The notes beneath the pieces were generated by a model. That model was not told the origin of the DNA. It saw nothing but the letters and a program-made list of their open reading frames with translations, and did no database searches. A stretch of 64,000 nucleotides of DNA from Microbacteriaceae bacterium PS02344 (GTDB taxonomy: Bacteria > Actinomycetota > Actinomycetes > Actinomycetales > Microbacteriaceae), in NCBI GenBank assembly GCA_029959905.1, contig JASCNZ010000001.1, positions 62,001-126,000 of the forward strand, written 5' to 3'. The stretch's first letter is position 1, and every line of letters starts with the position of its first letter. Positions 1 through 64,000 of the stretch are shown one piece after another. The translations under genes were made by a program, and so were the position numbers.

Positions 1-465
1 GCGCGCTTCCGCCGCGACGATGCGCGTGTATCGAGCGTGGGTGCGGCGCTGCATCAGGCGCAGCGCGGGCGACAGCATCCGCCATACGAGCGTCGAGGGA
101 CGCGAGATGGAACGGGCGGTGAAGACCCCGCCCTCGAGCACGAACGACTCCTCGCCGTAGATCGGATGCCCGGGGCGCGTCTCGTAGCCGAAGCCCCGCT
201 CATCCGCCCACACGACCCTGATGGGTTCGGAGAATCGGATGCCGAGCACGCGCTTCACGAGCACGCCCTCGGAACCGGCGACGGGCGCGGCCGCCGGGCC
301 GTCGAAACCCGCGCGGCGCTTGAACTCCCAGGAGCGGATCAGCGCGCGCACGGCATCCTGCGCCTCCGGCGGGACCGCGATGCTGCGCTCCGACAGCCGC
401 ATCCCGGCCGGCACCTCGGCGATCGGATGCCGAGTCATCCCGCGCTCGTAGGGCGGGAGCGCCAT
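1..465 (-). CDS. DUF1990 family protein, C-terminus cut by window edge
   Basis: Reading the minus strand from ATG at 465 gives an open frame to the window edge, starting [14 protein letters not shown] and containing [18 protein letters not shown], which resembles the conserved core of DUF1990 proteins. The family is common in actinobacteria and its biochemical role is not established. The stop codon of lepA lies 2 bases upstream of this start, so the two are probably co-transcribed. About 155 residues are visible. The frame is not listed among long complete ORFs because it runs off the window. The family assignment is from remembered motifs, not a search. Confidence 0.75.
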
Positions 466-467
466 CG

Positions 468-2321
<1,854 letters not shown>

Positions 2322-2454
2322 GTTCCGTCGATTCTACGGTGAGGGAGGCCTAATGCCCGATTCCGTCGACGCGGTGGTAATGTCGCCCAGGTCTTCGGCC
2401 TGGCCGATGGCACTCAGTATCACGCGTACTTCGACCCGATTGCACGTACGCTGT

Positions 2455-2466
2455 TTGGTATACCAA
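2455..2466. promoter_or_regulatory. 12-bp palindrome TTGGTATACCAA upstream of the peptide transporter
   Basis: A perfect palindrome sits in the 247-bp gap between the divergent lepA and permease genes, about 100 bp before the permease start. Its form (TGGT...ACCA) matches the general operator shape of GntR/FadR-type regulators. No such regulator lies in the window, so the link is inference. No clear sigma-70 promoter was identified in this gap. Confidence 0.4.
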
Positions 2467-2568
2467 TACGGAGATCGGCGCGACGAGGCGCCGGAATGCG
2501 TAGAAGCACGATTGATCAGAGCCGCTCCGGCGATCCCGCTGCGGCTGTGAGGAGAGAGACGACCGCCC

Positions 2569-3552
2569 TTGATCAAGTATCTGCTGCGACGAGGTCTGGG
2601 CTGGGTGCTCATGATCGTGGTCGCGACGAACGTCACCTACTTCCTCGCCTGGGCATTCCTGGACCCGCGGAGCAACTACGTCGGTCGGCGCCCGCCGCTC
2701 TCCCCCGAGGAGATCACGCGGATGCTCGAGCCGCGCAACCTCAGCGACACCGTGCCGCTGCTGGAGCGGTGGTGGACCTGGTTCAGCAACATCCTGTTCC
2801 ACTGGGACTGGGGCCAGAGCCCGGTCGGGCAGTCGGTCAACGACCAGATCGCCTATCGCATGTGGATCTCGGGTGAGCTCGTGATCGGCGCGACCATCCT
2901 CGGTGCCGTGCTCGGCATCGGTCTCGGCGTATACACGGCCTCCCGGCAGTACAAGCTCGGCGACCGGATCGGCCAGGCGACGTCGATCGTCACCATGAAC
3001 GTCCCCATCGTCGTCGCGGCCCTCGGCATCGTGCTGCTCGCGATCGCCTTCAACGAGTGGGTCGGGGTGCGGGTGTTCTACGTCACCGGGGCCGGCGGTA
3101 AGGACGTCGACGGCTTCTTCCCGTACATCATCGACAAGTTGCAGCACCTCACGCTGCCGACCATCGCGTTGGTCATCACCGGGTACGCGAACTACCACCT
3201 GCTTCAGCGCTCCCTGCTGCTCGACAACATCAAGGCCGACTACGTCCGCACCGCGCGAGCCAAGGGCCTCACCAAGCAGCAGGCGATCCGCAAGCACGCC
3301 CTGCGTCCGTCGCTCATCCCGGTGGCGACGCAGCTGGCCTTCACCATCCCCACCGTCTTCACCGGCGCGATCCTCACCGAGACGATCTTCGGCTGGAACG
3401 GCATGGGCAAGTACTTCGTCGACACGATCGGCAAGAACGACGTTCACGGCGTCGTGGCGATCGCCGCCTTCGGGGCGGTCCTCACGGCGATCGGCGCGAT
3501 CCTCGCCGACATCGCCGTCGTCGTGCTGGATCCGCGCGTGAGAGTGAGCTGA
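2569..3552 (+). CDS. Peptide ABC transporter permease (DppB/OppB-like)
   Basis: This 327-residue inner-membrane permease has the BPD_transp_1 fold: an N-terminal helix (LGWVLMIVVATNVTYFL), a long extracytoplasmic loop and a C-terminal set of helices. The cytoplasmic EAA-type loop, which docks on the ATPase, reads RTARAKGLTKQQAIRKHALR. The N-terminus MIKYLLRRGL is typical of DppB/OppB. The start is TTG at 2569 with a purine-rich ribosome site (GGAGAGAG) about 12 bases upstream. It is the first gene of a four-gene importer operon, and its stop is one base before the next start. The substrate is probably di- or oligopeptides, but the specificity is not readable. Confidence 0.9.
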   Translation: MIKYLLRRGLGWVLMIVVATNVTYFLAWAFLDPRSNYVGRRPPLSPEEITRMLEPRNLSDTVPLLERWWTWFSNILFHWDWGQSPVGQSVNDQIAYRMWISGELVIGATILGAVLGIGLGVYTASRQYKLGDRIGQATSIVTMNVPIVVAALGIVLLAIAFNEWVGVRVFYVTGAGGKDVDGFFPYIIDKLQHLTLPTIALVITGYANYHLLQRSLLLDNIKADYVRTARAKGLTKQQAIRKHALRPSLIPVATQLAFTIPTVFTGAILTETIFGWNGMGKYFVDTIGKNDVHGVVAIAAFGAVLTAIGAILADIAVVVLDPRVRVS

Positions 3553-3553
3553 C

Positions 3554-4483
3554 ATGAGCACCGAAATGATCGATCCCGCCGTCCCGCAGACCGACAGCCC
3601 GGCCGCGACCGCGACCGTGCCGCGCAAGCGCCTCTCGGTGTTCTCCCTCTACTACCGCCGGTTCATGCGCAACAAGCCGGCCGTGTTCGGGGTGTTCATC
3701 TTCCTCGCGCTCGTGATCTTCTCGATCGTGGGGCCGCTGGTCGCGCGGTGGGACCACATCGAGCTCGACTTCCTCAACCTCGGCACGCCGCCCTCGTCCG
3801 AGCATTGGTTCGGCACCACCCCGGCCGGCAACGACCTCTTCGCCCAGGTGTCGATCGGCCTGCAGCGCTCGCTCATGATCGCCCTCACGGTGTCGATCGG
3901 CACGACCGTCATCTCGGCCCTCGTCGGCACCGCGGCGGCGTACTTCGGCGGCCTGGTCGAGCGCACGACGCTGCTCATCATCCACTTCCTCATGGTCGTG
4001 CCCACCTTCCTCGTGCTCGCGCTCATCTCGAACAGCGCCGGCGGCGACTGGCGTGTCATCTCGCTCGCGCTGATCTTCATCGGCTGGTTCTTCCAGGCCA
4101 GGGTGATCTGGACCATGGCCCTGTCGCTGCGCGAGCGGGAGTACGTGCACGCCGCGCGGTACATGGGCGTGCGCGGAATGCGCATCGTCATCCGCCACCT
4201 GCTGCCGAACATCGGCTCGCTGCTGGTGATCAACTTCACCCTCGGCGTCGTGGCGGCCGTCATCACCGAGACCGGCCTGTCGTTCATCGGATTCGGCGTG
4301 AAGATCCCCGATGTGTCGCTCGGCTCGCTCATCGGCAGCGGCGCCAACACCATCACCAGCGCCCCGTGGGTCTTCTACTTCCCCGCCGCCGCACTGACGC
4401 TGCTCACCGTCTCGATGGCGCTCGTCGCCGACGGACTGCGCGACGCGCTCGATCCCACCTCTGCGGCAGGAGGCCGCGCATGA
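3554..4483 (+). CDS. Peptide ABC transporter permease (DppC/OppC-like)
   Basis: The 309-residue second permease of the importer shows the DppC layout. A cytoplasmic N-terminal tail with RRFMRNKPAVFG leads into the first helix, then SEHWFGTTPAGNDLFAQV, the usual DppC/OppC periplasmic motif, and the EAA loop HAARYMGVRGMRIVIRHLLP. It pairs with the preceding permease to form the membrane channel. Its stop overlaps the start of the ATPase gene (ATGA), and an AGGAGG ribosome site for that gene lies inside its last codons, so the genes are translationally coupled. Confidence 0.92.
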   Translation: MSTEMIDPAVPQTDSPAATATVPRKRLSVFSLYYRRFMRNKPAVFGVFIFLALVIFSIVGPLVARWDHIELDFLNLGTPPSSEHWFGTTPAGNDLFAQVSIGLQRSLMIALTVSIGTTVISALVGTAAAYFGGLVERTTLLIIHFLMVVPTFLVLALISNSAGGDWRVISLALIFIGWFFQARVIWTMALSLREREYVHAARYMGVRGMRIVIRHLLPNIGSLLVINFTLGVVAAVITETGLSFIGFGVKIPDVSLGSLIGSGANTITSAPWVFYFPAAALTLLTVSMALVADGLRDALDPTSAAGGRA

Positions 4484-6423
4484 CCCCCACTTCCTCGAAC
4501 CCCGTCCTCTCCGTTCGCGATCTGCGGGTCAGCTTCCCGTCCGAGGCCGGCCGCGTCGACGCCGTTCGCGGCGTGTCGTTCGACCTCGAGGCCGGGAAGA
4601 CCCTCGGCATCGTCGGCGAGTCCGGATCGGGCAAATCCGTCACGTCGCTCGCGATCATGGGGCTGCTCGACGACAACGCCAAGGTGACCGGATCGATCGT
4701 GTTCGACGGCCAGGAGCTGCTGGGCAAGTCCGACAAGCAGATGTCGATGATCCGCGGCAACGGCATGACCATGGTCTTCCAGGACCCGCTGACGTCGCTC
4801 ACCCCGGTGTTCACGATCGGCGACCAGCTCATCGAGGCGCTGACGGTGCACCGCAGCCTCTCGAAGAAGGACGCGTGGGACCGCTCGGTCGAACTGCTGT
4901 CCCTCGTCGGCATCCCCGAGCCCGAGAAGCGCATGAAGGCCTTCCCGCACGAGTTCTCCGGCGGCATGCGTCAGCGCGTCGTCATCGCCATCGCCATGGC
5001 GAACAACCCGAAGCTCATCATCTGCGACGAGCCGACGACCGCGCTCGACGTCACCATCCAGGCGCAGATCCTCGACCTGATCGAGAAGGCCCAGAACGAG
5101 ACCGGTGCCGCGGTCATCATGATCACGCACGACATGGGCGTCGTCGCCCGGACGGCGGACGACGTCATCGTGATGTACGCCGGCAAGCCGGTCGAGCACG
5201 CCGAGGCCCGTGAGCTCTTCCACCGCACTCGGATGCCGTACTCCATCGGCCTGCTCGGAGCGATCCCCCGGATCGACAAGAGCGAGAAGGAGCCGTTGAT
5301 CCCGATCAAGGGCAACCCGCCTCTGCTCATCGGCCTGCCGGACGCGTGCCCGTTCGCCGACCGGTGCCCGATCGCGGTCTCGGCCTGCCGTGAGAAGGAG
5401 CCCGAGCTGCTCCCCGTGTCGACCGGCGGTGGGCAGTCGCACACGGCAGCCTGCATCCGCGCGGACGAGATCGAGGACGGTGGGCTCATCCAGGGTGCAC
5501 CGGTCTACCCGGTGCCGATCATCCCCGAGAGCGACCTCACCCGCACGCCGCGCGAGGAGCGCCCTGTCACGCTCGAGGTGCGCAACATGACCAAGACGTT
5601 CCCGCTCATGAAGGGGGCCGTCTTCAAGCGCAAGGTCGGCGAGGTGCACGCGGTCAAGGGCATCAGCTTCGACGTGCGCGAAGGCGAGACCATGGCCATC
5701 GTCGGCGAGTCCGGCTCGGGCAAGACGACCACGCTGCTGCAGATCATGGACTTCGCCAAGCAGACCGACGGCGACATCGTGATCGCGGGCACGAGTGTCG
5801 GCGACATCCGCAGCGGACGCGAGGAGCGCACGCTGCGCCGCGACATCCAGATCGTCTTCCAGGACCCGATGGGTGCGCTCGACCCCCGCATGACGGTGGC
5901 CGACATCATCGCCGAACCGATGACCGCGATCGGCGTCTCGCGCGCAGACGCGCATCAGCGCGTGCAGGAACTCATGGATCTGGTGGGCCTCAACCCCGCG
6001 CACCTCGACCGCTTCCCCGGCGCGTTCTCGGGCGGACAGCGGCAGCGCATCGGCATCGCCCGCGCACTGTCGACGAACCCCAAGATCGTCGTGCTCGACG
6101 AGCCCGTCTCGGCGCTCGACGTGTCGATCCAGGCCGGCGTGATCAACCTGCTCGACGAGCTGAAGGTCAAGCTCGGGCTGTCCTTCCTCTTCGTCGCGCA
6201 CGACCTCTCGGTCGTCCGTCACATCGCCGACCGCGTCGCCGTGATGTACCTCGGCGAGTTCGTCGAGCACGGCGACGTCGACGAGGTGTTCGATGCGCCG
6301 AAGCATCCGTACACCCAGGCCCTGCTCTCGGCGATCCCGGTCCCCGACCCCGACATCGAGCGCACTCGGCAGCGCGTCGTCTTCGATGCGAAGACGATGA
6401 CCACGCAGCCGCTGGCGTCGTGA
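4480..6423 (+). CDS. Fused double ATP-binding protein of peptide ABC transporter (DppD-DppF fusion)
   Basis: A single 647-residue chain carries two complete nucleotide-binding domains. The first has Walker A GESGSGKS (residues 46-53), signature FSGGMRQR and Walker B LIICDEPTTALD. The second has GESGSGKTT, FSGGQRQR and IVVLDEPVSALD. Between them is the Cys-containing oligopeptide/dipeptide C-terminal region (CPFADRCPIAVSAC) that often binds an Fe-S cluster in DppD/OppD. ATP hydrolysis here powers import through the two upstream permeases. The ATG at 4480 overlaps the preceding stop. The frame is open much further upstream, but that part is antisense-like and not coding. Confidence 0.93.
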   Translation: MTPTSSNPVLSVRDLRVSFPSEAGRVDAVRGVSFDLEAGKTLGIVGESGSGKSVTSLAIMGLLDDNAKVTGSIVFDGQELLGKSDKQMSMIRGNGMTMVFQDPLTSLTPVFTIGDQLIEALTVHRSLSKKDAWDRSVELLSLVGIPEPEKRMKAFPHEFSGGMRQRVVIAIAMANNPKLIICDEPTTALDVTIQAQILDLIEKAQNETGAAVIMITHDMGVVARTADDVIVMYAGKPVEHAEARELFHRTRMPYSIGLLGAIPRIDKSEKEPLIPIKGNPPLLIGLPDACPFADRCPIAVSACREKEPELLPVSTGGGQSHTAACIRADEIEDGGLIQGAPVYPVPIIPESDLTRTPREERPVTLEVRNMTKTFPLMKGAVFKRKVGEVHAVKGISFDVREGETMAIVGESGSGKTTTLLQIMDFAKQTDGDIVIAGTSVGDIRSGREERTLRRDIQIVFQDPMGALDPRMTVADIIAEPMTAIGVSRADAHQRVQELMDLVGLNPAHLDRFPGAFSGGQRQRIGIARALSTNPKIVVLDEPVSALDVSIQAGVINLLDELKVKLGLSFLFVAHDLSVVRHIADRVAVMYLGEFVEHGDVDEVFDAPKHPYTQALLSAIPVPDPDIERTRQRVVFDAKTMTTQPLAS

Positions 6424-6542
6424 CGTTTCACCCCGGTTAAGGTCCGATAACGGTATTCCATTATTCGACCGCATCCGGCGCGTTTGTGACGACGGCGAAC
6501 TAACCTCCCCTTTATGACACGCCGCAAGGCGAAAGGAGCACC

Positions 6543-8249
6543 ATGAAAGGCACCAGGAAGCTGACGGCAATCGTCGCCCTCAGCGGAGCCCTGGCACTCG
6601 CGATCAGCGGGTGCGCGTCGGGCAACGGCGGATCCGATGGTGGCAACGAGCCCCAGGAGACCAAGGCGGCGGACTACAACCCGCAGCCCCGCGAGAACCT
6701 CAAGGAAGGGGGCGAGGTCAACTTCGGCATCAACGAGATCACGCCCCAGATGAACGCCTTCAACGGCAACGGCAGCGCCGACACGCAGCGTCTCGCGTCG
6801 TGGTACACGCCGCAGGTCTTCCTCATGTCCGCCGAGGGCGAGGTGTCGGCGAACCCCGCCTACCTCGACGAGTGGGAGATCGGCACCGAGGACGGCAAGA
6901 CCGTCGTCACCATGAAGGTCAACGAGGACGCGACCTGGAACGACGGCACGCCCATCGACTACACCGCCTTCGAGGCGACCTGGAAGGCCAACAGCGGCGA
7001 GGACGAGGCCTACGAGGCCAACGCGACCGACGGCTACAAGGAGATCGAGTCGGTCACCGCGGGCGCGACGCCGAAGGACGTCATCGTGACGTTCAAGGGC
7101 GAGTTCGCCTGGCCGAAGATGCCGTTCCTCACGGGCATCATGCACCCGGCGGTCAACACGCCGGAGATCTTCAACGAGGGCTTCATCGAGAACCCGCACC
7201 CCGAGTGGGGCGCCGGTCCCTACAAGCTCACCGACTACGACGTGAACGGCCAGACCGCCACGTTCGAGCCGAACGAGAAGTGGTGGGGCGACAAGCCGCT
7301 GCTCGACAAGGTCTCCTTCACGGGCCTCGACGCCTCCGCCTCGATCAACGCCTTCAAGAACGGCGAGATCGACATGGTCGGCACCAACACGAAGGACCGC
7401 CTCGCGCAGGTCGCCGACATGGAGGATGTCGTCACCTACCGCTCGCAGCAGACCGCCAAGACGATCGTCATCCTCGACGCCGAGAAGCCGCAGCTGCAGG
7501 ACCTCGACGTGCGTGAGGCCTTCTTCATGGCGATCGACATCGACCAGCAGAAGCAGATCGCCTGGAACGGCCTCGGCTACGAGGAGCCCGCCGCGGGTTC
7601 GCTCAACCTGTACGACTTCCAGGACGGCTACAACGACTCGTTCGCCGAGGCCGGCCTGAAGTTCGACGTCGACGGCGCCAAGAAGCTGCTCGACGACGCC
7701 GGCTGGACCGAGGGCGAGGACGGCATCCGCGAGAAGGACGGCGTCAAGCTCGAGGTCGTGTACCCGATCCACAGCGACGACCCGACCATCGAGGCGCTCG
7801 CCAAGGCCCTGCAGCAGCAGGAGAAGGCGATCGGTATCGACCTCAAGATCGAGAAGCGCGCCGCGGCCGACTTCTCGACCGACTTCAGCACGAAGAACTG
7901 GGACGCCTTCTCGCTGCGCTTCACGGACTCCGACCCGTTCGGACCCCTGTGGTTCTGCCAGCTGTACTGCTCGGACAGCGGCCTGAACCTGTCGGCCACC
8001 GGCACCCCGGAGATCGACAAGAAGATCGCAGACGAGGTCGAGTCGCAGACGACGGCCGAGGACTGGACCGCCGCCACGATGAAGCTCGAGCCGGAGATCA
8101 TCAAGGAGACCTGGGGCGTCATCCCGCTCTACAACGGTCCCTCGATCTACACCGTCAAGGAAGGCCTCGCCAACCTGACGCCGGAGCCCTACGTGGGTCT
8201 CGACCTCTTCGGTGTGCAGCCCGTCGAGAACGTCGGCTGGGAGAAGTAA
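6543..8249 (+). CDS. Peptide-binding lipoprotein of ABC transporter (SBP_bac_5 family)
   Basis: The 568-residue protein begins with a lipoprotein signal peptide (MKGTRKLTAIVALSGALALA) and a lipobox ISGC whose Cys24 would be lipidated. The rest is a family 5 extracellular solute-binding protein, with WGAGPYKLTDYDVNGQTATF and the C-terminal WGVIPLYNG as typical features. It captures substrate outside the membrane and delivers it to the permease pair encoded upstream. The start is set by a strong AAAGGAG six bases upstream. The 119-bp gap after the ATPase gene suggests it can also be transcribed alone, as is common for highly expressed binding proteins. Confidence 0.93.
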   Translation: MKGTRKLTAIVALSGALALAISGCASGNGGSDGGNEPQETKAADYNPQPRENLKEGGEVNFGINEITPQMNAFNGNGSADTQRLASWYTPQVFLMSAEGEVSANPAYLDEWEIGTEDGKTVVTMKVNEDATWNDGTPIDYTAFEATWKANSGEDEAYEANATDGYKEIESVTAGATPKDVIVTFKGEFAWPKMPFLTGIMHPAVNTPEIFNEGFIENPHPEWGAGPYKLTDYDVNGQTATFEPNEKWWGDKPLLDKVSFTGLDASASINAFKNGEIDMVGTNTKDRLAQVADMEDVVTYRSQQTAKTIVILDAEKPQLQDLDVREAFFMAIDIDQQKQIAWNGLGYEEPAAGSLNLYDFQDGYNDSFAEAGLKFDVDGAKKLLDDAGWTEGEDGIREKDGVKLEVVYPIHSDDPTIEALAKALQQQEKAIGIDLKIEKRAAADFSTDFSTKNWDAFSLRFTDSDPFGPLWFCQLYCSDSGLNLSATGTPEIDKKIADEVESQTTAEDWTAATMKLEPEIIKETWGVIPLYNGPSIYTVKEGLANLTPEPYVGLDLFGVQPVENVGWEK

Positions 8250-8269
8250 CCCGTCGCACGACACAGGGA

Positions 8270-8301
8270 GCGGGGTCGGTGGTCTTCCACCGGCCCCGCT
8301 T
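8270..8301 (+). terminator. Rho-independent-type hairpin after the peptide transporter operon
   Basis: GCGGGGTCGGTGG pairs with CCACCGGCCCCGC across a TCTT loop (13 pairs, one U-G), starting 20 bases after the binding-protein stop. The following T-run is weak, as is usual in high-GC actinobacteria. Confidence 0.8.
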
Positions 8302-8334
8302 CGTCGTGTGCACGGAGACTCGTAGGGTGGGAAC

Positions 8335-9087
8335 GTGACCGTCCAGATCGTCTTCGTGCACGGCATCCGCACCTCCGCGACCATGTGGCGTTCGCAGCTC
8401 GCCTGGCTCGACGAGCATGGCATCCCGTATACGGCGATCGACCTGCCCGCCCACGGCAGCCGTATGGGCGAGGACTTCACCCTGCACGAGGCGCTGCGCA
8501 CCATCGACGCCGCCGTGCGCGCTGCCGGCGAGCACGGCCCGGTCGTGCTGGTGGGCCACTCGCTGGGCGGTCTGCTCTGCCTGGCCTACGCCGGGGGCGG
8601 CGAACCCGCGCCCCTCGCGGGTGTCGTGGCGGCCGCCTGCACCGCGCTGCCGCTCGGCGCCGGGCTCTTCTGGTACCGCGCGATCACCCGCATGACGAAC
8701 GCGCTCCCCGATCAGGGACTGTGGATCTCGCGGCGGATGCTCGCGGCGACGGTGCCGGTGGAGACGCGCTTCGACTTCGGGGCCGGCGGCTACGCACTGG
8801 ACGCGCAGGATGACGTGCTCCGCAGTCTGTCCGCGCTCGATCTCGCCACCGCCGTCGCGCGCATCGCCGTACCGCTGTGGTTCGTGAACGGTCAATGGGA
8901 CCAGCTGCGCGTGAACGAACGGCTCTTCCTGCGCCTCGCCCCGCATGCCGAGCTGATCGTCGTGCCCCGCACCACCCATCTCGTGACGGCGATGCGCCCC
9001 CGGGCCTTCAACGCCGTGCTCGGCGTCGCGATCGCGACGGTAGAGGCCGGGCAGGCCGTTTCGCGCGATCGGGCGCATAACTGGTAG
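8335..9087 (+). CDS. Alpha/beta-fold hydrolase
   Basis: This 250-residue protein has the alpha/beta hydrolase core: an oxyanion region near [13 protein letters not shown], the nucleophile elbow VGHSLGG and a late acid/histidine pair (GQWDQ and TTHLV). The substrate is not predictable; family members include esterases, lipases and lactonases. There is no signal peptide, so it is probably cytosolic. It starts with GTG at 8335, 34 bases after the transporter terminator, and is followed by rpsT, so it looks like a single-gene unit. Confidence 0.85.
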
Positions 9088-9193
9088 ACTCGGTTCTTGG
9101 CTTGCGTGTGGGTTCTTCCCTCACGACCGCCGTGCAGCAGCCCTCTTCTGCTGCCGGCACTCCGAGAAAACTCCGTACAGAAAGCGTCCACAC

Positions 9194-9454
9194 GTGGCAA
9201 ACATCAAGTCGCAGATCAAGCGCAACAAGACCAACGAGAAGGCTCACGAGCGCAACAAGGCCGTGAAGAGCGAGCTGAAGACCCTCGTCCGCCAGACCCG
9301 CGCCGCCGTCGCGGCCGGCGACAAGAGCGCGGCCGAGGCATCGCTGAAGAAGGCTGCCGCCAAGCTCGACAAGGCCGTCAGCAAGGGTGTGCTGCACAAG
9401 AACCAGGCGTCGAACCGCAAGTCGGCCATCGCCAAGCAGGTCTCCGCTCTCTGA
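9194..9454 (+). CDS. rpsT: 30S ribosomal protein S20
   Basis: The 86-residue, Lys/Arg/Ala-rich protein matches S20 throughout ([20 protein letters not shown] at the N-terminus, AIAKQVSAL at the C-terminus). S20 is a primary 16S rRNA-binding protein of the small subunit. It starts with GTG at 9194. A possible -10 box (TAGACT, 9085-9090) leaves a leader of about 100 nt, which might carry S20 autoregulation; no structure was worked out. A strong terminator follows. Confidence 0.97.
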
Positions 9455-9468
9455 GCCATGACTTCCGG

Positions 9469-9498
9469 AAGGCCCGTCCCGTTCGCGGGGCGGGCCTT
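9469..9498 (+). terminator. Terminator of rpsT with UUCG tetraloop
   Basis: AAGGCCCGTCCCG pairs with CGGGGCGGGCCTT across a TTCG loop (13 pairs, one wobble), directly after rpsT. It lies between rpsT and the convergent holA gene and may serve both strands. Confidence 0.88.
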
Positions 9499-9551
9499 CG
9501 TCGTTCATGGGCCGCGCCGTCCCGGCGCTCGTCAGGCGGCCCGGGAGCGCC

Positions 9552-10586
9552 TCACTCGCCGAAGGGCTGACGCGTCGCGATGACCGTGACCATGCGCTCC
9601 AGAGCGAAGATCGGGTCGCGAGCAGCGCCCTTGACCTCGGCATCGGCGCGCGCGGTCGCCTGGATCGCCATGCCGAGCGAGCGCTCGTTCCAGCCGGCGA
9701 GGTCGCGACGTGCTCGGTCGACCTGCCAGTCCTTCATGCCGAGGCGCTGCGCGAGCTGGCGGCTCGGCTCGCGGTTGCCGGCCACGCGCGCCATCGTGCG
9801 GAGCTTCATCGCGAAGGCGGCGACCATCGGCACCGGGTCGGCCCCCGACGCCAGCGCATGCCGCAGCGAGACGAGCGCCTCGCCGTAGCGGCCGGCGATG
9901 GCGGTGTCGGCCACGACGAAGGCCGAGACCTCCACCCGACCGCCGTAGTACTTCGTGACGACATCGTCGGTGATGTCGCCCTCGACGTCGCCGATCAGCT
10001 GCTGACAGGCCGCCGCGAGTTCGGTGAGGTCGTCGGCGAAGGCCGAGACCAGGGCACGGAGGGCGGACGGCTGGATGCGCTTCTTCGCCGCCTTGAACTC
10101 GCCGGCCGCGAAGTCGACCCGGTCGCCGTCGCGTTTGATCGCGGCGCACGGGATCTCGATACCGCCGCCGGTACCCGCGCGCAGAGCGTCGAGCAGCTTC
10201 TTGCCGCGCACGCTCGCGCCCGTGTGCCGCAGCACGACGGTGGCGCCGTCTTGCGGCTGCTCGATGTACGACACGGCTTCCTGCAGGAATGCGTCGGAGC
10301 AGCGTTCGACTCCGGACACGCGCACGAGCCGGGGTTCGCCGAAGAGCGAGGGTGATGTGAGCGAGAGCAGGGTGCCGGGCGCGTAGTCATCGGCCCGCAC
10401 ATCGCTGACCTCGAGGGCCGGATCCTCGGCACGGAGGTACTCGCGCACGCCCGCGATCGCCCGTTCGGCGCAGATCTCTTCGGGCCCCGAGACCAGCACG
10501 ATCGGGGCGGGTCGCGGCTCTCGCCAGGACACCTGGGGGATCTGGGGCTTCGCCGCGGAACGAGACGACGATCGCGGGGCTGCCAT
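9552..10586 (-). CDS. holA: DNA polymerase III subunit delta
   Basis: The 344-residue protein has the HolA pattern: an early VLVSGPEEICAERA segment, DDYAPGTLLSLTSPSLFGEPRLVRV, and a C-terminal collar domain with LAQRLGMKDWQVDRARRDL. Delta is the clamp-loader subunit that opens the beta sliding clamp at the replication fork. It lies 9 bases downstream of comEC, the usual comEC-holA arrangement, so it is probably co-transcribed with the com genes. It is convergent with rpsT. Confidence 0.93.
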   Translation of the reverse strand: MAAPRSSSRSAAKPQIPQVSWREPRPAPIVLVSGPEEICAERAIAGVREYLRAEDPALEVSDVRADDYAPGTLLSLTSPSLFGEPRLVRVSGVERCSDAFLQEAVSYIEQPQDGATVVLRHTGASVRGKKLLDALRAGTGGGIEIPCAAIKRDGDRVDFAAGEFKAAKKRIQPSALRALVSAFADDLTELAAACQQLIGDVEGDITDDVVTKYYGGRVEVSAFVVADTAIAGRYGEALVSLRHALASGADPVPMVAAFAMKLRTMARVAGNREPSRQLAQRLGMKDWQVDRARRDLAGWNERSLGMAIQATARADAEVKGAARDPIFALERMVTVIATRQPFGE

Positions 10587-10595
10587 GCTCCCAGC

Positions 10596-13040
10596 CTACT
10601 GGGGGTCGCCGACATCCGACTCGGCGCGGATCGTGACCGCCTGCCCGTCGAGACCGAGCAGGATGCGCCCCTGCCGGTCTGTGCGCACGACGTGAGCGCC
10701 CACCGCCGCTAGCAGCTCTATCGTCTCGCGGCGCGGGTGACCGTAGTCGTTGTCGACCCCGCAGCTCACCAGACCGACGGTGGGTCGCAGCGCCTCGTAC
10801 AACGCCAGGTCCTGATCGGCGCTGCCGTGGTGCGCGACCTTGACCACGGCGAAGGGGCCGGTCGGGCGCGCGGCACGCACGAGCATCCGCTGCGCCTCGG
10901 CGCCCAGATCGCCGAGGAAGATCGACCGGGGCACGCCGCCGTGCTCGAACTGCATCACCACGCTCGCGTCGTTACCCGCCGGGAAGACGCGCGATTCCCG
11001 CTGCGGCCACAGCACGCTCCACTGCGCCTCCCCCAGTTCGCCCCGCAGACCGGCCACCCCCGGGACCAGCTCTGCGCCTCCCCGTCGCAGCGTCTCGAGC
11101 AGCCGGTCGTCGGCCTCGTCGCCCGGCGGGCCGTGCACGACACGCGAGGCCCGCCCCTGCACGGCCGCGACGCCGCCGACATGGTCGAGATCGAAATGGG
11201 TCAGCACCAGCAGATCGATGTGATCGACCGCGAGCCCCCGAAGGCACTCGGCGAGCGGCTCGGGATCGGGCCCCGTGTCGATGAGGGCGATCCGGCCGCC
11301 CGAGCGCACCAGAACCGCGTCGCCCTGGCCGACGTCGCAGGCGGCGATCGACCAGCCATCCGGCGCTGCGATCGGAGCCAGGGGCCCGGTGAGCGCGAGG
11401 TGCGCACCGCCCAGCGCTACTGCGACGATCAGCACGACGACCGAGATCGGATGCGCGCATCGCGCGGCCATCGAGACCAACCGCGCGGCGCGCGCGGCGA
11501 TCCACGGCGCGCCATCGGCGCCCGCGTGCGGTATTCGAGGGACGGGCCTGCGCACAGGCCCACGGATCACCGTGCCGAGTGCAGCTCCGATAATCGCGAC
11601 GAGGGTCGCGCTCACCGGACCGGGGACGAGCACCAGCTGACCGACCGGGAGGCACGCCGCGACCTCGGCCGTCGCCGCGATCCACGCGGCGGGCAGCCAG
11701 GCGCACGCCGCCAGTGCATCCGCGATGCCGGGCAGGCCGCCGGTCACACAGGCGAACAGCCCGATCACCGTGGCGATCGGTGCGGCGGGCGCGGCCACGA
11801 GGTTCGTCGCGACCCCGACGAGCGACTGCTGCTCGGCGAACAGCGCCACGATCGGGCCGCACACCAGCTGCGCCGAGAGGGGCACCGAGATCACGACGGC
11901 GAGAGGGGGCGGCAGCCAGCGTCCGAGGCCGGTGGCGAGAGCAGGAGCGAGGAGGATCAGCGCTCCGGACGCCGCGACCGAGAGGGCGAAGCCCGGCGTC
12001 GCCGCGAGCCACGGATCGGCGATGAGGATGACCGTCGCGCTGAGGGCCAGCATGCCCGCACCAGCACTCGGGCGACCGAGGAGGAGCGAGAGCATGGCTG
12101 CACCCGCCATGACCGCAGCGCGGATCACGCTCGGTTCGGGCGTGACCAGCACCACGAAGGCGACGAGTGCCGCTCCCGCCGCCATCGCACGGAGACGCCG
12201 CCCTCCGCCGCAGACGGCGACGAGCCAGAACGCCGCGCCGACCACGAGAGCGCAGTTGGCCCCGCTGACCGCCGTGAGGTGGCTCAACCCCGTGACGCGC
12301 ATGTCGGCGCCCAGCGCGTCGGACATCGCACGCGTGTCGCCCACTGCCAGGCCCGGCAGCAGCCCCGCCCCGGGCTCCGGCAGCGCGGTCGCCCGCTCGA
12401 GGAACTGCGCGCGCATCGACGCCGCGACCCCGAAGACGCCCGCAGCCGGGCGTGTGACCTCGCCCTCGGTGGCGAAGAGAATCAGTGCGGCGCTCTCCCC
12501 CGGCGCCGTGGCTCGCGCCTGTCCGCGCGCGCGGATCATCGCCCCGAGCTCGATCCCGTCGGTCGGCGCGATGCCCACCCGGATCGGAACGGCTGTCGAC
12601 CCGCCGCTCTCCCCGCTCTCGATCGAGACCGTTCGTGCATCGAACCACCACCGTCCGTCTGCGCCGCGTGACGCCGACGAGGTCACCTCCGCCACCACCT
12701 CGATCACGCCGCCGTCGTCTTCGGCCGCGTCGTGGCGCGCCGGCGCCGCGAGGGCTGCGGTCAGTGCAACGGCGGCGCACGCCGCGAGAATCACGGGCAC
12801 GAGTCCCCCTGCACTGCGTCGCATCGCCGTCGCAGCATAGGGTCCTGATCGAACGACACCCCCCGCCATCCATACGGCGGCGGCGACGATGCACCCCATG
12901 GCCAGCGGCCACGCCGAGACCGGCATCATGATGCTCACGAGGGCGGCACCCCACGCCGCCACCGCCAGAGGGAGCAAGCGCAAATCGCGTATCCTCGCAC
13001 GCGCGGGCCGCGGCACGTCCGAAGTGTCTGGCTGAGGCAT
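10596..13040 (-). CDS. comEC: ComEC/Rec2 family DNA-uptake channel
   Basis: The 814-residue membrane protein has an N-terminal set of helices, a central Competence domain (HLTAVSGANCALVVG) and a C-terminal metallo-beta-lactamase-like domain (DVGQGDAVLV, THFDLDHVGG, HHGSADQ). ComEC forms the inner-membrane channel for single-stranded DNA in natural transformation, and the beta-lactamase-like domain is proposed to degrade the other strand. It starts MPQPDTSDV, nearly the same as comEA (MPQPDIPDV), and the DNA upstream of the two genes is also alike. The usual neighbour comEA is separated from it by about 1.3 kb. Confidence 0.93.
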   Translation of the reverse strand: MPQPDTSDVPRPARARIRDLRLLPLAVAAWGAALVSIMMPVSAWPLAMGCIVAAAVWMAGGVVRSGPYAATAMRRSAGGLVPVILAACAAVALTAALAAPARHDAAEDDGGVIEVVAEVTSSASRGADGRWWFDARTVSIESGESGGSTAVPIRVGIAPTDGIELGAMIRARGQARATAPGESAALILFATEGEVTRPAAGVFGVAASMRAQFLERATALPEPGAGLLPGLAVGDTRAMSDALGADMRVTGLSHLTAVSGANCALVVGAAFWLVAVCGGGRRLRAMAAGAALVAFVVLVTPEPSVIRAAVMAGAAMLSLLLGRPSAGAGMLALSATVILIADPWLAATPGFALSVAASGALILLAPALATGLGRWLPPPLAVVISVPLSAQLVCGPIVALFAEQQSLVGVATNLVAAPAAPIATVIGLFACVTGGLPGIADALAACAWLPAAWIAATAEVAACLPVGQLVLVPGPVSATLVAIIGAALGTVIRGPVRRPVPRIPHAGADGAPWIAARAARLVSMAARCAHPISVVVLIVAVALGGAHLALTGPLAPIAAPDGWSIAACDVGQGDAVLVRSGGRIALIDTGPDPEPLAECLRGLAVDHIDLLVLTHFDLDHVGGVAAVQGRASRVVHGPPGDEADDRLLETLRRGGAELVPGVAGLRGELGEAQWSVLWPQRESRVFPAGNDASVVMQFEHGGVPRSIFLGDLGAEAQRMLVRAARPTGPFAVVKVAHHGSADQDLALYEALRPTVGLVSCGVDNDYGHPRRETIELLAAVGAHVVRTDRQGRILLGLDGQAVTIRAESDVGDPQ

Positions 13041-13186
13041 CCGCCCACGCTAGGCAGCATGCCACTTCCGATGCACAGGCCGAGCCGGGGGATGTGCGCA
13101 ATTTCAACCGTGGACGCCGTGTGCAGGACGGACACGGTTCATTACATCGCGCGAGGGCGGCCGAGGGAAAAGTTTCCCCGAATGGC

Positions 13187-13226
13187 GCAGGGGCGGTCGG
13201 TGGTAATTCTCCCCGACCGCCCCTGC
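13187..13226 (-). terminator. Strong hairpin downstream of the small membrane gene
   Basis: GCAGGGGCGGTCGG and CCGACCGCCCCTGC form a perfect 14-bp stem with a 12-base loop, 8 bases past the stop of the 73-residue membrane gene. It would separate the inserted gene pair from comEC. Confidence 0.8.
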
Positions 13227-13234
13227 GTGGAACG

Positions 13235-13456
13235 TCAGCGGGACCTGTTCTTACCAGGACTACGGAAGCTGACGATCGAACCGACGACCGCGGCGATGCC
13301 GAGGCCGCTGAGGATCCAGGCGACGGTCGGCACGTACCCCGTGGTCCCCGTTGCGTCCGCGTGAAGCCCCATCGAGAACACCGCGATGCCTGCTGCGAAG
13401 AAGCACAGCATCGCGATGACGAGGAACACCACTCCTCGCACTTGCCGTTGTGACAT
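13235..13456 (-). CDS. Small two-helix membrane protein, possible immunity partner of DUF2599 protein
   Basis: The predicted 73-residue product has two hydrophobic segments, VVFLVIAMLCFFAAGIAVFS and TVAWILSGLGIAAVVGSIV, and a basic tail (SPGKNRSR). I place the start at ATG 13456 because GAGGAGA lies about 7 bases upstream; an ATG at 13462 would be too close to that site. It begins 11 bases after the DUF2599 gene on the same strand and is closed by a strong terminator, so the two form one short transcription unit. No family was recognised. Small membrane partners of secreted toxins are often immunity proteins, but that is only inference from context. Confidence 0.65.
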   Translation of the reverse strand: MSQRQVRGVVFLVIAMLCFFAAGIAVFSMGLHADATGTTGYVPTVAWILSGLGIAAVVGSIVSFRSPGKNRSR

Positions 13457-13467
13457 GCTCATTCTCC

Positions 13468-14199
13468 TCACGGATTGCATAGGGCCGCGACCACGGCGGT
13501 GTATCCGACGTTCCGGCGCCATGGTTCAAGGTTCCAGGGCATCTTCAGTCGTCCGACGTTACGAACATGGCAGATCAACTGGTCATACATGGTAGTTGTC
13601 TCGTATGTGCTCGGCGTGAGCCTTCTGTACTTGTCCCAAATCGCTGAGTTCGAGATATGAGCAAAGTTCACTGCCGCAGGGTAGACCCGGATGATCGTGC
13701 CACGCGCATCCGAGTCCCTGACGACCTGAGTGAAAAGATCGTTACCTCCGTAATTGGTCGGGTCTGCGACGATCGGGTAGGTGTAGCTCTGGTCCGTATG
13801 CTCGACAACCTGAGTGAGCGTGCTGCCGTCGACCTCGTAATACGTTCCGACAGTTGCTCCCGTTGCGTCGAACGCCCACGGGATTCCGATGAAGACGGCG
13901 ACTTCTCCGCTCGCGTCGTATCCCACGACGTCACCCTCCCCCGTAGGACTGAGGGTCAGTCCGGGGTACTCGTAGTCGAAACGAGTGGGCGCCGTCGAGG
14001 ACTCGAGCGTCGTTGCAATCACGAGACCAGCGTCCGCCTGCGGCGAAACGATCGCGGAGACCCCGTCGACTTCGCTGTACACCGCTGCGCCGTCATCGTC
14101 GCTCACTAGGGAGGCACCGGAGACGGGCAAATAGATCTCGAGCTCGACCCCATTCGACGACAATTGAAACGGCGCATCGGTCTCCGAACGGACGTTCAC
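13468..14199 (-). CDS. DUF2599 domain protein with a damaged N-terminus
   Basis: The C-terminal half carries the DUF2599 signature as I remember it: VADPTNYGGNDLF, RVYPAAVNFAHISNSAIWDKY, LTPSTYETTTMYDQL and the terminal WNLEPWRRNVGYTAVVAALC. These proteins are normally exported and of unknown function. The first possible start is GTG at 14199, giving 243 residues. Upstream in-frame codons still read like the end of a signal peptide (ALLGATQGLVADANGAEA) but end at a stop with no start codon. The original 5' end therefore seems lost near the comEA stop, probably when the DNA was inserted. It may be non-functional. Confidence 0.6.
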   Translation of the reverse strand: MNVRSETDAPFQLSSNGVELEIYLPVSGASLVSDDDGAAVYSEVDGVSAIVSPQADAGLVIATTLESSTAPTRFDYEYPGLTLSPTGEGDVVGYDASGEVAVFIGIPWAFDATGATVGTYYEVDGSTLTQVVEHTDQSYTYPIVADPTNYGGNDLFTQVVRDSDARGTIIRVYPAAVNFAHISNSAIWDKYRRLTPSTYETTTMYDQLICHVRNVGRLKMPWNLEPWRRNVGYTAVVAALCNP

Positions 14200-14340
14200 G
14201 CTTCCCGAGTCTGTTTGCGCCTCTGCGCCGTTAGCATCGGCGACGAGCCCCTGGGTCGCGCCGAGGAGCGCGCGCGACGACTATCGCGGCTCACCTACGC
14301 TGAGCGGCCCATGTGGCGACGAGGCCGCTACCGCGCGCCC

Positions 14341-15003
14341 TCACACTCGCACGCCGTCGCGGATGCCCTCGAGCAGCTTCTCGCCGATCCCGGGCACGGC
14401 CAGCAGATCGTCGACCGAGCGGAACCGGCCGTTCTCGTCCCGCCAGGCGACGATGCGCTCGGCGAGGGCCGGCCCGATCCGCGGCAGGGTCTCGAGCGCC
14501 GTCTGGTCGGCGGTGTTGAGGTCGATCACGCCATCGGAGGTCTCGCCGCTCGTGTCTCCACTCCCCGGCGGTTCGACCGCCGGCGTCGCGCCGATCACGG
14601 GCACGACGATCTGCTCGCCGTCGGTCACGACGCGCGCGAGATTGACCGCGGCGAGGTCCGCCCGATCGGTGGAACCGCCCGCCGCGGCCAACGCATCGAC
14701 CACGCGGGCATCGAGGTCGAGCACGTACAGGCCAGGTCGCTCGACGGCCCCGAGGACGTGCACGTACAGCTCTCCCCCGGGCGCACCGGTGGGGGCGGCC
14801 GTCGGCGAATGCGCGGTCGACGACGCTCCGAGCGCGACGGTGTCGACGGGCGCTGCCTGGCCGCGCAGGATGCCCAGACCGACGGCGCCCGACAGCACGA
14901 CGAGGGCGAGGATCACCCCGGCGCCCAGGCTGAGCCGCCATCGGCGGGAGACGGACCCATCGGCGACGGGCCCCTGCACGTCGGGAATGTCTGGCTGCGG
15001 CAT
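14341..15003 (-). CDS. comEA: ComEA family helix-hairpin-helix DNA-binding protein
   Basis: The 220-residue protein has an N-terminal membrane anchor (LGAGVILALVVLSGAVGLGI), an SLBB-type segment (YVHVLGAVERPGLYVLD) and a C-terminal double helix-hairpin-helix (VIDLNTADQTALETLPRIGP ... LLAVPGIGEKLL). ComEA binds double-stranded DNA outside the membrane and feeds it to ComEC. In most actinobacteria comEC follows directly; here DUF2599 and a small membrane gene intervene. Confidence 0.92.
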   Translation of the reverse strand: MPQPDIPDVQGPVADGSVSRRWRLSLGAGVILALVVLSGAVGLGILRGQAAPVDTVALGASSTAHSPTAAPTGAPGGELYVHVLGAVERPGLYVLDLDARVVDALAAAGGSTDRADLAAVNLARVVTDGEQIVVPVIGATPAVEPPGSGDTSGETSDGVIDLNTADQTALETLPRIGPALAERIVAWRDENGRFRSVDDLLAVPGIGEKLLEGIRDGVRV

Positions 15004-15124
15004 CCGTCCACGCTAGGCACCGCACCAGGCCACCGTGACGGGCGGAGCCGGGCGGTGTGCGCAAGTCCGTCAGCGCACATGTTGTGCAGGACGCGCACGG
15101 CTCGACCGGCGGCGCGCGGATATC

Positions 15125-15158
15125 AAGAGGCCCGACCCCATCGGGGGCCGGGCCTCTT
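15125..15158 (-). terminator. Terminator of leuS
   Basis: AAGAGGCCCGACCCC pairs with GGGGCCGGGCCTCTT across an ATCG loop (15 pairs, one wobble), 11 bases after the leuS stop. On the minus strand the hairpin ends in CTCTT followed by GATATC. Confidence 0.85.
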
Positions 15159-15168
15159 CGTCGGACTC

Positions 15169-17760
15169 TCAGCCCTTGACGACCAGGCTGACGATCTTGG
15201 GAGCCCGGACGATGACCTTGACGATCTCCTTGTCGCCGAGCGCGCGGATCACCCGCTCGTCGGAGCGCGCGAGGGCCTCCAGCTCGGCCTCGCCGATGCG
15301 GGCCGGCACGTCGATCTGCGCGCGCACCTTGCCGTTGATCTGCACGACCGCGGTGACCGCGTCTTCCACGAGCAGCGCAGGGTCGGCCGACCGCCACGTC
15401 ACGAGTCCGACAGACGGCTCGTGGCCGAGGACCTCCCACATCTCCTCTGCCGTGTGCGGGGCGACGAGGTCGAGCATCACGGCGACGGTCTCCGCGGCCT
15501 CGCGCACGGCGGGATCCGCCGCTCCCGCGCCGCCGTCGATCGTCTTGCGGATCGTGTTGACAAGCTCCATCAACCGGGCGACGAGCACGTTGAACTTGGT
15601 CTGCTCGACCAGGGACGGCGCCTCGGCGAGGAGCTTGTGGGTGGTGCGGCGCAGGGCGGAGTCTCCTCCGTCGAACACCACGTCGACCGGGCTCGACACC
15701 TCGCGGGCGATGCGCAGCGCGCGGGCCAGGAACTTCTGGGCCCCGGTCGTCGAGACGTCGGCCCAGTCCTTGTCGTCCTCCACGGGGCCTGCGAAGGCGA
15801 GACCCACGCGCAGCGCGTCGGCACCGTGCGCCTGCAGTTCCTGCTCGAACAGCACCAGGTTGCCCTTGCTCTTCGACATCTTCGCGCCGTTGAGAATGAC
15901 CATGCCCTGGTTGATCAGGTTGGAGAACGGCTCGGTGAAGTCGATGAGACCCATGTCGAACAGCACCTTGGTAATGAACCTCGCGTACAGCAGGTGCAGG
16001 ATGGCGTGCTCGACCCCACCGATGTAGGAGTCGACGGGCGCCCAGCGCGACGCCTGCTTCGGGTCGAATGCGACGGTGTCGCTGTTCGGCGACAGGAAGC
16101 GCAGGAAGTACCACGAGCTGTCGACGAAGGTGTCCATCGTGTCGGGGTCGCGCAGCACGGGGTCGCCCGTCTCGGGATCGACCGTGCGCACCCAGCCCTC
16201 GGCACCGCCGAGCGGCGACGTGCCCTTCGGCGACAGGTCGAGGCCCTCGACGCTGGGGAGCCGAACGGGCAGCTGCTCCTCTGGCACCGGCACGATGCGG
16301 CCGTCGTCAGTGTGCAGCATCGGGATCGGCGTGCCCCAGAAGCGCTGACGGGAGATGAGCCAGTCGCGCAGGCGGTAGTTCTTCGCCGCCCGCCCGGTGC
16401 CGGATGCCTCGAGGCGCTCGATCGCGCGGGCGATCGCGTTGCGCTTCGACAGTCCGTTGAGCTCGCCGGAGTTGATCATGCGTCCCTCGCCGGTGAGCGC
16501 GATGCCCGTCGTGGCGGGGTGCTGCTCGTCGAGGGCGGCGGCGGTGTCGATGGGCACGCCCTCGTCGTCGACCTCGATCACCGGCATCGCCCCCGTGACC
16601 GGGGCGCTGGTGTCGACGACGACCTTCACCGGCAGATCGAACGCGCGCGCGAAGTCGAGGTCGCGCTGGTCGTGCGCCGGAACCGCCATGACCGCGCCGT
16701 GACCGTAATCGGCCAGCACGTAGTCCGCCGCCCAGATCGGCAGCTTCTCGCCGTTGACCGGGTTGATCGCGTACCGCTCGAGGAAGATGCCGGTCTTGGG
16801 GCGGTCGGTGGCCTGGCGGGAGATGTCGGTCTCCTTCTGCACCTGCTCCAGGTACGTCCGGAAGCGCTCCTGCACCTCGGCCGGGGCATCCGCCACCAGC
16901 TCCGCCGCGAGGTCGGAGTCGGGGGCCACGACGAAGAAAGTCGCACCGTGCAGCGTGTCCGGCCGGGTCGAGAACACCGTGACCGGCTCGTCTCGGCCCT
17001 CGATGCGGAAGTCGACGTCGGCGCCCACGGAGCGACCGATCCAGTTGCGCTGCATCTGCAGCACCTTGTGCGGCCAGAAGCCCTCGAGCTGGTTCAGGTC
17101 GTCGAGCAGGCGGTCGGCGTACTCCGTGATGCGGAAGTACCACTGGGTCAGCTTCTTCTTGACGACCTCGTGCCCGCAGCGCTCGCAGCGCCCGTCGACG
17201 ACCTGCTCGTTGGCGAGCACGGTCTGGTCGTTCGGGCACCAGTTCACGGCGCTCTTCTTGCGGTAGGCGAGGCCGCGCTCGTGCAGCTTCAGGAACAGCC
17301 ACTGGTTCCAGCGGTAGTACTCGGGGTCCGACGTGTGCAGCACCCGCGACCAGTCGAATGAGACGCCGTACTTCTGGAAGGCCGTCTTCTGCTGGGCGAT
17401 GTTCTGGTAGGTCCACTCGCGCGGGTCGGCGCCGCGGCGGATCGCGGCGTTCTCGGCCGGCAGTCCGAACGAGTCCCACCCGATGGGGTTGAGCACGTTG
17501 TGCCCGCGGTGGCGCCAGAAGCGCGCCACGATGTCGGAGTAGAGGTAGTTCTCGGCGTGCCCCATGTGCAGGTCGCCCGAGGGGTACGGGAACATCGCGA
17601 GCACGTAGCGACGCGGACGCGTGTCGTCGTCGCCGCCGGTGAGGAACGTCTCGTTCTCCGCCCAGTACTCCTGCCACTTGGCCTGGATGGCGTGCGCCGA
17701 CGACGTCTCGTCCTCGGCAGGAACGGTGGACAGGTTCTCAGACAACGAACGCACGACCAA
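15169..17760 (-). CDS. leuS: Leucine--tRNA ligase
   Basis: The 863-residue protein is a full-length LeuRS: the HIGH-type motif [14 protein letters not shown] near the N-terminus, a zinc-like CERCGHEV segment, the CP1 editing domain, KMSKSKGN in the catalytic core and a C-terminal anticodon/tRNA-binding region. It charges tRNA-Leu in the cytosol. The longest frame starts with TTG at 17760, but GTG at 17754 is equally possible; the conserved part begins around [10 protein letters not shown], so the choice does not affect the enzyme core. No clear ribosome site or T-box leader was seen in the 19-bp gap to pabB. Confidence 0.97.
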
Positions 17761-17779
17761 TCTGAAAGGAAAATCGGGA

Positions 17780-19153
17780 TCAGTTCAGGATATCCGAAGC
17801 CCAGCCCGCGGGGAGGACGGCGCCGAGGGCGGCGAGCGGACCACGCGCTTTGACCCCGACCTCGGCGACCTCGGCGCGAGCATCCGACCCCCAGGTGATG
17901 CCGCCGCCGGCCCCGACCACCGCCGTGCCGTCCGGCTCGACCAGGATGCTGCGGATGACCATCGCCAGGTCGAGCTCGCCGTCGTCTCCCACGTATCCGA
18001 AGCACCCGGCGTAGACCCCGCGGGGGCCGCCCTCGAGCGCGTGCAGTCGCGTCATCGCGGACAGCTTGGGAGCACCCGTCATGCTGCCGGCGGGGAAGGT
18101 CGCGGCGAGCAGATCGCCGACCGTGGCACTGGGCGCGGCCGTGCCGCTCACGCTGCTGACGAGCTGATGCACGGCCGGGTAGCTCTCCACCGCCCACAGC
18201 CGGTCGACGCGGATGCTGCCGGCGACACTCACGCGCGACAGGTCGTTGCGCATGAGGTCGACGATCATGACGTTCTCGGCGCGCTCCTTCGGGCTGGCCG
18301 CGAGCTCGGCCGCCAGCGCCGCATCCTCGGCCGGCGTCGCACCGCGAGGCCTCGTGCCCTTGATCGGCCGGGTGCGGATGACCCCGCCCTCGACCCGCAG
18401 GAACTGCTCGGGACTGGCGCTGAGCAGCGCGCGCTCTCCGATGCGCACGAATCCGCCGTGGTGCGCGGGGGTGGCCGCCCGCAGGCGCAGGTACGCCTCG
18501 GCCGCATCGCGGATGCCCGGCACCGTGAAGCGCGTGGTCAGGCACAGCTGATACGCGATCCCGGCGCGGATGAGCGCACGGCACTGCTCGATCAGGTCCG
18601 CGTACACAGCGGGTGCGTGCCGCCCCTCCGCGACGACAGGACGCGGGTCGGCGGGAGCGACGCTCGCAGAGGTGCCGGCGTCCGTTGTCGAATCAGCGAC
18701 CCTGGCATCCGCCGCTCGCACTTCTGCGGTCCAGTCCTCGAGGTCGTCGTCGGCTGCGCAGAGCCAGACGCGCTGCCGAGCGTGGTCGTAGGCGGCGATG
18801 CGCCGTGCGCGCATCCACGATCGCCGATCGCCGGGCGCGGCCACGGGCGCCCCGGCGGCCGCCGCGCCGGACTCGTAGTCGAGCCAGCCGACCCAGCCCC
18901 CGCGGAACGGCGGCAGGCCGCTCCACTGCTCGAGGTCGTCGCCGTCCTCATCGTCGAGGACGGCGTCGCCGGTGAGCGGAAGCGATGCGGGCAACGCGTC
19001 GACGTCGCCGACTCCGACGAAGCTCCAACCATCGTTGGACTGCGGTCCGGCGTCGAGCCAGAACAGGTCGGATGCCTGTGCCTCGAGCGCGCGGAACAGG
19101 ACGGTGGGGTCGTGCCAATCGTCCAGCAGGAGGGCGCGCAGACGGTCGGGCAC
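17780..19153 (-). CDS. pabB: Aminodeoxychorismate synthase component I (chorismate-binding)
   Basis: The 457-residue protein carries the chorismate-binding enzyme fold with [22 protein letters not shown] and [11 protein letters not shown]. It aminates chorismate to 4-amino-4-deoxychorismate for folate synthesis, using ammonia from a PabA-type glutaminase not in the window. Its length fits PabB better than TrpE. I take GTG at 19153 ([16 protein letters not shown]) as the start because the long upstream extension of the frame runs antisense through the divergent DedA gene. leuS starts 19 bases after its stop. Confidence 0.88.
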
Positions 19154-19195
19154 GTTTCCCAGCCTACGACCCGCGCCGCGGCGTATTGTCGAGCT

Positions 19196-19867
19196 GTGGA
19201 TGACGTGTTGACCTGGCTGTTCGAGTTCATCCGGTCGATCGATCCCGTCACCCGCACCCTGGTGGCGGGCGTCGCCGTGATGCTCGAGACGAGCGTGCTC
19301 ATCGGCCTGATCGTCCCGGGCGACACCGTGGTCATCATGGCCTCGATCGGCGTGCAGGGCCCGGTGCAGGCCACCATGATGGTGATCGCGGTGGTCGTGG
19401 GCGCCCTGATCGGTGAGAGCATCGGCTTCGCGCTCGGCCGCTGGCTCGGACCGCGCATCCGCACCTCTTGGCTCGGTCGGCGCATCGGCGAGAAGAACTG
19501 GCTCCGCGCCGAGCGGTATCTGCAGCGGCGCGGCGGCATCGCCATCTTCCTGTCGCGCTTCCTGCCCGTGCTGCACTCCCTCGTGCCACTCACCGTCGGC
19601 ATGAGCCACTACTCCTACCGCCGCTTCCTCGCGTGGACCGCGCCCGCCTGCGTGATCTGGGCGGTCGCCTACGTGAGCGTCACCTCGCTCGCCGCCCTCA
19701 CGTTCGACGAGATGGTCGACCGGGTGCACTACGCCGGCTACGTCTTCGTCGGCATCATCGTGCTGTTCCTCGTGCTGGTGTTCGTCGGCAAGAAGGTGCT
19801 CGAACGCTCCGAAGCCCGGCATCTCGACGCGCAGGAGGCGGACCCGGGGGCGGACGTGAAAGACTGA
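19196..19867 (+). CDS. DedA family membrane protein
   Basis: The 223-residue polytopic protein matches the DedA/SNARE-associated family: LETSVLIGLIVPGDTVVI near the N-terminus, the re-entrant loop segment GESIGFALGRWLG, and FLSRFLPVLHSLVPLTVGMS. DedA proteins are linked to membrane-lipid (undecaprenyl phosphate) flipping and membrane homeostasis. The start is GTG at 19196, 42 bp from the divergent pabB start, and a TATTGT hexamer six bases before it could be a -10 box for a leaderless message. The App1-like gene follows 4 bases after the stop. Confidence 0.88.
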   Translation: MDDVLTWLFEFIRSIDPVTRTLVAGVAVMLETSVLIGLIVPGDTVVIMASIGVQGPVQATMMVIAVVVGALIGESIGFALGRWLGPRIRTSWLGRRIGEKNWLRAERYLQRRGGIAIFLSRFLPVLHSLVPLTVGMSHYSYRRFLAWTAPACVIWAVAYVSVTSLAALTFDEMVDRVHYAGYVFVGIIVLFLVLVFVGKKVLERSEARHLDAQEADPGADVKD

Positions 19868-19871
19868 GGCA

Positions 19872-20897
19872 ATGGCCTCTGCACCCGCGGCCCCGCGCAT
19901 CCACTGGTTCGCCCGACTCGAGCACCGCTTCCACGTCTGGCGCGAGGGGCGTGCGCGCAAGCGCGGCCGCACCGCCGTCGTCGTGCCGTTCCCCGGCTAC
20001 GGCGGCCCCGGATGGGTGCGCGTCGTCGGACGGGTGCTGATCGTCCCGCCGCAGCGCAAGGGCAAAGACGGCGAGCTCGCCAGCATCCGCGGCTGGCGGA
20101 GCTTCGTGGGCATCCCCGTCAGCTTCGCCAAGGTACGCGTGCAGCTCGGCGACACGGTGCACGAGGTCGTCGCCGACCGCGGAGGCGTCGTAGACGCCGT
20201 ACTGCACGCCGACCTCGAGCCGGGGTGGCAGACGTTCCGCATCTCGACCGAGGATCAGGAGCCGGTCGACGGCACCGCGTTCGTCGTCGCCGAGTCGACC
20301 ACCTTCGGCGTGCTCTCCGATGTCGACGACACGGTCATGGTGACCGCTCTCCCCCGGCCGTTCATCGCCTTCTGGAACTCCTTCGTGCTCGACGAGCACG
20401 CCCGCATCCCCGTGCCCGGCATGGGGGTGCTGCTCGACCAGCTCCTGCGACAGCATCCGGGCGCCCCGATGATCTACCTGTCGACCGGCGCCTGGAACAT
20501 CGCGCCCACCCTGCGCCGCTTCCTCGGTCGCCATCTCTTCCCCGCCGGCTCCATGCTCCTCACCGACTGGGGCCCTACGCACGACCGCTGGTTCCGCAGT
20601 GGCCGCGACCACAAGCTCACGAACCTGCGCCGGCTCGCCACCGAGTTCCCGCATGTGAAGTGGCTGCTGATCGGAGACGACGGCCAGCACGACGAGGCCA
20701 TCTACACGCAGTTCCTCGATGAGTACCCCGACGCGGTCGCGGGCGTGGCGATCCGCCGTCTGCTCCCTGCCGAGGCCGTACTGGCCGGTGGCCGCGCGGA
20801 CGAGCAGTCCCACTCCGACACGCTCGTGCCGTGGGTGAGCGCCGAGGACGGCGCCGGCCTCCGCGACCTGCTCGGCGAGGCCGGCATCCTCGACTGA
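19872..20897 (+). CDS. App1 family (DUF2183) phosphatase-like protein
   Basis: The 341-residue protein has the DUF2183 catalytic motif SDVDDTV, a HAD-like DxDxT site, followed by YLSTGAWNIAPTLRRFLGRH and LTDWGPTHDRWFRSG. Related yeast App1 is a phosphatidate phosphatase; bacterial members are poorly characterised. There is no signal peptide, but a basic N-terminal segment (REGRARKRGR) could lie at the membrane. It is tightly spaced between DedA and the glycosylase gene, which suggests one operon and a shared link to membrane lipids for the first two genes. Confidence 0.85.
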   Translation: MASAPAAPRIHWFARLEHRFHVWREGRARKRGRTAVVVPFPGYGGPGWVRVVGRVLIVPPQRKGKDGELASIRGWRSFVGIPVSFAKVRVQLGDTVHEVVADRGGVVDAVLHADLEPGWQTFRISTEDQEPVDGTAFVVAESTTFGVLSDVDDTVMVTALPRPFIAFWNSFVLDEHARIPVPGMGVLLDQLLRQHPGAPMIYLSTGAWNIAPTLRRFLGRHLFPAGSMLLTDWGPTHDRWFRSGRDHKLTNLRRLATEFPHVKWLLIGDDGQHDEAIYTQFLDEYPDAVAGVAIRRLLPAEAVLAGGRADEQSHSDTLVPWVSAEDGAGLRDLLGEAGILD

Positions 20898-20898
20898 C

Positions 20899-21765
20899 AT
20901 GTCCCTCACGCGCGACGACTGGACGGCGCGCGCGGACGCGCATCGCGACCGCGCCGACGCCCTCACCGCCGAACACCGCGCACGCGCGGCGACCGGAGAG
21001 AAGCACCCGGTATGGGACTTCCTCTTCACCTATTACTCGTACAAGCCGGCGCAGCTGCGCCGATGGCATCCGGGTGCCGGTGTCGAACTTCGCGACGCAC
21101 GGGAACGCGCCGACTGGCGCTGGTACACCCCCGGGCGCGAGCCCGGATCGGTCGTGCCGGATGCCGCGGCCTTCGCACGGGAGAAGCCGCCGCTCGCGCG
21201 CCTGATCGAGATCATGCTGCGGCGCACGGCATCGCGTCCCGGTCAGTTCGGATGCTTTGGGCTGCACGAGTGGGCGATGGTGTACCGGGCCGACGAGCAC
21301 CGTCACCCCGTCCCCCTCCGACTCGGGCGCGACGGCACGGATGCCGTGGTCGAGGCGCACGAGCTGCGGTGCACGCACTTCGACGCGTTCCGCTTCTTCA
21401 CGCCCGAGGCCGTGCCGCTCAACCGCTCCCCGCTGACGCGCGACGACCAACCCCTGCACGAGCAGCCCGGCTGCCTCCACGCCGGAATGGACGTCTACAA
21501 GTGGGCGACGAAACTCGGCCCGCTCGTGCCCGGCGAGCTGCTGCTCGATGCGTTCGAGCTCGCCCGCGACATTCGGCTGCTCGACATGCAGGCGGCGCCG
21601 TACGACCTCGCGGCGTGGGGTGTCGAGCCCGTGCGCATCGAGACGCCGGAGGGCAAGGGCGAGTACGTGCGGCGGCAGCGCGCGTTCGCCGAGCGCGGGT
21701 CGGCGCTGCGCGTCCTGCTGCTCGACGCGTGGCTCGGGCAGCATCCTGCGTTCGTCGCCGCGTGA
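20899..21765 (+). CDS. Probable 3-methyladenine DNA glycosylase-type protein
   Basis: The 288-residue protein resembles a widespread actinobacterial family usually annotated as 3-methyladenine DNA glycosylase; recognisable parts are KHPVWDFLFTYYSYKPAQLR, FGCFGLHEWAMVYR and CLHAGMDVYKWATKL. The name is inherited annotation that I recall, and I cannot identify catalytic residues. It starts one base after the App1 gene stop, completing a three-gene operon with DedA. The stop is followed by the G/C homopolymer tract. Confidence 0.65.
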   Translation: MSLTRDDWTARADAHRDRADALTAEHRARAATGEKHPVWDFLFTYYSYKPAQLRRWHPGAGVELRDARERADWRWYTPGREPGSVVPDAAAFAREKPPLARLIEIMLRRTASRPGQFGCFGLHEWAMVYRADEHRHPVPLRLGRDGTDAVVEAHELRCTHFDAFRFFTPEAVPLNRSPLTRDDQPLHEQPGCLHAGMDVYKWATKLGPLVPGELLLDAFELARDIRLLDMQAAPYDLAAWGVEPVRIETPEGKGEYVRRQRAFAERGSALRVLLLDAWLGQHPAFVAA

Positions 21766-21773
21766 GCTGCGGT

Positions 21774-21837
21774 GGGGGGGGGGGGGGGGGGGGGGGGCCC
21801 CCCCCCCCCCCGGGCGCGGGGGGGGGGGGGGGGGGGG
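21774..21837. repeat. G24-C14-G20 homopolymer tract between convergent genes
   Basis: A run of 24 G (21774-21797) is followed directly by 14 C (21798-21811), then GGGCGC and another 20 G (21818-21837). The G and C runs could fold on each other, and the position between two convergent genes suits a terminator. Such runs are also typical of assembly or base-calling failure at a GC-rich hairpin. The written length should not be trusted. Confidence 0.85.
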
Positions 21838-21867
21838 CGGGCGGCGTCGGGCGCCGGCCACCCTCAC

Positions 21868-22524
21868 TCAGCTCTGCAGGGCCTCGGCGATGGGAAGCGA
21901 GTCGTCGGCCGTGCCGTTGCCGAAGCGGATCGTGCGCCCGATCGTCGACGGCTCGCTGAGAGCGGCGGCGATGACGGCGGCGACGTCGGCGCGCGAGACC
22001 TCGCCCCGGTCATCCGGGTCGAGCCGGACGCGGCCGGTCGGCTCGTCGAGCGTCAATCCGCCGGGGGCGAGGATCGTGCCGTCGAGCTCGGTTCCGCGCA
22101 GGTGCTCGTCGGCGGCCCACTTGGCGTCGGCGTAGGCGAAGAACGGGTCGTCCTGGGGCACGCCGTGGTCGGCCTTCGATCCCAGCCACGAGACCAGCAC
22201 GTACCGCTGCACGTCGGCGGCCTCCGCCGCGTCCATCGAACGGATCGCGGCGTCGCGGTCGACCGCGTAGGTGCGCTCGGCGTCTCCACCGCCCGCTCCG
22301 GCCGACCAGACGATCGCGTCGTGTCCGCGCACGAGGTCGGCGATCTCCTCGGTGCCGAGCTTCTCGATGTCGGCGACCACGGGGCGAGCGCCGGTCTTCT
22401 CGACGTCTGCGGCGTGGTCGGGGTTGCGGATGACCGAGGTCACCTCGTCGCCACGGGCGACGAGAAGGGGCGCGAGGAGCAGGGCCACGCGGCCGTGCCC
22501 TCCGAGGACGATGATGCGGGACAT
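21868..22524 (-). CDS. NAD(P)H-binding atypical SDR family protein
   Basis: The 218-residue protein begins with a dinucleotide-binding Rossmann motif (MSRIIVLGGHGRVALLLAPLL) and continues with VTSVIRNPDHAADV and YVLVSWLGSK, typical of NmrA-like or atypical short-chain dehydrogenases. These act as NAD(P)-dependent reductases, isomerases or redox sensors; the substrate is unknown. It follows the two membrane-protein genes on the minus strand with an 11-bp gap. Confidence 0.82.
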   Translation of the reverse strand: MSRIIVLGGHGRVALLLAPLLVARGDEVTSVIRNPDHAADVEKTGARPVVADIEKLGTEEIADLVRGHDAIVWSAGAGGGDAERTYAVDRDAAIRSMDAAEAADVQRYVLVSWLGSKADHGVPQDDPFFAYADAKWAADEHLRGTELDGTILAPGGLTLDEPTGRVRLDPDDRGEVSRADVAAVIAAALSEPSTIGRTIRFGNGTADDSLPIAEALQS

Positions 22525-22535
22525 GCGTTTTCTCC

Positions 22536-23063
22536 TTACTCCGGCAGCTGCGAGCTGTCGATCACGAAGGCCTGCGGATGGCCGGGGAGGTAGCGCACCA
22601 CGACCGGTTGCCCGGTCGGGAGGTACGCGTCGCGATCAGGGTAGACCGCGGGGCTGAAGAAATCGTTGGGGAGCGTGTACTCGGTGCCGTCGGCGACGGA
22701 GAACGTCACCCAGTCGCCGTCGACCGCGCCGGTCGTCGGCCGGCCGTTGTCGTGGATGTAGGCGCGCGTCACCGGGACACCGGTCAGGCTGAGGATGCCG
22801 ACGATCAACGAGGCCAGCATCAGCACCGCGGCGACCCGCGCGACGACGACGCGGATGCTGCCGAGCACGGTCCCGCGAGCGCGGTCGCCGTCGGTCAGCA
22901 GGCCCTCACGCTCGCGCACGCGGCGCAGCGCTCCCCCGGGCACCGCCGCCTTCGACGAGAGCGCCAGCAGGCCGAAGAGCGAGAAGGCGGCGATGAACAC
23001 GACCGCGTACGCGTGCGAGGCGACGAAGTTCGCGATCCACATGACGGTGTCGAGAGGATTCAT
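22536..23063 (-). CDS. Membrane protein of unknown function
   Basis: The predicted 175-residue product has helices around VVFIAAFSLFGLLALSS and VVVARVAAVLMLASLIVGIL, then a C-terminal extracytoplasmic part with TGAVDGDWVTFSVADGTEYT and PTGQPVVVRYLPGHPQA. The ATG at 23063 overlaps the stop of the preceding gene (ATGA), so the two are translationally coupled. The frame upstream of this ATG is a shadow. The PVVVRYLPGHPQ phrase echoes LPVRYRPGDPDTV in the upstream gene, suggesting the two share a domain. Confidence 0.75.
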   Translation of the reverse strand: MNPLDTVMWIANFVASHAYAVVFIAAFSLFGLLALSSKAAVPGGALRRVREREGLLTDGDRARGTVLGSIRVVVARVAAVLMLASLIVGILSLTGVPVTRAYIHDNGRPTTGAVDGDWVTFSVADGTEYTLPNDFFSPAVYPDRDAYLPTGQPVVVRYLPGHPQAFVIDSSQLPE

Positions 23064-23851
23064 CGCACGGCCTCCTTCTCGATGGTGACGGCGATGGTGG
23101 CGGGGTCCTCCCGCCGGTAGTACGCCCAGACCGGCGACCCGACCTGCAGCCGTCCGACGGCCTCGGGGAAGACGAAGACGGTCGTGTCGGCTTCCCAGGT
23201 CGATGCGCCGTCGGGCGCCACGAGCACGCGCAGGTCGAGCTCGACCTGGCCCTCTCGCCGACGCCCGGTCGGCCGCACGGAGAGGACGGATGCGGGCGCC
23301 TGAAGTCCGGTGGTCCGCGCCCGCACCTGAGCGGGGTCGATCAGGCCGCGGTCGATGCGCCACTGCAGCATCGCCTCACGCACCGCGGGGTCCTCGAGAT
23401 CGGCGAGCTCGACGGTGTCCGGGTCGCCCGGGCGGTAGCGCACCGGGAGGGCGAGTCCCTCGCGCAGATTGCCGAGCTCGGTCGGCGGCACCAGCATCCG
23501 CAACTGCCCGATGAAGTCGTCGCCCTCTTTCGGCGCCACTCGGATGAACAGGTCGTACTGCGGGACGTCGTTGATCGAGGTGCCCGTCGGCGCGGTCTCG
23601 ACGATACGACCGACGCCGATCTCAGACGCCCCGGCGCCGATGCGACGCCGACGCGGACCGCTCCCCGCTCCCCCGAAGGTCAGCAGGATGCCCCAGGCGA
23701 CGCCGATCATGATCGTCGCGGCGGGCGAGTCGCCGTCAGCGAACGGCAGGATCGAGTCGCGCTGGTCGACTCCGAACAGGCCCTCCCCCACCCAGATCCC
23801 CAACCAGGCGGTCAGGAGCAGCCAGACGATCAGCAGGACGACGCGGAGCAT
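23060..23851 (-). CDS. Membrane protein of unknown function
   Basis: The 263-residue protein starts with a strong membrane helix (MLRVVLLIVWLLLTAWLGIW) and a second near PAATIMIGVAWGILLTFGG. Two soluble repeats follow, each with a phrase like LPVRYRPGDPDTV or VGSPVWAYYRREDPATI, so it probably carries small beta domains outside the membrane. It overlaps the downstream membrane gene by 4 bases, and the flavoprotein gene ends 4 bases upstream of its start. No function is recognised. Confidence 0.75.
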   Translation of the reverse strand: MLRVVLLIVWLLLTAWLGIWVGEGLFGVDQRDSILPFADGDSPAATIMIGVAWGILLTFGGAGSGPRRRRIGAGASEIGVGRIVETAPTGTSINDVPQYDLFIRVAPKEGDDFIGQLRMLVPPTELGNLREGLALPVRYRPGDPDTVELADLEDPAVREAMLQWRIDRGLIDPAQVRARTTGLQAPASVLSVRPTGRRREGQVELDLRVLVAPDGASTWEADTTVFVFPEAVGRLQVGSPVWAYYRREDPATIAVTIEKEAVR

Positions 23852-23855
23852 TACT

Positions 23856-24923
23856 TCAGCGTATCGAGGGAACCGCGGCCAATGCGTCGCGCACGCCCTT
23901 GGCCGCAGAGCGGCCGGCGCGATTCGCCCCGATCGTGCTCGCCGAGGGGCCGTATCCGACGAGCTGGATGCGCTGATCGGCCACGGCGGTCGTCCCTCGC
24001 CCGTCGCGGTCGAGCCGGATGCCTCCCTCGGCGCTGCGCAGATGCAGCGGTGCGAGGTGCGCGATGGCCGGACGGAACCCGGTCGCCCAGAGGATCACGT
24101 CGACGCGTTCGAACGCACCGTCCGCCCACCGCACACCGTCGGGCTCGATGCGCGCGAACATCGGCCGCCGCGCCGCGTAGACGCCGCGGCGCTCCGCCTC
24201 GCGCTCCTGCTCGCGCAGCATCAGGCCCGTCACGCTCACGACGCTCTCGGGCGGGAGTCCGCGCGCCACGCGCTGCTCGACGAGGGCCACGGCGGCTGCC
24301 CCGGCCTCGGGGGTGAAGTCGTCGGTGCGCCAGACCGGTTCGCGCCGGGTGGCCCAGAGCACGTCGGTGAGGGGCGCGAGCGCGCCGAGGAACTGCACCG
24401 CCGACGCGCCACCGCCGACCACGAGGACCCGTCGTCCGCGGAAGTGCTCGGGACCGGGGTAGTCCACGGTGTGCAGCTGCTCGCCGAGGAACGTCTCCAT
24501 GCCGGGGTAGTGCGGCAGGAACGGATGCGTCCACGTGCCCGTCGCGTTGACGAGCGTGCGCGCCCGCCACTCGCGCTCGCCCGCGCGTATCCGCAGCACG
24601 CCGTCGACGTCGTCGACGCGGTCGACCTTCACGGGACGCACGATCGGGAGGTGGTTCCTCTGCTCGTAGGCCGCGAACGACGCGGGCACCACGAGGTTCG
24701 CGCGGCGCCCATCGCGGGCCGGGGCCGCGTCGTCGGGCAGTTCCGCCACGCCGTGCACGTCACGCATGGTCAGCGCATCCCACCGATGCTGCCACGCGCC
24801 GCCCGGCGCGTCGTCGGCGTCGAGGACGAGATGCTCGATGCCGAGTCGCTGCAGGTGGTACGACGCCGAGAGGCCGGCCTGGCCCGCGCCGATCACGATG
24901 CTGTCGAGGATGCTCACGCTCAT
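23856..24923 (-). CDS. Flavin-containing monooxygenase-like NAD(P)/FAD oxidoreductase
   Basis: The 355-residue protein has an N-terminal FAD-binding motif (IVIGAGQAGLSASYHL), a second dinucleotide-binding motif (VLVVGGGASAVQFLG) and the late WATGFRP motif of class B flavin monooxygenases and related oxidoreductases. The substrate is not predictable. I chose ATG at 24923 because the FAD motif begins a few residues later; the open frame further upstream runs antisense through tRNA-Ala. Confidence 0.85.
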   Translation of the reverse strand: MSVSILDSIVIGAGQAGLSASYHLQRLGIEHLVLDADDAPGGAWQHRWDALTMRDVHGVAELPDDAAPARDGRRANLVVPASFAAYEQRNHLPIVRPVKVDRVDDVDGVLRIRAGEREWRARTLVNATGTWTHPFLPHYPGMETFLGEQLHTVDYPGPEHFRGRRVLVVGGGASAVQFLGALAPLTDVLWATRREPVWRTDDFTPEAGAAAVALVEQRVARGLPPESVVSVTGLMLREQEREAERRGVYAARRPMFARIEPDGVRWADGAFERVDVILWATGFRPAIAHLAPLHLRSAEGGIRLDRDGRGTTAVADQRIQLVGYGPSASTIGANRAGRSAAKGVRDALAAVPSIR

Positions 24924-25046
24924 CACAACGCGCGCGGCACATCCGATGTTCCGCACGACGCGCCCGGGGTGCGGCGCCGGATTGGTGCTCGCGTCGCCCG
25001 GTGTAGTACGCTTTTCGAGTTGCCCCGAGTGATCGGGAGCGATTCT

Positions 25047-25119
25047 GGGCCTGTGGCGCAGCTGGTAGCGCACCTGCATGGCATGCAGGGGGTCAGGGGT
25101 TCGAGTCCCCTCAGGTCCA
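25047..25119 (+). tRNA. tRNA-Ala(GGC)
   Basis: The 73-base sequence folds as a cloverleaf. The 7-bp acceptor stem GGGCCTG/CAGGTCC has a G-U pair, the anticodon arm is CCTGC-ATGGCAT-GCAGG with anticodon GGC, the T-arm is GGGG-TTCGAGT-CCCC, and the discriminator is A. The CCA end is not encoded. A terminator follows within a few bases. It marks the boundary between chromosomal backbone and the accessory region. Confidence 0.95.
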
Positions 25120-25123
25120 CAAC

Positions 25124-25149
25124 AAAACCCGCGAGAGATCGCGGGTTTT
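25124..25149 (+). terminator. Terminator of tRNA-Ala
   Basis: AAAACCCGCGA pairs perfectly with TCGCGGGTTTT across a GAGA loop, 4 bases after the tRNA, and ends in a T-run. Confidence 0.9.
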
Positions 25150-25619
25150 CTTGTATCTGGCGTGCTGGCGACGTTTTGAATGAGGGCATTGAGGCTCGAG
25201 GCTGCCCTCATTCGTCGTCCAAGCCCTGGCCAGAGCATTCCTGGGACCCAGCGGGATGTTGCGGGATCCGAGAGGATTCGTTCGCAGACACGCCTGAGCT
25301 ACGCAGCGCCAGGCCCAACGCCAAGCACTCCTGTCCTGCGACACAGATTCACCGCACTATCGGTCCTGTGCGGTTCCCGTTCCGGGTGAGGATCGAGAAG
25401 CGACGAGTCGCCTAGATTGGAGCCACGCGCCCGGGAAGGGGCTACTCGGAAAGGGCAACGATCCGCGAGCCTCAGAAAACCTACAACTCGTCCGGAAAGG
25501 GGGTAGCTTGCGCGCTGCACGGCGTGGGAGGCGAGATGCGTCGAGTCGAGCCATGCCGCGGCGAAAGACGTGCTGCATGCCCTCGGATCCCCGATACTGA
25601 GAGGCCGATCTCCGCGACG
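25150..25619. other. 470-bp stretch without a supported gene at the island edge
   Basis: Short overlapping frames exist on both strands but none has a recognisable product or ribosome site. There are several purine-rich GGAAAGGG/GGAAGGGG phrases between 25430 and 25505. No second copy of the tRNA-Ala 3' end was seen. Confidence 0.5.
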
Positions 25620-26018
25620 CTACTTACCTCTTGCGATCAACGCGTCGGTCCTAGAAGAGATCGTTTCAGGATCCCGCTGCTTCAAGAATTTCAGGAACGT
25701 GACAGTGCCAGCTTCTTGGCTGGAACCAATACTGTGTCGACTGTCGACTATCGGCACGTCGAGCAACGCGTCGACGTCGGCATTGTTCACGCATCGGCCA
25801 CGAGCTGAAGACGCCGCGGCCCGAAGAACGAATTCACCGTCGCAAGTACAGGCTTGTCGGCAGGAGCTGTGACGAGGTTGACCATCAACTCTGTGCGTCT
25901 GCCACTCCTCGTCGGCGGTCTTAGATGTGCGGCGCTTGACGGGGAACTCGAGCGCACCCGAGACGACCAGCCCCTCGGCTTCCAGAGCAAGGGCGACAAA
26001 CTGCTCGAAGGCTTCCAC
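25620..26018 (-). pseudogene. Frameshifted remnant of a conserved hypothetical gene
   Basis: The minus strand first reads MEAFEQFVALALEAEGLVV and FPVKRRTSKTADEEWQTH. The likely continuation (VNLVTAPADKPVLATVNSFF) is found in another frame from about 25890 downward. I recall intact relatives in Microbacteriaceae with a phrase like VDLVGARADRLVLATVKSFF, so this is probably one decayed gene with at least one frameshift. Its function is unknown. Confidence 0.5.
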
Positions 26019-26076
26019 TATTTCGAGAGTAGCCAGCGATACGGACGTACCACGGCAGCCTCAGCCGCAGTGGCTT

Positions 26077-27159
26077 CTACGGCGCGTTGCGCACAGCCTC
26101 GACCGGACGGCGCTCCGCAACGCCCTCGGAACGCAGCTGCTCGATCTCCGCGTGCACCTCAGCGGCGGCTGCTCTGAGCTCGGAAATCGTGAGGTTCGGC
26201 GTCTTGACGTACTTATAGACGAAGGACGGAGCGAAGTGGTTGAACTCCTTCCGCCCGCCGAGCGTCTGCGGCAGCGGGGCAGGGAAGGAGTAGAATTCGG
26301 GGTGCTCGCGGCTGACGTCTTCGCGAAGTCTGCGGGACTCTTGGCTTCGGCCCGAGATGGACTGGTCGTGGTAGACGGCCGCGCGGCGGAACTGGCTCGC
26401 TTGGAGTTGCCAGCCAAGGTGCAGATGCATGCCGCGGGTATAGACATACTCGAAGGACTCGACCAGCGGTGTCGCGTTGCTCATGCCACCCGCAGCGGGC
26501 TGTTCTAGCCCGGGGAGGAACTCATTGAGCATACGGGCGACGCGCTGGGCGCGCGCCTTGTGGAGCGCCGCTCGCATCTGCGTGCTGGAGATCGCGGACA
26601 GCAGCGAGTCCGGCAGCCAGACGCGCTCGTCATCGGACCGCACGTCAACGGCCGACACGAGCAGGTGTAAATCGGAGACGAGCGCGGCGTACCGGCGCAT
26701 CGTCTCGACCTCATAGGACGAGTCAGAGGGGAGCGCGTCAAGGATGCGAACCGCGAAGTCGGCGTAGCTCAGGTAGCGCCACTCCCGCAGATCGAAGTCC
26801 GGGGCGCTCACCGAGAGCAGCACGAGGGCCGGCGTGTGCGGCCACTTCGACGAGGCCGCTTGGTACTCGTCGAGTTGGTCGCGGTGAGGCAGAGAGAAGA
26901 CCTTATTCTCGATAACCAGCGGCGCACGATCTGGCCAATGAAACACAAGATCCATGTGGCCTCGCTCACGCTCGACGAAGCGACCAGAATCCGCACCGGG
27001 CGATGCGAGCGGCCGGAACGACGCGTCAGCCGCATCCGGAAGCTGGTCGAAGAACCAGCCGATCAGGTTAGAGTGGAACAGCTCGCGTTGGCCGTACATC
27101 AGCCGGCCGAGCGGGTTCGCTTCGATGCGGCGGGCAACGTCTTTGAAGTCCTCGCTCAT
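26077..27159 (-). CDS. PD-(D/E)XK nuclease family protein
   Basis: The 360-residue protein has a PD-(D/E)XK-type core around residues 60-105: ERGHMDLVFHWPDRAPLVIE followed by NKVFSLPHRDQLDEYQ, where Asp, Glu and Lys fit the metal-binding set. The early HSNLIGWFFDQ is common in this nuclease group. The rest is alpha-helical and unrecognised. Such proteins are frequent in restriction and other defence modules. Its start overlaps by 4 bases the stop of a small gene on the same strand, and a 421-residue gene of unknown function lies divergently beyond it. Confidence 0.72.
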   Translation of the reverse strand: MSEDFKDVARRIEANPLGRLMYGQRELFHSNLIGWFFDQLPDAADASFRPLASPGADSGRFVERERGHMDLVFHWPDRAPLVIENKVFSLPHRDQLDEYQAASSKWPHTPALVLLSVSAPDFDLREWRYLSYADFAVRILDALPSDSSYEVETMRRYAALVSDLHLLVSAVDVRSDDERVWLPDSLLSAISSTQMRAALHKARAQRVARMLNEFLPGLEQPAAGGMSNATPLVESFEYVYTRGMHLHLGWQLQASQFRRAAVYHDQSISGRSQESRRLREDVSREHPEFYSFPAPLPQTLGGRKEFNHFAPSFVYKYVKTPNLTISELRAAAAEVHAEIEQLRSEGVAERRPVEAVRNAP

Positions 27160-27485
27160 CTTGCGAGCTCACCGGCCTCATCAACGCCACGAAGGATGTC
27201 ACGTCCCGCCGCGGTGACTTCCCACTCGATCACGACCTCACCGGGGGGCGGCGTGTACTGCTGGGGAGCGATGAGGCCTTCGCGAGCCAGGCGGCGGGCG
27301 GTAGGGACACGGACAATCTTCCAGTCGGGCGCCGGGACGTCGAGGAGCGCCATCGCATACGAGCCGTCCAATGTGACGGTCGGCACGACCAGGCCATGCT
27401 CGGAGATACTGCGAAGGGTAGAGACCTGCAAGGGCGAAGGCGAGAGCGGGCGCATGCATAGACCGTATCGACTCCGGGCCGACAT
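27156..27485 (-). CDS. Small winged-helix-like protein upstream of nuclease gene
   Basis: Up to 109 residues are encoded; the alternative ATG at 27455 (MRPLSPSPLQ) gives 99. The part VSTLRSISEHGLVVPTVTL ... VRVPTARRLAREGLI ... VIEWEVTAAGRDIL has the helix and strand rhythm of a winged-helix domain, but no family is certain. The ATGA overlap with the nuclease gene shows coupling, so it may be its regulator or partner. Neither start has a good ribosome site. Confidence 0.55.
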   Translation of the reverse strand: MSARSRYGLCMRPLSPSPLQVSTLRSISEHGLVVPTVTLDGSYAMALLDVPAPDWKIVRVPTARRLAREGLIAPQQYTPPPGEVVIEWEVTAAGRDILRGVDEAGELAR

Positions 27486-27574
27486 GCCACGCGAGGAACC
27501 GCGCCTATAGCAGCGTCTGCGGGCTCAGGTACCGTGAGAGCGATGAGGCCCTACGGCCTTCGGAAGAGGTGAGT

Positions 27575-28840
27575 ATGGGCGAGATCGAGCTGATCAGCGA
27601 CGGTGACGGCGTCGCCGTCTTCGGCGACCCCAGCGAGGTTGAGCTCTTCCTCTCCACAGCTGGGGTCGCATCGAAGGAGATCGCCTTCCGCACGTCGCTC
27701 GGCGCAGCCCTGAACGCAGGCTCCGGCGTCGCACAGGCCGGATCACAGATCGCGGCGAACTCTGGCCGCTGGGTGAAGCTCACCGAGGAGTCCGCCAAGG
27801 CGCTTAAGCTCGGGAAGGCGATGAGGGGATCCTCGGACGGCGTGAGCCGCGCCATCGCCACGACGAGCAAGGGCAAAGTCGCGAAGATCCTGGAGTTCGT
27901 GAAACCCGGCTCGGTCGGCTCGATGCTGACGAACCCGGCGATGCTGGCGGGTGCTGCGGGGATTATGGCGCAACTGGCCATGCAGCAGACGATGGAGGAG
28001 ATCACCGACTACCTCAAGGTCATCGATGAGAAGGTCGACGACATCCTGCTCGCGCAGAAGAACGCAGAGATTGCAAACATGATCGGCGTCGGCATGGTTA
28101 TCGACGACGCCATGTTCAAGCGCGAGCACGTCGGCCGCGTCTCCGAGGTAACCTGGTCGAACCTGCACGGCGCCGCCCAGACCGTCGCAACCACGCAGGC
28201 CTACGCGCTGCTCCAGCTCGACGCGCTCGTGAAGAAGATGGAGAAGAAGTCCAGGGTCGGCGACCTCGCCAAACTCTTCGGTACCGCCGAGGAGACCGTC
28301 GAAGACTGGCTGGCGGTCCTGGCGCGATGCTTCCAGCTCCAGGACGGCTTGGACATTCTCGAACTGGACCGGGTATTGGACTCCAGCCCCGATGACGTCG
28401 ACCGCCATCGCACCGCCCTCAGGGCCGCGCGCGACAAGCGACGCGACGACATCTCCACGAGCACCTCTCGACTGCTCTCGCGCATGGATGCCGCTGCGAT
28501 GGACGCGAACGAGCAGGTACTCCTCCACCCGCTCAAGGCGGGCCGCGTCGTGCGCTCCGGCAACGAGGTCGCGGGCGACGTGCTTGTCTTCCATGAGAAG
28601 CTTGGGATCGTCGGCGACCGCAACGCCATCGAGACGAGACGTTGGCGTGAAGCGGTCGGTGAGGTCCGCGACGACGCCGTTGGCATCACGGAGCGCGGCG
28701 CCAAGGCGGTTAGGGATTTCAGCGTGCAGACGTTCGAAGGCGCCATGGTCGGCGCAGAAAGGGTCGTAAATTCCGCCGCTGAGCGTATGCCCTGGCGCAG
28801 GAGGAAAGCCGACCGCGACACCGAAGACGACGGTCGGTAG
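27575..28840 (+). CDS. Hypothetical helical protein with possible membrane segment
   Basis: The 421-residue product from ATG 27575 (GGAAGAGG about 6 bases upstream; GTG at 27569 is the longer alternative) is largely alpha-helical. A hydrophobic stretch near residues 125-145 (PAMLAGAAGIMAQLAMQQ) is followed by a coiled-coil-like part (MEEITDYLKVIDEKVDDILL), and the C-terminus is basic. I recall similar uncharacterised proteins in actinobacteria but no function. It sits divergently from the winged-helix/nuclease pair with about 90 bp between starts, so the three may form one module. Confidence 0.65.
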   Translation: MGEIELISDGDGVAVFGDPSEVELFLSTAGVASKEIAFRTSLGAALNAGSGVAQAGSQIAANSGRWVKLTEESAKALKLGKAMRGSSDGVSRAIATTSKGKVAKILEFVKPGSVGSMLTNPAMLAGAAGIMAQLAMQQTMEEITDYLKVIDEKVDDILLAQKNAEIANMIGVGMVIDDAMFKREHVGRVSEVTWSNLHGAAQTVATTQAYALLQLDALVKKMEKKSRVGDLAKLFGTAEETVEDWLAVLARCFQLQDGLDILELDRVLDSSPDDVDRHRTALRAARDKRRDDISTSTSRLLSRMDAAAMDANEQVLLHPLKAGRVVRSGNEVAGDVLVFHEKLGIVGDRNAIETRRWREAVGEVRDDAVGITERGAKAVRDFSVQTFEGAMVGAERVVNSAAERMPWRRRKADRDTEDDGR

Positions 28841-29952
28841 GCGCGTATGGATCAGCGCAATCCGACGCCTTTCGCGACGCACGTCGAGTTGTCAAGTGCG
28901 CTCATGGATTCAGCCAACGGCGGCAGCGGCGTGGTTGGACGCGCATAGCGACAGACAGGACCACAAGTCGGAACGGCGGCTCACATGTGGGTCACCGGAC
29001 GGAACTGGTCGACCGGGTTCTCCTTCATCATCCGGGCGATCAACACCGCCGTGGATCAGGGGCAGGCGTTCGCGACCGTGCTGTGCGCTGAGGAAAGCCA
29101 CGGGCCATCACTTGCCGCACTCTGTCGGGCTTTCGCAGAAGTCGCAGGACGCGCCTGCTGGCTCCTGGATTTCAGAGACGGCCATCAACTTGAGCAACGC
29201 GCTGCTGCCATGCGGCTTCGGAAGGTGATCGACATGGGCGCGAGGGGCGTCCTCGCTCGGGTATGCGATGGTCGGCTCGAACGGTGACTCATGCCGAGGC
29301 GCGCCGTGATGCCGAAGACGCTGTACGCAACGCGGCTATTGCCGGTCAGAGTGAGAAGACACCAAACTACAAGACGCTGGCCTGCCGCGTGATGTCCGCA
29401 GCCGAGATCCTCGACGCTGAAGGCAAGTACTCCCATCTCTCAGCGGCGGCACTTGGCCACGGCTTCACGGTCGGCGGGCTCAGGGCCCGGTCGCCACATC
29501 AGGCCGAGACATTTAGTCACTTCTCGATCTCGTAGCCGATCACAAAGGCTCAGGCGTACTTGCGCATCATTACTCGTGTCCTGAATGTCGTGGTGGAGCG
29601 ATTCATCGCATTCGGTGCGACGCAACGGAGCACCACCGCTGGCGCCTTACCTACGTCACCTCGCACAATCGGATCGTGACCGCATTCGCTCCGTTCACCA
29701 AGTGACGTACGTGTAGGACGAACGCGCGTACTCCTGGCGGCGGGGTGTACAACGGACGGCGCTCCGAACGAGATCAAGCCGATAAGGGCGTAAAGTGCCG
29801 GACATTGAGCATCGTTAGATCTACGCCTGCAGAGGTTGGTGAGATAGTGCTCGCCGAAGCAATCCTCCGCTCACTGCCTGTCCTGGAGGGCGGGACCGGC
29901 GCTCACCGTGCAGTGTCGCATCGCTCCTGTCGAGACCGCGCATAGACCCGGT
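28841..29952. other. 1.1-kb region with only weak or decayed ORFs
   Basis: Two plus-strand frames are the best candidates: 28985-29287 (MWVTGRNWSTGFSFIIRAIN...) and 29263-29535 (containing KTPNYKTLACRVMSAAEIL and KYSHLSAAAL). Neither has a recognised family or a clear ribosome site. They overlap and look like fragments of larger genes. From 29540 to 29950 I see nothing convincing except a probable promoter region for the excisionase-like gene. Confidence 0.4.
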
Positions 29953-30237
29953 ATGACCACTCCTGACTTGAACGCAATTATTCAACTGGCGGCAATCGTC
30001 GCGGAGCAGAGCTCCACCCAAGAAGCCGCCCCATCTGCCATCCACATGCGCGAGGAGGAACTGCCAGACCTGCTTACTCTCGCCGAGACCGCTCAGTACC
30101 TGCGAGTGAAGTCGAAGACGCTCCGCAACTGGAGTTGCCTCGGCAAGGGACCGAAGCCGCTGCGGCTGGGAGGACGAGTGGTCTACCGCCGCGCCGACGT
30201 CCTCGCGTTCCGCGACAAGCAGGCGGTGGCGGCATGA
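29953..30237 (+). CDS. MerR-like helix-turn-helix protein, probable excisionase
   Basis: The 94-residue protein carries a winged helix-turn-helix of the excisionase/HTH_17 type in its C-terminal half: LLTLAETAQYLRVKSKTLRN followed by GKGPKPLRLGGRVVYRRADV. Such proteins bind att sites and direct the integrase to excise, or regulate it. Its stop overlaps the integrase ATG (ATGA), the classic xis-int arrangement. The start at 29953 removes an unlikely upstream extension. Confidence 0.85.
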   Translation: MTTPDLNAIIQLAAIVAEQSSTQEAAPSAIHMREEELPDLLTLAETAQYLRVKSKTLRNWSCLGKGPKPLRLGGRVVYRRADVLAFRDKQAVAA

Positions 30238-31466
30238 CTCGCGCAGCGCTGAACCCCGGCGAAATCGGCGAGCCGTCCGTTCGCACCGTCGACGGCGGCT
30301 TCCAGGTGCGAGTTCGGTTCCGTCGCCTCGACGGCGAGCTGTCTCGCACGTCCGCTACGGGCCGAACCAAGACGCTCGCCGTGCGTGCGGCGCGCGAGAA
30401 GGCAGCGGCGCGAATGAAGGACCGCAGTGCCGCAGCAACTGGAGCTTCGCCTCTGACCCCCGACTCGACGGTCAACGAGCTCGCCTCGGAGTTCCTCAAG
30501 GCACTCCCCCATCGAACAGGCAGCGACAAGGCCCAATCGGTCTCGAACAAGGTTCGGACCATCAAGAAGCACATCGTAGGCTCCGCGCTGGGCGGGATGA
30601 CTCTTCGCCAGCTGACGGTGGGCGCCGTGAAGCGTCATCACGCGGCCCTCGTGTCGCTGGGCAAGACTGCGACGGCCCGCCAGACGGTGAGCGCCCTGCG
30701 CGAGATTCTGGCGTTCGCAGCGGAAGACGACTTGGTGCAGGGCAACGTCGCGGCTGAGTTCCGGATGAAGCGCCCCCCGACGCAGATGAAGTACGTGCCG
30801 GAGGTGAGCGACGTGCAGCTCCTTCGCGATGCAGCTCGAGCGTACCGCGACCGTCCCGGTCGGATGGGGCCCCGCCCCACTCCCCTGCTGCTGGACGGCA
30901 TCGACGTCATCCTCGGCACCGGTCTTCGCATCGGAGAGGTTCTCGGCCTCCGGTGGTCGGACCTGAACCTCGACGGTCCGACCCCGACTCTCGAAGTGCT
31001 CGGAACCGTCGTCGAAGGTCACGGTCTCAAAAAGCACTGGCAACCCGGGCCCAAAGTGCGGAAGTCCGAGCGCACCTTCCCTATCGACAACGCACTCGTG
31101 GCGATGTTGAAGCGTCGGAAAGCGGAAAGCATGGGGCGCACGCGGTACGTGTTCGAAACCAGCTCGGGAGCTCCCACGGGGCCACACGAGTGGCGGGTGC
31201 AGCTCTGGAAGGTAAGGGACTGGGGTCTCAAGGACGGGTCCGATTTCGCCGTCCATGGAGAGATGGGAGCCCACGCGCTGCGCCGCGCCGTAGCAACCGT
31301 CGTCGCCGACGAGACGGACGTTATCACGGCCGCTCGCCTGCTCGGTCAGCGCGAGACCGGTGTTACGGAGCGACACTATGTTCGTCGGAACCCCGAGGCG
31401 CCGGATGTTCGGGCAGTGCTGTCCGTCTTCGCTGATACAGGTCCCATCCGTGACACTGAGCTCTAG
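30234..31466 (+). CDS. Tyrosine recombinase / integrase
   Basis: The 410-residue protein has an N-terminal arm-binding part (FQVRVRFRRLDGELSRTSAT), a core-binding SAM-like domain and a C-terminal catalytic domain. I see Arg in GTGLRIGEVLGLRW, His/Arg in GAHALRRAVATV and the nucleophile Tyr in TERHYVRRNPEA. The box normally LGH reads LLGQRETGVTERHY, so that His is Gln. It is coupled to the excisionase-like gene. It is the integrase of a genomic island or plasmid-like element; no att site could be located. Confidence 0.9.
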   Translation: MTRAALNPGEIGEPSVRTVDGGFQVRVRFRRLDGELSRTSATGRTKTLAVRAAREKAAARMKDRSAAATGASPLTPDSTVNELASEFLKALPHRTGSDKAQSVSNKVRTIKKHIVGSALGGMTLRQLTVGAVKRHHAALVSLGKTATARQTVSALREILAFAAEDDLVQGNVAAEFRMKRPPTQMKYVPEVSDVQLLRDAARAYRDRPGRMGPRPTPLLLDGIDVILGTGLRIGEVLGLRWSDLNLDGPTPTLEVLGTVVEGHGLKKHWQPGPKVRKSERTFPIDNALVAMLKRRKAESMGRTRYVFETSSGAPTGPHEWRVQLWKVRDWGLKDGSDFAVHGEMGAHALRRAVATVVADETDVITAARLLGQRETGVTERHYVRRNPEAPDVRAVLSVFADTGPIRDTEL

Positions 31467-31472
31467 GCGGAC

Positions 31473-31503
31473 GGGCGTCTCGTTCGGCGGTGACGAGGCG
31501 CCC
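31473..31503 (+). terminator. Hairpin after the integrase
   Basis: GGGCGTCTCGT pairs with ACGAGGCGCCC (11 pairs, one wobble) across a 9-base loop, 7 bases past the integrase stop. There is no T-run, so its strength is uncertain. Confidence 0.55.
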
Positions 31504-31516
31504 CTAGGCTTGAGGG

Positions 31517-32635
31517 GTGCAGACGCGGCTTCCCATCCATCCTTTCGCGGACCTACTTCCTCGAATGGCCGACGACGAGCTGCATTCTCTGATGCACGAC
31601 ATCGCGGCGCACGGGCAGCGCGAGCCGGCGACAGTGTGGACCGACGCGGACGACGTCACCTGGCTTCTCGACGGCCGGCACCGCGCGCAAGCCGTCGAGC
31701 GCTTGGGATCGAATCTGCGCACGACCAGATTCGACGGCACCGAAGAAGAAGCACGAGCTCTCGTCATGTCGCTCAACGTGCATCGACGTCATCTGACCCC
31801 TTCCCAGCGGGCGCTGGCAGCCGGTGCGCTCGCCACCAGGCAGCGCGGTGGGGTATCCGGCCTAGCGGTAGGTCTGCCGGTTCCTCCGACGCAAGCCGAG
31901 GCGGCGCGTTCTGCTGGCGTGTCAGAGCGTCTCGTTCGAGACGGATCAGCCGTCATGACATCTGGCGACGAGGCGATAATCCGTGCTGTGGCGAATGGAG
32001 AGCTGAGTGTCACTGCTGCCGCAACCGCCGTTCGCGCCAGCCGCTCTGATCGCCAGGCGGCCACCGCACTGTTTCTCGCGCATCGACGCTCGTCGGCTTC
32101 TGACTCCTGGCTAACTCCGCCGTGGGTTGTTGAGAGAGCCATCGCCTGCCTGGGGCGGATCGATGGCGACGTTGCCGCTGCCCCGGAAAGAAATGTACCG
32201 GCGCAGTGGACCCTCACGGCGGAGGACGACGCGCTCTCACAAGCGACCTGGGCCAACCCCGACGGATCGCCATCCCGGATATGGGTCAACCCGCCATACG
32301 GCGCGGCAGGACGCGGTCCAGGCGACTGGACCCGCAGAGTGGTCAAGGAGTGGGAGGACGGGACCGTCGAAGCGGCGCTTCTGTTGCTTCCCGCTCGGCC
32401 CGGGGCTCACTGGCAACAGGAGCTCGCCAGATTCCCCCGTCTGGAGTTTCGTGGACACTTGACGTTCGAGCCCGGTGTCGGCAATCCGGCGCGCAAACGT
32501 TGGGACGCGGGGTCGCGTTCGGAAGCGCCGTTCGCAAGCATCCTTGTCGGTGTAGGCCTGGAACCGTCTCAGTTACATACGCACTTCAACGATGTAGGGG
32601 TCGTCTTCGTGGCGTTTTCGCCGCATATCGATTAA
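31517..32635 (+). CDS. ParB-like domain fused to Dam-type DNA N6-adenine methyltransferase
   Basis: The 372-residue protein has a ParB/sulfiredoxin-like N-terminal domain (VWTDADDVTWLLDGRHRAQA, then MSLNVHRRHLTPSQRALAAG) and a helix-turn-helix-like middle (TQAEAARSAGVSERLVRDGS). The C-terminal part resembles phage Dam N6-adenine methyltransferases: SDSWLTPPWVVERA, and the catalytic box NPPYG in IWVNPPYGAAGRG. Such phage or plasmid proteins protect DNA against restriction. It starts with GTG at 31517, just after the integrase terminator, and is probably cargo of the same element. Confidence 0.8.
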   Translation: MQTRLPIHPFADLLPRMADDELHSLMHDIAAHGQREPATVWTDADDVTWLLDGRHRAQAVERLGSNLRTTRFDGTEEEARALVMSLNVHRRHLTPSQRALAAGALATRQRGGVSGLAVGLPVPPTQAEAARSAGVSERLVRDGSAVMTSGDEAIIRAVANGELSVTAAATAVRASRSDRQAATALFLAHRRSSASDSWLTPPWVVERAIACLGRIDGDVAAAPERNVPAQWTLTAEDDALSQATWANPDGSPSRIWVNPPYGAAGRGPGDWTRRVVKEWEDGTVEAALLLLPARPGAHWQQELARFPRLEFRGHLTFEPGVGNPARKRWDAGSRSEAPFASILVGVGLEPSQLHTHFNDVGVVFVAFSPHID

Positions 32636-32851
32636 TGATGCGTCCTCTCTCGAGACTGTCCGCGAACGCATAGAGAACCGGCGATAGAACCTCGAACGAT
32701 GCATGGCCACAAGGCCTGACGATTTGCCGACTGCTTACTAGCGAATCGCAAGTGAAGGCTGGGATGTCCCGTCAGCTTCCAATCCGTCTCCTTACCGAAC
32801 GGGCCGTCGGAGACCTCGACGACGACGAGCTGGCAGCGCGAGCATCACGAC

Positions 32852-32883
32852 GGCCCGCGCCCGATCTTTCCGGGGCGCGGGCC
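32852..32883 (-). terminator. Hairpin downstream of the PvuRts1I/AbaSI-type gene
   Basis: GGCCCGCGCCC and GGGCGCGGGCC form an 11-bp perfect stem with a 10-base loop, 12 bases after the endonuclease stop on the minus strand. Confidence 0.7.
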
Positions 32884-32895
32884 TTCATCGTTCGG

Positions 32896-33831
32896 TCAGA
32901 GGTAGGGCGTCAGGTCGATCTCCGTCGCCTCACGGCGGAAGGTGACGACCCGGCCGGTCTCGTCGATGCTGTCGACGGCGAAGACACCGAGGAACCGGTA
33001 GTAGGTGTCGAGGAACACCGGGTCCTTGAACTTCGCGAACACCACGTTGCGCATCTTGTCGTTGTGCGGCCCCGGCTCGCCCTGCAGCTGCGTCTGCGTG
33101 AGCGTCTCACCGTCATCGCTGAGGACGTTCTTCCAGTCGTTCCGGGGCGTGACGTGCTCCTGGTCCAGGCCCGGCATCCACACCTGAAAGTTCTCGCCGA
33201 GCGTGAACGTGGCCATCTGCCAGTGGGCGACATCCTTCCCGAACAGCGCGAGCACCTGGCGCATCCGGGGCATCTGGATGTCGTCGTCTATGGTGATGGC
33301 GCCTCGCCGCCGCCAATAGTCGGGGAGGTAGCGGTCCCCGTAGTTGTAGGGCGTGAACGTCCCCTGGGCGATGGCGTCGTCCTTCCACTCGCGGATGCGG
33401 GCGATGAGGGTGTCCGTCTTCTCCTTCAAGGTGTCGAGCGGGTCCGTGGTCGGCACCTTCAGGTGCACGAGGGGCTTGATGTCGGAGATGTCCAGGACCG
33501 CTTGCTCGCGGAGCTTGTCCGCCTCCGGGGACCCCTTGGCGAAGTGGTGACCTTCGTCGACTTCGACGCCGACCTTGAACTGCGGCAGGTACAGGTCCAG
33601 CAGCGCCATGCCCCCGTCAGGCTTGAGGACCGGCTTCTGGGTGACGAGCTCGATCTCCGGGTCGTCGAGCAGGTGCATGATGCGGCTCACCGCGTACACC
33701 TCGTACTTCTTGCCGCGGATGGAACGCAGCATCTTGCCGTAGTAGTCCACCTCCGTCGGCATCGCCCACGGCGTGCGCGTAGCCTTGCCGGCATCCTCTT
33801 CGACGGCGCTGTCTTCGATGGTCGTGCTCAC
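32896..33831 (-). CDS. PvuRts1I/AbaSI-type modification-dependent restriction endonuclease
   Basis: The 311-residue protein resembles the AbaSI/PvuRts1I family. The N-terminal Vsr-like nuclease part (about residues 20-150) contains VDYYGKMLRSIRGKKYEVYA, VTQKPVLKPDGGMALLDLYL and FKVGVEVDEGHHF, where Asp and Glu/Asp fit the catalytic site. The C-terminal third (YYRFLGVFAVDSIDETGR) corresponds to the SRA-like reader of modified cytosine. These enzymes cut DNA with 5-hydroxymethylcytosine or its glucosyl form, as found in some phages, and need no partner methylase. The GTG at 33831 is preceded by AGGGGG. A second, truncated copy lies at 39158-39907. Confidence 0.78.
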   Translation of the reverse strand: MSTTIEDSAVEEDAGKATRTPWAMPTEVDYYGKMLRSIRGKKYEVYAVSRIMHLLDDPEIELVTQKPVLKPDGGMALLDLYLPQFKVGVEVDEGHHFAKGSPEADKLREQAVLDISDIKPLVHLKVPTTDPLDTLKEKTDTLIARIREWKDDAIAQGTFTPYNYGDRYLPDYWRRRGAITIDDDIQMPRMRQVLALFGKDVAHWQMATFTLGENFQVWMPGLDQEHVTPRNDWKNVLSDDGETLTQTQLQGEPGPHNDKMRNVVFAKFKDPVFLDTYYRFLGVFAVDSIDETGRVVTFRREATEIDLTPYL

Positions 33832-34965
33832 AGATATCCCCCTCTGCGCCTGCCGAGTGCAGGCGTCTCCTCGACCGTACCCTGCGGTGGCGACGGTGCC
33901 AGGCGAGGACGCGCATGTGGGGGTCATGAGACACGCAGACACGCAGACACGATTGAGTCCATCACCGACAAGCACGTCGAGCGTCTTCGCAATGAGTCGT
34001 TCATTCTGCCGCTCAGAGCATGCGAGTCGGTCACGACCGGAACGAAGAACTCCAAGGTCGCCGTGACCGATGCGCTTGCCGCTCAGCTGCGCCGCACGGC
34101 TTGGCGCGATGCACGGCCTCCGAACGATCCCCGTGAGGCTGAACCCGAAGGACACCTTCGGCCTCGTCGAAATCGGGTCCCTCCCCGCCGTGCGGAGGCC
34201 CCAGGCGAAGAACCGGAAGGGAAAACGGTCACGCGCTACACCGTCCAGGTGATTGGAGCCGTCACCACCTGCGACCCGCACGTGCCCGCAGTGTTCGGAG
34301 AGGAGGACGAGTCTTCGAGGCTCGCAGAAGTGCGGAATGTCTCAGAAGCGGACGTCGACGCTGCCGTTGCTCGCTCGCTGCTGCAGCCGAGCGCGACGGC
34401 CTTGCTCCTCGTCGGAGCCCGCCATGGCGGTGTCACGGAAGACCGACGTTCGAGCGCCGAAGATGCAATCGAGGATGCGCGCTCCTCCGTACCGAAGCGA
34501 CTCGCGCGAACGGGACCTCGTTCGATCGGCGGTACAGGATGCCCCCATGTCTGGACGGGGCGGTGGTCGTGACGGTGAACGCGGCGTCCTACCGGCGCAT
34601 AGCAGGGGTGGCACGTCGTGCAGCTCGAGGAGGATGAGACCCGCGGACGGGGAGCTGACCCCGCACGACCAACCACCCGCTCCCGCTCGTGGCCGACTAC
34701 AGATGGAAGAGCGCGTCGTGCGCGAGCAGGAGCAGCAGCTGGACGAGCGTAGGCGGGAGGAGCACCTTCGAGTGGATGCGCAGACGGATAAGGATGGTCT
34801 CGCCGGTCGAGGACATCCTTAGATCAAAGCTAGTGAGGTACCCCGATACCTTGCTGCGTGAGTGCCACTTGGTCTTGGGCACGAGAGCCGACGGTGCACC
34901 ACCGCGATGTCCGTGGACACTGCTACGGTCAGGGTCGACAGTCAGTTCTGCTTGAAAGGCACTAC
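33832..34965. other. 1.1-kb region with decayed coding sequence
   Basis: Fragments on the plus strand look protein-like but change frame: DTIESITDKHVERLRNESFI near 33950, NPKDTFGLVEIGSLPAVRRP near 34140-34200 and RYTVQVIGAVTTCDPHVPAV near 34240. They may be one or two broken genes of unknown function. No start codon with a ribosome site was found. The last 100 bases probably hold the promoter of the lipoprotein gene. Confidence 0.4.
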
Positions 34966-35460
34966 GTGAACACCGCAGCACCCAGGATCGGCGCGACCAT
35001 CGCGCTCCTCGCCTTCCTCGGCCTCAGCGCCGTCGGTTGCTCCTCCCCCGCATCCGAGGACACCTCGACCTCCGCTTCCTCGAACGAGGCGACGGCCCCG
35101 GAGGCGGAGCAGACGGAGGACGCACCGGAGCCGGTCAACCTGGAGGGCGAGTGGAAGCAGAACAACTCTAACGACCCCGAGAACAGCTGGCAGGCAGCCA
35201 TCATCACCGGCAACACCATCGAGGTGTACTGGGTCGGAGACGCAGGCGACACGAAGTCGCTGTACTGGGCGGGCACCGTGGAGGTTCCGGCGGAAGGCGA
35301 GTCGTTCACATTCGACTCCGTCAACGACACCGAGAAGACGGAGTCGTCGATGCTCGCCTCGGGTGACGAGACGAAGACCTTCACGTACGACAACGAAGAG
35401 CTCAGCTACGAGGTCACGGCGATGGGCACGACGATGACGGTGCGCCTGAGTCGCCAGTAG
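34966..35460 (+). CDS. Hypothetical lipoprotein
   Basis: The 164-residue protein starts with a lipoprotein signal peptide (IGATIALLAFLGLSAVGC), the lipobox Cys being about residue 25. A Ser/Thr/Glu-rich linker follows, then a beta-rich domain with EGEWKQNNSNDPENSWQA and SLYWAGTVEVP. The GTG at 34966 is preceded by AAAGG. It is predicted to be anchored on the outer face of the membrane. No binding partner or function is recognised. A hairpin follows the stop. Confidence 0.8.
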   Translation: MNTAAPRIGATIALLAFLGLSAVGCSSPASEDTSTSASSNEATAPEAEQTEDAPEPVNLEGEWKQNNSNDPENSWQAAIITGNTIEVYWVGDAGDTKSLYWAGTVEVPAEGESFTFDSVNDTEKTESSMLASGDETKTFTYDNEELSYEVTAMGTTMTVRLSRQ

Positions 35461-35475
35461 GCGTGCGACTGAAGA

Positions 35476-35500
35476 CCCCGGCGCATCCCGTCGGGGCTTT
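35476..35500 (+). terminator. Terminator of the lipoprotein gene
   Basis: CCCCGGCG pairs with CGTCGGGG (one wobble) across CATCC, followed by CTTT. Confidence 0.65.
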
Positions 35501-35509
35501 CAGCTGCCC

Positions 35510-36109
35510 TCAGGGCCTGAATCTATTCGGTGGTGTTGTATCGCCCCTCCGAAATAGCGGTTCCAATGCCTTCGCATCATTCGTGGCGAGCTGCATTGCG
35601 AAACTGAGCCCATTGACTCTCTCCGATCGAAACAGCGTCTGCAACGGCACTGGTCGGAGCGCGAGCTGCAGCCCCTCGATGGCCGCTGCAGGTGCCATCC
35701 AAATGAGTCCACCCGCAACGAGGTTGCCTGCCCTCATTATCGATCCGGTCTCCTGGGGTGACGCAATACGAGTGCCCTCTCCCGCGGGCTTTCCGTCTCG
35801 AACACGACTGAGCCACTCGTTCGCTCGTTCAACGGTAGCGTGCACCGCTACGGGATCCGTAGGGATCTCACGTGACCCTGCCGATGACTTTCCAGGGATC
35901 GCGCGGGTATCCATCACGCTCATAGACGTGCCTTTTAAGGACATTTCAATACGCTCGAGCGAACCTCGCGGACAGACCTCGGCGAGGAAACCGACTAGCG
36001 AGTGGATGGTGCCGGGCAATGCACCGACGTCGCTCGCGAGTATGACGTGGCCGTCACGGCTCTTGAATCGTCGCACGAAGTGGCGCTTCCAATCCGACGT
36101 AGTCTGCAT
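35510..36109 (-). CDS. Hypothetical protein
   Basis: This 199-residue frame is the best coding candidate between 35.5 and 36.1 kb. It starts MQTTSDWKRHFVRRFKSRDG and contains DVGALPGTIHSLVGFLAEVC and a hydrophobic VAGGLIWMAPAAAIEGLQLA. It is convergent with the lipoprotein gene. I recognise no family, and local base composition is less GC-rich than the backbone, which fits acquired DNA. Confidence 0.5.
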   Translation of the reverse strand: MQTTSDWKRHFVRRFKSRDGHVILASDVGALPGTIHSLVGFLAEVCPRGSLERIEMSLKGTSMSVMDTRAIPGKSSAGSREIPTDPVAVHATVERANEWLSRVRDGKPAGEGTRIASPQETGSIMRAGNLVAGGLIWMAPAAAIEGLQLALRPVPLQTLFRSERVNGLSFAMQLATNDAKALEPLFRRGDTTPPNRFRP

Positions 36110-36485
36110 CTTCTTGTTCTATCGCATCACGGTCGAGCCTGCCGTCATCATTTGCACGCCGCTACCAAGGCACAGCGCGCCCGCGCCTGTCAGATCAGGC
36201 ATAGTCCGTCGATTGCCCTATCCACCTCGTCATGACTCGACGACTCGCTCAAGCTCGTCCCCAGCTGGCCTGGTCATGCGCGTGTATACGTCTCGATCGG
36301 ATCGTGCTTATCTGTCGTCCATCCGCTACCGCACACCGTTGAGGTCTCTCTGTCTGGCGTTCCAGACCTGTCGACAAACCTCTCACACGACGATACGGGT
36401 GGCTATCTTGAGCGCAGGCGACCACTGAAGCAGTAAGTTCTCGCTGTGGGATGCCGCCACTGGGGCGGTCTCGAAGAGGAGCATC
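36110..36485. other. 376-bp gap without a supported gene
   Basis: The sequence is mixed in composition and holds no frame with a plausible product. It must contain the promoters of the two flanking divergent genes. No clear -35/-10 pair stood out. Confidence 0.4.
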
Positions 36486-37739
36486 GTGGGTGGAGCTGCA
36501 GCGGGCTGGTATCCGAATGGGCCGGCGTGGGAAACGTACTGGGACGGCACGCAGTGGCTCGATCAGCATCGACAGGTCGCATCTCCAAGCAGGGTTGACA
36601 CAGGTGCCAATCACCAGCCGACGACAACGACAACGACGCAGTCGATGGAGGCGCTCGTAGCGGCGCCACCGCAACCAGAGGCTGAACTCTTCCCGTTCGC
36701 CGCATCCGGCGTGATCATCGATATTCGACCCGAAGGTATCCACTTGGTAGGGACCACTTGGCTCGGCCGCGGGCTCGTCGGCGATGAGCCGCGGGTTGTG
36801 CCGTGGGATGACATCTCGACGCTCGAAGTCATGACCACCGGAATCCGCATCCGTGAGGGTCGCAAAGCGATGCTCATTGGTGTTCCCTCAAAGTTGGCCG
36901 CTCAATCCCCCTTCGTTGTAAAACGTCTCGCGCAGGAGTTCGAGATAGCGACAGGACGGACCCTCTCGACAGGTAAAGTGACGCGCGCTGAGAAGACGGC
37001 AGCCGTGGAGAACGTATTCCGAAGGGCACTGTCTCGAAAGGTTGAAACGATCGGAGCAGTCATTGAGAGCGGCGATCACTCCGCAGAGGTCGCGATGTCA
37101 CATGCGCTGTTGGTGTGGTCCAAAGCGCAAAAGATCAAGGGTGGCGTCGAGTTGGCAACCAGTCAGCTCGACGAACTGCGCCGATCGCTGGGAGCACATG
37201 TGCCCGTTATGGTCGGGATCGTCGTCCCCGCGAACTTCTCCCCGAAACTCACGGTGTTCGATGACCGCGTTCATCGGGGTGGGGAAGCGCGGCCGATCGA
37301 CGCGTCCACTCAGGCGCAGGTGTTCCTCGACGGGCAGGTCCAGGTCACGTCACGCCCATCGATGACAGCAGGTCTCATCGGGTCGATGCTTCCGGGCACC
37401 GCCCTCCTTCCCGCGTTGGCATTCGGGAAGAAGGAGAAGACGGACACTCGACAAGCCGAGTTCCACATCGGCTCGCGCGACTGGACTTTCTCAATGAACA
37501 TCCCGGTCCAGAGCGTTGGATCCGCTCGATCGATCGCTCAGCGGATCAATGCGATCGCGGACGGGATGGAGCGAGACGCTCGCTCGTCGCAGGTTCCTTC
37601 GACGCCTACGGCGACGCCATCGCTGAGCGACGATGCCGACCTCACCAGTCAGATCGAGCGCATTGTGGCACTCGAACGTTCAGGCGCAATCACGGCGGAA
37701 CAGGCAACGGCCATGAAGGCACGAGTGCTCGGTCTGTAG
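36486..37739 (+). CDS. DUF2510-domain protein with C-terminal SHOCT-like motif
   Basis: The 417-residue protein opens with a DUF2510 motif (AAGWYPNGPAWETYWDGTQW), then a Thr-rich linker, a beta-rich middle and a C-terminal SHOCT-like helix pair (LTSQIERIVALERSGAITAE). DUF2510 and SHOCT modules occur at the ends of actinobacterial membrane and oligomerising proteins, but no strong membrane helix is visible; the segment GLIGSMLPGTALLPALAFG is only moderately hydrophobic. The GTG at 36486 has GAGGAG about 6 bases upstream. Function unknown. Confidence 0.75.
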   Translation: MGGAAAGWYPNGPAWETYWDGTQWLDQHRQVASPSRVDTGANHQPTTTTTTQSMEALVAAPPQPEAELFPFAASGVIIDIRPEGIHLVGTTWLGRGLVGDEPRVVPWDDISTLEVMTTGIRIREGRKAMLIGVPSKLAAQSPFVVKRLAQEFEIATGRTLSTGKVTRAEKTAAVENVFRRALSRKVETIGAVIESGDHSAEVAMSHALLVWSKAQKIKGGVELATSQLDELRRSLGAHVPVMVGIVVPANFSPKLTVFDDRVHRGGEARPIDASTQAQVFLDGQVQVTSRPSMTAGLIGSMLPGTALLPALAFGKKEKTDTRQAEFHIGSRDWTFSMNIPVQSVGSARSIAQRINAIADGMERDARSSQVPSTPTATPSLSDDADLTSQIERIVALERSGAITAEQATAMKARVLGL

Positions 37740-38151
37740 GGCGGCGTCCTCCGCCCTGGAGAGGCCCTGCGCCGCGGCGGCTCCGAACCGCGCCATCGCG
37801 CCGAGAGACCGCTTTCAGGAGCGTGGTGCGAAGCTCAGCGCCGTCGCGCTGCTGCGCGAGTTCGGGGATGGCCACCGAGCAATTAAGAGACGTTGTCGCA
37901 GTCGACCTAGACCGCGGCAGAAATCGCGCTGCCTGGCGAGCGCCTCGTCTACCGCGCTCGCCTAGGTCGGTGTCGGTCAGCACCGGCAACTGGCCCGCGG
38001 GACGACGAGTGGGAAACGCGTCGGCCAAAGACCAAACCTGCGCGGCTCGAGAAAACGCTGATGCCGCACAGCTTGCGCGCGACAACTTTCGGGTAGCGGC
38101 TAGTCGTGCACTCCGAGCGCGATGACGACTCACTCGGTGTGCCTCCGACAG
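37740..38151. other. 412-bp gap without a supported gene
   Basis: Only short frames are present. Near 38055-38110 the plus strand reads MPHSLRATTFG-like residues across frames, which recalls the end of an integrase-like gene, but the match is too short to call. Confidence 0.3.
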
Positions 38152-38730
38152 TCAGAACTCTACCGTCTGGTCCGGGGCGCTCAGCCGGTCACGGTAGCGC
38201 TCCAAGAGGTCGACGAGGGACATGAAGGGTCCCTCGAAGTATTCAAGAAACCGGAACGCGAGAACGTGCCCATTGACGAGGACCGAGAGGTTGGGTAGTT
38301 CCGGGATGTTGCGGTCGCCCGCCTTAACCGACGCGGCGGCGGCCAGAAGTTCAGCACCGCCGGGGAGCTCACGAACGGCGGGGAACAGCGTCTCCTTCAG
38401 GAGAATCTCGTTCAGCGTTTCCGGGGGCCACGGGAAGATATCGAAGTTCATGTACTTGGCCCAGTCGTAGAGCAGGCAGCCGCGGTGGAAACCGTTCGGG
38501 GCGAACAGATCATGGATGCTAAGAACAAGGTGGCCCTCGTCCGTGATGTGGGTGACGTCGAACTGCTCATGCGGCAGCCATGACCGAAGGTTCGCGAGCA
38601 TGGATGCGACTTCCTGAGCTTCTAGGGTTTGCGGGTCGACGACACGCCGCGGCCGCTCAAGGCCCGTTGTCAAGAACGCGTGGAGCTTCTCGTGCCCGGT
38701 TACGTCACCGAAGTAGATGTGATTGTCCAT
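38152..38730 (-). CDS. Hypothetical protein
   Basis: From ATG 38730 the product has 192 residues (MDNHIYFGDVTGHEKLHAFL...), with acidic and aromatic-rich parts such as YDWAKYMNFDIFPWPPETL. There is no signal peptide and no recognised family. The frame is open further upstream, but that region contains the motif CTATGCGCGGTGCC shared with two other island genes at a promoter-like distance, so a start at 38730 is more likely. It is probably a cytosolic accessory protein. Confidence 0.6.
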   Translation of the reverse strand: MDNHIYFGDVTGHEKLHAFLTTGLERPRRVVDPQTLEAQEVASMLANLRSWLPHEQFDVTHITDEGHLVLSIHDLFAPNGFHRGCLLYDWAKYMNFDIFPWPPETLNEILLKETLFPAVRELPGGAELLAAAASVKAGDRNIPELPNLSVLVNGHVLAFRFLEYFEGPFMSLVDLLERYRDRLSAPDQTVEF

Positions 38731-38783
38731 TTGATTGCCGTTCTGGAAGAGGTTAAAAGGGGCTGTTGCGCCCTTGCTGTTCC

Positions 38784-38797
38784 CTATGCGCGGTGCC
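38784..38797 (-). promoter_or_regulatory. Shared upstream motif, copy 1
   Basis: CTATGCGCGGTGCC (plus-strand reading) lies 53 bp upstream of the 38730 start. Near-identical copies lie upstream of the minus-strand genes at 42455 and 49104. Confidence 0.4.
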
Positions 38798-39157
38798 GTC
38801 GGCGCCCGTGCGACATCCGTGAGCAGAGGCCGACGAGCACTCGTTCTCTCCACACTCGACGACTCGATGAGCCCATCGGGCCGGGCGCTCAAGGGCGTTC
38901 GATGTCAGCAGACCACCGCCCCACCCTTGCAACTCCGCGGTCCACGCGCATGGCCCGTGCGTCTATCGCCAGTGGCCGCCAGTTCCTCACCTCACTTGGT
39001 CGACGGCGTCTCTCGAAGGAATCCTGGAGGGCTGCTGAGCGGAGCCCTCGTTCACGGCGCTCGGGCCGTGGAAGGTCGGTCGTTCAAGGCGCTCGAGCCG
39101 TGGAAGGTCGGTCGTCCGCGGTCCCACCCGAATGCGTCCGTGCTCTACTTCGTGAAA
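38798..39157. other. 360-bp gap with a tandem repeat
   Basis: No supported gene. The main feature is the 28-bp tandem repeat at 39056-39115. Confidence 0.4.
39056..39115. repeat. Two tandem 28-bp repeats
   Basis: GGCGCTCGGGCCGTGGAAGG plus TCGGTCGT (39056-39083) recurs at 39088-39115 with one change (G to A), separated by TCAA. The period is 32 bp. Confidence 0.85.
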
Positions 39158-39907
39158 TCAGCCCAGCAGTAAAAAGGGACAGTGAACTACCGATTCGTCT
39201 TCTGTTCCCCAGTGGGCGACGTCCTTCCCGAACAAAGCGAGCACCTGGCGCATCCGGGGCATCTGTGTGTCGTCGTCGATGGTGATGATGCCTCGGCGCC
39301 GCCAGTAATCGGGGAGGTAGCGGTCCCCGTAGTTGTACGTCCCCTGAGCGACGGCGTCGGCCTTCCACTCGCGGATGCGAGCGATGAGGGCGTCCGTCGG
39401 CACCTTCAGGTGCACGAGGGGCTTGATGTCGGAGATGTTCAGGACCGCTTGCTCGCGGAGCTTGTCCGCCGCCGGGGACCCCTTGGCGAAGTGGTGACCT
39501 TCGTCGACTTCGACGCCGACCTTGAACTGCGGCAGGTACAGGTCCAGCAGCGCCATGCTGCCGTCTGCCTTAAGGACCGGCTTCTGGGTGACGAGCTCGA
39601 TCTCCGGGTCGTCGAGCAGGTGCATGATGCGGCTCACCGCGTACACCTCGTACTTCTTGCCGCGGATGGAACGCAGCATCTTGCCGTAGTAGTCCACCTC
39701 CGTCGGCATCGCCCACGGCGTGCGCGTAGCCTTGCCGACATTCTCTTTGATCCCAGCACGCCGGTGGATTCCCGAGCGAATAACCTCCCGCTCCGGCGCC
39801 GGCATCATCAGCAGCGCGTCTCGAATGAGCACCCCGGCCTTCAAGGCCCACGCCGCAGCGCTTGGGGTTCGGCGAGCGTTGACCAAGCCCTGCCAAGGTG
39901 CTGACAA
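39158..39907 (-). pseudogene. Truncated second copy of the PvuRts1I/AbaSI-type endonuclease
   Basis: About 537 bp (39209-39745) is nearly the same as the 32896-33831 gene, from GKATRTPWAMPTEVDYYGKM to LALFGKDVAHW. It keeps the nuclease core (DLYLPQFKVGVEVDEGHH), but homology stops abruptly at 39209, removing the C-terminal modified-base reader; the frame continues into unrelated GTEDESVVHCPFLLLG. Two in-frame deletions are also present (12 residues in the PTTDPLDTLKEKT region, 2 residues before YNYG). The N-terminal 55 residues before the homology are unrelated, and the only start is TTG at 39907. It is probably a remnant, though a free nuclease domain cannot be excluded. Confidence 0.8.
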
Positions 39908-40165
39908 GGTCGCCGATGGGCACTTTCACTTACTCCCGACTGGGATCTCGGGGGTATCTGCCAAGGTGGCCAAGTGCGGGATAGCCCCTATAGGGGATTT
40001 GGAGGTGTGAAGTGGCCCATTCTTCTCTTTCTTCTTCTTTTTCTCTTACACGAACTACCCACTACTTGGCAGCCTTGCCAGGGGCGCCCGATTCCAGTCG
40101 GGAGTAAGGCTCGGACCTGCCAAGTGGGCCTTGGTCGGGCTTGGTGTCCTTGGCAGATCGTAGGG
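39882..40165. repeat. Iteron-like AT-rich intergenic element, copy A
   Basis: The gap between the truncated endonuclease and a small gene holds many TGCCAAG/CTTGGCA-type repeats (39891, 39959, 40065, 40118, 40149). It also has a perfect palindrome CCCCTATAGGGG (39985-39996), a pyrimidine-rich AT tract (40020-40048) and 18-bp inverted arms at 39929-39946 and 40091-40108 with one mismatch. Its reverse complement aligns with the element at 50.94-51.24 kb. The layout (iterons, AT-rich stretch, palindromes) is like a plasmid replication origin or partition site; this is inference. Confidence 0.65.
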
Positions 40166-40173
40166 TGTTGAGC

Positions 40174-40437
40174 ATGGCGACGATGACGAAGAACGAGCTC
40201 GAGCAGGTCCTCCACCGGCATGACCCGATGAGTCTGGCGTCGATGGGCGCGCCCGCCGACGAGTACGAGCCCGAGGCGGGAACCATTGCGGAGCGCCTGC
40301 CCACGGCCGCGAGCGCGGAGGATGTGGCCGCGGTGATGGTCGAGGAGTTCGAGCGGTGGTTCGGGGCGGAGATCACGCCCCCGCGCTCGGCGTTCACCGA
40401 TGCCGCCGATGAGGTGTGGGCAGCCCTCGCCCGCTGA
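40174..40437 (+). CDS. Small acidic hypothetical protein
   Basis: The 87-residue product from ATG 40174 (MATMTKNELEQVLHRHDPMS) is acidic and includes DPMSLASMGAPADEYEPEA and VAAVMVEEFERWFGAEI. I recognise no named family. It lies just right of the iteron-like element and 50 bases before the next small gene on the same strand, so they probably form a pair. Small acidic proteins of this kind often act as inhibitors or immunity proteins, which is only a guess here. Confidence 0.65.
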   Translation: MATMTKNELEQVLHRHDPMSLASMGAPADEYEPEAGTIAERLPTAASAEDVAAVMVEEFERWFGAEITPPRSAFTDAADEVWAALAR

Positions 40438-40487
40438 CACGATGCGCTACCTCACCATCGTCACCCCCACGTCCAGGTGGCAGCGGG

Positions 40488-40763
40488 GTGGATGCGTGTG
40501 CCGACAACACGGTGTCGGTGGACATCGAGGACGGCAACATCGGCGCGCTGCTGGCAGGCGCGGGCGTGAGGGACGCGGGCTGGCGCGCGGCCGACGCGTA
40601 TGACGGTGAGCGCGAACTCGGCTGGCCGCCGGCGGACTACCCGCTGGAGGTGACGCTGCGTACCGAGCACTGGTCCTGGGTGCTGGCACAGCTCGAGCGG
40701 TGGATGAGCGCTGACGAGCGTCGAGACCTCACCGAGGCCATCGAGACCGCACTCGGCGGGTGA
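40488..40763 (+). CDS. Small hypothetical protein, possibly 5'-frameshifted
   Basis: From GTG 40488 the product is 91 residues: VDACADNTVSVDIEDGNIGA ... WPPADYPLEVTLRTEHWSW ... ERWMSADERRDLTEAIETAL. A more natural beginning (ATG 40442, MRYLTIVTPTSRWQ) is in another frame 4 bases after the upstream gene, so a single-base frameshift between 40480 and 40490 may have split one gene. No family is recognised. Confidence 0.55.
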   Translation: MDACADNTVSVDIEDGNIGALLAGAGVRDAGWRAADAYDGERELGWPPADYPLEVTLRTEHWSWVLAQLERWMSADERRDLTEAIETALGG

Positions 40764-40767
40764 TCGG

Positions 40768-40932
40768 TCAGGCCGCGTCGCGGATCGCGCGAGTGACCGC
40801 CGCCCGGCGGGTGCGCGCACGGCGGGTGCGTCGGTCCTTGTGCGTCTCGGTCGCAGAGGAGGATCCGAGCCCGTGCATGTCGCGCTGGAACTCGGGGAGA
40901 GCGGTGTTTCGGTGTCGGGTCTGCTGAGCCAT
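40768..40932 (-). CDS. Short basic protein
   Basis: The 54-residue product (MAQQTRHRNTALPEFQRDMH ... KDRRTRRARTRRAAVTRAIR) is very Arg-rich. The start at 40932 is supported by GAGAGGA about 9 bases upstream. It converges with the preceding plus-strand pair. It could bind nucleic acid; no family is recognised. Confidence 0.5.
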   Translation of the reverse strand: MAQQTRHRNTALPEFQRDMHGLGSSSATETHKDRRTRRARTRRAAVTRAIRDAA

Positions 40933-41006
40933 GGCGGCGTCCTCTCGTATCTGATGGCAGAACTGAGCGCCGCCGCGCTCTAGAGGCGCGGGGGCGCTCT
41001 GGCTTG

Positions 41007-41355
41007 TTACCCTGCGGCGAGCCCGAGCATGGTCAGATCCGCGCCCGTCGCGGCAATGGCCACGACGAGGCTGTCCCGGCTCGTGACGACCCTCGGCTGG
41101 TAGCGCAGCGGCATGCCCGCCTCCTCCGGGGTGCGGTCGGCCTTTCGCCCATTGCAGCTCGAGTAGGCGGCGACCGTGTTCTCCCACGTGTCCCGGGTTG
41201 CCTCCGGCCTTCAGCACCTTCGACCGTGGGACAACGTGGTCGACCGTCGTCGCGCGGCGCCCGCTGTCGCAGTAGGCGCACTCGTAGTTGTCGCGCTGCA
41301 GGAGTCCCTGACGGGTCCACGGCTGGACGCCGTAGCGGTACGGGACGCGGATCAT
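41007..41355 (-). pseudogene. HNH endonuclease with a single frameshift
   Basis: The first half reads MIRVPYRYGVQPWTRQGLLQ, CAYCDSGRRATTVDHVVPRS, an HNH motif with a Cys pair. The second half continues in another frame as TWENTVAAYSSCNGRKADRT ... TSRDSLVVAIAATGADLTML to a TAA at 41007-41009. Joined, they give a normal-looking actinobacterial HNH endonuclease of about 115 residues. The frameshift is near 41190-41200 (AACCCGGGACACG). Mutation and sequencing error are both possible. Confidence 0.75.
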
Positions 41356-41420
41356 TTGCGGAACTGGACGACGCGTGGGAACGGCATCTCCGCGGTCGCC
41401 GAACGGATGGTGCGCCCGGG

Positions 41421-42042
41421 ATGGAGACCCGAGTGGATCAGATGACGGCCGACATGCAGCGTGTAATTGCCAGCTACGCAGATGTGGATGAGCGTCGGGC
41501 GGAGTTGCAGCGCCACGACGGTCAGTCCCTCGTCATGCAGTCACTCGCTGCCGCGACGCGGGGGCTTCATAGCGCCGTGAACCGGCACGACGTGCTCCCG
41601 ATGCTGCGCGCAGGAATCCCCATCAACGGGCTCCGCCGCATCGACTACGGTGACGGCCGGGAGCATTGGGAGACGGCCCTTCTCACCACGCTCATCGACG
41701 GCCATTACGACGCCGCTCACACCCTCATTTCCTGCCGGGCGGCGGTGGATGCAACCTGTTTCGTATCCGTCCCGGGCCGGGGCGGCTTCGCGCACACGAC
41801 ACTGCACATGACCGTGTCGCAGGAGAACATGGCAGCCACTCGTATCCTGGTCGGCTCGGGTGCCGACGTGAACAGGCAGACGACGTTGGGGCTCGACTCC
41901 GCTGTTCATCGCCGCGTCGGACGACGACCTGCGCATGGTCTCATTCCTGTTGCGCAGCGGGGCGGACAAAACCGTCCCCGACTTCCAGGGCACCCTCCCG
42001 AAGGATGTCGCCGGCCCGAGTACGAGGGACCTGCTGAACTGA
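41421..42042 (+). pseudogene. Ankyrin-repeat protein with a single frameshift
   Basis: From ATG 41421 the frame reads VNRHDVLPMLRAGIPINGLR, TALLTTLIDGHYDAAHTLIS and TTLHMTVSQENMAATRILVG then SGADVN, typical ankyrin repeats. At about 41892 the next repeat continues in another frame as TPLFIAASDDDLRMVSFLLR, SGADKTVPDFQGTLPKDVAG and a stop at 42040-42042. One extra base (C in GGGGCTCGACTCC) would explain it. Ankyrin repeats mediate protein binding; the partner is unknown. Confidence 0.75.
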
Positions 42043-42070
42043 GCCCGAGTACCCGGCAGATGCTGAGCTG

Positions 42071-42098
42071 AGGCGGCCACGGGACTCGAACCCGTGTA
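42071..42098 (-). other. tRNA 3'-half-like remnant (T-arm)
   Basis: On the minus strand CACGGGTTCGAGTCCCGTG forms a perfect T-arm with the conserved TTCGAGT loop, followed by GCCGCCT, like an acceptor 3' strand. No matching 5' acceptor, D-arm or clean anticodon arm was found upstream. It could be a degraded tRNA or the att core left by an element that integrated into a tRNA gene. Confidence 0.5.
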
Positions 42099-42155
42099 CG
42101 CGTCCTCACAGCGCAACGTTCCGTCTTCGACTGGTCGAGTGACTTCCCCTCGGCA

Positions 42156-42455
42156 TCACGCCGTGAGCCAGCCGGGCAGCTTCTCGTCGAGACGGGCGCG
42201 CGTCGCAGCGGACATTTTGCCGTCGCGTGCCCGTCTTTGCTGTTCAAGCAGCCAAGACCCCGCGCTCTCCACCGAGGACGAGTATCCGATGTTGAGTTCT
42301 TCCATCCACGCCTCGGTGCGCATAGTTTCCGCGTCGATGTCGCGCCAGCCGGGCAACAGCGAATCCAGGTGACTGAGCCGCTCGGGCGTCAGTTCGCCAA
42401 CAGCGGCCTCCAGCTGGCACTCTTCGATGAAGTCGGCAGCTTCGTAAGCGTTCAT
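42156..42455 (-). CDS. Small protein with two LPGW motifs (helicase-associated-domain-like)
   Basis: The 99-residue product contains LTPERLSHLDSLLPGWRDID and WLLEQQRRARDGKMSAATRA followed by RLDEKLPGW. This R-x-x-L-x-x-LPGW pattern resembles the repeated Helicase-Associated domain of actinobacterial and phage proteins, here without any helicase. The frame starts at 42455, 57 bp downstream of a copy of the shared CTATGCGCGGTGCC motif. Confidence 0.65.
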   Translation of the reverse strand: MNAYEAADFIEECQLEAAVGELTPERLSHLDSLLPGWRDIDAETMRTEAWMEELNIGYSSSVESAGSWLLEQQRRARDGKMSAATRARLDEKLPGWLTA

Positions 42456-42512
42456 GAGTTTTGTTCCTTTGTGGTCGCGGACGCGGCTTGGTTGGCTGCG
42501 CCTCTACAGGTT

Positions 42513-42526
42513 CTATGCGCGGTGCC
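42513..42526 (-). promoter_or_regulatory. Shared upstream motif, copy 2
   Basis: CTATGCGCGGTGCC, identical to the copy at 38784, 57 bp upstream of the LPGW gene start. Confidence 0.4.
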
Positions 42527-43010
42527 CGTCGGTGCGGTGTTCACGGACAGCGATGCGTCACGAGAATGCGGGGCGCCGGCGGGTTCCGACAGGCTGCGAG
42601 CAGGCGTTCGCCCCACTCGTGACACGGCCGCAGGCTGCGTCGTTGTAGTCCCGAGCTGGAAGGCCCAGCGGCCAACGCCTAGAGCCGATAGCAATGCCGT
42701 CGGGTCTGAGGTTGCCGTCGAGAGACGGCGATTGACTGGGTTCATCGGCGAAGTCCGCGCAGATCAACTGCGCCATGGAGCTGACCGTCATGCCGCCGAA
42801 GCGGGCGACGCGACGCAGTGAAATGCCTCAGCAGCGCGCCTCAACTGCATGAATTCCCTCATACCCCAGAACCACGCGGCGGTAAGTCCTGCAGTTGAGC
42901 CCTCCCGACTGCACGACTCGCTATTTGGCTAAACCGACGACTGCGCTCACAGTCCTCGAGTGGCTTGCTCGACCGTCGTGGATCGACCGACGACGCGTCG
43001 TCCTCGGCGC
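42527..43010. other. 484-bp gap with an inverted repeat
   Basis: No supported gene. CTCAACTGCA (42840-42849) and TGCAGTTGAG (42890-42899) form a perfect 10-bp inverted repeat with a 40-base spacer, which might bound a former insertion or fold as a hairpin. Confidence 0.45.
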
Positions 43011-43337
43011 CTAGCGCGTGGTTACGTCAGGAAAACTGGAGGGAAGCAGTTCCTGGAGCGGCATGTCGAACACCTGGGCAAGCGCAACCAGACTGCGAAG
43101 CGTGGGGTTTGCCGCCTCGCCCGATTGGGAGATCCCGCGTTCGTAACGCTGATAGGTGTAGCGGGTGAGACCCGCGCGGAAAGCGACTGCCTCCTGAGAT
43201 AGCCCGCGATCAACACGGGCGCGATGGAGAAGAAGCCCCATCTGCGCAGCGGACTCCGCCCACGTCTGCGCCTTCGGTCCTTGCCTACCCACGCGCCAAG
43301 CCTTCCGAGAAAGGCGAGGTTGCATGACCTTTTTCAT
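43011..43337 (-). CDS. XRE-family transcriptional regulator
   Basis: The 108-residue protein has an XRE helix-turn-helix: LLLHRARVDRGLSQEAVAFR, AGLTRYTYQRYERGISQS, then LRSLVALAQVFDMPLQELLP. I chose ATG 43337 because a -10-like GATTAT lies 5 bases before it, suggesting a leaderless message; ATG 43325 is an alternative. It is divergent from the metallophosphoesterase operon and shares the same -10 segment with it, so it probably represses both itself and the operon. Confidence 0.8.
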   Translation of the reverse strand: MKKVMQPRLSRKAWRVGRQGPKAQTWAESAAQMGLLLHRARVDRGLSQEAVAFRAGLTRYTYQRYERGISQSGEAANPTLRSLVALAQVFDMPLQELLPSSFPDVTTR

Positions 43338-43373
43338 GTGGCATAATCGTCGATGTCGCGACTTAAACCGCAA
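43320..43373. promoter_or_regulatory. Back-to-back promoters sharing one -10 segment
   Basis: Plus strand: TTGCAT (43320-43325), 16 bp, CATAAT (43342-43347), then ATG at 43353, only 5 bases later. Minus strand: TTGCGG (43373-43368), 19 bp, GATTAT (43348-43343), then ATG at 43337, also 5 bases later. Both messages would be leaderless, and RNA polymerase could use only one at a time. Confidence 0.55.
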
Positions 43374-43850
43374 CACCCCCGACTGCACACGGTGGCGGAG
43401 CTCGGGGCCGAGGACGGTCGAAGAACGAGCGCGAAGACGGAACGAGGACTCGTGGATACAACACCGTCGTGGTGGCCCGCCGCCATCGAGATGCCGCCGC
43501 AGTGGCGAGAGCGTTTCGAAGCACTAACAGGCGACTGTCGAACGGACCGCGACGGCCGCAAGGTTGCGTACTTTGTCGCCAAAGTACGCAACCAGACGGG
43601 ACAAGGTCCGACGTTCGCAGAAGTGTTTCAAGAGCGGTTCGGCGACGACGGGCTCCACCCCGCGTGGCCGGCGAACATGAGCAACACTGCCCGCGCGAAA
43701 GTTTTAGCGCTGTTCCGACGCGACGTGGCGATCCAATGGAGGCGCGCCGGATGGGTGACCTGGGAACCAGGGGTACCCCGCAGCCTGAAGGCCGGCCCAG
43801 CCTTCTGGCACCGTGTGAAATCAAGGCAGGCTCGAAAAGCTGTCCGATGA
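43353..43850 (+). CDS. Hypothetical protein, first gene of the metallophosphoesterase operon
   Basis: The 165-residue protein has an acidic-to-basic N-terminal part and a conserved-looking core: SWWPAAIEMPPQWRERFEAL, RTDRDGRKVAYFVAKVRNQT, GPTFAEVFQERFGDDG and WRRAGWVTWEPGVPRSL. The C-terminus is basic (VKSRQARKAVR). I recognise no family; the Trp/Arg-rich end could bind nucleic acid. Its stop overlaps the metallophosphoesterase ATG, and it is probably translated from a leaderless mRNA. Confidence 0.75.
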   Translation: MSRLKPQHPRLHTVAELGAEDGRRTSAKTERGLVDTTPSWWPAAIEMPPQWRERFEALTGDCRTDRDGRKVAYFVAKVRNQTGQGPTFAEVFQERFGDDGLHPAWPANMSNTARAKVLALFRRDVAIQWRRAGWVTWEPGVPRSLKAGPAFWHRVKSRQARKAVR

Positions 43851-44842
43851 GATCCTTCGAGCATGCGAGTCGGATCGCGCTCCCCGACAGCCGGGTCGCT
43901 GTGTGTGGAGACTGGCACGGCAACGTTGGATGGGCGCGAACAGTCGCGCGTGTGCTTCCTCACATGGCGCCCAATGTAACGACCTTGCTCCACCTCGGCG
44001 ACTGGTGGATGCCACCAGAAGAGGTCGACGACGCGTTCGTCGAGACCGCCATCGACCGCATTCTCGTCACCCTAGGGAACCATGAGCCCTGGGGCGAGCT
44101 CACCCCGCTGCTCAGCGAACATCCCGGGTGCGCGGTACGCGTATCGAAGCTCGTCTGGTTCCTCCCACGACCCGCCCGATTGACCATCGGCGGTCGCCGA
44201 GTTCTCTCTTTGGGCGGTGCCGCGTCGGTTGACCGCCAATCGCGCACGGAGGGGCGGACCTGGTGGCCGGACGAGGCGATCACAGACGAACACGTTGCCG
44301 CCGCCATCGCCGGCGGCCCGGCGGACTTGATGCTCACGCACGAGGGCCCCGCCGACACACCCATCCGTCGCGTCCGGGAGATTCTGCGCACAAACCCTCA
44401 CCGTTTCCCCGCAACAGCACTCGAGTTGTCGGCGGCGTCACGCTCCCGAATCGCCAAAGTGTGGAACGCGGTCCGCCCTGAGCTGCTCACCCATGGGCAC
44501 ATGCACGTAGCTGCTGGCGGAAAGACCGACGACGGCCGACGGGTGGCGAGCCTCGGGCGCGATGCGCAGGAGGGGAACCTGGCGATCCTTGACATGAAGG
44601 CGCTGAAGATGACGACGCCCAGCCTCGCCGTGATCCGCGGTATGGCTGAGCAAGCCGACGTCGCCCGCGACTGGCGCGCTCGCCGCGTTGCCGAATCGCT
44701 GCACGATGCAACACTAGACGGACTCAAACCCACCTCCGCCGCTCTCCGAGACGCACAGGATTACATCGAAGGACGCCGCACCCTCGAGGAGATCCTTGAA
44801 GACGTCCGCCGACGCCACACCCGCAACCCGGCGCACGAATAG
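43847..44842 (+). CDS. Metallophosphoesterase
   Basis: The 331-residue protein carries the calcineurin-like set of motifs in order: CGDWHGN (residues about 20-26), LHLGDWW, TLGNHEPWG, LTHEGP and HGHMH. They form a two-metal site for phosphoester hydrolysis. A C-terminal helical extension (LHDATLDGLKPTSAALRDAQ ... RRTLEEILEDVRRRH) follows the catalytic domain. The substrate is unknown; nucleotides, nucleic acid or phosphoproteins are all possible. It is translationally coupled to the upstream gene and 2 bases from the next, so it acts within the four-gene set. Confidence 0.88.
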   Translation: MRSFEHASRIALPDSRVAVCGDWHGNVGWARTVARVLPHMAPNVTTLLHLGDWWMPPEEVDDAFVETAIDRILVTLGNHEPWGELTPLLSEHPGCAVRVSKLVWFLPRPARLTIGGRRVLSLGGAASVDRQSRTEGRTWWPDEAITDEHVAAAIAGGPADLMLTHEGPADTPIRRVREILRTNPHRFPATALELSAASRSRIAKVWNAVRPELLTHGHMHVAAGGKTDDGRRVASLGRDAQEGNLAILDMKALKMTTPSLAVIRGMAEQADVARDWRARRVAESLHDATLDGLKPTSAALRDAQDYIEGRRTLEEILEDVRRRHTRNPAHE

Positions 44843-44844
44843 CA

Positions 44845-45261
44845 ATGACCGAAGAACAGCCAAGCGCGTGGGCTGAGCACCTCGGCCCTTGCTACACGAT
44901 GGCGACCACTGCCCGGATCTTCGAGTGGACGGAGGACGAGGTCATCGAGGCGGGGAACGAGCTGCGCCTCCTCATGCTGCACACCGACGACGACGTCTAC
45001 CTCTTCCCGGTGCTTCAGTTCCGAAATGGGAAGATCTTTGCGCGGCTGGACGAGGTGCTTCATGTCTTTCAGAGTGTGGTTGACGACCCTTGGACCTGGG
45101 CGCACTGGATGACCCCGGCACTTCCCGAAGACCGCTCCCTTGAGACCCGGAAGCGGATCTCCGACGTGAAACTCGAGGTCGCGCTCCACGGCTCAAGCCA
45201 CAACTGGTGGTGGGTCCCCCAAGCGGAGACGACCGATGTCCAAGACCGGCTCAGAAAATGA
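44845..45261 (+). CDS. MbcA/ParS/Xre-antitoxin-like protein, paralogue 1
   Basis: The 138-residue protein has a layout recalling MbcA/ParS antitoxin-like proteins. An N-terminal helix-turn-helix-like part (GPCYTMATTARIFEWTEDEV) is followed by the strand/helix pattern LLMLHTDDDVYLFPVLQF, a central helix (LDEVLHVFQSVVDDPWTWAH) and a C-terminal PALPEDRSLET segment. In toxin-antitoxin pairs this fold binds a RES-domain toxin, but no RES gene is adjacent. The next gene is a clear paralogue overlapping by 3 bases. Confidence 0.65.
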   Translation: MTEEQPSAWAEHLGPCYTMATTARIFEWTEDEVIEAGNELRLLMLHTDDDVYLFPVLQFRNGKIFARLDEVLHVFQSVVDDPWTWAHWMTPALPEDRSLETRKRISDVKLEVALHGSSHNWWWVPQAETTDVQDRLRK

Positions 45262-45641
45262 CCGAGAACGAGGAGACAAACCCCTGGGCTGAGATCGTAG
45301 GCCCCTGCTACACGGTGGCGAGCATGGCCCGCATTCTCGGATGGACGGAAGTCGAGGTCTTGGATTCCGCGAGACATCTCCGCCTGCTCATGCTCCACAC
45401 CGTCGAGGGCACTCAGCTGTTCCCCTCATTTCAGCTCCGGGACGGAAAGGCGGTCGAAGGGCTACGAGATGTCCTCCGCATCCTCGCGACGGGGACTGCG
45501 AGTAGATGGACCTGGGCGCAGTGGTTGAACGTCGCGTTGCCCAATGAGGACCCGCCCCGCAACGTCACACTGCTCCACGAAGGACGACTCGAGGAAGCGC
45601 TGCGGAACGCCCGACACGATGCCTGGGCGTGGAGTTCCTGA
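45258..45641 (+). CDS. MbcA/ParS/Xre-antitoxin-like protein, paralogue 2
   Basis: The 127-residue protein parallels its neighbour: GPCYTVASMARILGWTEVEV, LLMLHTVEGTQLFPSFQLRD, LRDVLRILATGTASRWTWAQ, then LLHEGRLEEALRNARHDAWA, which fits the C-terminal antitoxin-like region even better. It starts inside the preceding gene's stop (ATGA). Two tandem copies of this fold next to a metallophosphoesterase suggest a heteromeric partner or regulator complex. The assignment is from pattern recognition and moderately sure. Confidence 0.68.
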   Translation: MTENEETNPWAEIVGPCYTVASMARILGWTEVEVLDSARHLRLLMLHTVEGTQLFPSFQLRDGKAVEGLRDVLRILATGTASRWTWAQWLNVALPNEDPPRNVTLLHEGRLEEALRNARHDAWAWSS

Positions 45642-47017
45642 CAACCGGTGCCGCGAGTTAAACAGAGGCCGAATTGCAGACCGACGGGTGGATGACATGC
45701 TCCTAAAAGAACGGCAACTTGTTCGAGTGCACTTTCCCGAGAGTTGGTCGGCCAGCTGGTGCGGGCGGCGAAGTTTGAGCCAACGACGCCCGTGCCGCAC
45801 CGCGACGGATTGGAGAGCTTCCCCGATCTCACGAGCGCCGACGACCGACCGTGAACGCTACAAGTCGCACGCGAATACCGTAGCCGCGGAACGGTCAGCG
45901 CCGGTCGTAGCCGGCGACGGGCAAGCTCGCGCGCGACAGCGCTATGGGCTCGCTTAGCCGCGAAAAGACGAACAGGCGGTGCAGCGTGATGCCAGAACGT
46001 GAGCACAGCCCGTGCCCATATTAAGAGAGCTCACTCCCTACTTACTCCCTGCCCTCCGACTCCTGCCCGCTTCGCTCGCAGGAGTCGGTTGGTCGGTCGC
46101 CGGTCGGTCCTTCGCTCGGTCGCTTCGTCCTCTGACGCTGCGCGGCGTGGCGGACCGCCCTGGACACGCGAGTGTCATGGTCGTACGGGTCATAGCGCGC
46201 GGCAGGTCGTGGCATGTTGAGCGGCGGGACGCCGGCTTCGCCGCGCGACAGTCACCTCATGAGGTCTGGGCGGTTCGAAACGCAGGTGCTTGAAGACGAC
46301 ACATACCCCGGAGTGCTCGGGGACCATCCCGACGATGCGACGAGAAGCGCCATGACCCGTGCTGCTGAACACGCGAGCCGCCTGGAGAGAAGTTGCTGGC
46401 GTCGGGTCCTCGCGCTCCCATGGCGGTGCGACACGTAGCGGCCAGCCACCGTGTTGGCGGCGTGCACAAGAACTCCGATGGGCTCTATCAGGTCGCCTCG
46501 AAGACTGCGAGAGGAGCGTCCGCCGCGCGGTCCTGAGAGTGGGAGCGTCGAACGGGACGGACCACACTCGGCATTGGCGGAAAGGGCAGGGCCGCCGCGG
46601 CGGTGAAGCGAGAACGGGGCCGCCGAACCATCTCAACCCTTGGCCGTTCTCGGGGGGATAGTGCAGCGCCGCAAACTGTTGGAAGTGCAGGGGGCGATGA
46701 GAGCACAGCTTGATGGGGAGCGGGCGGAGGCGCAAACTCAACCTCGTATGGGCGGTTATCGGGGTTGGAGACCCAAGAAATCGCGCTCTGAAATCGCGAT
46801 ACTGAACACCCTCGCGCACAGGGTTTTCTGACTCGCTGACGATCTGCTCCAACCCCTGGCTCGCGCGCATGACCGCCCGAAGTACCCGTCCGACACCCGC
46901 AGGTTCGCCACCTCTGGCTTTCTAGAGATCGCCGAATCCGTACTTGGTGGCGCGCATCCGTTGTGCCGTCCGCCGCAGCTACAGGCTCGCCTGCGCGTGT
47001 CGTGATCGACGCAGCTG
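45642..47017. other. 1.4-kb region without a supported gene
   Basis: No frame has a recognisable product. A perfect 11-bp hairpin (CCGACTCCTGC/GCAGGAGTCGG, 46056-46088) lies after the metallophosphoesterase operon but 400 bp downstream. Frames such as 46012-46293 and 46190-46870 look like shadows. This may be gene debris. Confidence 0.45.
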
Positions 47018-47899
47018 CTATCCGGCCATTGCGATGTACTGGCCATCGACCTTGAATAGGAACGACGCCGCGTCAGCGGGCACGATGAAGGCCATCAGGC
47101 CGGTGAACGACTGTTCCGGGTAGAGGGTCGGCCCGTCCCGGAAGGTCTGAGTTCCGTCGGCGAAGACGATCCACTCATCGTCGTAACCGTTGCCCTCTGC
47201 CGTCGCCAGCTCCATGTCGCTCTGCTCGTATCGAGGCTCCACACCGTCGGGGTTCTTGCCCGTCATCGTCACCTCGACGATGACGTACTTGTAGCCGGCG
47301 GGCGCCTCGTCGTTGAACATGTTCCACTCCATCACCGCGGCGTTGGCGTCGGCGTTGACGACCTTCGCGCTGATGACGTACTGCTCCACGCCTCCCCAGT
47401 TCGCCAGGATGTGCGGCGCCGGGAACGGGGACGCCACAGTCCCGTCGGCCGCCGGTGCGGGCGGCGCTTCCGCCGGCGCTTCCGCAGCGACCTCTTCCGT
47501 GGGGCTCGGTGTCGGGGCAGGCGTGGTCACCGCGGCGGGCCGGTCGGCTGCGGGACGAGCGCTGTTGCTGCTCGCGCCGCCGATGGCTGCAAGGAGGAAG
47601 ATCAACAGGAGGAAGCCACCGAAGACGGACCCGACGATGATGAGCGGGACACGGGCGCCCTTGTTCCGTGGCGCGACCGCCGCCTGGGCGTACGGCTGAG
47701 CGTAGGCATGTGCTTGGGCGGCGTTCGGCACCGAGGTGATGATCGACGGGTACGCCTGCGTCGGGGCGTGCTGCTGCTGCTGCTGCTGCTGCTGCGGGGC
47801 GACGCGGGTGTGAGGTGTCCAGGCGTTGCCGTCGAAGTACCGCTCGTAGCCGGGGTAGTTGGCGTCCGGGTACCAGCCGGCGGGGTAGGTGGTGGACAC
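47018..47899 (-). CDS. DUF2510-domain membrane protein with polyglutamine tract
   Basis: The 293-residue protein has an N-terminal DUF2510 motif (PAGWYPDANYPGYERYFDGN), a Gln/Ala-rich linker with eight consecutive Gln, and one membrane helix (VPLIIVGSVFGGFLLLIFLL). A Pro/Ala/Glu-rich extracytoplasmic spacer and a C-terminal beta domain (YKYVIVEVTMTGKNPDGVEP) resembling DUF4352 complete it. The GTG at 47899 is preceded by AAGGAG. It is probably a surface-exposed protein of unknown role. The Gln codons are a (CAG)8 repeat. Confidence 0.8.
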   Translation of the reverse strand: MSTTYPAGWYPDANYPGYERYFDGNAWTPHTRVAPQQQQQQQQHAPTQAYPSIITSVPNAAQAHAYAQPYAQAAVAPRNKGARVPLIIVGSVFGGFLLLIFLLAAIGGASSNSARPAADRPAAVTTPAPTPSPTEEVAAEAPAEAPPAPAADGTVASPFPAPHILANWGGVEQYVISAKVVNADANAAVMEWNMFNDEAPAGYKYVIVEVTMTGKNPDGVEPRYEQSDMELATAEGNGYDDEWIVFADGTQTFRDGPTLYPEQSFTGLMAFIVPADAASFLFKVDGQYIAMAG

Positions 47900-48116
47900 A
47901 AGGGCTCCTTCGATGACGCTGCGCCGTGGGCGCGGTGATGCTGCTCGCCGTGGCGAGAGGTGGACTTCGGAAGCGTTCGACGAAGCCTTCGGCGCAGATC
48001 CCGCTGCTTCCCCCACTGCCCCGAATTGCTCTCAACCTAGCGCATGGTGTGGACGCTCGGTGGGAACGGTTTCATCACAGGCGGCGGGGCTGGCCGCGGT
48101 CGGTAGGCTCGCCATC

Positions 48117-48689
48117 ATGACGATGGTGGAGCCTCCCCCGCTGGACCCGCTGACCGGTAACGAGCGCTTGGCCGGTGTGGGCGCGACGGTCGCCGACTTC
48201 TGGCGGTTCGCCCTGCCGGACGTGACGACGAACGTCGTCCGCGGGTGGCTGGCGGAGTACCTCGTGTGGCGCGCCATCGGCGTGGAGCGTCCGGTGCGCA
48301 TCGAGTGGGACGCGTTCGATGTCCTCTGGGGCGATATCCGCATCGAGGTGAAGTCGAGCGCCCTCGTGCAGCGGTGGGCGCAGCGCGCCGACTCGAGGCT
48401 CGCGTTCACGGGCCTTCGCGGGCGCGTACTGGATCCGGCGACGAACGACTATACGGAGGTGGCGACGTACAACGCTGACGTCTACGTCCTCGCCGTCAAT
48501 CTCGCCGTGAGGGACCAGTACGACCAGCTCGACATCTGCAAGTGGCGGTTCGCCGTCCTCTCCCGCGCCGTTCTCGAAGAGACGGGGCAGGACTCGATGG
48601 GGTGGGCTCGCGCTCAGCAGCTTGCCACCGCCGTCGTCGGCTACGACGAGCTCGCCGCCGCGATCCGCTCGGCCGCTATGCCCCGATGA
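48117..48689 (+). CDS. PD-(D/E)XK-like nuclease-fold hypothetical protein
   Basis: The 190-residue protein contains the spacing expected for a PD-(D/E)XK site: a Glu in VVRGWLAEYLVWRAI, Asp in EWDAFDVLWG, then IRIEVKSSALVQRW (E-x-K). It also has a conserved-looking YNADVYVLAVNLAVRDQYDQ. The family is unnamed to me; similar folds act in restriction and repair. ATG 48117 is the first start after a probable promoter. It overlaps the convergent next gene by 14 bases. Confidence 0.65.
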   Translation: MTMVEPPPLDPLTGNERLAGVGATVADFWRFALPDVTTNVVRGWLAEYLVWRAIGVERPVRIEWDAFDVLWGDIRIEVKSSALVQRWAQRADSRLAFTGLRGRVLDPATNDYTEVATYNADVYVLAVNLAVRDQYDQLDICKWRFAVLSRAVLEETGQDSMGWARAQQLATAVVGYDELAAAIRSAAMPR

Positions 48690-49104
48690 CCTCACGGTAG
48701 GCGGTCGAGCAGACCTCGAGCCGTTCGACCATGCCGGGCGTCTCCACCGCGTCGTCGGCGAACTGGTCTTTCAGCTCACTCGCCGGCCACGCGAGGTCGC
48801 GCAGCGTGAGGCCCCTCTTCACGAGCTCTCGCGGGTGCGAGAGGAGGTCCGACTGCCCCATGAGCGAGGTCTTGTTGTGGAGGTGGAAGAGGGTGACGTG
48901 TCCGAAGACGGTGGGCCCGAACGCGTAGAGGACGTCGAGCAGGCACTGCTGCGAGTCATCGAAGCTGTTCACGGACGCGGCAATGGCCATCGCGGTGACG
49001 GTGTCGGCCATCGACCTCTCCCGCCCGAGGGCGAAGTAGAGGGAGGAGGCGAGGTCAGCGCGGATGTGCTGGACGTCTCGGCTGTGAACGCGGCTGTCGC
49101 GCAT
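48676..49104 (-). CDS. Hypothetical protein
   Basis: The 142-residue product (MRDSRVHSRDVQHIRADLAS ... ALGRERSMADTVTAMAIAAS ... FGHVTLFHLHNKTSLMGQSD) has no recognised family or membrane helix. AAGGAG lies 6 bases before the ATG at 49104, and 27 bp upstream is a copy of the shared promoter-like motif. Its 3' end overlaps the convergent nuclease-like gene. Confidence 0.65.
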   Translation of the reverse strand: MRDSRVHSRDVQHIRADLASSLYFALGRERSMADTVTAMAIAASVNSFDDSQQCLLDVLYAFGPTVFGHVTLFHLHNKTSLMGQSDLLSHPRELVKRGLTLRDLAWPASELKDQFADDAVETPGMVERLEVCSTAYREVIGA

Positions 49105-49131
49105 GGGGCTCCTTGGTTCGGTGTTCCCTCA

Positions 49132-49145
49132 CCATGCGCGGTGCC
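49132..49145 (-). promoter_or_regulatory. Shared upstream motif, copy 3
   Basis: CCATGCGCGGTGCC differs by one base from the copies at 38784 and 42513; it lies 27 bp before the 49104 start. Confidence 0.4.
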
Positions 49146-49345
49146 CGTGACTGCGTGGACCGATTCTGGGGGCGGTTGCACCTTCATCCCCACAAAGGTG
49201 CAACCGTCATCGGGAAGGGGCTCCCCCGGCATCGTTCCCCAGAATGTGCCGTTGAGAGATTCTCACCCCGGCGGGCCCTTCTGGTGTGCAACGCTTCGGT
49301 CACGGTGTGTCGCTGCGCCTCACCCGCGGCCTCACCCGGAACTGT

Positions 49346-49571
49346 CAGGTGGTCCAGTCCTTGCCGCCGTCGTCGATGTGGATGGCGAGCCATCCCGGAG
49401 CGATAACATGCAGCTTTCCGTCTGCGGTGCGAACGCGGTGGGTGCCGCTGCTGCGGACGATGAGCTCGCGAACATCCTCGAGCTGGATCTGCTTGTCGCC
49501 GAAGTCGTAGACGCGGGTCTTCTCGGTCAGGGGGATGACGTCAGCGGGTGTGAATCGGGGATGTTGGTCAT
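49346..49571 (-). pseudogene. Short gene with a frameshift just after its start
   Basis: The minus strand reads ADVIPLTEKTRVYDFGDKQI, QLEDVRELIVRSSGTHRVRT, ADGKLHVIAPGWLAIHIDDG to a stop at 49346. The natural start MTNIP (ATG at 49571) is in a different frame; adding one base in ATCCCCGATTC would join them into a protein of about 75 residues with MTNIPRF. No function is recognised, but it reads like phage or island cargo. Confidence 0.55.
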
Positions 49572-49905
49572 GGTCAGCCTTTGCGCGCCATGCCGGCCCT
49601 TCACCGACGACTAACGACGTGCGACGGTCGGCTATCGTCGGATCCTGTCAGCGCGAATCGATAGCACCACGAGAAGGATTACCTCGATCATTCCGAGTAG
49701 CCAGCCCGCGACCGTTCCCTTACCCAGACCCGGACTATCATCAGCGCCCCTCACGGCGCGGATAAGGCTCGGTGGAGCGATTGCGTGATGATCAGCTCGA
49801 CGATGCGCTCCGCGATGCACGCCGTGCCGATGCGGCGTGGAGCTCGTGAAGAAGTCACCGCCGGGCGCCGTCCTGCCAGGCGGGGGCGCCAACTCCGGGT
49901 CGCGT
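49572..49905. other. 334-bp gap without a supported gene
   Basis: Only short frames; a minus-strand frame (49632-49988) has a hydrophobic end but overlaps the XRE/ImmA gene and is not supported. Confidence 0.4.
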
Positions 49906-50877
49906 TCAACCGCGAGCGCCGGCGAGGAAGCGGCGTCGGAGCTCGCCGGGAGACAGAAGCATGCGGGCCGCGGCCTGACCGCCATCATCGCGTTCGACCT
50001 GTCTTACGGCCGCCACCACCAGCGAAGGTTCCTCCGCATAGGCTCGAGCGGCCTTCGTGCCCATTTCACGGACCAACGACGTGAGGTGCCGGTGTTGAGT
50101 GGCGCTTACCGCGCCGACGCGGCGGGCGTGGACGAGCACGGCGCGCGACGGCAGACCCCAGTGTTCTTCGAGTTCGCCGAGCCGGGTCCATGTCAGTGGG
50201 CCAACGCTGCACCAGGTCACGTCGGCGCTGGGCATGAGGAACTCGGCGGCGAACTCATGCGCGTCCACCCCGTCCGGTCGTGCCAGGACGTGGCCCAGTT
50301 CAAGGGCGAGCGCGAGTCGGCGCTCGCGTGGTGAAACTCGATTGTTCAGGAAGACGATGGGGCGGTCTCCGTCCGGCCAGCTGCCGACAGCGTCGAGGCG
50401 AACCGCGCTGGTGTCGCGGACTATGCATGCGACGCCGTGCTGTTCGACGAGTGCGACCAAGTTCGAGATTGGACCGGCGGGCACGGCCCACGATTCCCGG
50501 AGTTGCCGAGCGAGTTCCTTCGCGCCACGGTCAGAGCCAGGGACCGGGATGGGGTTCGATCCGCCACCCAACAGGCGCCGGAGGTGGAAGTGGGCGAGAG
50601 TGAGTTCAGCGGTGAGCGTCTTGGTGACCTGCGCGGGCAGCGATGACTGCAGTGGAGCGACGATCCGCACGGCCGGTGTCGGGGACGTGACGAGCTCGAC
50701 GGAGACGTCGAGGGCTCCTGCCAAACGCTGCGCGACTTCCGGGGCGAAGGGGGTTCGTCCGCGCTCAATCCCGGAGATCACAGCCTGAGACACCCCAGAT
50801 TGCTCGGCAAGATTCGCTTGAGTCAGCTGCTTAGAGGTGCGCACGCTCGCGAGCAGGGGGCAGCGAGAGTCGTTCAC
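49906..50877 (-). CDS. XRE regulator fused to ImmA/IrrE-like domain with a lost zinc-site histidine
   Basis: The 323-residue protein has an XRE helix-turn-helix (LASVRTSKQLTQANLAEQSG, VSQAVISGIERGRTPFAP) and a C-terminal ImmA/IrrE-like domain (IVFLNNRVSPRERRLALALE, LGHVLARPDGVDAHEFAAEF, LMPSADV). In active ImmA proteases the zinc motif is HELGH; here it is LELGH, so the first His is missing and proteolysis is doubtful. Such proteins control excision and lysogeny of integrative elements. Two palindromes just upstream are probable operators. Confidence 0.85.
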   Translation of the reverse strand: MNDSRCPLLASVRTSKQLTQANLAEQSGVSQAVISGIERGRTPFAPEVAQRLAGALDVSVELVTSPTPAVRIVAPLQSSLPAQVTKTLTAELTLAHFHLRRLLGGGSNPIPVPGSDRGAKELARQLRESWAVPAGPISNLVALVEQHGVACIVRDTSAVRLDAVGSWPDGDRPIVFLNNRVSPRERRLALALELGHVLARPDGVDAHEFAAEFLMPSADVTWCSVGPLTWTRLGELEEHWGLPSRAVLVHARRVGAVSATQHRHLTSLVREMGTKAARAYAEEPSLVVAAVRQVERDDGGQAAARMLLSPGELRRRFLAGARG

Positions 50878-50900
50878 CTTCCGAGCCTAGCCGTCCTCCA

Positions 50901-50923
50901 CAGCAGATCTGCTGAAATATTTC
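50901..50923. promoter_or_regulatory. Adjacent palindromes upstream of the XRE/ImmA-like gene
   Basis: CAGCAGATCTGCTG (50901-50914) and GAAATATTTC (50914-50923) are perfect palindromes sharing a base, 24-46 bp upstream of the gene start. They are likely operator sites for its own regulator. Confidence 0.5.
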
Positions 50924-50934
50924 GGTAGATCCAC

Positions 50935-51245
50935 TGTGGTCCAAGGTCGAGACGGCGAAAATCAGCCAAGTTATCCAAGTTGCGCCAGGGCCTACTTGGC
51001 TGGAGCGTGCCCAGTGTTTTCAAGGGATCCGGTGCCGCTGGCAAGGTTGCCAAGTAGTAGATAGTTCGTATAGGGGAAAAAAGTAAGTAAGTAGTAAAAC
51101 CGAGCAACTTCACTCCGAAAATTCCCTATAGAATCCTCCCCGCACTTGCCAACCTTGGCAGGTCCGTAACTTTAACGCTTTGAACTGGACTTTTTTTACT
51201 TTTCGCACTTGGCAGCCGCCTTGGCGGGGCTTGGCACCCACCGTA
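50935..51245. repeat. Iteron-like AT-rich intergenic element, copy B
   Basis: The element holds GGCAAGGTTGCCAAGTAGTA (from 51040), TAGTTCGTATAGGGGAAAA, an A/GTAAGTAAG tract, CAACTTCACTCC, TTCCCTATAGAATCC and CCGCACTTGCCAACCTTGGC. Each matches, in the same order, the reverse complement of copy A at 39.9-40.2 kb. Further CTTGGC repeats lie at 50995, 51208 and 51230. It is upstream of the XRE/ImmA-like gene and carries no gene. A replication origin, partition or transfer site is the likeliest meaning. Confidence 0.65.
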
Positions 51246-52094
51246 GTCGCTGAGAGCACGGGAAGAGCTCGGGATGTGTCGCAGGGTAGTGAGGGAAGCG
51301 GGGTGCACCCGCCGGCTAACTCCACAGAGGACCCGCCGGAGCGCGTCCACCATCATGATGATGGACGGCCTTGGCACGCGCGGTGCTCCGCCCGAGTGCG
51401 GCGGTGGGCTTCCGCGGGGAAAGGGTGACAGATGTGCCGCAGGGTAGTGGGTGAGAGAGAGTCGCGGGGAACACGTCCCCGGTCGGAGCAGCCAGGTGTT
51501 GCCGAGCGGCCGCGACCACTGCAGGAGGCTGAAGTCCTCGCGCCGGGGCCGGTGTTCACTACAGATAACTACACAGAGCACGCTTATGACGCTTAGCCGC
51601 GCGACCTCCATCAGTTGGCCACGGGCATCGACGACGGCGCGGTAAGTAATGTCTCCGGTCACCGCGCCCGCGTCGTTAGTGGCGGGCGGGGCGTCGCCCG
51701 CCACCGGCATGGCGGCTTACGGACAAAGGACGCCATCAACACCGCGACGGGCGCGACGCACGCGCCTGCATGAGAGGCGGTGTGCACGCCGGTCGCCGTC
51801 GCCGCGACCGCAGTATCGACGGACGCGGCTGCTGAGGCAGGCCCAACGGCTATCAACGTGACGGAGATCTCCGTTCCAGGCGACACCAGCGCCCTTCTGC
51901 ATCGTGTTCATGGTGGGCGCCCCAAGGAAGTAAAGATGTAACGGCAGGGGCTGAGTGTTGATGTTCACGAGTGCCTCTTGGAGCAGTTCAGGCCAGACCT
52001 GCCTCCGTCGATTCGCACGCAGTTACTTCGTCCGACGGATGCCGCGTCGGTGCGGGCGTGACGAGTTCGGTGTTGCTGCCGTTCGAGAACACTG
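51246..52094. other. 850-bp region without a supported gene
   Basis: There are overlapping short frames only. Two diverged direct repeats (GATGTGTCGCAGGGTAGTGA near 51272; GATGTGCCGCAGGGTAGTGG near 51430) and a CATCATGATGATG palindrome at 51351 are the visible structures. The area probably marks the end of the island. Confidence 0.45.
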
Positions 52095-52730
52095 TCATTG
52101 CCCTCGCGTGAGTAGGGCGCCCACTCGTCTTCGCCTGCAGCGCGCGTCGCCCACGCCTGGGCGTCCGACACCTAGTAGCGGACCATAATGGGGCGGTGCC
52201 AAAAATTTCTGCCGCAACCGTCGCTCATCGACCCGATCTATGACGCATGCACCGGTGTCGAAGACCTCTACGCCGGAGCGTTCGCCCACCGCGACGACGC
52301 CGACTGGGCGCTCCTCGACGTCGAATCGATGACCCGTGAAGAGATCAAGACGGATGATGTCCGTGAAGCCGTGAGGCTGGGGCTTTCCCCGCTCGTCGAC
52401 TCCGACGAAGACGATGCGCTCGATGGCGAGGATGCGGTCACGCGTCACCATGTTGCGCACCTCCGCGCGCATGGTGAGAGATGTTCGCCCGAACCCGGTC
52501 GCACGGATGCCGAGCTCAATAAGATCCCCCTGTGGCGCCGAACTGACGAAGTCGATCTCCGACATGTACTTCGTGACTGCACGAGGGTTGCCGAGCTGAA
52601 GGATCGCGTAGATCGCTGCTTCCTCATCGATCCAGCGCAATAGACTTCCCCCGAACAGCGTGCCGTGTGCGTTGAGGTCTTTCGGTCGCGAACTGCCGAA
52701 CGGAGAGAAGTTCCGGTGCTTCGTCGTCAT
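52095..52730 (-). CDS. Acyl-CoA thioesterase (hotdog fold) with aberrant C-terminal tail
   Basis: From ATG 52730 the first 125 or so residues match YciA-type hotdog thioesterases: DLNAHGTLFGGSLLRWIDEE, KYMSEIDFVSSAPQGDLIEL and GFGRTSLTMRAEVRN. These hydrolyse acyl-CoA esters. The family usually ends soon after the VDERGKPQPHG segment, but here the frame runs on for about 85 residues of atypical Arg/Val-rich sequence to 52095, so the normal stop may have been lost at the island junction. The start overlaps the broken SRAP gene on the other strand. Confidence 0.7.
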   Translation of the reverse strand: MTTKHRNFSPFGSSRPKDLNAHGTLFGGSLLRWIDEEAAIYAILQLGNPRAVTKYMSEIDFVSSAPQGDLIELGIRATGFGRTSLTMRAEVRNMVTRDRILAIERIVFVGVDERGKPQPHGFTDIIRLDLFTGHRFDVEERPVGVVAVGERSGVEVFDTGACVIDRVDERRLRQKFLAPPHYGPLLGVGRPGVGDARCRRRRVGALLTRGQ

Positions 52731-52983
52731 CACCCGCGAGGCGCGCGACGCCAGCGGCGAGGTGCACGACCGGATGCCCGCGCTCCTGACGGCGGACACC
52801 TGCGAAGCCTGGCTCACGCCTGAGAAGCTCACCGGGGATCGCAAGGCAGAAACGCTGGCGATGCTCGAGCACACCTCGAGTAACGTCGCCTCCAGGATCC
52901 GCGAGCACATCGTCGACCGTAAGGTGAGCAACTCGCGCACCGTCGACCCCACCGACCCGACTCTGCTGGAGCCGGTTGCCTGA
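52711..52983 (+). pseudogene. C-terminal fragment of an SRAP (YedK/HMCES) protease-like gene
   Basis: About 90 residues match the C-terminal part of SOS-response-associated peptidases: FRCFVVITREARDASGEVHD, RMPALLTADTCEAWLTPEKL. The catalytic Cys2, the N-terminal half and the start are missing, so it cannot bind abasic sites as the intact family does. Homology begins where the thioesterase gene starts on the opposite strand, marking a recombination junction at about 52710. Confidence 0.8.
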
Positions 52984-52986
52984 CGG

Positions 52987-53823
52987 CTACTCCTTCGCCT
53001 CTTCCGCCTCCTCGAGCCCTGCGAAGCGCTCCGCGCGTCGCGAGAGCAGCCAGGGGACCACGAAGAGCAGCGTGACGCCGAGGATCATCAGCCGGACGAT
53101 CCACAGGGCGAACTCCGACTCCACGCCGTAGTTCCCCGGGATGCCGAGGAGAGCCAGCAAAATCTGCGGCCATGCGAATCGACCGGGACCGGCATCACTC
53201 AGATCCAGCGCCCCAGCGCCGACGAGGATGACCCCCGAGAGCGTCAGGAGAACGAGTGGCATGAGCAGCCCGACCGCGGCGCGCTTTTCGCCGCGCACCA
53301 TCCGGATCACGGTGCCGACCAGCTGGAACAGCGGCCAGACGACGAAGAACCATGCCAGGGCGCCGAAGCCGTAGCCCAGGAGGATCAGGACGAGGTTCAT
53401 GGCGAGGGCACCGAGGACACCGCAGATGGAGGCCGATCCGAAGTAGTCAGGGTTCGCGAGAACGGACGGCAGGGATGCCGCGAGCAGTCCCCCGGGGAGA
53501 GCGGCGAACAACCAGCAGAGGAAGTTGAAGCGCGTACGTCGGTTGGTGATGGAGTTGTGCGCGATCATCTGGATGGTCAACGCCGTGACGCCCAAGGGGA
53601 TGCCGACGAGTGCGACGAACTGCGGGGCTCCGTCGTTCGACGACGGCTCCAGCGCCCAGAGCAGCAGCGCGCCCACGGCCACACCGACGATGACAAGGCC
53701 GACGACGGCACGGAGGATGCTGACCCACGGCTTGACGATCGTCGGTGGTTGTCCGGCGCCGCCGTTGCGCAGACCGCGGGATGCTGGGGGCGACTCGGCG
53801 GACTCGGGCTGTGGGGTGGTCAC
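52987..53823 (-). CDS. Polytopic membrane protein of unknown function
   Basis: The 278-residue product has a Pro/Ser-rich cytoplasmic N-terminus and about six to eight hydrophobic segments, for example ILRAVVGLVIVGVAVGALLL, FNFLCWLFAALPGGLLAASL, LIL-rich GYGFGALAWFFVVWPLFQLV and LMILGVTLLFVVPWLL. It ends with an acidic tail. No transporter signature is visible. It converges with the SRAP fragment and is divergent from the RES-Xre pair. Confidence 0.7.
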   Translation of the reverse strand: MTTPQPESAESPPASRGLRNGGAGQPPTIVKPWVSILRAVVGLVIVGVAVGALLLWALEPSSNDGAPQFVALVGIPLGVTALTIQMIAHNSITNRRTRFNFLCWLFAALPGGLLAASLPSVLANPDYFGSASICGVLGALAMNLVLILLGYGFGALAWFFVVWPLFQLVGTVIRMVRGEKRAAVGLLMPLVLLTLSGVILVGAGALDLSDAGPGRFAWPQILLALLGIPGNYGVESEFALWIVRLMILGVTLLFVVPWLLSRRAERFAGLEEAEEAKE

Positions 53824-53941
53824 TTCGCGACGCTATCAAACGATGTCGACACGGTTGGATCGGTGCGTGGCACGGTAGAAATGCGTCGGCGCAGGTGTAA
53901 TTAGGGTGGCTCACAGGGTAGCAAGGCGGTAATCTGCTCTC

Positions 53942-54322
53942 ATGGAAACGCTTACCCCCACCACCGCTCACAGTCGCACCATGCGCATGGACATCCATGA
54001 CATCGTGCGCGAGCTCAACGCGGTTCTCGGGCCGACGCTGGTGGCGGGACTGGCCGGGTCGAAAGACCGCAAGCTCCCCATCCGCTGGGCCAAGGCCGAC
54101 GGGCCCGAGCCGCGATCTGAGGCGTCGAACCGACTGACCTTCGCACACCGGCAGTGGGCTCTGCTCGCGGCGGCCGACGGCGATCATGTCGCCCGGCAGT
54201 GGTTCATCGGAGGGAACCCGCACCTGCGCGAAGACACCCCGATCACTGCGATCCGCGAGGGTCGTCACAGTGAGGTCGCCGAGGCAGCCAAGGCGTTCAT
54301 CGCCGGGGCCGTCGACGCGTGA
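53942..54322 (+). CDS. Xre/MbcA/ParS-type antitoxin of a RES-Xre module
   Basis: The 126-residue protein has an N-terminal DNA-binding-like part (MDIHDIVRELNAVLGPTLVA) and the C-terminal antitoxin domain (LTFAHRQWALLAAADGDHVA, RQWFIGGNPHLREDTPITAI) that seals the RES toxin active site. A TAATCT -10-like box ends 6 bases before the ATG, suggesting a leaderless message. AGGGTGGC and AGGGTAGC repeats 12 bp apart just upstream could be its operators. The toxin GTG overlaps its stop. Confidence 0.85.
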   Translation: METLTPTTAHSRTMRMDIHDIVRELNAVLGPTLVAGLAGSKDRKLPIRWAKADGPEPRSEASNRLTFAHRQWALLAAADGDHVARQWFIGGNPHLREDTPITAIREGRHSEVAEAAKAFIAGAVDA

Positions 54323-55080
54323 GGGCCGAGAGGACCTGCACCGTCACCGGCCTCCGGCTCGTCTCGGAGTCGGCTGACGTGTACGGCTACCACGTCGGCA
54401 AGACGGAGTACCCGGCTCTGTCCGCTGCGCCGCGGCACGCCTCGGAGAAGTGGCGTCAGACGTGGGGGCGTTACGACATCCCCGGTCAGACCTTCTACGT
54501 CGCCGAGACGCGCGAGTGCGCGTACGCCGAAGTGCTCGCGTTCTTTAAGCGCGCCAACGGCGCCAGCGACAGCCTCGCGAAAGACGCTGAGTTCGCCGGG
54601 CTGTCGCTGGCGGAATACATCGAGGAGATCGCTCGGGAGTGGTCCGAGCGCGACTTCATGGGTCTCGGGGCTGTCCCGGCGGGCTGGCGCTATGACAGGG
54701 GCATCACACCCATCTCGCTTCCCGACCCGGGATGGCTCATCGACATCGAGCATCCCGACTCGATCGCCTACATCGAGCGCGAGCTCGAGAAGGTGCTCGC
54801 GGCTCATCAGATCTCGAGCCTCACGACTAGCACCCTCCGCAGCGAAGACCGGCCGGCAACGACGGCGATCGCGGAGTTTCTTCACGGCGTGACCCTCGAC
54901 ACCGGGACCACGCCTCTCGGGATCCACTTCGGCAGCAAGCACGGCGCCGCCTGGTGCAAGGCCGTCTGGCTGGACCACCCCGAGGCCGGCGACCTGATCG
55001 CGCTCAGCCCCGAGCCGATCCTCGTCACCGACGACGACCTCAAGCGCGTCGCCGACCGTTTCCGCACCCGCGTGTTCTGA
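54319..55080 (+). CDS. RES-domain toxin
   Basis: The 253-residue protein carries the RES domain: YHVGKTEYPALSAAP, the Arg-Glu-Ser-type stretch TFYVAETRECAYAEVLAFFK, GWLIDIEHPDSIAYIE and the late GIHFGSKHGAAWCKAVWL. RES toxins degrade NAD+ by hydrolysis or phosphorolysis and arrest growth. The usual central Ser could not be placed with certainty. It is coupled to the antitoxin (GTGA overlap) and followed 6 bases later by a third gene. It is longer than many RES toxins (about 160-200 residues). Confidence 0.83.
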   Translation: MRAERTCTVTGLRLVSESADVYGYHVGKTEYPALSAAPRHASEKWRQTWGRYDIPGQTFYVAETRECAYAEVLAFFKRANGASDSLAKDAEFAGLSLAEYIEEIAREWSERDFMGLGAVPAGWRYDRGITPISLPDPGWLIDIEHPDSIAYIERELEKVLAAHQISSLTTSTLRSEDRPATTAIAEFLHGVTLDTGTTPLGIHFGSKHGAAWCKAVWLDHPEAGDLIALSPEPILVTDDDLKRVADRFRTRVF

Positions 55081-55086
55081 GCGGCC

Positions 55087-55413
55087 GTGCTGACATCCAT
55101 GGACCTTCAGATCACCGCGACGCCCCGCGAGACGCTCGTCTGGGCGCCGATCGCCGAGGCGGCCCAGGAGCTGCGCGCGAGGCTCACCGACGACGGCTAC
55201 CTCGTCCGCGACGCGGACCCGTGGGAACTGCAGACCTTGGGTCGCATTCCGGAGGACGATCACCTCGAGTTCGATCCCGTCCGCGTCTTCGATGTCACGA
55301 TCGGTGCCGACGCGAACGCTTCGCTGCACGCGCTGGTCGACGACGGCCACAGCCTCGTCTGGCACCGGACATGTCACCCCCAGAGCGATTCCGGACATTC
55401 TTCAGTTACTTGA
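55087..55413 (+). CDS. Small hypothetical protein coupled to the RES toxin
   Basis: The 108-residue frame starts with GTG at 55087 (or ATG 55099, MDLQITATPRETLVW). The part WAPIAEAAQELRARLTDDGY, LVRDADPWELQTLGRIPEDD, FDVTIGADANASLHALVDDG looks like a real acidic alpha/beta protein. The last 15 residues (HRTCHPQSDSGHSSVT) come from a hairpin-rich segment that resembles a mobile-element end, so the true C-terminus may be lost. Third partners of RES-Xre pairs are not a standard part of the module. Confidence 0.55.
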   Translation: MLTSMDLQITATPRETLVWAPIAEAAQELRARLTDDGYLVRDADPWELQTLGRIPEDDHLEFDPVRVFDVTIGADANASLHALVDDGHSLVWHRTCHPQSDSGHSSVT

Positions 55414-55426
55414 GACTGAAGTCCGG
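55391..55426. other. Bulged hairpin at the end of the RES unit, possible element end
   Basis: CCGGAC (55391) and TTCAGT (55401) pair with ACTGAA (55415) and GTCCGG (55421), leaving a 4-base bulge. A second GGACAT copy precedes it at about 55369. It could be a terminator or the remains of an insertion-sequence end. Confidence 0.4.
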
Positions 55427-55654
55427 CTCACATCGGCGTCGCATCACGTAGCGCGTAACCCAAAGCCACTTTGCAACCTTCGCTCCTGGCGGCATCCGCA
55501 TACTGAACACTCGTCGAGCCAGTGCTCTACACATCCCTGAACCCATCTTTCTCGCCCTTCATTAGCGTCGAAGCACCACCGCGAGTAGTCACTCATCACG
55601 CTCATCGGCCCGAGAGAGTCTTCGGCCGTGCCCGCCGAGAAGGAATGCCTCCTG

Positions 55655-56470
55655 ATGTCGAGCCCCAAACCCGCTCTTCGCCGCCGCCGCCTGCACCCGC
55701 ACCCGCTGGGAAAACCACCCGTCGCTCCGCTCTTGTCGGCCGCCGCCGCCGAGGCCGCGGGCTCGTTCGTCCTAGTCTTCGGGGTCGTCGGGGCTGCGAC
55801 CTTCTCCGTTTTCCTCGCCAAGTCGGGTGTCGCGTTAAACATCGGCTTCCTTGGTGTCGCATTTGCGCTCGGCCTCGGCGTGCTTGTCGGGGCCATCGCG
55901 TGGGGCCCCGTGTCGGGCGGCCACTTCAACCCGGCAGTCACGCTCGGAATGGCGACCGCCGGATTCTTCTCATGGCGCCGCGTCCCGGCCTACATCGCGT
56001 CGCAGATCGTCGGTGGAGTGCTCGCTTCCACCGCACTGGTTCTTGTCGCGGCCGGCATGGGCTCAGGTTTCCTCGCGGATGCGAGAAAGAGCGGATTCGC
56101 GTCCACCGGATGGGGCCCTCTCTCCCCCAGCGGCGCATCGTGGCAAGCGGCGTTCCTGATTGAGGCGGTAACCACAGCCGTGCTCATGGCGGTCGTCCTC
56201 GCTGTCTCCACCCGACGCACCGACGAGACGCTCGCGCCGTTGGCCATCGGGTTCACCCTCACGGTCGCAGCGCTCGTCGCGATCCCGGTCTCCAACGGTT
56301 CCTTCAACCCGGCGCGTTCGATAGCCACCGCGATCTACGGCGGCCACGTTGCCCTCGAGCAGTTATGGCTCTCGCTCGTGGCACCGACTGTCGGAGCCGT
56401 TGTTGTCGGCCTCGCGGTGACGGTGGTGCGCGGCCTTGCCCCATCTGCCAGGAGGAGTTCCTACGTGTGA
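55655..56470 (+). CDS. MIP/aquaporin family channel
   Basis: The 271-residue protein has six helices and two half-helix loops with the family NPA boxes: GGHFNPAVTLG in the first half and GSFNPARSIATAIYGG in the second. Small hydrophobic residues around them are typical of AqpZ-like water channels, though glycerol or other small solutes are possible. I use ATG 55655 with AAGGA 10 bases upstream; a GTG at 55628 would add nine residues. It converges with the MFS gene of the catabolic cluster. Confidence 0.85.
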   Translation: MSSPKPALRRRRLHPHPLGKPPVAPLLSAAAAEAAGSFVLVFGVVGAATFSVFLAKSGVALNIGFLGVAFALGLGVLVGAIAWGPVSGGHFNPAVTLGMATAGFFSWRRVPAYIASQIVGGVLASTALVLVAAGMGSGFLADARKSGFASTGWGPLSPSGASWQAAFLIEAVTTAVLMAVVLAVSTRRTDETLAPLAIGFTLTVAALVAIPVSNGSFNPARSIATAIYGGHVALEQLWLSLVAPTVGAVVVGLAVTVVRGLAPSARRSSYV

Positions 56471-56546
56471 GGGAGCGTCCCGTGGCCGGCAGGTAGACGT
56501 TCGTCGCGGCCATAGGCCTGACGAGCACTCGATAAAACAATTGCGC

Positions 56547-56579
56547 TGGGGCGGCTGCCGCCTCTGCGCAGCCGCCCCA
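56547..56579. terminator. Bidirectional terminator between aquaporin and MFS genes
   Basis: TGGGGCGGCTGC pairs perfectly with GCAGCCGCCCCA across a 9-base loop, midway between the two convergent stops. Confidence 0.85.
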
Positions 56580-56590
56580 AGTGAGTAAAC

Positions 56591-57895
56591 CTACCTCCGA
56601 GATGTCCCCAAATCGGATTTGTGCACGCGATAGGTTTCGGGAGCAACGAAAGCAGCAATCGCCGAGACGCCCGCGGCTCCCGCGCAGATCAGGGCCGCCG
56701 GCCACCACATCGTCGAGTCGGCTCCAGCTGCCTGGGCGGCCGCCGGCGCGAACCCGGCGAGCAGGATTCCGAGCATCAGCCCCACAGCCATGCCTGTGTA
56801 TCGAACGGCTGTCGGGAATTGTTCCGGGTACCAAGTCGCTCCCACCGTGATGGGCATGCAGTAGAAGATTCCGATTCCGACGATTCCCGCAGCGAAGATC
56901 CCGGGAATGTTGCCGGTATCGATGGACATGAACAGCGCCACCATCGACACTGCTGAGCCCACGACGCCGATGATGAAGACCGGGCGCCGCCCCCACCGGT
57001 CGGATAGCGCACCGATGAGCGGTGCCGCGACGACTGCGGTCAGGTTAGCGAGCGTCACGACAGTGAGCATGAGCGCGCTCGCGATCCCGTTCCCGGTGCC
57101 GTACGCGAGGACGAAGACGTTGAAGATCGTGCCCACGATGTTGATGGAGCTGAGCAAGAGCACTCGAACCACGGTGCGCCAGTGGCTGTGCAGCAGGTTG
57201 GCGATGGGGAGCTTGGCGCGGCGCCCTTCCGAGCGCATGTCAGAGAAAGACTCCGTCTCGTCGAGCTTACGTCGAAGGAAGAATGCGACGAGGGTGAGGA
57301 TGCCGCTGAGCAGGAACGGGATGCGCCATCCCCAGGACAGCAGCGCCTCCTCGGGGAGCAAGGCCACGGGAATGAATACGAGGCTGCCCATCGCGATGCC
57401 GAACTGCATCCCGCTCATCGTGAAGCTCGTGAAGAACGCACGACGACCGTCCGGGGCATGCTCGACAGTCAACGACGTCGATCCTGGCGATTCCCCTCCC
57501 GCCGACAAACCTTGCAGGAGTCGAATGAAGACGAGCAGGATTGGGGCGGCCCACCCGATGGTGTCAAAGGTCGGGAGTAACCCGATAACGAACGTCGCCA
57601 CACCCATGAGAGCGATGGTCAGGATCAGGGCAAGCTTCCTCCCGTATCGGTCACCGATATGCCCCCAGAGCACCGCACCGAACGGACGTACGACGTAGGC
57701 GACACCGAACGTGGCAATCGCGATGAGGGTGCCCGTTGCGCCAGCTTCGGGGAAGAAGAGTCGGCCGAAGATCAACGCGGAGGCTGAGGCGTAGATAAGG
57801 AAGTCGTAGTACTCGAGTGCGCTTCCGAAGAAGCCAGATATTGCTGCGCGCCGCACTCTCACGTTCGAGAGCGAGCGAACGTCGGTGTTCGTCAT
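56591..57895 (-). CDS. MFS transporter, metabolite:H+ symporter type
   Basis: The 434-residue protein has twelve predicted helices. The loop 2-3 MFS motif is GHIGDRYGRKLALILTI; ALEYYDFLIYASASALIFGR near the N-terminus and GLSAGGESPGSTSLTVEHAP are hallmarks of the MHS family (ShiA, KgtP and relatives), which import organic acids or aromatics with protons. It lies 19 bases after the VOC gene, with AGGAG before its ATG, and so forms a two-gene unit under the palindromic operator at 58633. Confidence 0.88.
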   Translation of the reverse strand: MTNTDVRSLSNVRVRRAAISGFFGSALEYYDFLIYASASALIFGRLFFPEAGATGTLIAIATFGVAYVVRPFGAVLWGHIGDRYGRKLALILTIALMGVATFVIGLLPTFDTIGWAAPILLVFIRLLQGLSAGGESPGSTSLTVEHAPDGRRAFFTSFTMSGMQFGIAMGSLVFIPVALLPEEALLSWGWRIPFLLSGILTLVAFFLRRKLDETESFSDMRSEGRRAKLPIANLLHSHWRTVVRVLLLSSINIVGTIFNVFVLAYGTGNGIASALMLTVVTLANLTAVVAAPLIGALSDRWGRRPVFIIGVVGSAVSMVALFMSIDTGNIPGIFAAGIVGIGIFYCMPITVGATWYPEQFPTAVRYTGMAVGLMLGILLAGFAPAAAQAAGADSTMWWPAALICAGAAGVSAIAAFVAPETYRVHKSDLGTSRR

Positions 57896-57914
57896 GATGT
57901 CTCCTCGTTTCGGG

Positions 57915-58607
57915 TTACAGGGTGATGGGGTTGAGCCGAAGTGTCTGGGGACCCGCCGAAGAAGCGAAGCTGACGGCGTAGAGCCCGTCAGGGCCTCCGT
58001 TGTACCGGATGGAGATCCCGAGGTCGTCGGGGTTCAGGGGCCCGAGCCACGCGCGAAGCTCAGCTTCGGTCCCACCGACTTCAATTGCCGTGACGCCCTC
58101 CCCGCGGACGTCACCGCTGCCCGGCTGTGGCGGAAGGCCACTGGGGTGCCCCGTGAGGGTCTCAACCAGGTAGACGTTAGGCTTTCCTGCAAGCCAGGAG
58201 TTTCGAAAGTCTGGCGCGTGAACAGCGCTCCTGCGCTTGACACTCCGGTCGACTGGGCGTTTACCGCCAGCGATCTCCCCGAAGACCTGCGTACCAACGT
58301 GTGCGGCAAACGCTTCGATCTCGCTGATGTCGTCACTTCTCAAGCACAGACCCGCGAAGCACGCACCTCCGAACGTCTGACGCTGGAGCTCCGCGGCAAG
58401 CGGGTCGCCATCCGCAATCATGCGATGGTCGACGATGCTTTCTACTTCGATGTAGACGCCAGGCCCCAACGAGATGAGCTTCTGGCCTAGGCCCAAACTC
58501 GGGAAGTAGCCGCCGTCCGTACTGCCGAGGCCGGTCTGTTCGCTGAGATCGATGGTGGTTTTGTAGAGGTTGTCGGACCAGACCGCGATGTGGTCGAGAG
58601 CAATCAT
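57915..58607 (-). CDS. VOC/glyoxalase-like protein
   Basis: From ATG 58607 the 230-residue protein reads as a VOC superfamily member: MIALDHIAVWSDNLYKTTID at the N-terminal beta-alpha-beta unit, GVYIEVESIVDH, and a second module with GEGVTAIEVGGTEAELRAWL. VOC proteins include glyoxalases, isomerases and extradiol dioxygenases; the metal ligands cannot be assigned here. It is the first gene after the MarR operator and is co-transcribed with the MHS transporter. Confidence 0.75.
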   Translation of the reverse strand: MIALDHIAVWSDNLYKTTIDLSEQTGLGSTDGGYFPSLGLGQKLISLGPGVYIEVESIVDHRMIADGDPLAAELQRQTFGGACFAGLCLRSDDISEIEAFAAHVGTQVFGEIAGGKRPVDRSVKRRSAVHAPDFRNSWLAGKPNVYLVETLTGHPSGLPPQPGSGDVRGEGVTAIEVGGTEAELRAWLGPLNPDDLGISIRYNGGPDGLYAVSFASSAGPQTLRLNPITL

Positions 58608-58632
58608 GTCTGCGCTTTCCGTCAGAGAGTAG

Positions 58633-58644
58633 TTCAAATTTGAA
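58633..58644. promoter_or_regulatory. Perfect palindrome TTCAAATTTGAA, probable MarR operator
   Basis: The 12-bp AT-rich palindrome stands out in GC-rich surroundings, 26 bp upstream of the VOC start and 50 bp downstream of the marR stop. Size and composition fit MarR-family operators. Confidence 0.6.
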
Positions 58645-58693
58645 ATTACTGGGCGAGGCCGACCCATAGGTTTCGTGCATGTAACAGATGCGG

Positions 58694-59158
58694 CTAGCTG
58701 GGCAGTTGCCCGCCCGTTGCCTCGCCTCGCAGGTGCACCTGCAGGGCACCGAGGGCTCGAGCGACGCCGTCGATAGTGGCTTCATCGAGTGGTGTGACGA
58801 CAGCGTTGGTAATCATCTCGGTCTGCGCTTCATGGGCTTCGACGATGAATTCGCGTCCGCGAGGCGTCAGTCGGGCCACGACCCCCCGCTCGTCGTCGGC
58901 CGCGGTGAAGCGTTCGGCGAAGCCAGCCTTTTCTAGCTGCGCCAAGTGATAGCTGAGCCCACTGGGCGAGGAGACGAGACGCGAAGTGAGATCACTCATC
59001 CGCAACTCGCCGCCCGCGTTTCGGAGGCGGATGAGCACCTCGTACTGCGAGTACTTCAAGCCGATGGTTCGCCGCGTGGCTCGGTCTGCGCGCTTCTCCA
59101 GGAGCTTGCCGACGTCGATGAGCCTTTCAAACAGGGCGAGTTCGGTTGCAGTGAGCAT
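58694..59158 (-). CDS. MarR-family transcriptional regulator
   Basis: The 154-residue protein has the MarR winged helix: YSQYEVLIRLRNAGGELRMS, DLTSRLVSSPSGLSYHLAQL, EKAGFAERFTAADDERGVVA, RLTPRGREF, flanked by dimerisation helices. MarR proteins usually repress catabolic genes until an aromatic or phenolic ligand binds. It sits between the amidohydrolase operon and the VOC-MFS unit, with an inverted repeat (GTCGTT...AACGAC, 59194-59215) in its own upstream gap and a palindrome downstream, so it may control both. Confidence 0.9.
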   Translation of the reverse strand: MLTATELALFERLIDVGKLLEKRADRATRRTIGLKYSQYEVLIRLRNAGGELRMSDLTSRLVSSPSGLSYHLAQLEKAGFAERFTAADDERGVVARLTPRGREFIVEAHEAQTEMITNAVVTPLDEATIDGVARALGALQVHLRGEATGGQLPS

Positions 59159-59245
59159 CGCTAGTCCTCATCGTCGGACGACGGATGATTCCCGTCGTTC
59201 TGTCATGGTAACGACACGATGATCGCCTCCTCGTCCAGCTCGGGA

Positions 59246-60217
59246 TCACTCCACGCGCAGGAACTGGCGTGTGGCTTGGTCGAGGTCGTGTGTTGTCAGA
59301 CCTCGGTTGATGGCGTTGTTCAAGGGGTCGCTGTCTGCCATGTCGAACGGGTAGTCGCTTCCCAAGAGGATGCGCGCGTCCCCGGCTTTCTCCTCGAGAA
59401 GTACGAGCGCGAGCTCATCATGGGTGACGGTGTCGAAATACAACTGTCGGAATCCATCGCTCGGCGGCGTCGTCGAGTTTGCGGAGACATCGGCACGCGC
59501 ATGCCACGCATGGTCCCACCGTCCCAGCAAGTCAGGTGCGCACCCACCGCCGTGAACGAAGCAGATGCGCAGGTCCGGGATCTCTTCGAGTACTCCGCCG
59601 AGGAGTGTCGATGCGACAGCGACGGCGCTCTCAGTCGGATTGCCGATGAGGTTGGTCAGGTAGTGCCTGCCCATCGCCGGCGCTGGAAGCTGCATGGGAT
59701 GGACGAGGACAGCGAGGTCAGCGTGAGCGGCCCGGCGGAGGATGTCGCGAAGCGTACCGACGTCGAGTGACTCGTCGCCCACGATGGGAGGGATGGCGAT
59801 GCCGACGATGCCGTCGTCGTCGCGGAGCATCTCGATCTGGCGTGCGCTGGCATCGAGGTTCCCTAGGTTGACGCTGCCGAACCCAGCGAAGGCGCCCCGG
59901 CTGTCACTCACGATGCCGCTCAGAGCGCTGTTGAACGCTTCCGTGTATTCGTTGGCCCCCGGGAGGTCATGCCGCGCGAAGGCAAAAGGGGGCGCGGAAA
60001 GCACCCGAACTGAGATGCCGGCGGCGTCCATGTCTGAACGGATGGCGTCCACGTCGCTCATCAACCGGCTGTCGATGGACAGGGGAGTATCCCCGATGAA
60101 GAGTTGTCCATCGCGGTCGGAGATGGGACGGTACGGTGCCCCGGGCGGGAGGCCGAACAGGTCGGTGGGGAGCCAATGCGCGTGCACATCGACGGGGCCC
60201 GGCCGCAACGTCGTCAT
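59246..60217 (-). CDS. ACMSD-type amidohydrolase/decarboxylase
   Basis: The 323-residue protein belongs to the amidohydrolase 2 family: a metal-binding VDVHAHWLP (His12, His14) at the N-terminus, LVHPMQLPAPAMGRHYLTNL, the ACMSD-like RICFVHGGGCAPDLLGRWDH and LLGSDYPFDM. Members decarboxylate 2-amino-3-carboxymuconate semialdehyde or hydroxybenzoates, or hydrolyse ring-cleavage products. In this cluster it probably acts after the FAD monooxygenase. It overlaps the cupin gene by 4 bases. Confidence 0.88.
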   Translation of the reverse strand: MTTLRPGPVDVHAHWLPTDLFGLPPGAPYRPISDRDGQLFIGDTPLSIDSRLMSDVDAIRSDMDAAGISVRVLSAPPFAFARHDLPGANEYTEAFNSALSGIVSDSRGAFAGFGSVNLGNLDASARQIEMLRDDDGIVGIAIPPIVGDESLDVGTLRDILRRAAHADLAVLVHPMQLPAPAMGRHYLTNLIGNPTESAVAVASTLLGGVLEEIPDLRICFVHGGGCAPDLLGRWDHAWHARADVSANSTTPPSDGFRQLYFDTVTHDELALVLLEEKAGDARILLGSDYPFDMADSDPLNNAINRGLTTHDLDQATRQFLRVE

Positions 60218-60648
60218 GAGGCCTCCAGCGCGAGGGGGGCATTGTCGCTGTCGAGGTGTTCGACTGTGGTGAAGATCAGCTCGGTGTCGCCGACATTTTC
60301 GATGTCATGCAGGAGATACTCCCCCGGTCCGAAGTGGAAGTATCGCGTCTCGCCCGCCCGATAGGACACGTCTCGGGTGGTTCCGTCGAAGGTGTGCTGC
60401 CGGGATGTGCCGGCGTTGATGGCCGTCCAGAAGTAGTCGAGCACATGGCGGTGCGCGTGCCAGCGCTCTCCCGGCTGAAGACGGATCTCCCAGATGCGTG
60501 TGCGAGGGGTTTCCGCGAGCAACCGCGAGCCGACCTCGCCGTCGCGTGAGTGGGCCTCGAACTCGGCGTGCAGCTCGTCACTCCACCCTTCGAAGTTGCT
60601 GCCGATGAGCGTTCCCGCGAGGGGAAGGTCTGCGAGGAAGTTGGTCAT
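60214..60648 (-). CDS. Small cupin protein
   Basis: The 144-residue product from ATG 60648 is a single cupin barrel: IRLQPGERWHAHRHVLDYFW supplies the first motif with an HxH pair, and GPGEYLLHDIENVGDTELIF the second. Cupins of this size can be isomerases, hydrolases or small dioxygenases; here it may complete the ring-cleavage chemistry that no classical dioxygenase in the window explains. It is translationally coupled to the amidohydrolase and 13 bases from the monooxygenase gene. Confidence 0.82.
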   Translation of the reverse strand: MTNFLADLPLAGTLIGSNFEGWSDELHAEFEAHSRDGEVGSRLLAETPRTRIWEIRLQPGERWHAHRHVLDYFWTAINAGTSRQHTFDGTTRDVSYRAGETRYFHFGPGEYLLHDIENVGDTELIFTTVEHLDSDNAPLALEAS

Positions 60649-60661
60649 GATTCTTCTCCTA

Positions 60662-61915
60662 TCAGTGAGTCGGTGCGAGGGCGGCGTCAGAATGGGCCGA
60701 GGGCCGCTCGGTGACGCCCGAGCCGTAGAGTCCGAAGCGCAGCTCGGGGTCTCCCGGAGTCCAGGTGCCGTGCACCTGCGACCGCTCCCCCATTGCGACG
60801 ACTCGCGAGAGGAGGGCGGCGCTGAGCTCGAGCTGGCCCGGTTCCCACGCCGAGAGCGCCGCTTCCACATCGTCGGCCGCTAGCAGCGCATCACGCAGAG
60901 CCCAGGCGTCGGCTGCGGCCTTGGCAGTACCTGCTGCCGCGTGGGGCCGTGCCGCGCACGCTGCGTCTCCGATGAGGGCGCCGCGTCCGAGGGCCATGCG
61001 AGCGGACCGCAAGTCCTGGACGACCTGGACGTACGGCTGCTCAGTCTTCAGGACAACTTCCTGCGGGCCGGGCGCGAGTTGCGTGCGAGCAACCTCGCGC
61101 AGCTCCTCCACGTGCTTCTCTCGCACCAGGCCCGGGGGCACGGTGAGCACGCCAACGTATCCATTGAGCCCGTGCAAGAGGTCAGTGAGCTCACCACCTT
61201 CGGCGACATTCCGATACCACACGTAGTTCATGAGCTGATGTTCCGGCTCGACGCCCTCCTCCCCGGGGATCGGGTACAGCGTGATGTGGGAGTGGTCGAG
61301 CACGTTATAGGTGATGGCGTCGCCCATCGACGCCCTCGTTTCAGGTGAAAGGTCGGCGACCGGGACTGTACCGCGCCATCCCACGTATCCGGAGTATCGG
61401 CTGAGCGCATCGGCGTCAAAGAGTGGCCTTCCAACGGAGCCGATCCCGTCCGCGAAGACGACGAGATCTGCACGTCGGGTCGTCCCGTCTGCGAACTCCA
61501 CCGCCGCTTGCTCGGCGGCGGAGCCTGGTGTCCACCGCACTGCTTGTGAGTCGAGGTGGTAGCGCTCTTCCCCGAAGTCTGCGAGCAGCGCGCGGTAGAA
61601 GGTTCCCCAGGACGTGTATTGCCACTCGCGCGGCTCGGCGAAGACGGTTCCGTTGTCCCGCTCGACGTACTGAACGGTGGACGTCGTAGTGAACAACGAG
61701 CTCGCGTCTTGGTCACTGCGCTCGATGAACCAACGCATCGTGTCGGGCTGTAGGACGATGCCGCCGCCGCGGCCGTGCAAAGGAACGGGGGTACGTTCGA
61801 AGATGTCGACGTCGAAGCCGATGTCGCGAAGCACGAGGCCCGCGGTCAGCCCGCCGATGGATCCGCCGATAACGAGAGCGGTGGAGCCTGCGAACTTGTC
61901 ACTGGTGTACTGCAT
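60662..61915 (-). CDS. FAD-dependent aromatic monooxygenase, 2,6-dihydroxypyridine 3-hydroxylase-like
   Basis: The 417-residue protein has the FAD-binding GGSIGG (residues 17-22), RGGGIVLQPDTM, the middle WRGTVPVADLSPE, LYPIPGEEG and MNYVWYRNVAEGG, and the second FAD motif IGDAACAARPHAAAGTAKAA. From memory it parallels DHPH of nicotine degradation (YPIPG, WNVAEGP, GDAAVTPRPHAAAG) more closely than salicylate or 4-hydroxybenzoate hydroxylases. It would hydroxylate a hydroxypyridine or hydroxybenzene using NAD(P)H and O2. The frame stays open far upstream, antisense-like, but ATG 61915 is the supported start. Confidence 0.85.
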   Translation of the reverse strand: MQYTSDKFAGSTALVIGGSIGGLTAGLVLRDIGFDVDIFERTPVPLHGRGGGIVLQPDTMRWFIERSDQDASSLFTTTSTVQYVERDNGTVFAEPREWQYTSWGTFYRALLADFGEERYHLDSQAVRWTPGSAAEQAAVEFADGTTRRADLVVFADGIGSVGRPLFDADALSRYSGYVGWRGTVPVADLSPETRASMGDAITYNVLDHSHITLYPIPGEEGVEPEHQLMNYVWYRNVAEGGELTDLLHGLNGYVGVLTVPPGLVREKHVEELREVARTQLAPGPQEVVLKTEQPYVQVVQDLRSARMALGRGALIGDAACAARPHAAAGTAKAAADAWALRDALLAADDVEAALSAWEPGQLELSAALLSRVVAMGERSQVHGTWTPGDPELRFGLYGSGVTERPSAHSDAALAPTH

Positions 61916-61932
61916 AGTCGTTCTCCTGGGTG

Positions 61933-63294
61933 TTACGTATGGTCGGAGGGGTTGGGTTCGGCGACGTCTGTCGGCAGGGGCTTTCCACGGGTCTCGGTTG
62001 CGAACGCGACACCGATGAGGCCGACGACACCCAGCGCGGCGATCACGGTGGTCGCGATTCCGAGGTTGCCAGCGAACCAGGAAGTGGCAATGACTCCTGC
62101 CACGAGCGGTCCAGCAGCCGTGAAGATTCGCCCGACGCTGTTGCAGAAGGCGATTGCGGTCGCCCTGAGGCTTGTGGGAAACAGCTCCGGTCCGTAGATG
62201 AAAGACCCAGACAGAGAGCCGAAGAGCGCGAAGCCGAGCACCGGCATCGCCCCTAGGAAGACACCGAGTGGCCTGTCGAACGGGAAGATCACGGCGATGG
62301 TGACCGCGGCTACACCGAAAGTAAGCAGGAAGGTTGGTTTGCGTCCGATGGCGTCCGCGATGAACCCCCATGCCGCGTATCCGATGATGCCGCCCGCGTT
62401 GAACAGCATTGAGGCAAGCGCAACGTCTTGGGCGATCTGGCCCGGTTCCGTCCCCGCCGCCGCTCCCATCTGGCGAATGATCTGCGGGTACCACGTGCTC
62501 ACGCTCCAGAAGGCGATGAGCGCACCAGTGGCGATAGCGGTGCAGATGAGGGTCGGCTTCAGCAACGGTCGCATGAACAGCCGCTTCAACACGAAGGCGT
62601 CCCGGTGGTCTCGGCGACCGCTCTGCTTGCGTTCGCGGCGTACGCGGATCGCTTCGGTGGATTCTTCCGGCTCCTTGACGAATCGACGGATGAACCAGAC
62701 GAGGACGGCGGGAAGGACAGCCAGGGCCATCATGAACCGCCAGCCGAGGTCGCCCAAGAGGGCGTATGCGAGCGCGGCGGCGAAGAACCCCATCGCGTAG
62801 CCCGACATCATCAGTCCGCCGGCACGCGCGCGGTAGCGGTTTCGCCAGGACTCGGCAATGAGCGCGGCCCCGACTGGAGCTTCTACACCGGACCCTACGC
62901 CGGCGATGAAACGAAGGATGCCGAGTAGCCACCAGTTGTCCACGAATGCGGCAGCCGCGGTGAATACGGCGTAGGTGAGGACGCCGAGAGCGAGGATCTT
63001 CGTGCGGCCGATGTAGTCCGCAAGGACTCCGAACGCCACCCCTCCGACGGCCCACCCCGCAAGAAAGAGGCCGACCGTGAGACCTCCGTAGAGCCCAATA
63101 TTGGCAGGGGTGGCCTCGATCCCGCTGTTCGGAAGGAGCTCGGTCATTGTGGGGCCGAGGACCAGGATGTAAAGGCTCCCTGCGAATCCATCGAGCCCCC
63201 ACCCGAGCATCGTTCCTGCGAGAACAAGCCATTGAGCTTTGGTGATCTCTGCCCTCCATCCGGTGCGGGCAGTAGTGGCCGTGCGCGTCATCAT
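61933..63294 (-). CDS. MFS transporter, sugar/aromatic-acid symporter type
   Basis: The 453-residue protein has twelve predicted helices, an N-terminal TMLGWGLDGFAGSLYILVLG, the MFS signature FGVLADYIGRTKILALGVL, GVGSGVEAPVGAALIAESWR and FGSLSGSFIYGPELFPTSLR in the second half. This pattern fits the aromatic acid:H+ symporter or related sugar-porter group. It lies 17 bases before the monooxygenase gene and 26 after the dehydrogenase, inside the operon, so it most likely imports the pathway substrate. Confidence 0.86.
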   Translation of the reverse strand: MMTRTATTARTGWRAEITKAQWLVLAGTMLGWGLDGFAGSLYILVLGPTMTELLPNSGIEATPANIGLYGGLTVGLFLAGWAVGGVAFGVLADYIGRTKILALGVLTYAVFTAAAAFVDNWWLLGILRFIAGVGSGVEAPVGAALIAESWRNRYRARAGGLMMSGYAMGFFAAALAYALLGDLGWRFMMALAVLPAVLVWFIRRFVKEPEESTEAIRVRRERKQSGRRDHRDAFVLKRLFMRPLLKPTLICTAIATGALIAFWSVSTWYPQIIRQMGAAAGTEPGQIAQDVALASMLFNAGGIIGYAAWGFIADAIGRKPTFLLTFGVAAVTIAVIFPFDRPLGVFLGAMPVLGFALFGSLSGSFIYGPELFPTSLRATAIAFCNSVGRIFTAAGPLVAGVIATSWFAGNLGIATTVIAALGVVGLIGVAFATETRGKPLPTDVAEPNPSDHT

Positions 63295-63320
63295 TGACGT
63301 CCTTTCGGTCGTGGTGCGTG

Positions 63321-64000
63321 TCAGTTCAAGCGTTCGTTGGCTCCGCCGTACCAATCGGAGTACCCGGGGGCAGTGCGGGCGACGACAGTCTTGATCCAGG
63401 AGAAGTCGTCGAACGACTCCGAGCCTGCGTCCTTGCCGATCCCGGATTCTTTGACCCCACCCCAGGGGAGCGAAGGCTCCAGACGGTGGTGGTCGTTGAT
63501 CCACACCATTCCGGCTTTCACACCGTCCGCGACCCGGAGCCCACGTGAGAAGTCGCTGGTCCAGACGCCCGCTCCCAGCCCGTAGGGGTTGTCGTTTGCC
63601 ATCGAGATGGCCTCGTCTTCAGCGTCGAATGGGATGACGACTGCGACCGGTCCGAAGATTTCCTCGCGGGCGACGCGCATGTCCATCGTCGCGTCGGAGA
63701 TGACTGTCGGCGCGTAGAAGAAACCATCGGCGAGTTCACCTTCGAGTTCAGGGACATTGCCGCCGGCGAGGATGGTCGCACCTTCCGCTCGTGCCGAGTC
63801 GACGAGTTCGGCGACCTTTCCACGTTGGCGCTCGCTGATCAGCGGCCCCATCTGCGTCTGGGGGCTGCGGGGATCTCCGATCCGAATTGCGGCAGCACGG
63901 GCCGCGAGATGCTCGACGAAAGAGTCGTAGATGCCCCGCTGCACAAGGAACCTTGAGCCGGCGACGCACGACTGCCCCGCGGCGACGAAGGCAGCGAATG
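63321..64000 (-). CDS. Aldehyde dehydrogenase, N-terminus beyond window edge
   Basis: The visible C-terminal 226 residues contain the catalytic cysteine segment FVAAGQSCVAGSRFLVQRG, then GPLISERQRGKVAELV, REEIFGPVAVVIPFD, NDNPYGLGAGVWTSD and LPWGGVKESGIG, all typical of NAD(P)-dependent aldehyde dehydrogenases. It would oxidise a semialdehyde, such as a ring-cleavage product, to the acid. The gene continues past 64000, and its operon with the transporter and monooxygenase probably starts further right. Confidence 0.9.
   Translation of the reverse strand, partial: FAAFVAAGQSCVAGSRFLVQRGIYDSFVEHLAARAAAIRIGDPRSPQTQMGPLISERQRGKVAELVDSARAEGATILAGGNVPELEGELADGFFYAPTVISDATMDMRVAREEIFGPVAVVIPFDAEDEAISMANDNPYGLGAGVWTSDFSRGLRVADGVKAGMVWINDHHRLEPSLPWGGVKESGIGKDAGSESFDDFSWIKTVVARTAPGYSDWYGGANERLN

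Follow-up and report, generated by a model that had tools for sequence, protein, structure and literature searches.

A metallophosphoesterase carrying a VbhA-like domain and a partner of predicted antitoxin fold recur as a mobile gene unit in Microbacterium-type bacteria

Organization of the locus

The stretch of DNA analyzed here, referred to as the window, comprises 64,000 nucleotides of contig JASCNZ010000001.1 from Microbacteriaceae bacterium PS02344. Reading of its open reading frames (ORFs) reveals four plus-strand ORFs opposite one minus-strand ORF for an XRE repressor (Table 1), the arrangement that an earlier note on this DNA had described. The tight spacing given there also holds at all three junctions: gene 1 and the metallophosphoesterase (MPE) gene have the ATGA at 43847-43850 in common, the MPE gene and gene 3 are spaced by 2 bases (44842 to 44845), and genes 3 and 4 have the ATGA at 45258-45261 in common. 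The true start of the XRE protein probably lies inside the ORF, since the PF01381 profile match spans only 43014-43292. Judged by dN/dS, all five ORFs look coding, with values between the window and its relative L053 of 0.13 for XRE, 0.32 for gene 1, 0.16 for the MPE and 0.18 for gene 4, and a higher range of 0.45-0.52 for gene 3 over three comparisons. These ratios indicate purifying selection on the MPE and gene 4.

Table 1. Coordinates and assignment of features at the locus
Feature	Position	Strand	Basis or remark
XRE/Cro-type repressor (HTH_3) ORF	43011..43388	-	PF01381 E 1.2e-10; dN/dS 0.13
-10-like box CATAAT	43342..43347	+	Aligned intergenic regions; probable promoter of gene 1 and operon
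Gene 1, small protein, possible LexA-like winged helix	43452..43850	+	GTG start by homology; ORF from ATG 43353
Metallophosphoesterase (MPE) with C-terminal VbhA domain	43847..44842	+	PF00149 E 7.6e-11; PF18495 E 6e-9
VbhA antitoxin-like domain within MPE gene (residues 277-323)	44675..44815	+	PF18495 36.2 bits, cut-off 25.9
Gene 3, additional copy of gene 4 that has diverged, C-terminal end altered	44845..45261	+	Sequence comparison
Gene 4, conserved antitoxin-fold partner	45258..45641	+	AlphaFold pLDDT 88, fold search, profile

The CATAAT box, from which gene 1 and the operon are probably transcribed, is unchanged in seven of eight aligned intergenic regions (L063 has CAGAAT), and a consensus scanner found no sigma-70 promoter in this region. 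It had been proposed that this promoter is leaderless. The window itself would allow such an arrangement, with an ATG at 43353 that lies 5 bases past the box and a frame that stays open. A conserved leaderless start is rejected, given that the 60 bases past the box contain no in-frame start in any of seven relatives. Indeed, a leaderless start is ruled out in four of them (L010, L011, L053 and L059) because an in-frame stop directly precedes a GTG located 138-140 bases past the box, the counterpart of which in the window is at 43452. Five relatives show strong conservation of a leader some 125 bases long. A structured leader RNA was considered and rejected, as the folds of these five are not distinctly more stable than those of shuffled sequences (z -0.65 to -1.43, against +0.58 for the window); Rfam gave no match in the leader region.

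XRE and gene 1 form a separate cassette

A divergent XRE gene lies next to gene 1 in 15 of 17 scanned gene-1 loci, the exceptions being L038 and L042. Gene 1 is found at only 12 of the 25 close MPE places defined below, and an MPE lies within 1.5 kb at 15 of 46 gene-1 places. The XRE gene and gene 1 are, from their distribution, a separate, exchangeable cassette. Since they assort separately, the view that all four plus-strand genes constitute one unit is not supported.

The gene 1 family comprises 15 sequences, and the window protein has no match in Pfam, NCBIfam, PADLOC, PDB profiles or PHROGs. Its AlphaFold model (pLDDT 83) has LexA as its best Foldseek match (E 0.059, prob 0.98) and a VIA Z of 5.7 to LexA, a weak match with many winged helices at similar Z. 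A LexA-like winged helix in gene 1 is thus possible on the basis of this model. Among PADLOC-DB 2.0.0 models, only those of HTH-type regulators match the XRE, and none matches gene 1, the MPE, gene 3 or gene 4.

The metallophosphoesterase and its VbhA part

The catalytic domain of the MPE occupies residues 16-221 and matches PF00149 above the cut-off. Metallophosphoesterases are characterized by the motifs D-x-H, GD, GNH, H and GHxH, and all of these are invariant in 23 of 23 aligned MPE sequences, including that of the window. The protein also matches phrog_1649 (E 7e-24), and its closest solved relative by profile is an RNA lariat debranching enzyme, a weak match at E 8e-4.

At the C-terminus of the MPE is a VbhA domain that the earlier note overlooked. 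This part is fused to the MPE in 11 of the 15 closest loci and separate in the other four. For example, VbhA is a separate ORF with the same Pfam match in L061, and is a separate ORF by custom profile in L062-L064 and L216. The domain departs from the inhibitory motif (S/T)xxxE(G/N): VbhA itself has SxxxEG, relatives mostly have SxxxDG and the window has DxxxDG. At the position of the inhibitory Glu, 19 of the 20 VbhA parts linked to the module have Asp and that of L058 has Gly.

VbhA is known to inhibit VbhT, a Fic toxin, as described in PMC3667792. The module could accordingly be an AMPylation antagonist, in which the VbhA-like part would dock on Fic enzymes in trans while the MPE strips AMP, a phosphodiester, from their targets. 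A single Fic match in the window's genome, on another contig (C117), and a Fic-like motif in two distant MPE loci (L082 and L088) would suit such a role. However, a motif search detected no Fic motif in the window, L010, L011 or L053-L072, and a Fic enzyme in the closest module loci is therefore rejected. Furthermore, the VbhA proteins of L051, L052 and L210, the three that adjoin a Fic motif, all keep Glu, exactly the residue that the module-linked parts have exchanged. We therefore regard AMPylation antagonism as highly improbable.

Gene 4, a partner of predicted antitoxin fold, and its paralogue gene 3

Genes 3 and 4 are paralogues, as previously suggested, sharing 42% identity; gene 3 has at most 49% identity to any aligned relative. 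Structures were predicted for gene 1 and gene 4, and a family that does not appear in the second-look fold tables of these two proteins may still match. The gene 4 model resembles Rv2175c over its full length (2kfs, Z 13.8, 111 aligned, rmsd 2.1), as does its sequence profile (E 1.5e-7). Its C-terminal part also matches chains of RES-Xre/MbcTA complexes, which we take to be the antitoxin chains (6fkg, 8qnl/8qnq, 6gw6, 9r35 and 8gug, Z 5.3 to 3.5); the match to chain 6fkg_C of the MbcT-MbcA complex is weak (Z 5.3, 83 aligned, rmsd 4.0). Gene 4 is predicted from this model to combine a MerR/BldC-like HTH with an Rv2175c/MbcA-like C-terminal part.

Neither gene 3 nor gene 4 matches Pfam, PF09722 (Xre_MbcA_ParS_C) and PF18367 included. 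Across the aligned gene-4 family, PF09722 is detected at E <=0.1 in 4 of 25 members, including L045, L047 and L048, of which only L047 is above the cut-off, and PF18367 (Rv2175c_C) in 1 of 25. The MbcA/ParS-like label that had been applied to these proteins thus points to the right neighborhood, that of Rv2175c and MbcA, but it is too narrow because there is no Pfam match and the best full-length fold is that of Rv2175c.

The observation that no RES toxin is directly beside genes 3 and 4 is confirmed, the adjacent enzyme being the PF00149 protein. A gene-4 homologue does adjoin a RES gene in L045 (PF08808, E 3.4e-7), and homologues in L206-L208 and L213 (profile E 6e-39 to 3e-30) adjoin genes that resemble RES by eye. 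The window additionally contains a weak antitoxin/RES-like pair, also overlooked before, at 53981-55080, 8.3 kb downstream of the module. Its RES-like gene, the only one noticed in the window, falls just below the cut-off, and searching the entire genome for RES gave no match.

The MPE and gene 4 recur together

The MPE was surveyed in 295 genomes of the genus, giving 57 places, 25 of which are close (at least 66% identity). Gene 4 is present within 3 kb at 21 of these 25, and directly downstream on the same strand at 20. Both genes occur in 22 genomes, with the MPE (at least 57% identity) in 28 and gene 4 in 39 of the 295, a co-occurrence with hypergeometric p 1.5e-17 when relatedness of the genomes is ignored. 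Gene order varies, with gene 4 upstream in L067 and on the opposite strand in L056, L066 and L068; the link thus survives rearrangement. It fades with distance, gene 4 being near 9 of 16 MPE places at 57-66% identity, 2 of 13 at 44-57% and 1 of 3 below 44%, and 29 of 65 gene-4 places are away from any MPE. Some of the 57 places are fragments or contig ends (e.g. G122, G105, G124, G287, G023 and G067:C143), where a missing neighbor means little because the place is cut or at a contig end. Gene-4 counts rest on a four-seed profile (window genes 3 and 4, L010 and L011), a broad MbcA-like profile was scored on its own seed loci (L010, L053, L056, L061, L066, L068, L072, L082 and L086), and genes in relatives' loci were predicted by a crude gene caller.

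The MPE, its VbhA part and gene 4 are therefore conserved as a unit. Homologues lying mostly apart had been named beforehand as an observation that could refute the proposed module, and the outcome is divided: the MPE/gene 4 core withstands this check and gene 1 does not. A need of the MPE for tandem partners is likewise not supported, since two intact gene-4-type copies occur at only one of the 25 close places, that of the window.

An intact adjacent gene 4 is absent from seven close places, four having none within 3 kb and three having a broken copy. The genomes of six of these seven MPEs contain a further, intact gene 4, which is not significant (p 0.12), and in L055 (coordinates of the G265 match) an early stop interrupts the sole gene 4 found and the MPE is intact. 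A requirement of the MPE for gene 4 in trans is thus rejected.

Defense genes, mobility and phages

The module is mobile, with a scattered occurrence in Microbacterium-type bacteria. Transposition genes adjoin relatives, namely TniB (E 1.3e-19) in L036 and a Mu-transposase C protein (E 4.8e-10) in L056. The defense-type setting that had been noted is upheld by PADLOC-matched genes adjoining some relatives. Eight of ten neighbors from nine loci, which were hand-picked and so do not provide a rate, strongly match PADLOC models: PD-T7-1, GajB, Dsr1, LmuA, E1-E2, an ATPase-Toprim type and two type I methyltransferases.

Such a pattern could reflect ordinary cargo of mobile DNA, with an MPE and HTH regulators moving jointly but having no defense or toxin-antitoxin role. 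Gene 4 may be a mere DNA-binding regulator, its closest solved relative Rv2175c having been deposited as a 'conserved hypothetical regulatory protein', and the seven close places lacking an intact adjacent gene 4 fit this reading. Against this are the defense neighbors, the linkage of gene-4 homologues to RES, the VbhA domain on the MPE and the fact that a genome may contain as many as three close MPE copies. On balance we think simple cargo unlikely.

MPE relatives occur in 283 of 50,697 phage records, none of which covers 80% of the MPE query, so that no VbhA-fused phage form was found; genes 1, 3 and 4 have no match among the same records. On 16 viral contigs with MPE relatives, an MbcA-like gene within 3 kb was found in none. 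Such partnerless MPEs would suit a nucleotide or RNA repair or antidote module, in which the MPE would clean phosphate ends, or ADP-ribose phosphates, that toxins or phage defenses leave behind and the antitoxin-like proteins would only regulate it. HAD and calcineurin-like enzymes are placed in RNA repair and ADPr processing by Iyer et al. 2022 (PMC9503650). HAD-type proteins adjoin several more distant MPEs, and one is directly behind gene 1 in L199 (custom profile, E 1e-121). Three of five HAD proteins (L013, L069 and L070) match PF18143, 'HAD domain in Swiss Army Knife RNA repair proteins', below the cut-off (E 0.001-0.008), and the weak similarity of the MPE to the lariat debranching enzyme points the same way. 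The HAD profile was scored on its own seed loci (L013, L069, L070, L072 and L087). However, the HAD proteins of L072 and L200 have no Pfam match, reading by eye revealed no recurring ligase or kinase in the operon, and a pure repair enzyme would leave the fused VbhA part unexplained. A repair role is in our judgment doubtful, to about the same degree as simple cargo.

A proposed toxin-antitoxin-like defense module

Set beside the observed conservation of gene anatomy, the family and fold assignments, the scattered occurrence and the defense neighbors of some relatives, the explanation we propose, at roughly even chances, is a mobile toxin-antitoxin-like defense module with the MPE as its enzyme. 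The core may be an undescribed relative of toxin-antitoxin defense modules because it recurs as a unit, sometimes beside phage-defense genes. The MPE would act on a nucleotide or nucleic acid by hydrolyzing a phosphodiester and could thereby be toxic. Two antitoxin-type parts, the C-terminal VbhA-like segment and gene 4, would restrain or aim it, with gene 4 probably binding the MPE through its C-terminal part and DNA through its HTH. The XRE and gene 1 cassette would switch the operon, and phage may be the trigger. Partnerless MPEs on the viral contigs and the intact MPE of L055 beside its sole, broken gene 4 count against strict addiction.

More tentatively, and with odds somewhat against it, these loci may represent a new actinobacterial class of mobile toxin-antitoxin/defense system. 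Its effector would be the MPE, perhaps replaced by a HAD-type or 'X' protein in related cassettes, controlled jointly by an antitoxin of Rv2175c/MbcA fold and a VbhA helix put to new use (Glu to Asp), with an exchangeable XRE/winged-helix switch, forming a combinatorial network in which RES and Fic antitoxin folds are recruited to phosphoesterases. If so, antitoxin folds known with RES or Fic enzymes can pass to a different enzyme class, the metallophosphoesterases. This would help find further toxin-antitoxin-like defense modules that lack a recognized toxin, provide a role for a phosphoesterase family common to phages and bacterial islands, and account for small VbhA and Rv2175c-like proteins lacking their usual toxins.

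Comparison with known systems

Searches of the open-access literature found metallophosphoesterase with neither VbhA, nor toxin-antitoxin plus MbcA, nor anti-phage plus Microbacterium. By term search, PMC10440598 does not mention phosphoesterase, phosphatase, MbcA, VbhA or ParS, and PMC2701414, which covers RES-Xre, does not mention phosphoesterase, calcineurin or VbhA.

Phage metallophosphoesterases belong to the same catalytic family (phrog_1649), Mycobacterium phage Archie gp47 being 32% identical to the MPE (E 3e-30), but phage records yielded neither the VbhA-fused form nor a gene-4 homologue. Gp48 of mycobacteriophage A10ZJ24, another metallophosphoesterase, offers a precedent in that it is toxic in mycobacteria via its motif residues, according to PMC12287305. 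It belongs to a different branch, as judged on its relative Bxb1 gp47, which has no significant similarity to the MPE (BLASTP E 0.067, hhalign probability 0.5%, no HMMER match); Gp48-type toxicity by homology is thus rejected.

The VbhA-VbhT (FicTA) system shares the PF18495 domain, found here above the cut-off in fused form or as a small gene, and differs in having a Fic partner and SxxxEG in place of SxxxDG or DxxxDG. Rv2175c shares the full-length fold of gene 4, HTH and C-terminal part alike; what sets gene 4 apart is its coupling to an MPE gene. RES-Xre/MbcTA systems differ in that their enzyme is RES rather than a metallophosphoesterase, and gene 4 differs by its MerR/BldC-like HTH and by giving no PF09722 match; yet its C-terminal part matches chains of their complexes, and its homologues adjoin RES-type genes.

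Gene layout and domain content

The window comes from a genome of 3.19 Mb, where it lies on contig C51, and the ORF and junction check recovered all five reading frames, together with their couplings, at the positions that the earlier note had assigned to them. The second plus-strand gene (MPE) has a PF00149 metallophosphoesterase domain (Pfam, E 7.6e-11) with metal motifs unchanged across all 23 aligned sequences. Overlooked by the earlier note was an antitoxin VbhA domain (PF18495) at MPE residues 277-323, which scores 36.2 bits in Pfam against a cut-off of 25.9. Genes 1, 3 and 4 have zero matches in Pfam, NCBIfam, PADLOC and PHROGs, and PADLOC has no model for any of the four plus-strand genes. 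Between the window and its relative L053, dN/dS is 0.13 for XRE, 0.16 for MPE, 0.18 for gene 4, 0.32 for gene 1 and 0.52 for gene 3. Given this last ratio, and an identity to aligned relatives of at most 49% as against up to 74% for gene 4, gene 3 is a fast-evolving additional copy.

Features of the window and of related loci (L numbers are loci of relatives)
Feature	Sequence	Position	Strand	Remark
XRE repressor gene	window	43011..43388	-	divergent
CATAAT box	window	43342-43347		-10-like
Gene 1 (P0001)	window	43452..43850	+	
MPE (P0002)	window	43847..44842	+	
Gene 3 (P0003)	window	44845..45261	+	paralogue of gene 4
Gene 4 (P0004)	window	45258..45641	+	paralogue of gene 3
PvuRts1I-like modification-dependent endonuclease gene	window	32896-33831		
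Apparent shortened second copy of PvuRts1I-like gene	window	39158-39832		about 5 kb off
XRE + IrrE-type peptidase protein	window	49906-50877		PADLOC RmrA match, E 8e-36
Antitoxin-like gene overlapping RES-like gene	window	53981-55080		Rv2175c_C E 0.001, below cut-off; PF08808 E 2e-4, just under cut-off
Leader of about 125 bases, -10 box to gene 1	L010	9178-9317		strongly conserved; also L011, L053, L059, L065
Recurrent protein of about 105 aa	L056	7255-7578		MGTSKRLAP... in most copies; also L057, L062, L199, L200, L211, L053
XRE + gene 1, then HAD-type protein where MPE would stand	L199	9632-11423		
XRE / gene 1 / gene 4 / 306-aa X-type protein / VbhA	L198	4243-6666		MPE replaced
Broken gene-4 remnant	L049	5502-5861		G022 C1:2874403-2874761; 15 kb from same genome's intact module

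Linkage of MPE, the VbhA part and gene 4

A search of 58 genomes of relatives (threshold E 0.001) gave matches to MPE in 7 of them and to gene 1 and gene 4 in 9 each; the 295 genomes sampled from the genus (threshold E 1e-10) yielded 43 with MPE, 38 with gene 1 and 39 with gene 4. The 15 loci L053-L067 are all from Microbacterium, with MPEs 61-80% identical to that of the window, and on this basis the window is assigned to Microbacterium as its likely genus. Once seven rows matching the VbhA part only were excluded, 57 MPE places were kept. Gene 4 lies within 3 kb of MPE at 21 of the 25 places with at least 66% MPE identity, and at 20 of these 25 it is directly downstream on the same strand; the proportion is 9/16 at 57-66% identity, 2/13 at 44-57% and 1/3 below 44%. 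Both genes are found in 22 genomes, with MPE (at least 57%) in 28 and gene 4 in 39 (p 1.5e-17, relatedness being ignored), and 29 of the 65 gene-4 places in the 295 genomes have no MPE nearby. The co-occurrence of four genes envisaged by the earlier note is thus borne out for MPE and gene 4 at close places but not for gene 1, which has an MPE within 1.5 kb at only 15 of its 46 places in that sample.

The 15 closest loci (the window, L010, L011 and L053-L064) all have a VbhA part, fused to MPE in 11 and a small gene of its own in 4. An MbcA-like gene is present in 14, being missing from L064, and two of the 14 copies are broken (a stop in L055, a frameshift in L058). L067 has gene 4 upstream of MPE, and in L056, L066 and L068 the two genes are on opposite strands; these rearranged positions indicate that the association of gene 4 with MPE goes beyond joint transcription.

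At the position of the inhibitory glutamate, as the motif is given in PMC3667792, 19 of 20 module-linked VbhA parts have Asp and one (L058) has Gly; L013, a poor match, was left out of this count. Ser or Thr stands four residues ahead of the Asp in 14 of the 19. The Glu is retained in three VbhA proteins with an adjacent Fic motif (L051, L052, L210), a correlation which suggests that the VbhA helix has been reused with a different partner. Fic-like motifs are also present in L082 and L088, two loci with distant MPE relatives.

Putative regulatory cassette and operon start

A divergent XRE gene stands beside gene 1 in 15 of 17 scanned loci. In L036-L040 gene 1 is ahead of, or fused to, a protein of family X, which consists of small Cys-containing proteins (X profile match in L038), and in L041 it is fused to a stretch judged by eye to be MbcA-like. 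The X-type protein of L198 has a weak MbcA-type C-terminus (PF09722, E 0.004). Gene 1 of the window shares 50% identity with its counterparts in L053 and L011, and these two share 86%, out of step with MPE identities of 71-79% among the three; on these sequence grounds XRE and gene 1 appear to be exchanged separately from the core of MPE, VbhA part and gene 4. Gene 1 adjoins a TniB gene in L036 (resembling genes, by eye only, in L037, L038 and L040) and MPE lies near a Mu-transposase C gene in L056, which suggests carriage by Tn7-like elements. The AlphaFold model of gene 1 (pLDDT 83) has as best Foldseek match the LexA DNA-binding domain (E 0.059, prob 0.98; Z 5.7 in structural comparison, amid numerous winged helices), so that its product may, with low certainty, be a winged-helix DNA binder.

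The CATAAT box is conserved in 7 of 8 intergenic regions. A leaderless start had been proposed, and in the window a start codon does stand in frame no more than 60 bases from the box, but none of seven relatives has one, and in four of the seven an in-frame stop precludes it; homology points to GTG 43452 as the probable start of gene 1, with the window's leaderless ATG a less likely alternative. The conserved leader of five relatives is not recognisable in the window. Its fold stability is not unusual, and it possibly contains a short upstream reading frame.

Predicted fold and kinship of gene 4

For the AlphaFold model of P0004, built from 25 sequences (pLDDT 88), the single Foldseek match below E 0.001 is Rv2175c (6e-5), with a VIA-align Z of 13.8 over 111 aligned residues (rmsd 2.1); the gene-4 family profile likewise recovers Rv2175c (E 1.5e-7). 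The first 25 rows of the P0004 ranking include six chains from toxin-antitoxin complexes, namely 6fkg_C (MbcT-MbcA, Z 5.3), 8qnq_B and 8qnl_A (NatRT, 5.0 and 4.5), 6gw6_B and 9r35_R (RES-Xre, 4.2 and 3.5) and 8gug_C (VPA0770/0769, 3.7), which belong to one family and all of which we take to be the antitoxin chains of their complexes. Their presence is suggestive, though a Z of about 5 is weak and MerR/BldC-type HTH proteins are interspersed at similar Z. In L045 the neighbour of a gene-4 homologue is a RES gene (PF08808, E 3.4e-7), and RES-like neighbours were seen, by eye only, in L206-L208, L213, L046 and L048, that of L046 having no Pfam match. Taken together, the Rv2175c match, antitoxin chains and RES neighbours place the predicted gene 4 protein in an antitoxin-like lineage; the label MbcA/ParS-like is too narrow, Rv2175c being the nearest match. 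The window's own overlapping antitoxin-like and RES-like pair was not reported by a whole-genome RES search at E 0.001.

Proposed module and comparison with known systems

The window also has a PD-(D/E)XK nuclease gene. In L059, PD-T7-1 (E 5e-135) lies 7 bases behind gene 4, and other relatives have GajB (L067), Dsr1 (L066), E1-E2 (L065), LmuA (L064) and type I methyltransferases (L069, L214); this check covered ten hand-picked genes, of which one in L061 had no match and another, in L064, a weak one. The recurrent protein of about 105 aa stands near MPE or gene-4 loci, and its L056 copy has no Pfam match.

Core linkage, the nuclease genes and RmrA match of the window, and the defence neighbours of some relatives give an even chance to a toxin-antitoxin-like module in which MPE would be the putative effector, the VbhA part and gene 4 its putative restraints, and XRE with gene 1 the putative switch. 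An RNA or nucleotide is our leading guess for the substrate, because profile comparison puts the RNA lariat debranching enzyme closest among solved enzymes (E 8e-4) and HAD proteins adjoin some distant MPEs, three of five being weakly similar to 'Swiss Army Knife' RNA repair HADs (for context, PMC9503650). Several results count against the module reading. An MbcA-like gene lies within 3 kb of an MPE relative in 0 of 16 viral contigs, and phage records contain no match to gene 1, 3 or 4. Intact adjacent gene 4 is missing at 7 of the 25 close MPE places, one of them in a genome with no other gene 4 found. These observations would suit a conditional or non-addictive effector better than a constitutive poison. 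The open-access literature yielded no paper linking a metallophosphoesterase with VbhA, or with toxin-antitoxin and MbcA.

A superfamily precedent for toxicity is the metallophosphoesterase Gp48 of phage A10ZJ24, which arrested mycobacteria via its motif residues (PMC12287305), but the comparable Bxb1 protein is no detectable relative of the window MPE. Compared with VbhA-VbhT (FicTA), the VbhA parts of the module mostly have Asp as against Glu in Fic-linked proteins. Gene 4 resembles RES-Xre and MbcT-MbcA antitoxins weakly in fold, with RES-type genes adjoining some homologues, and matches Rv2175c in both predicted fold and sequence profile.
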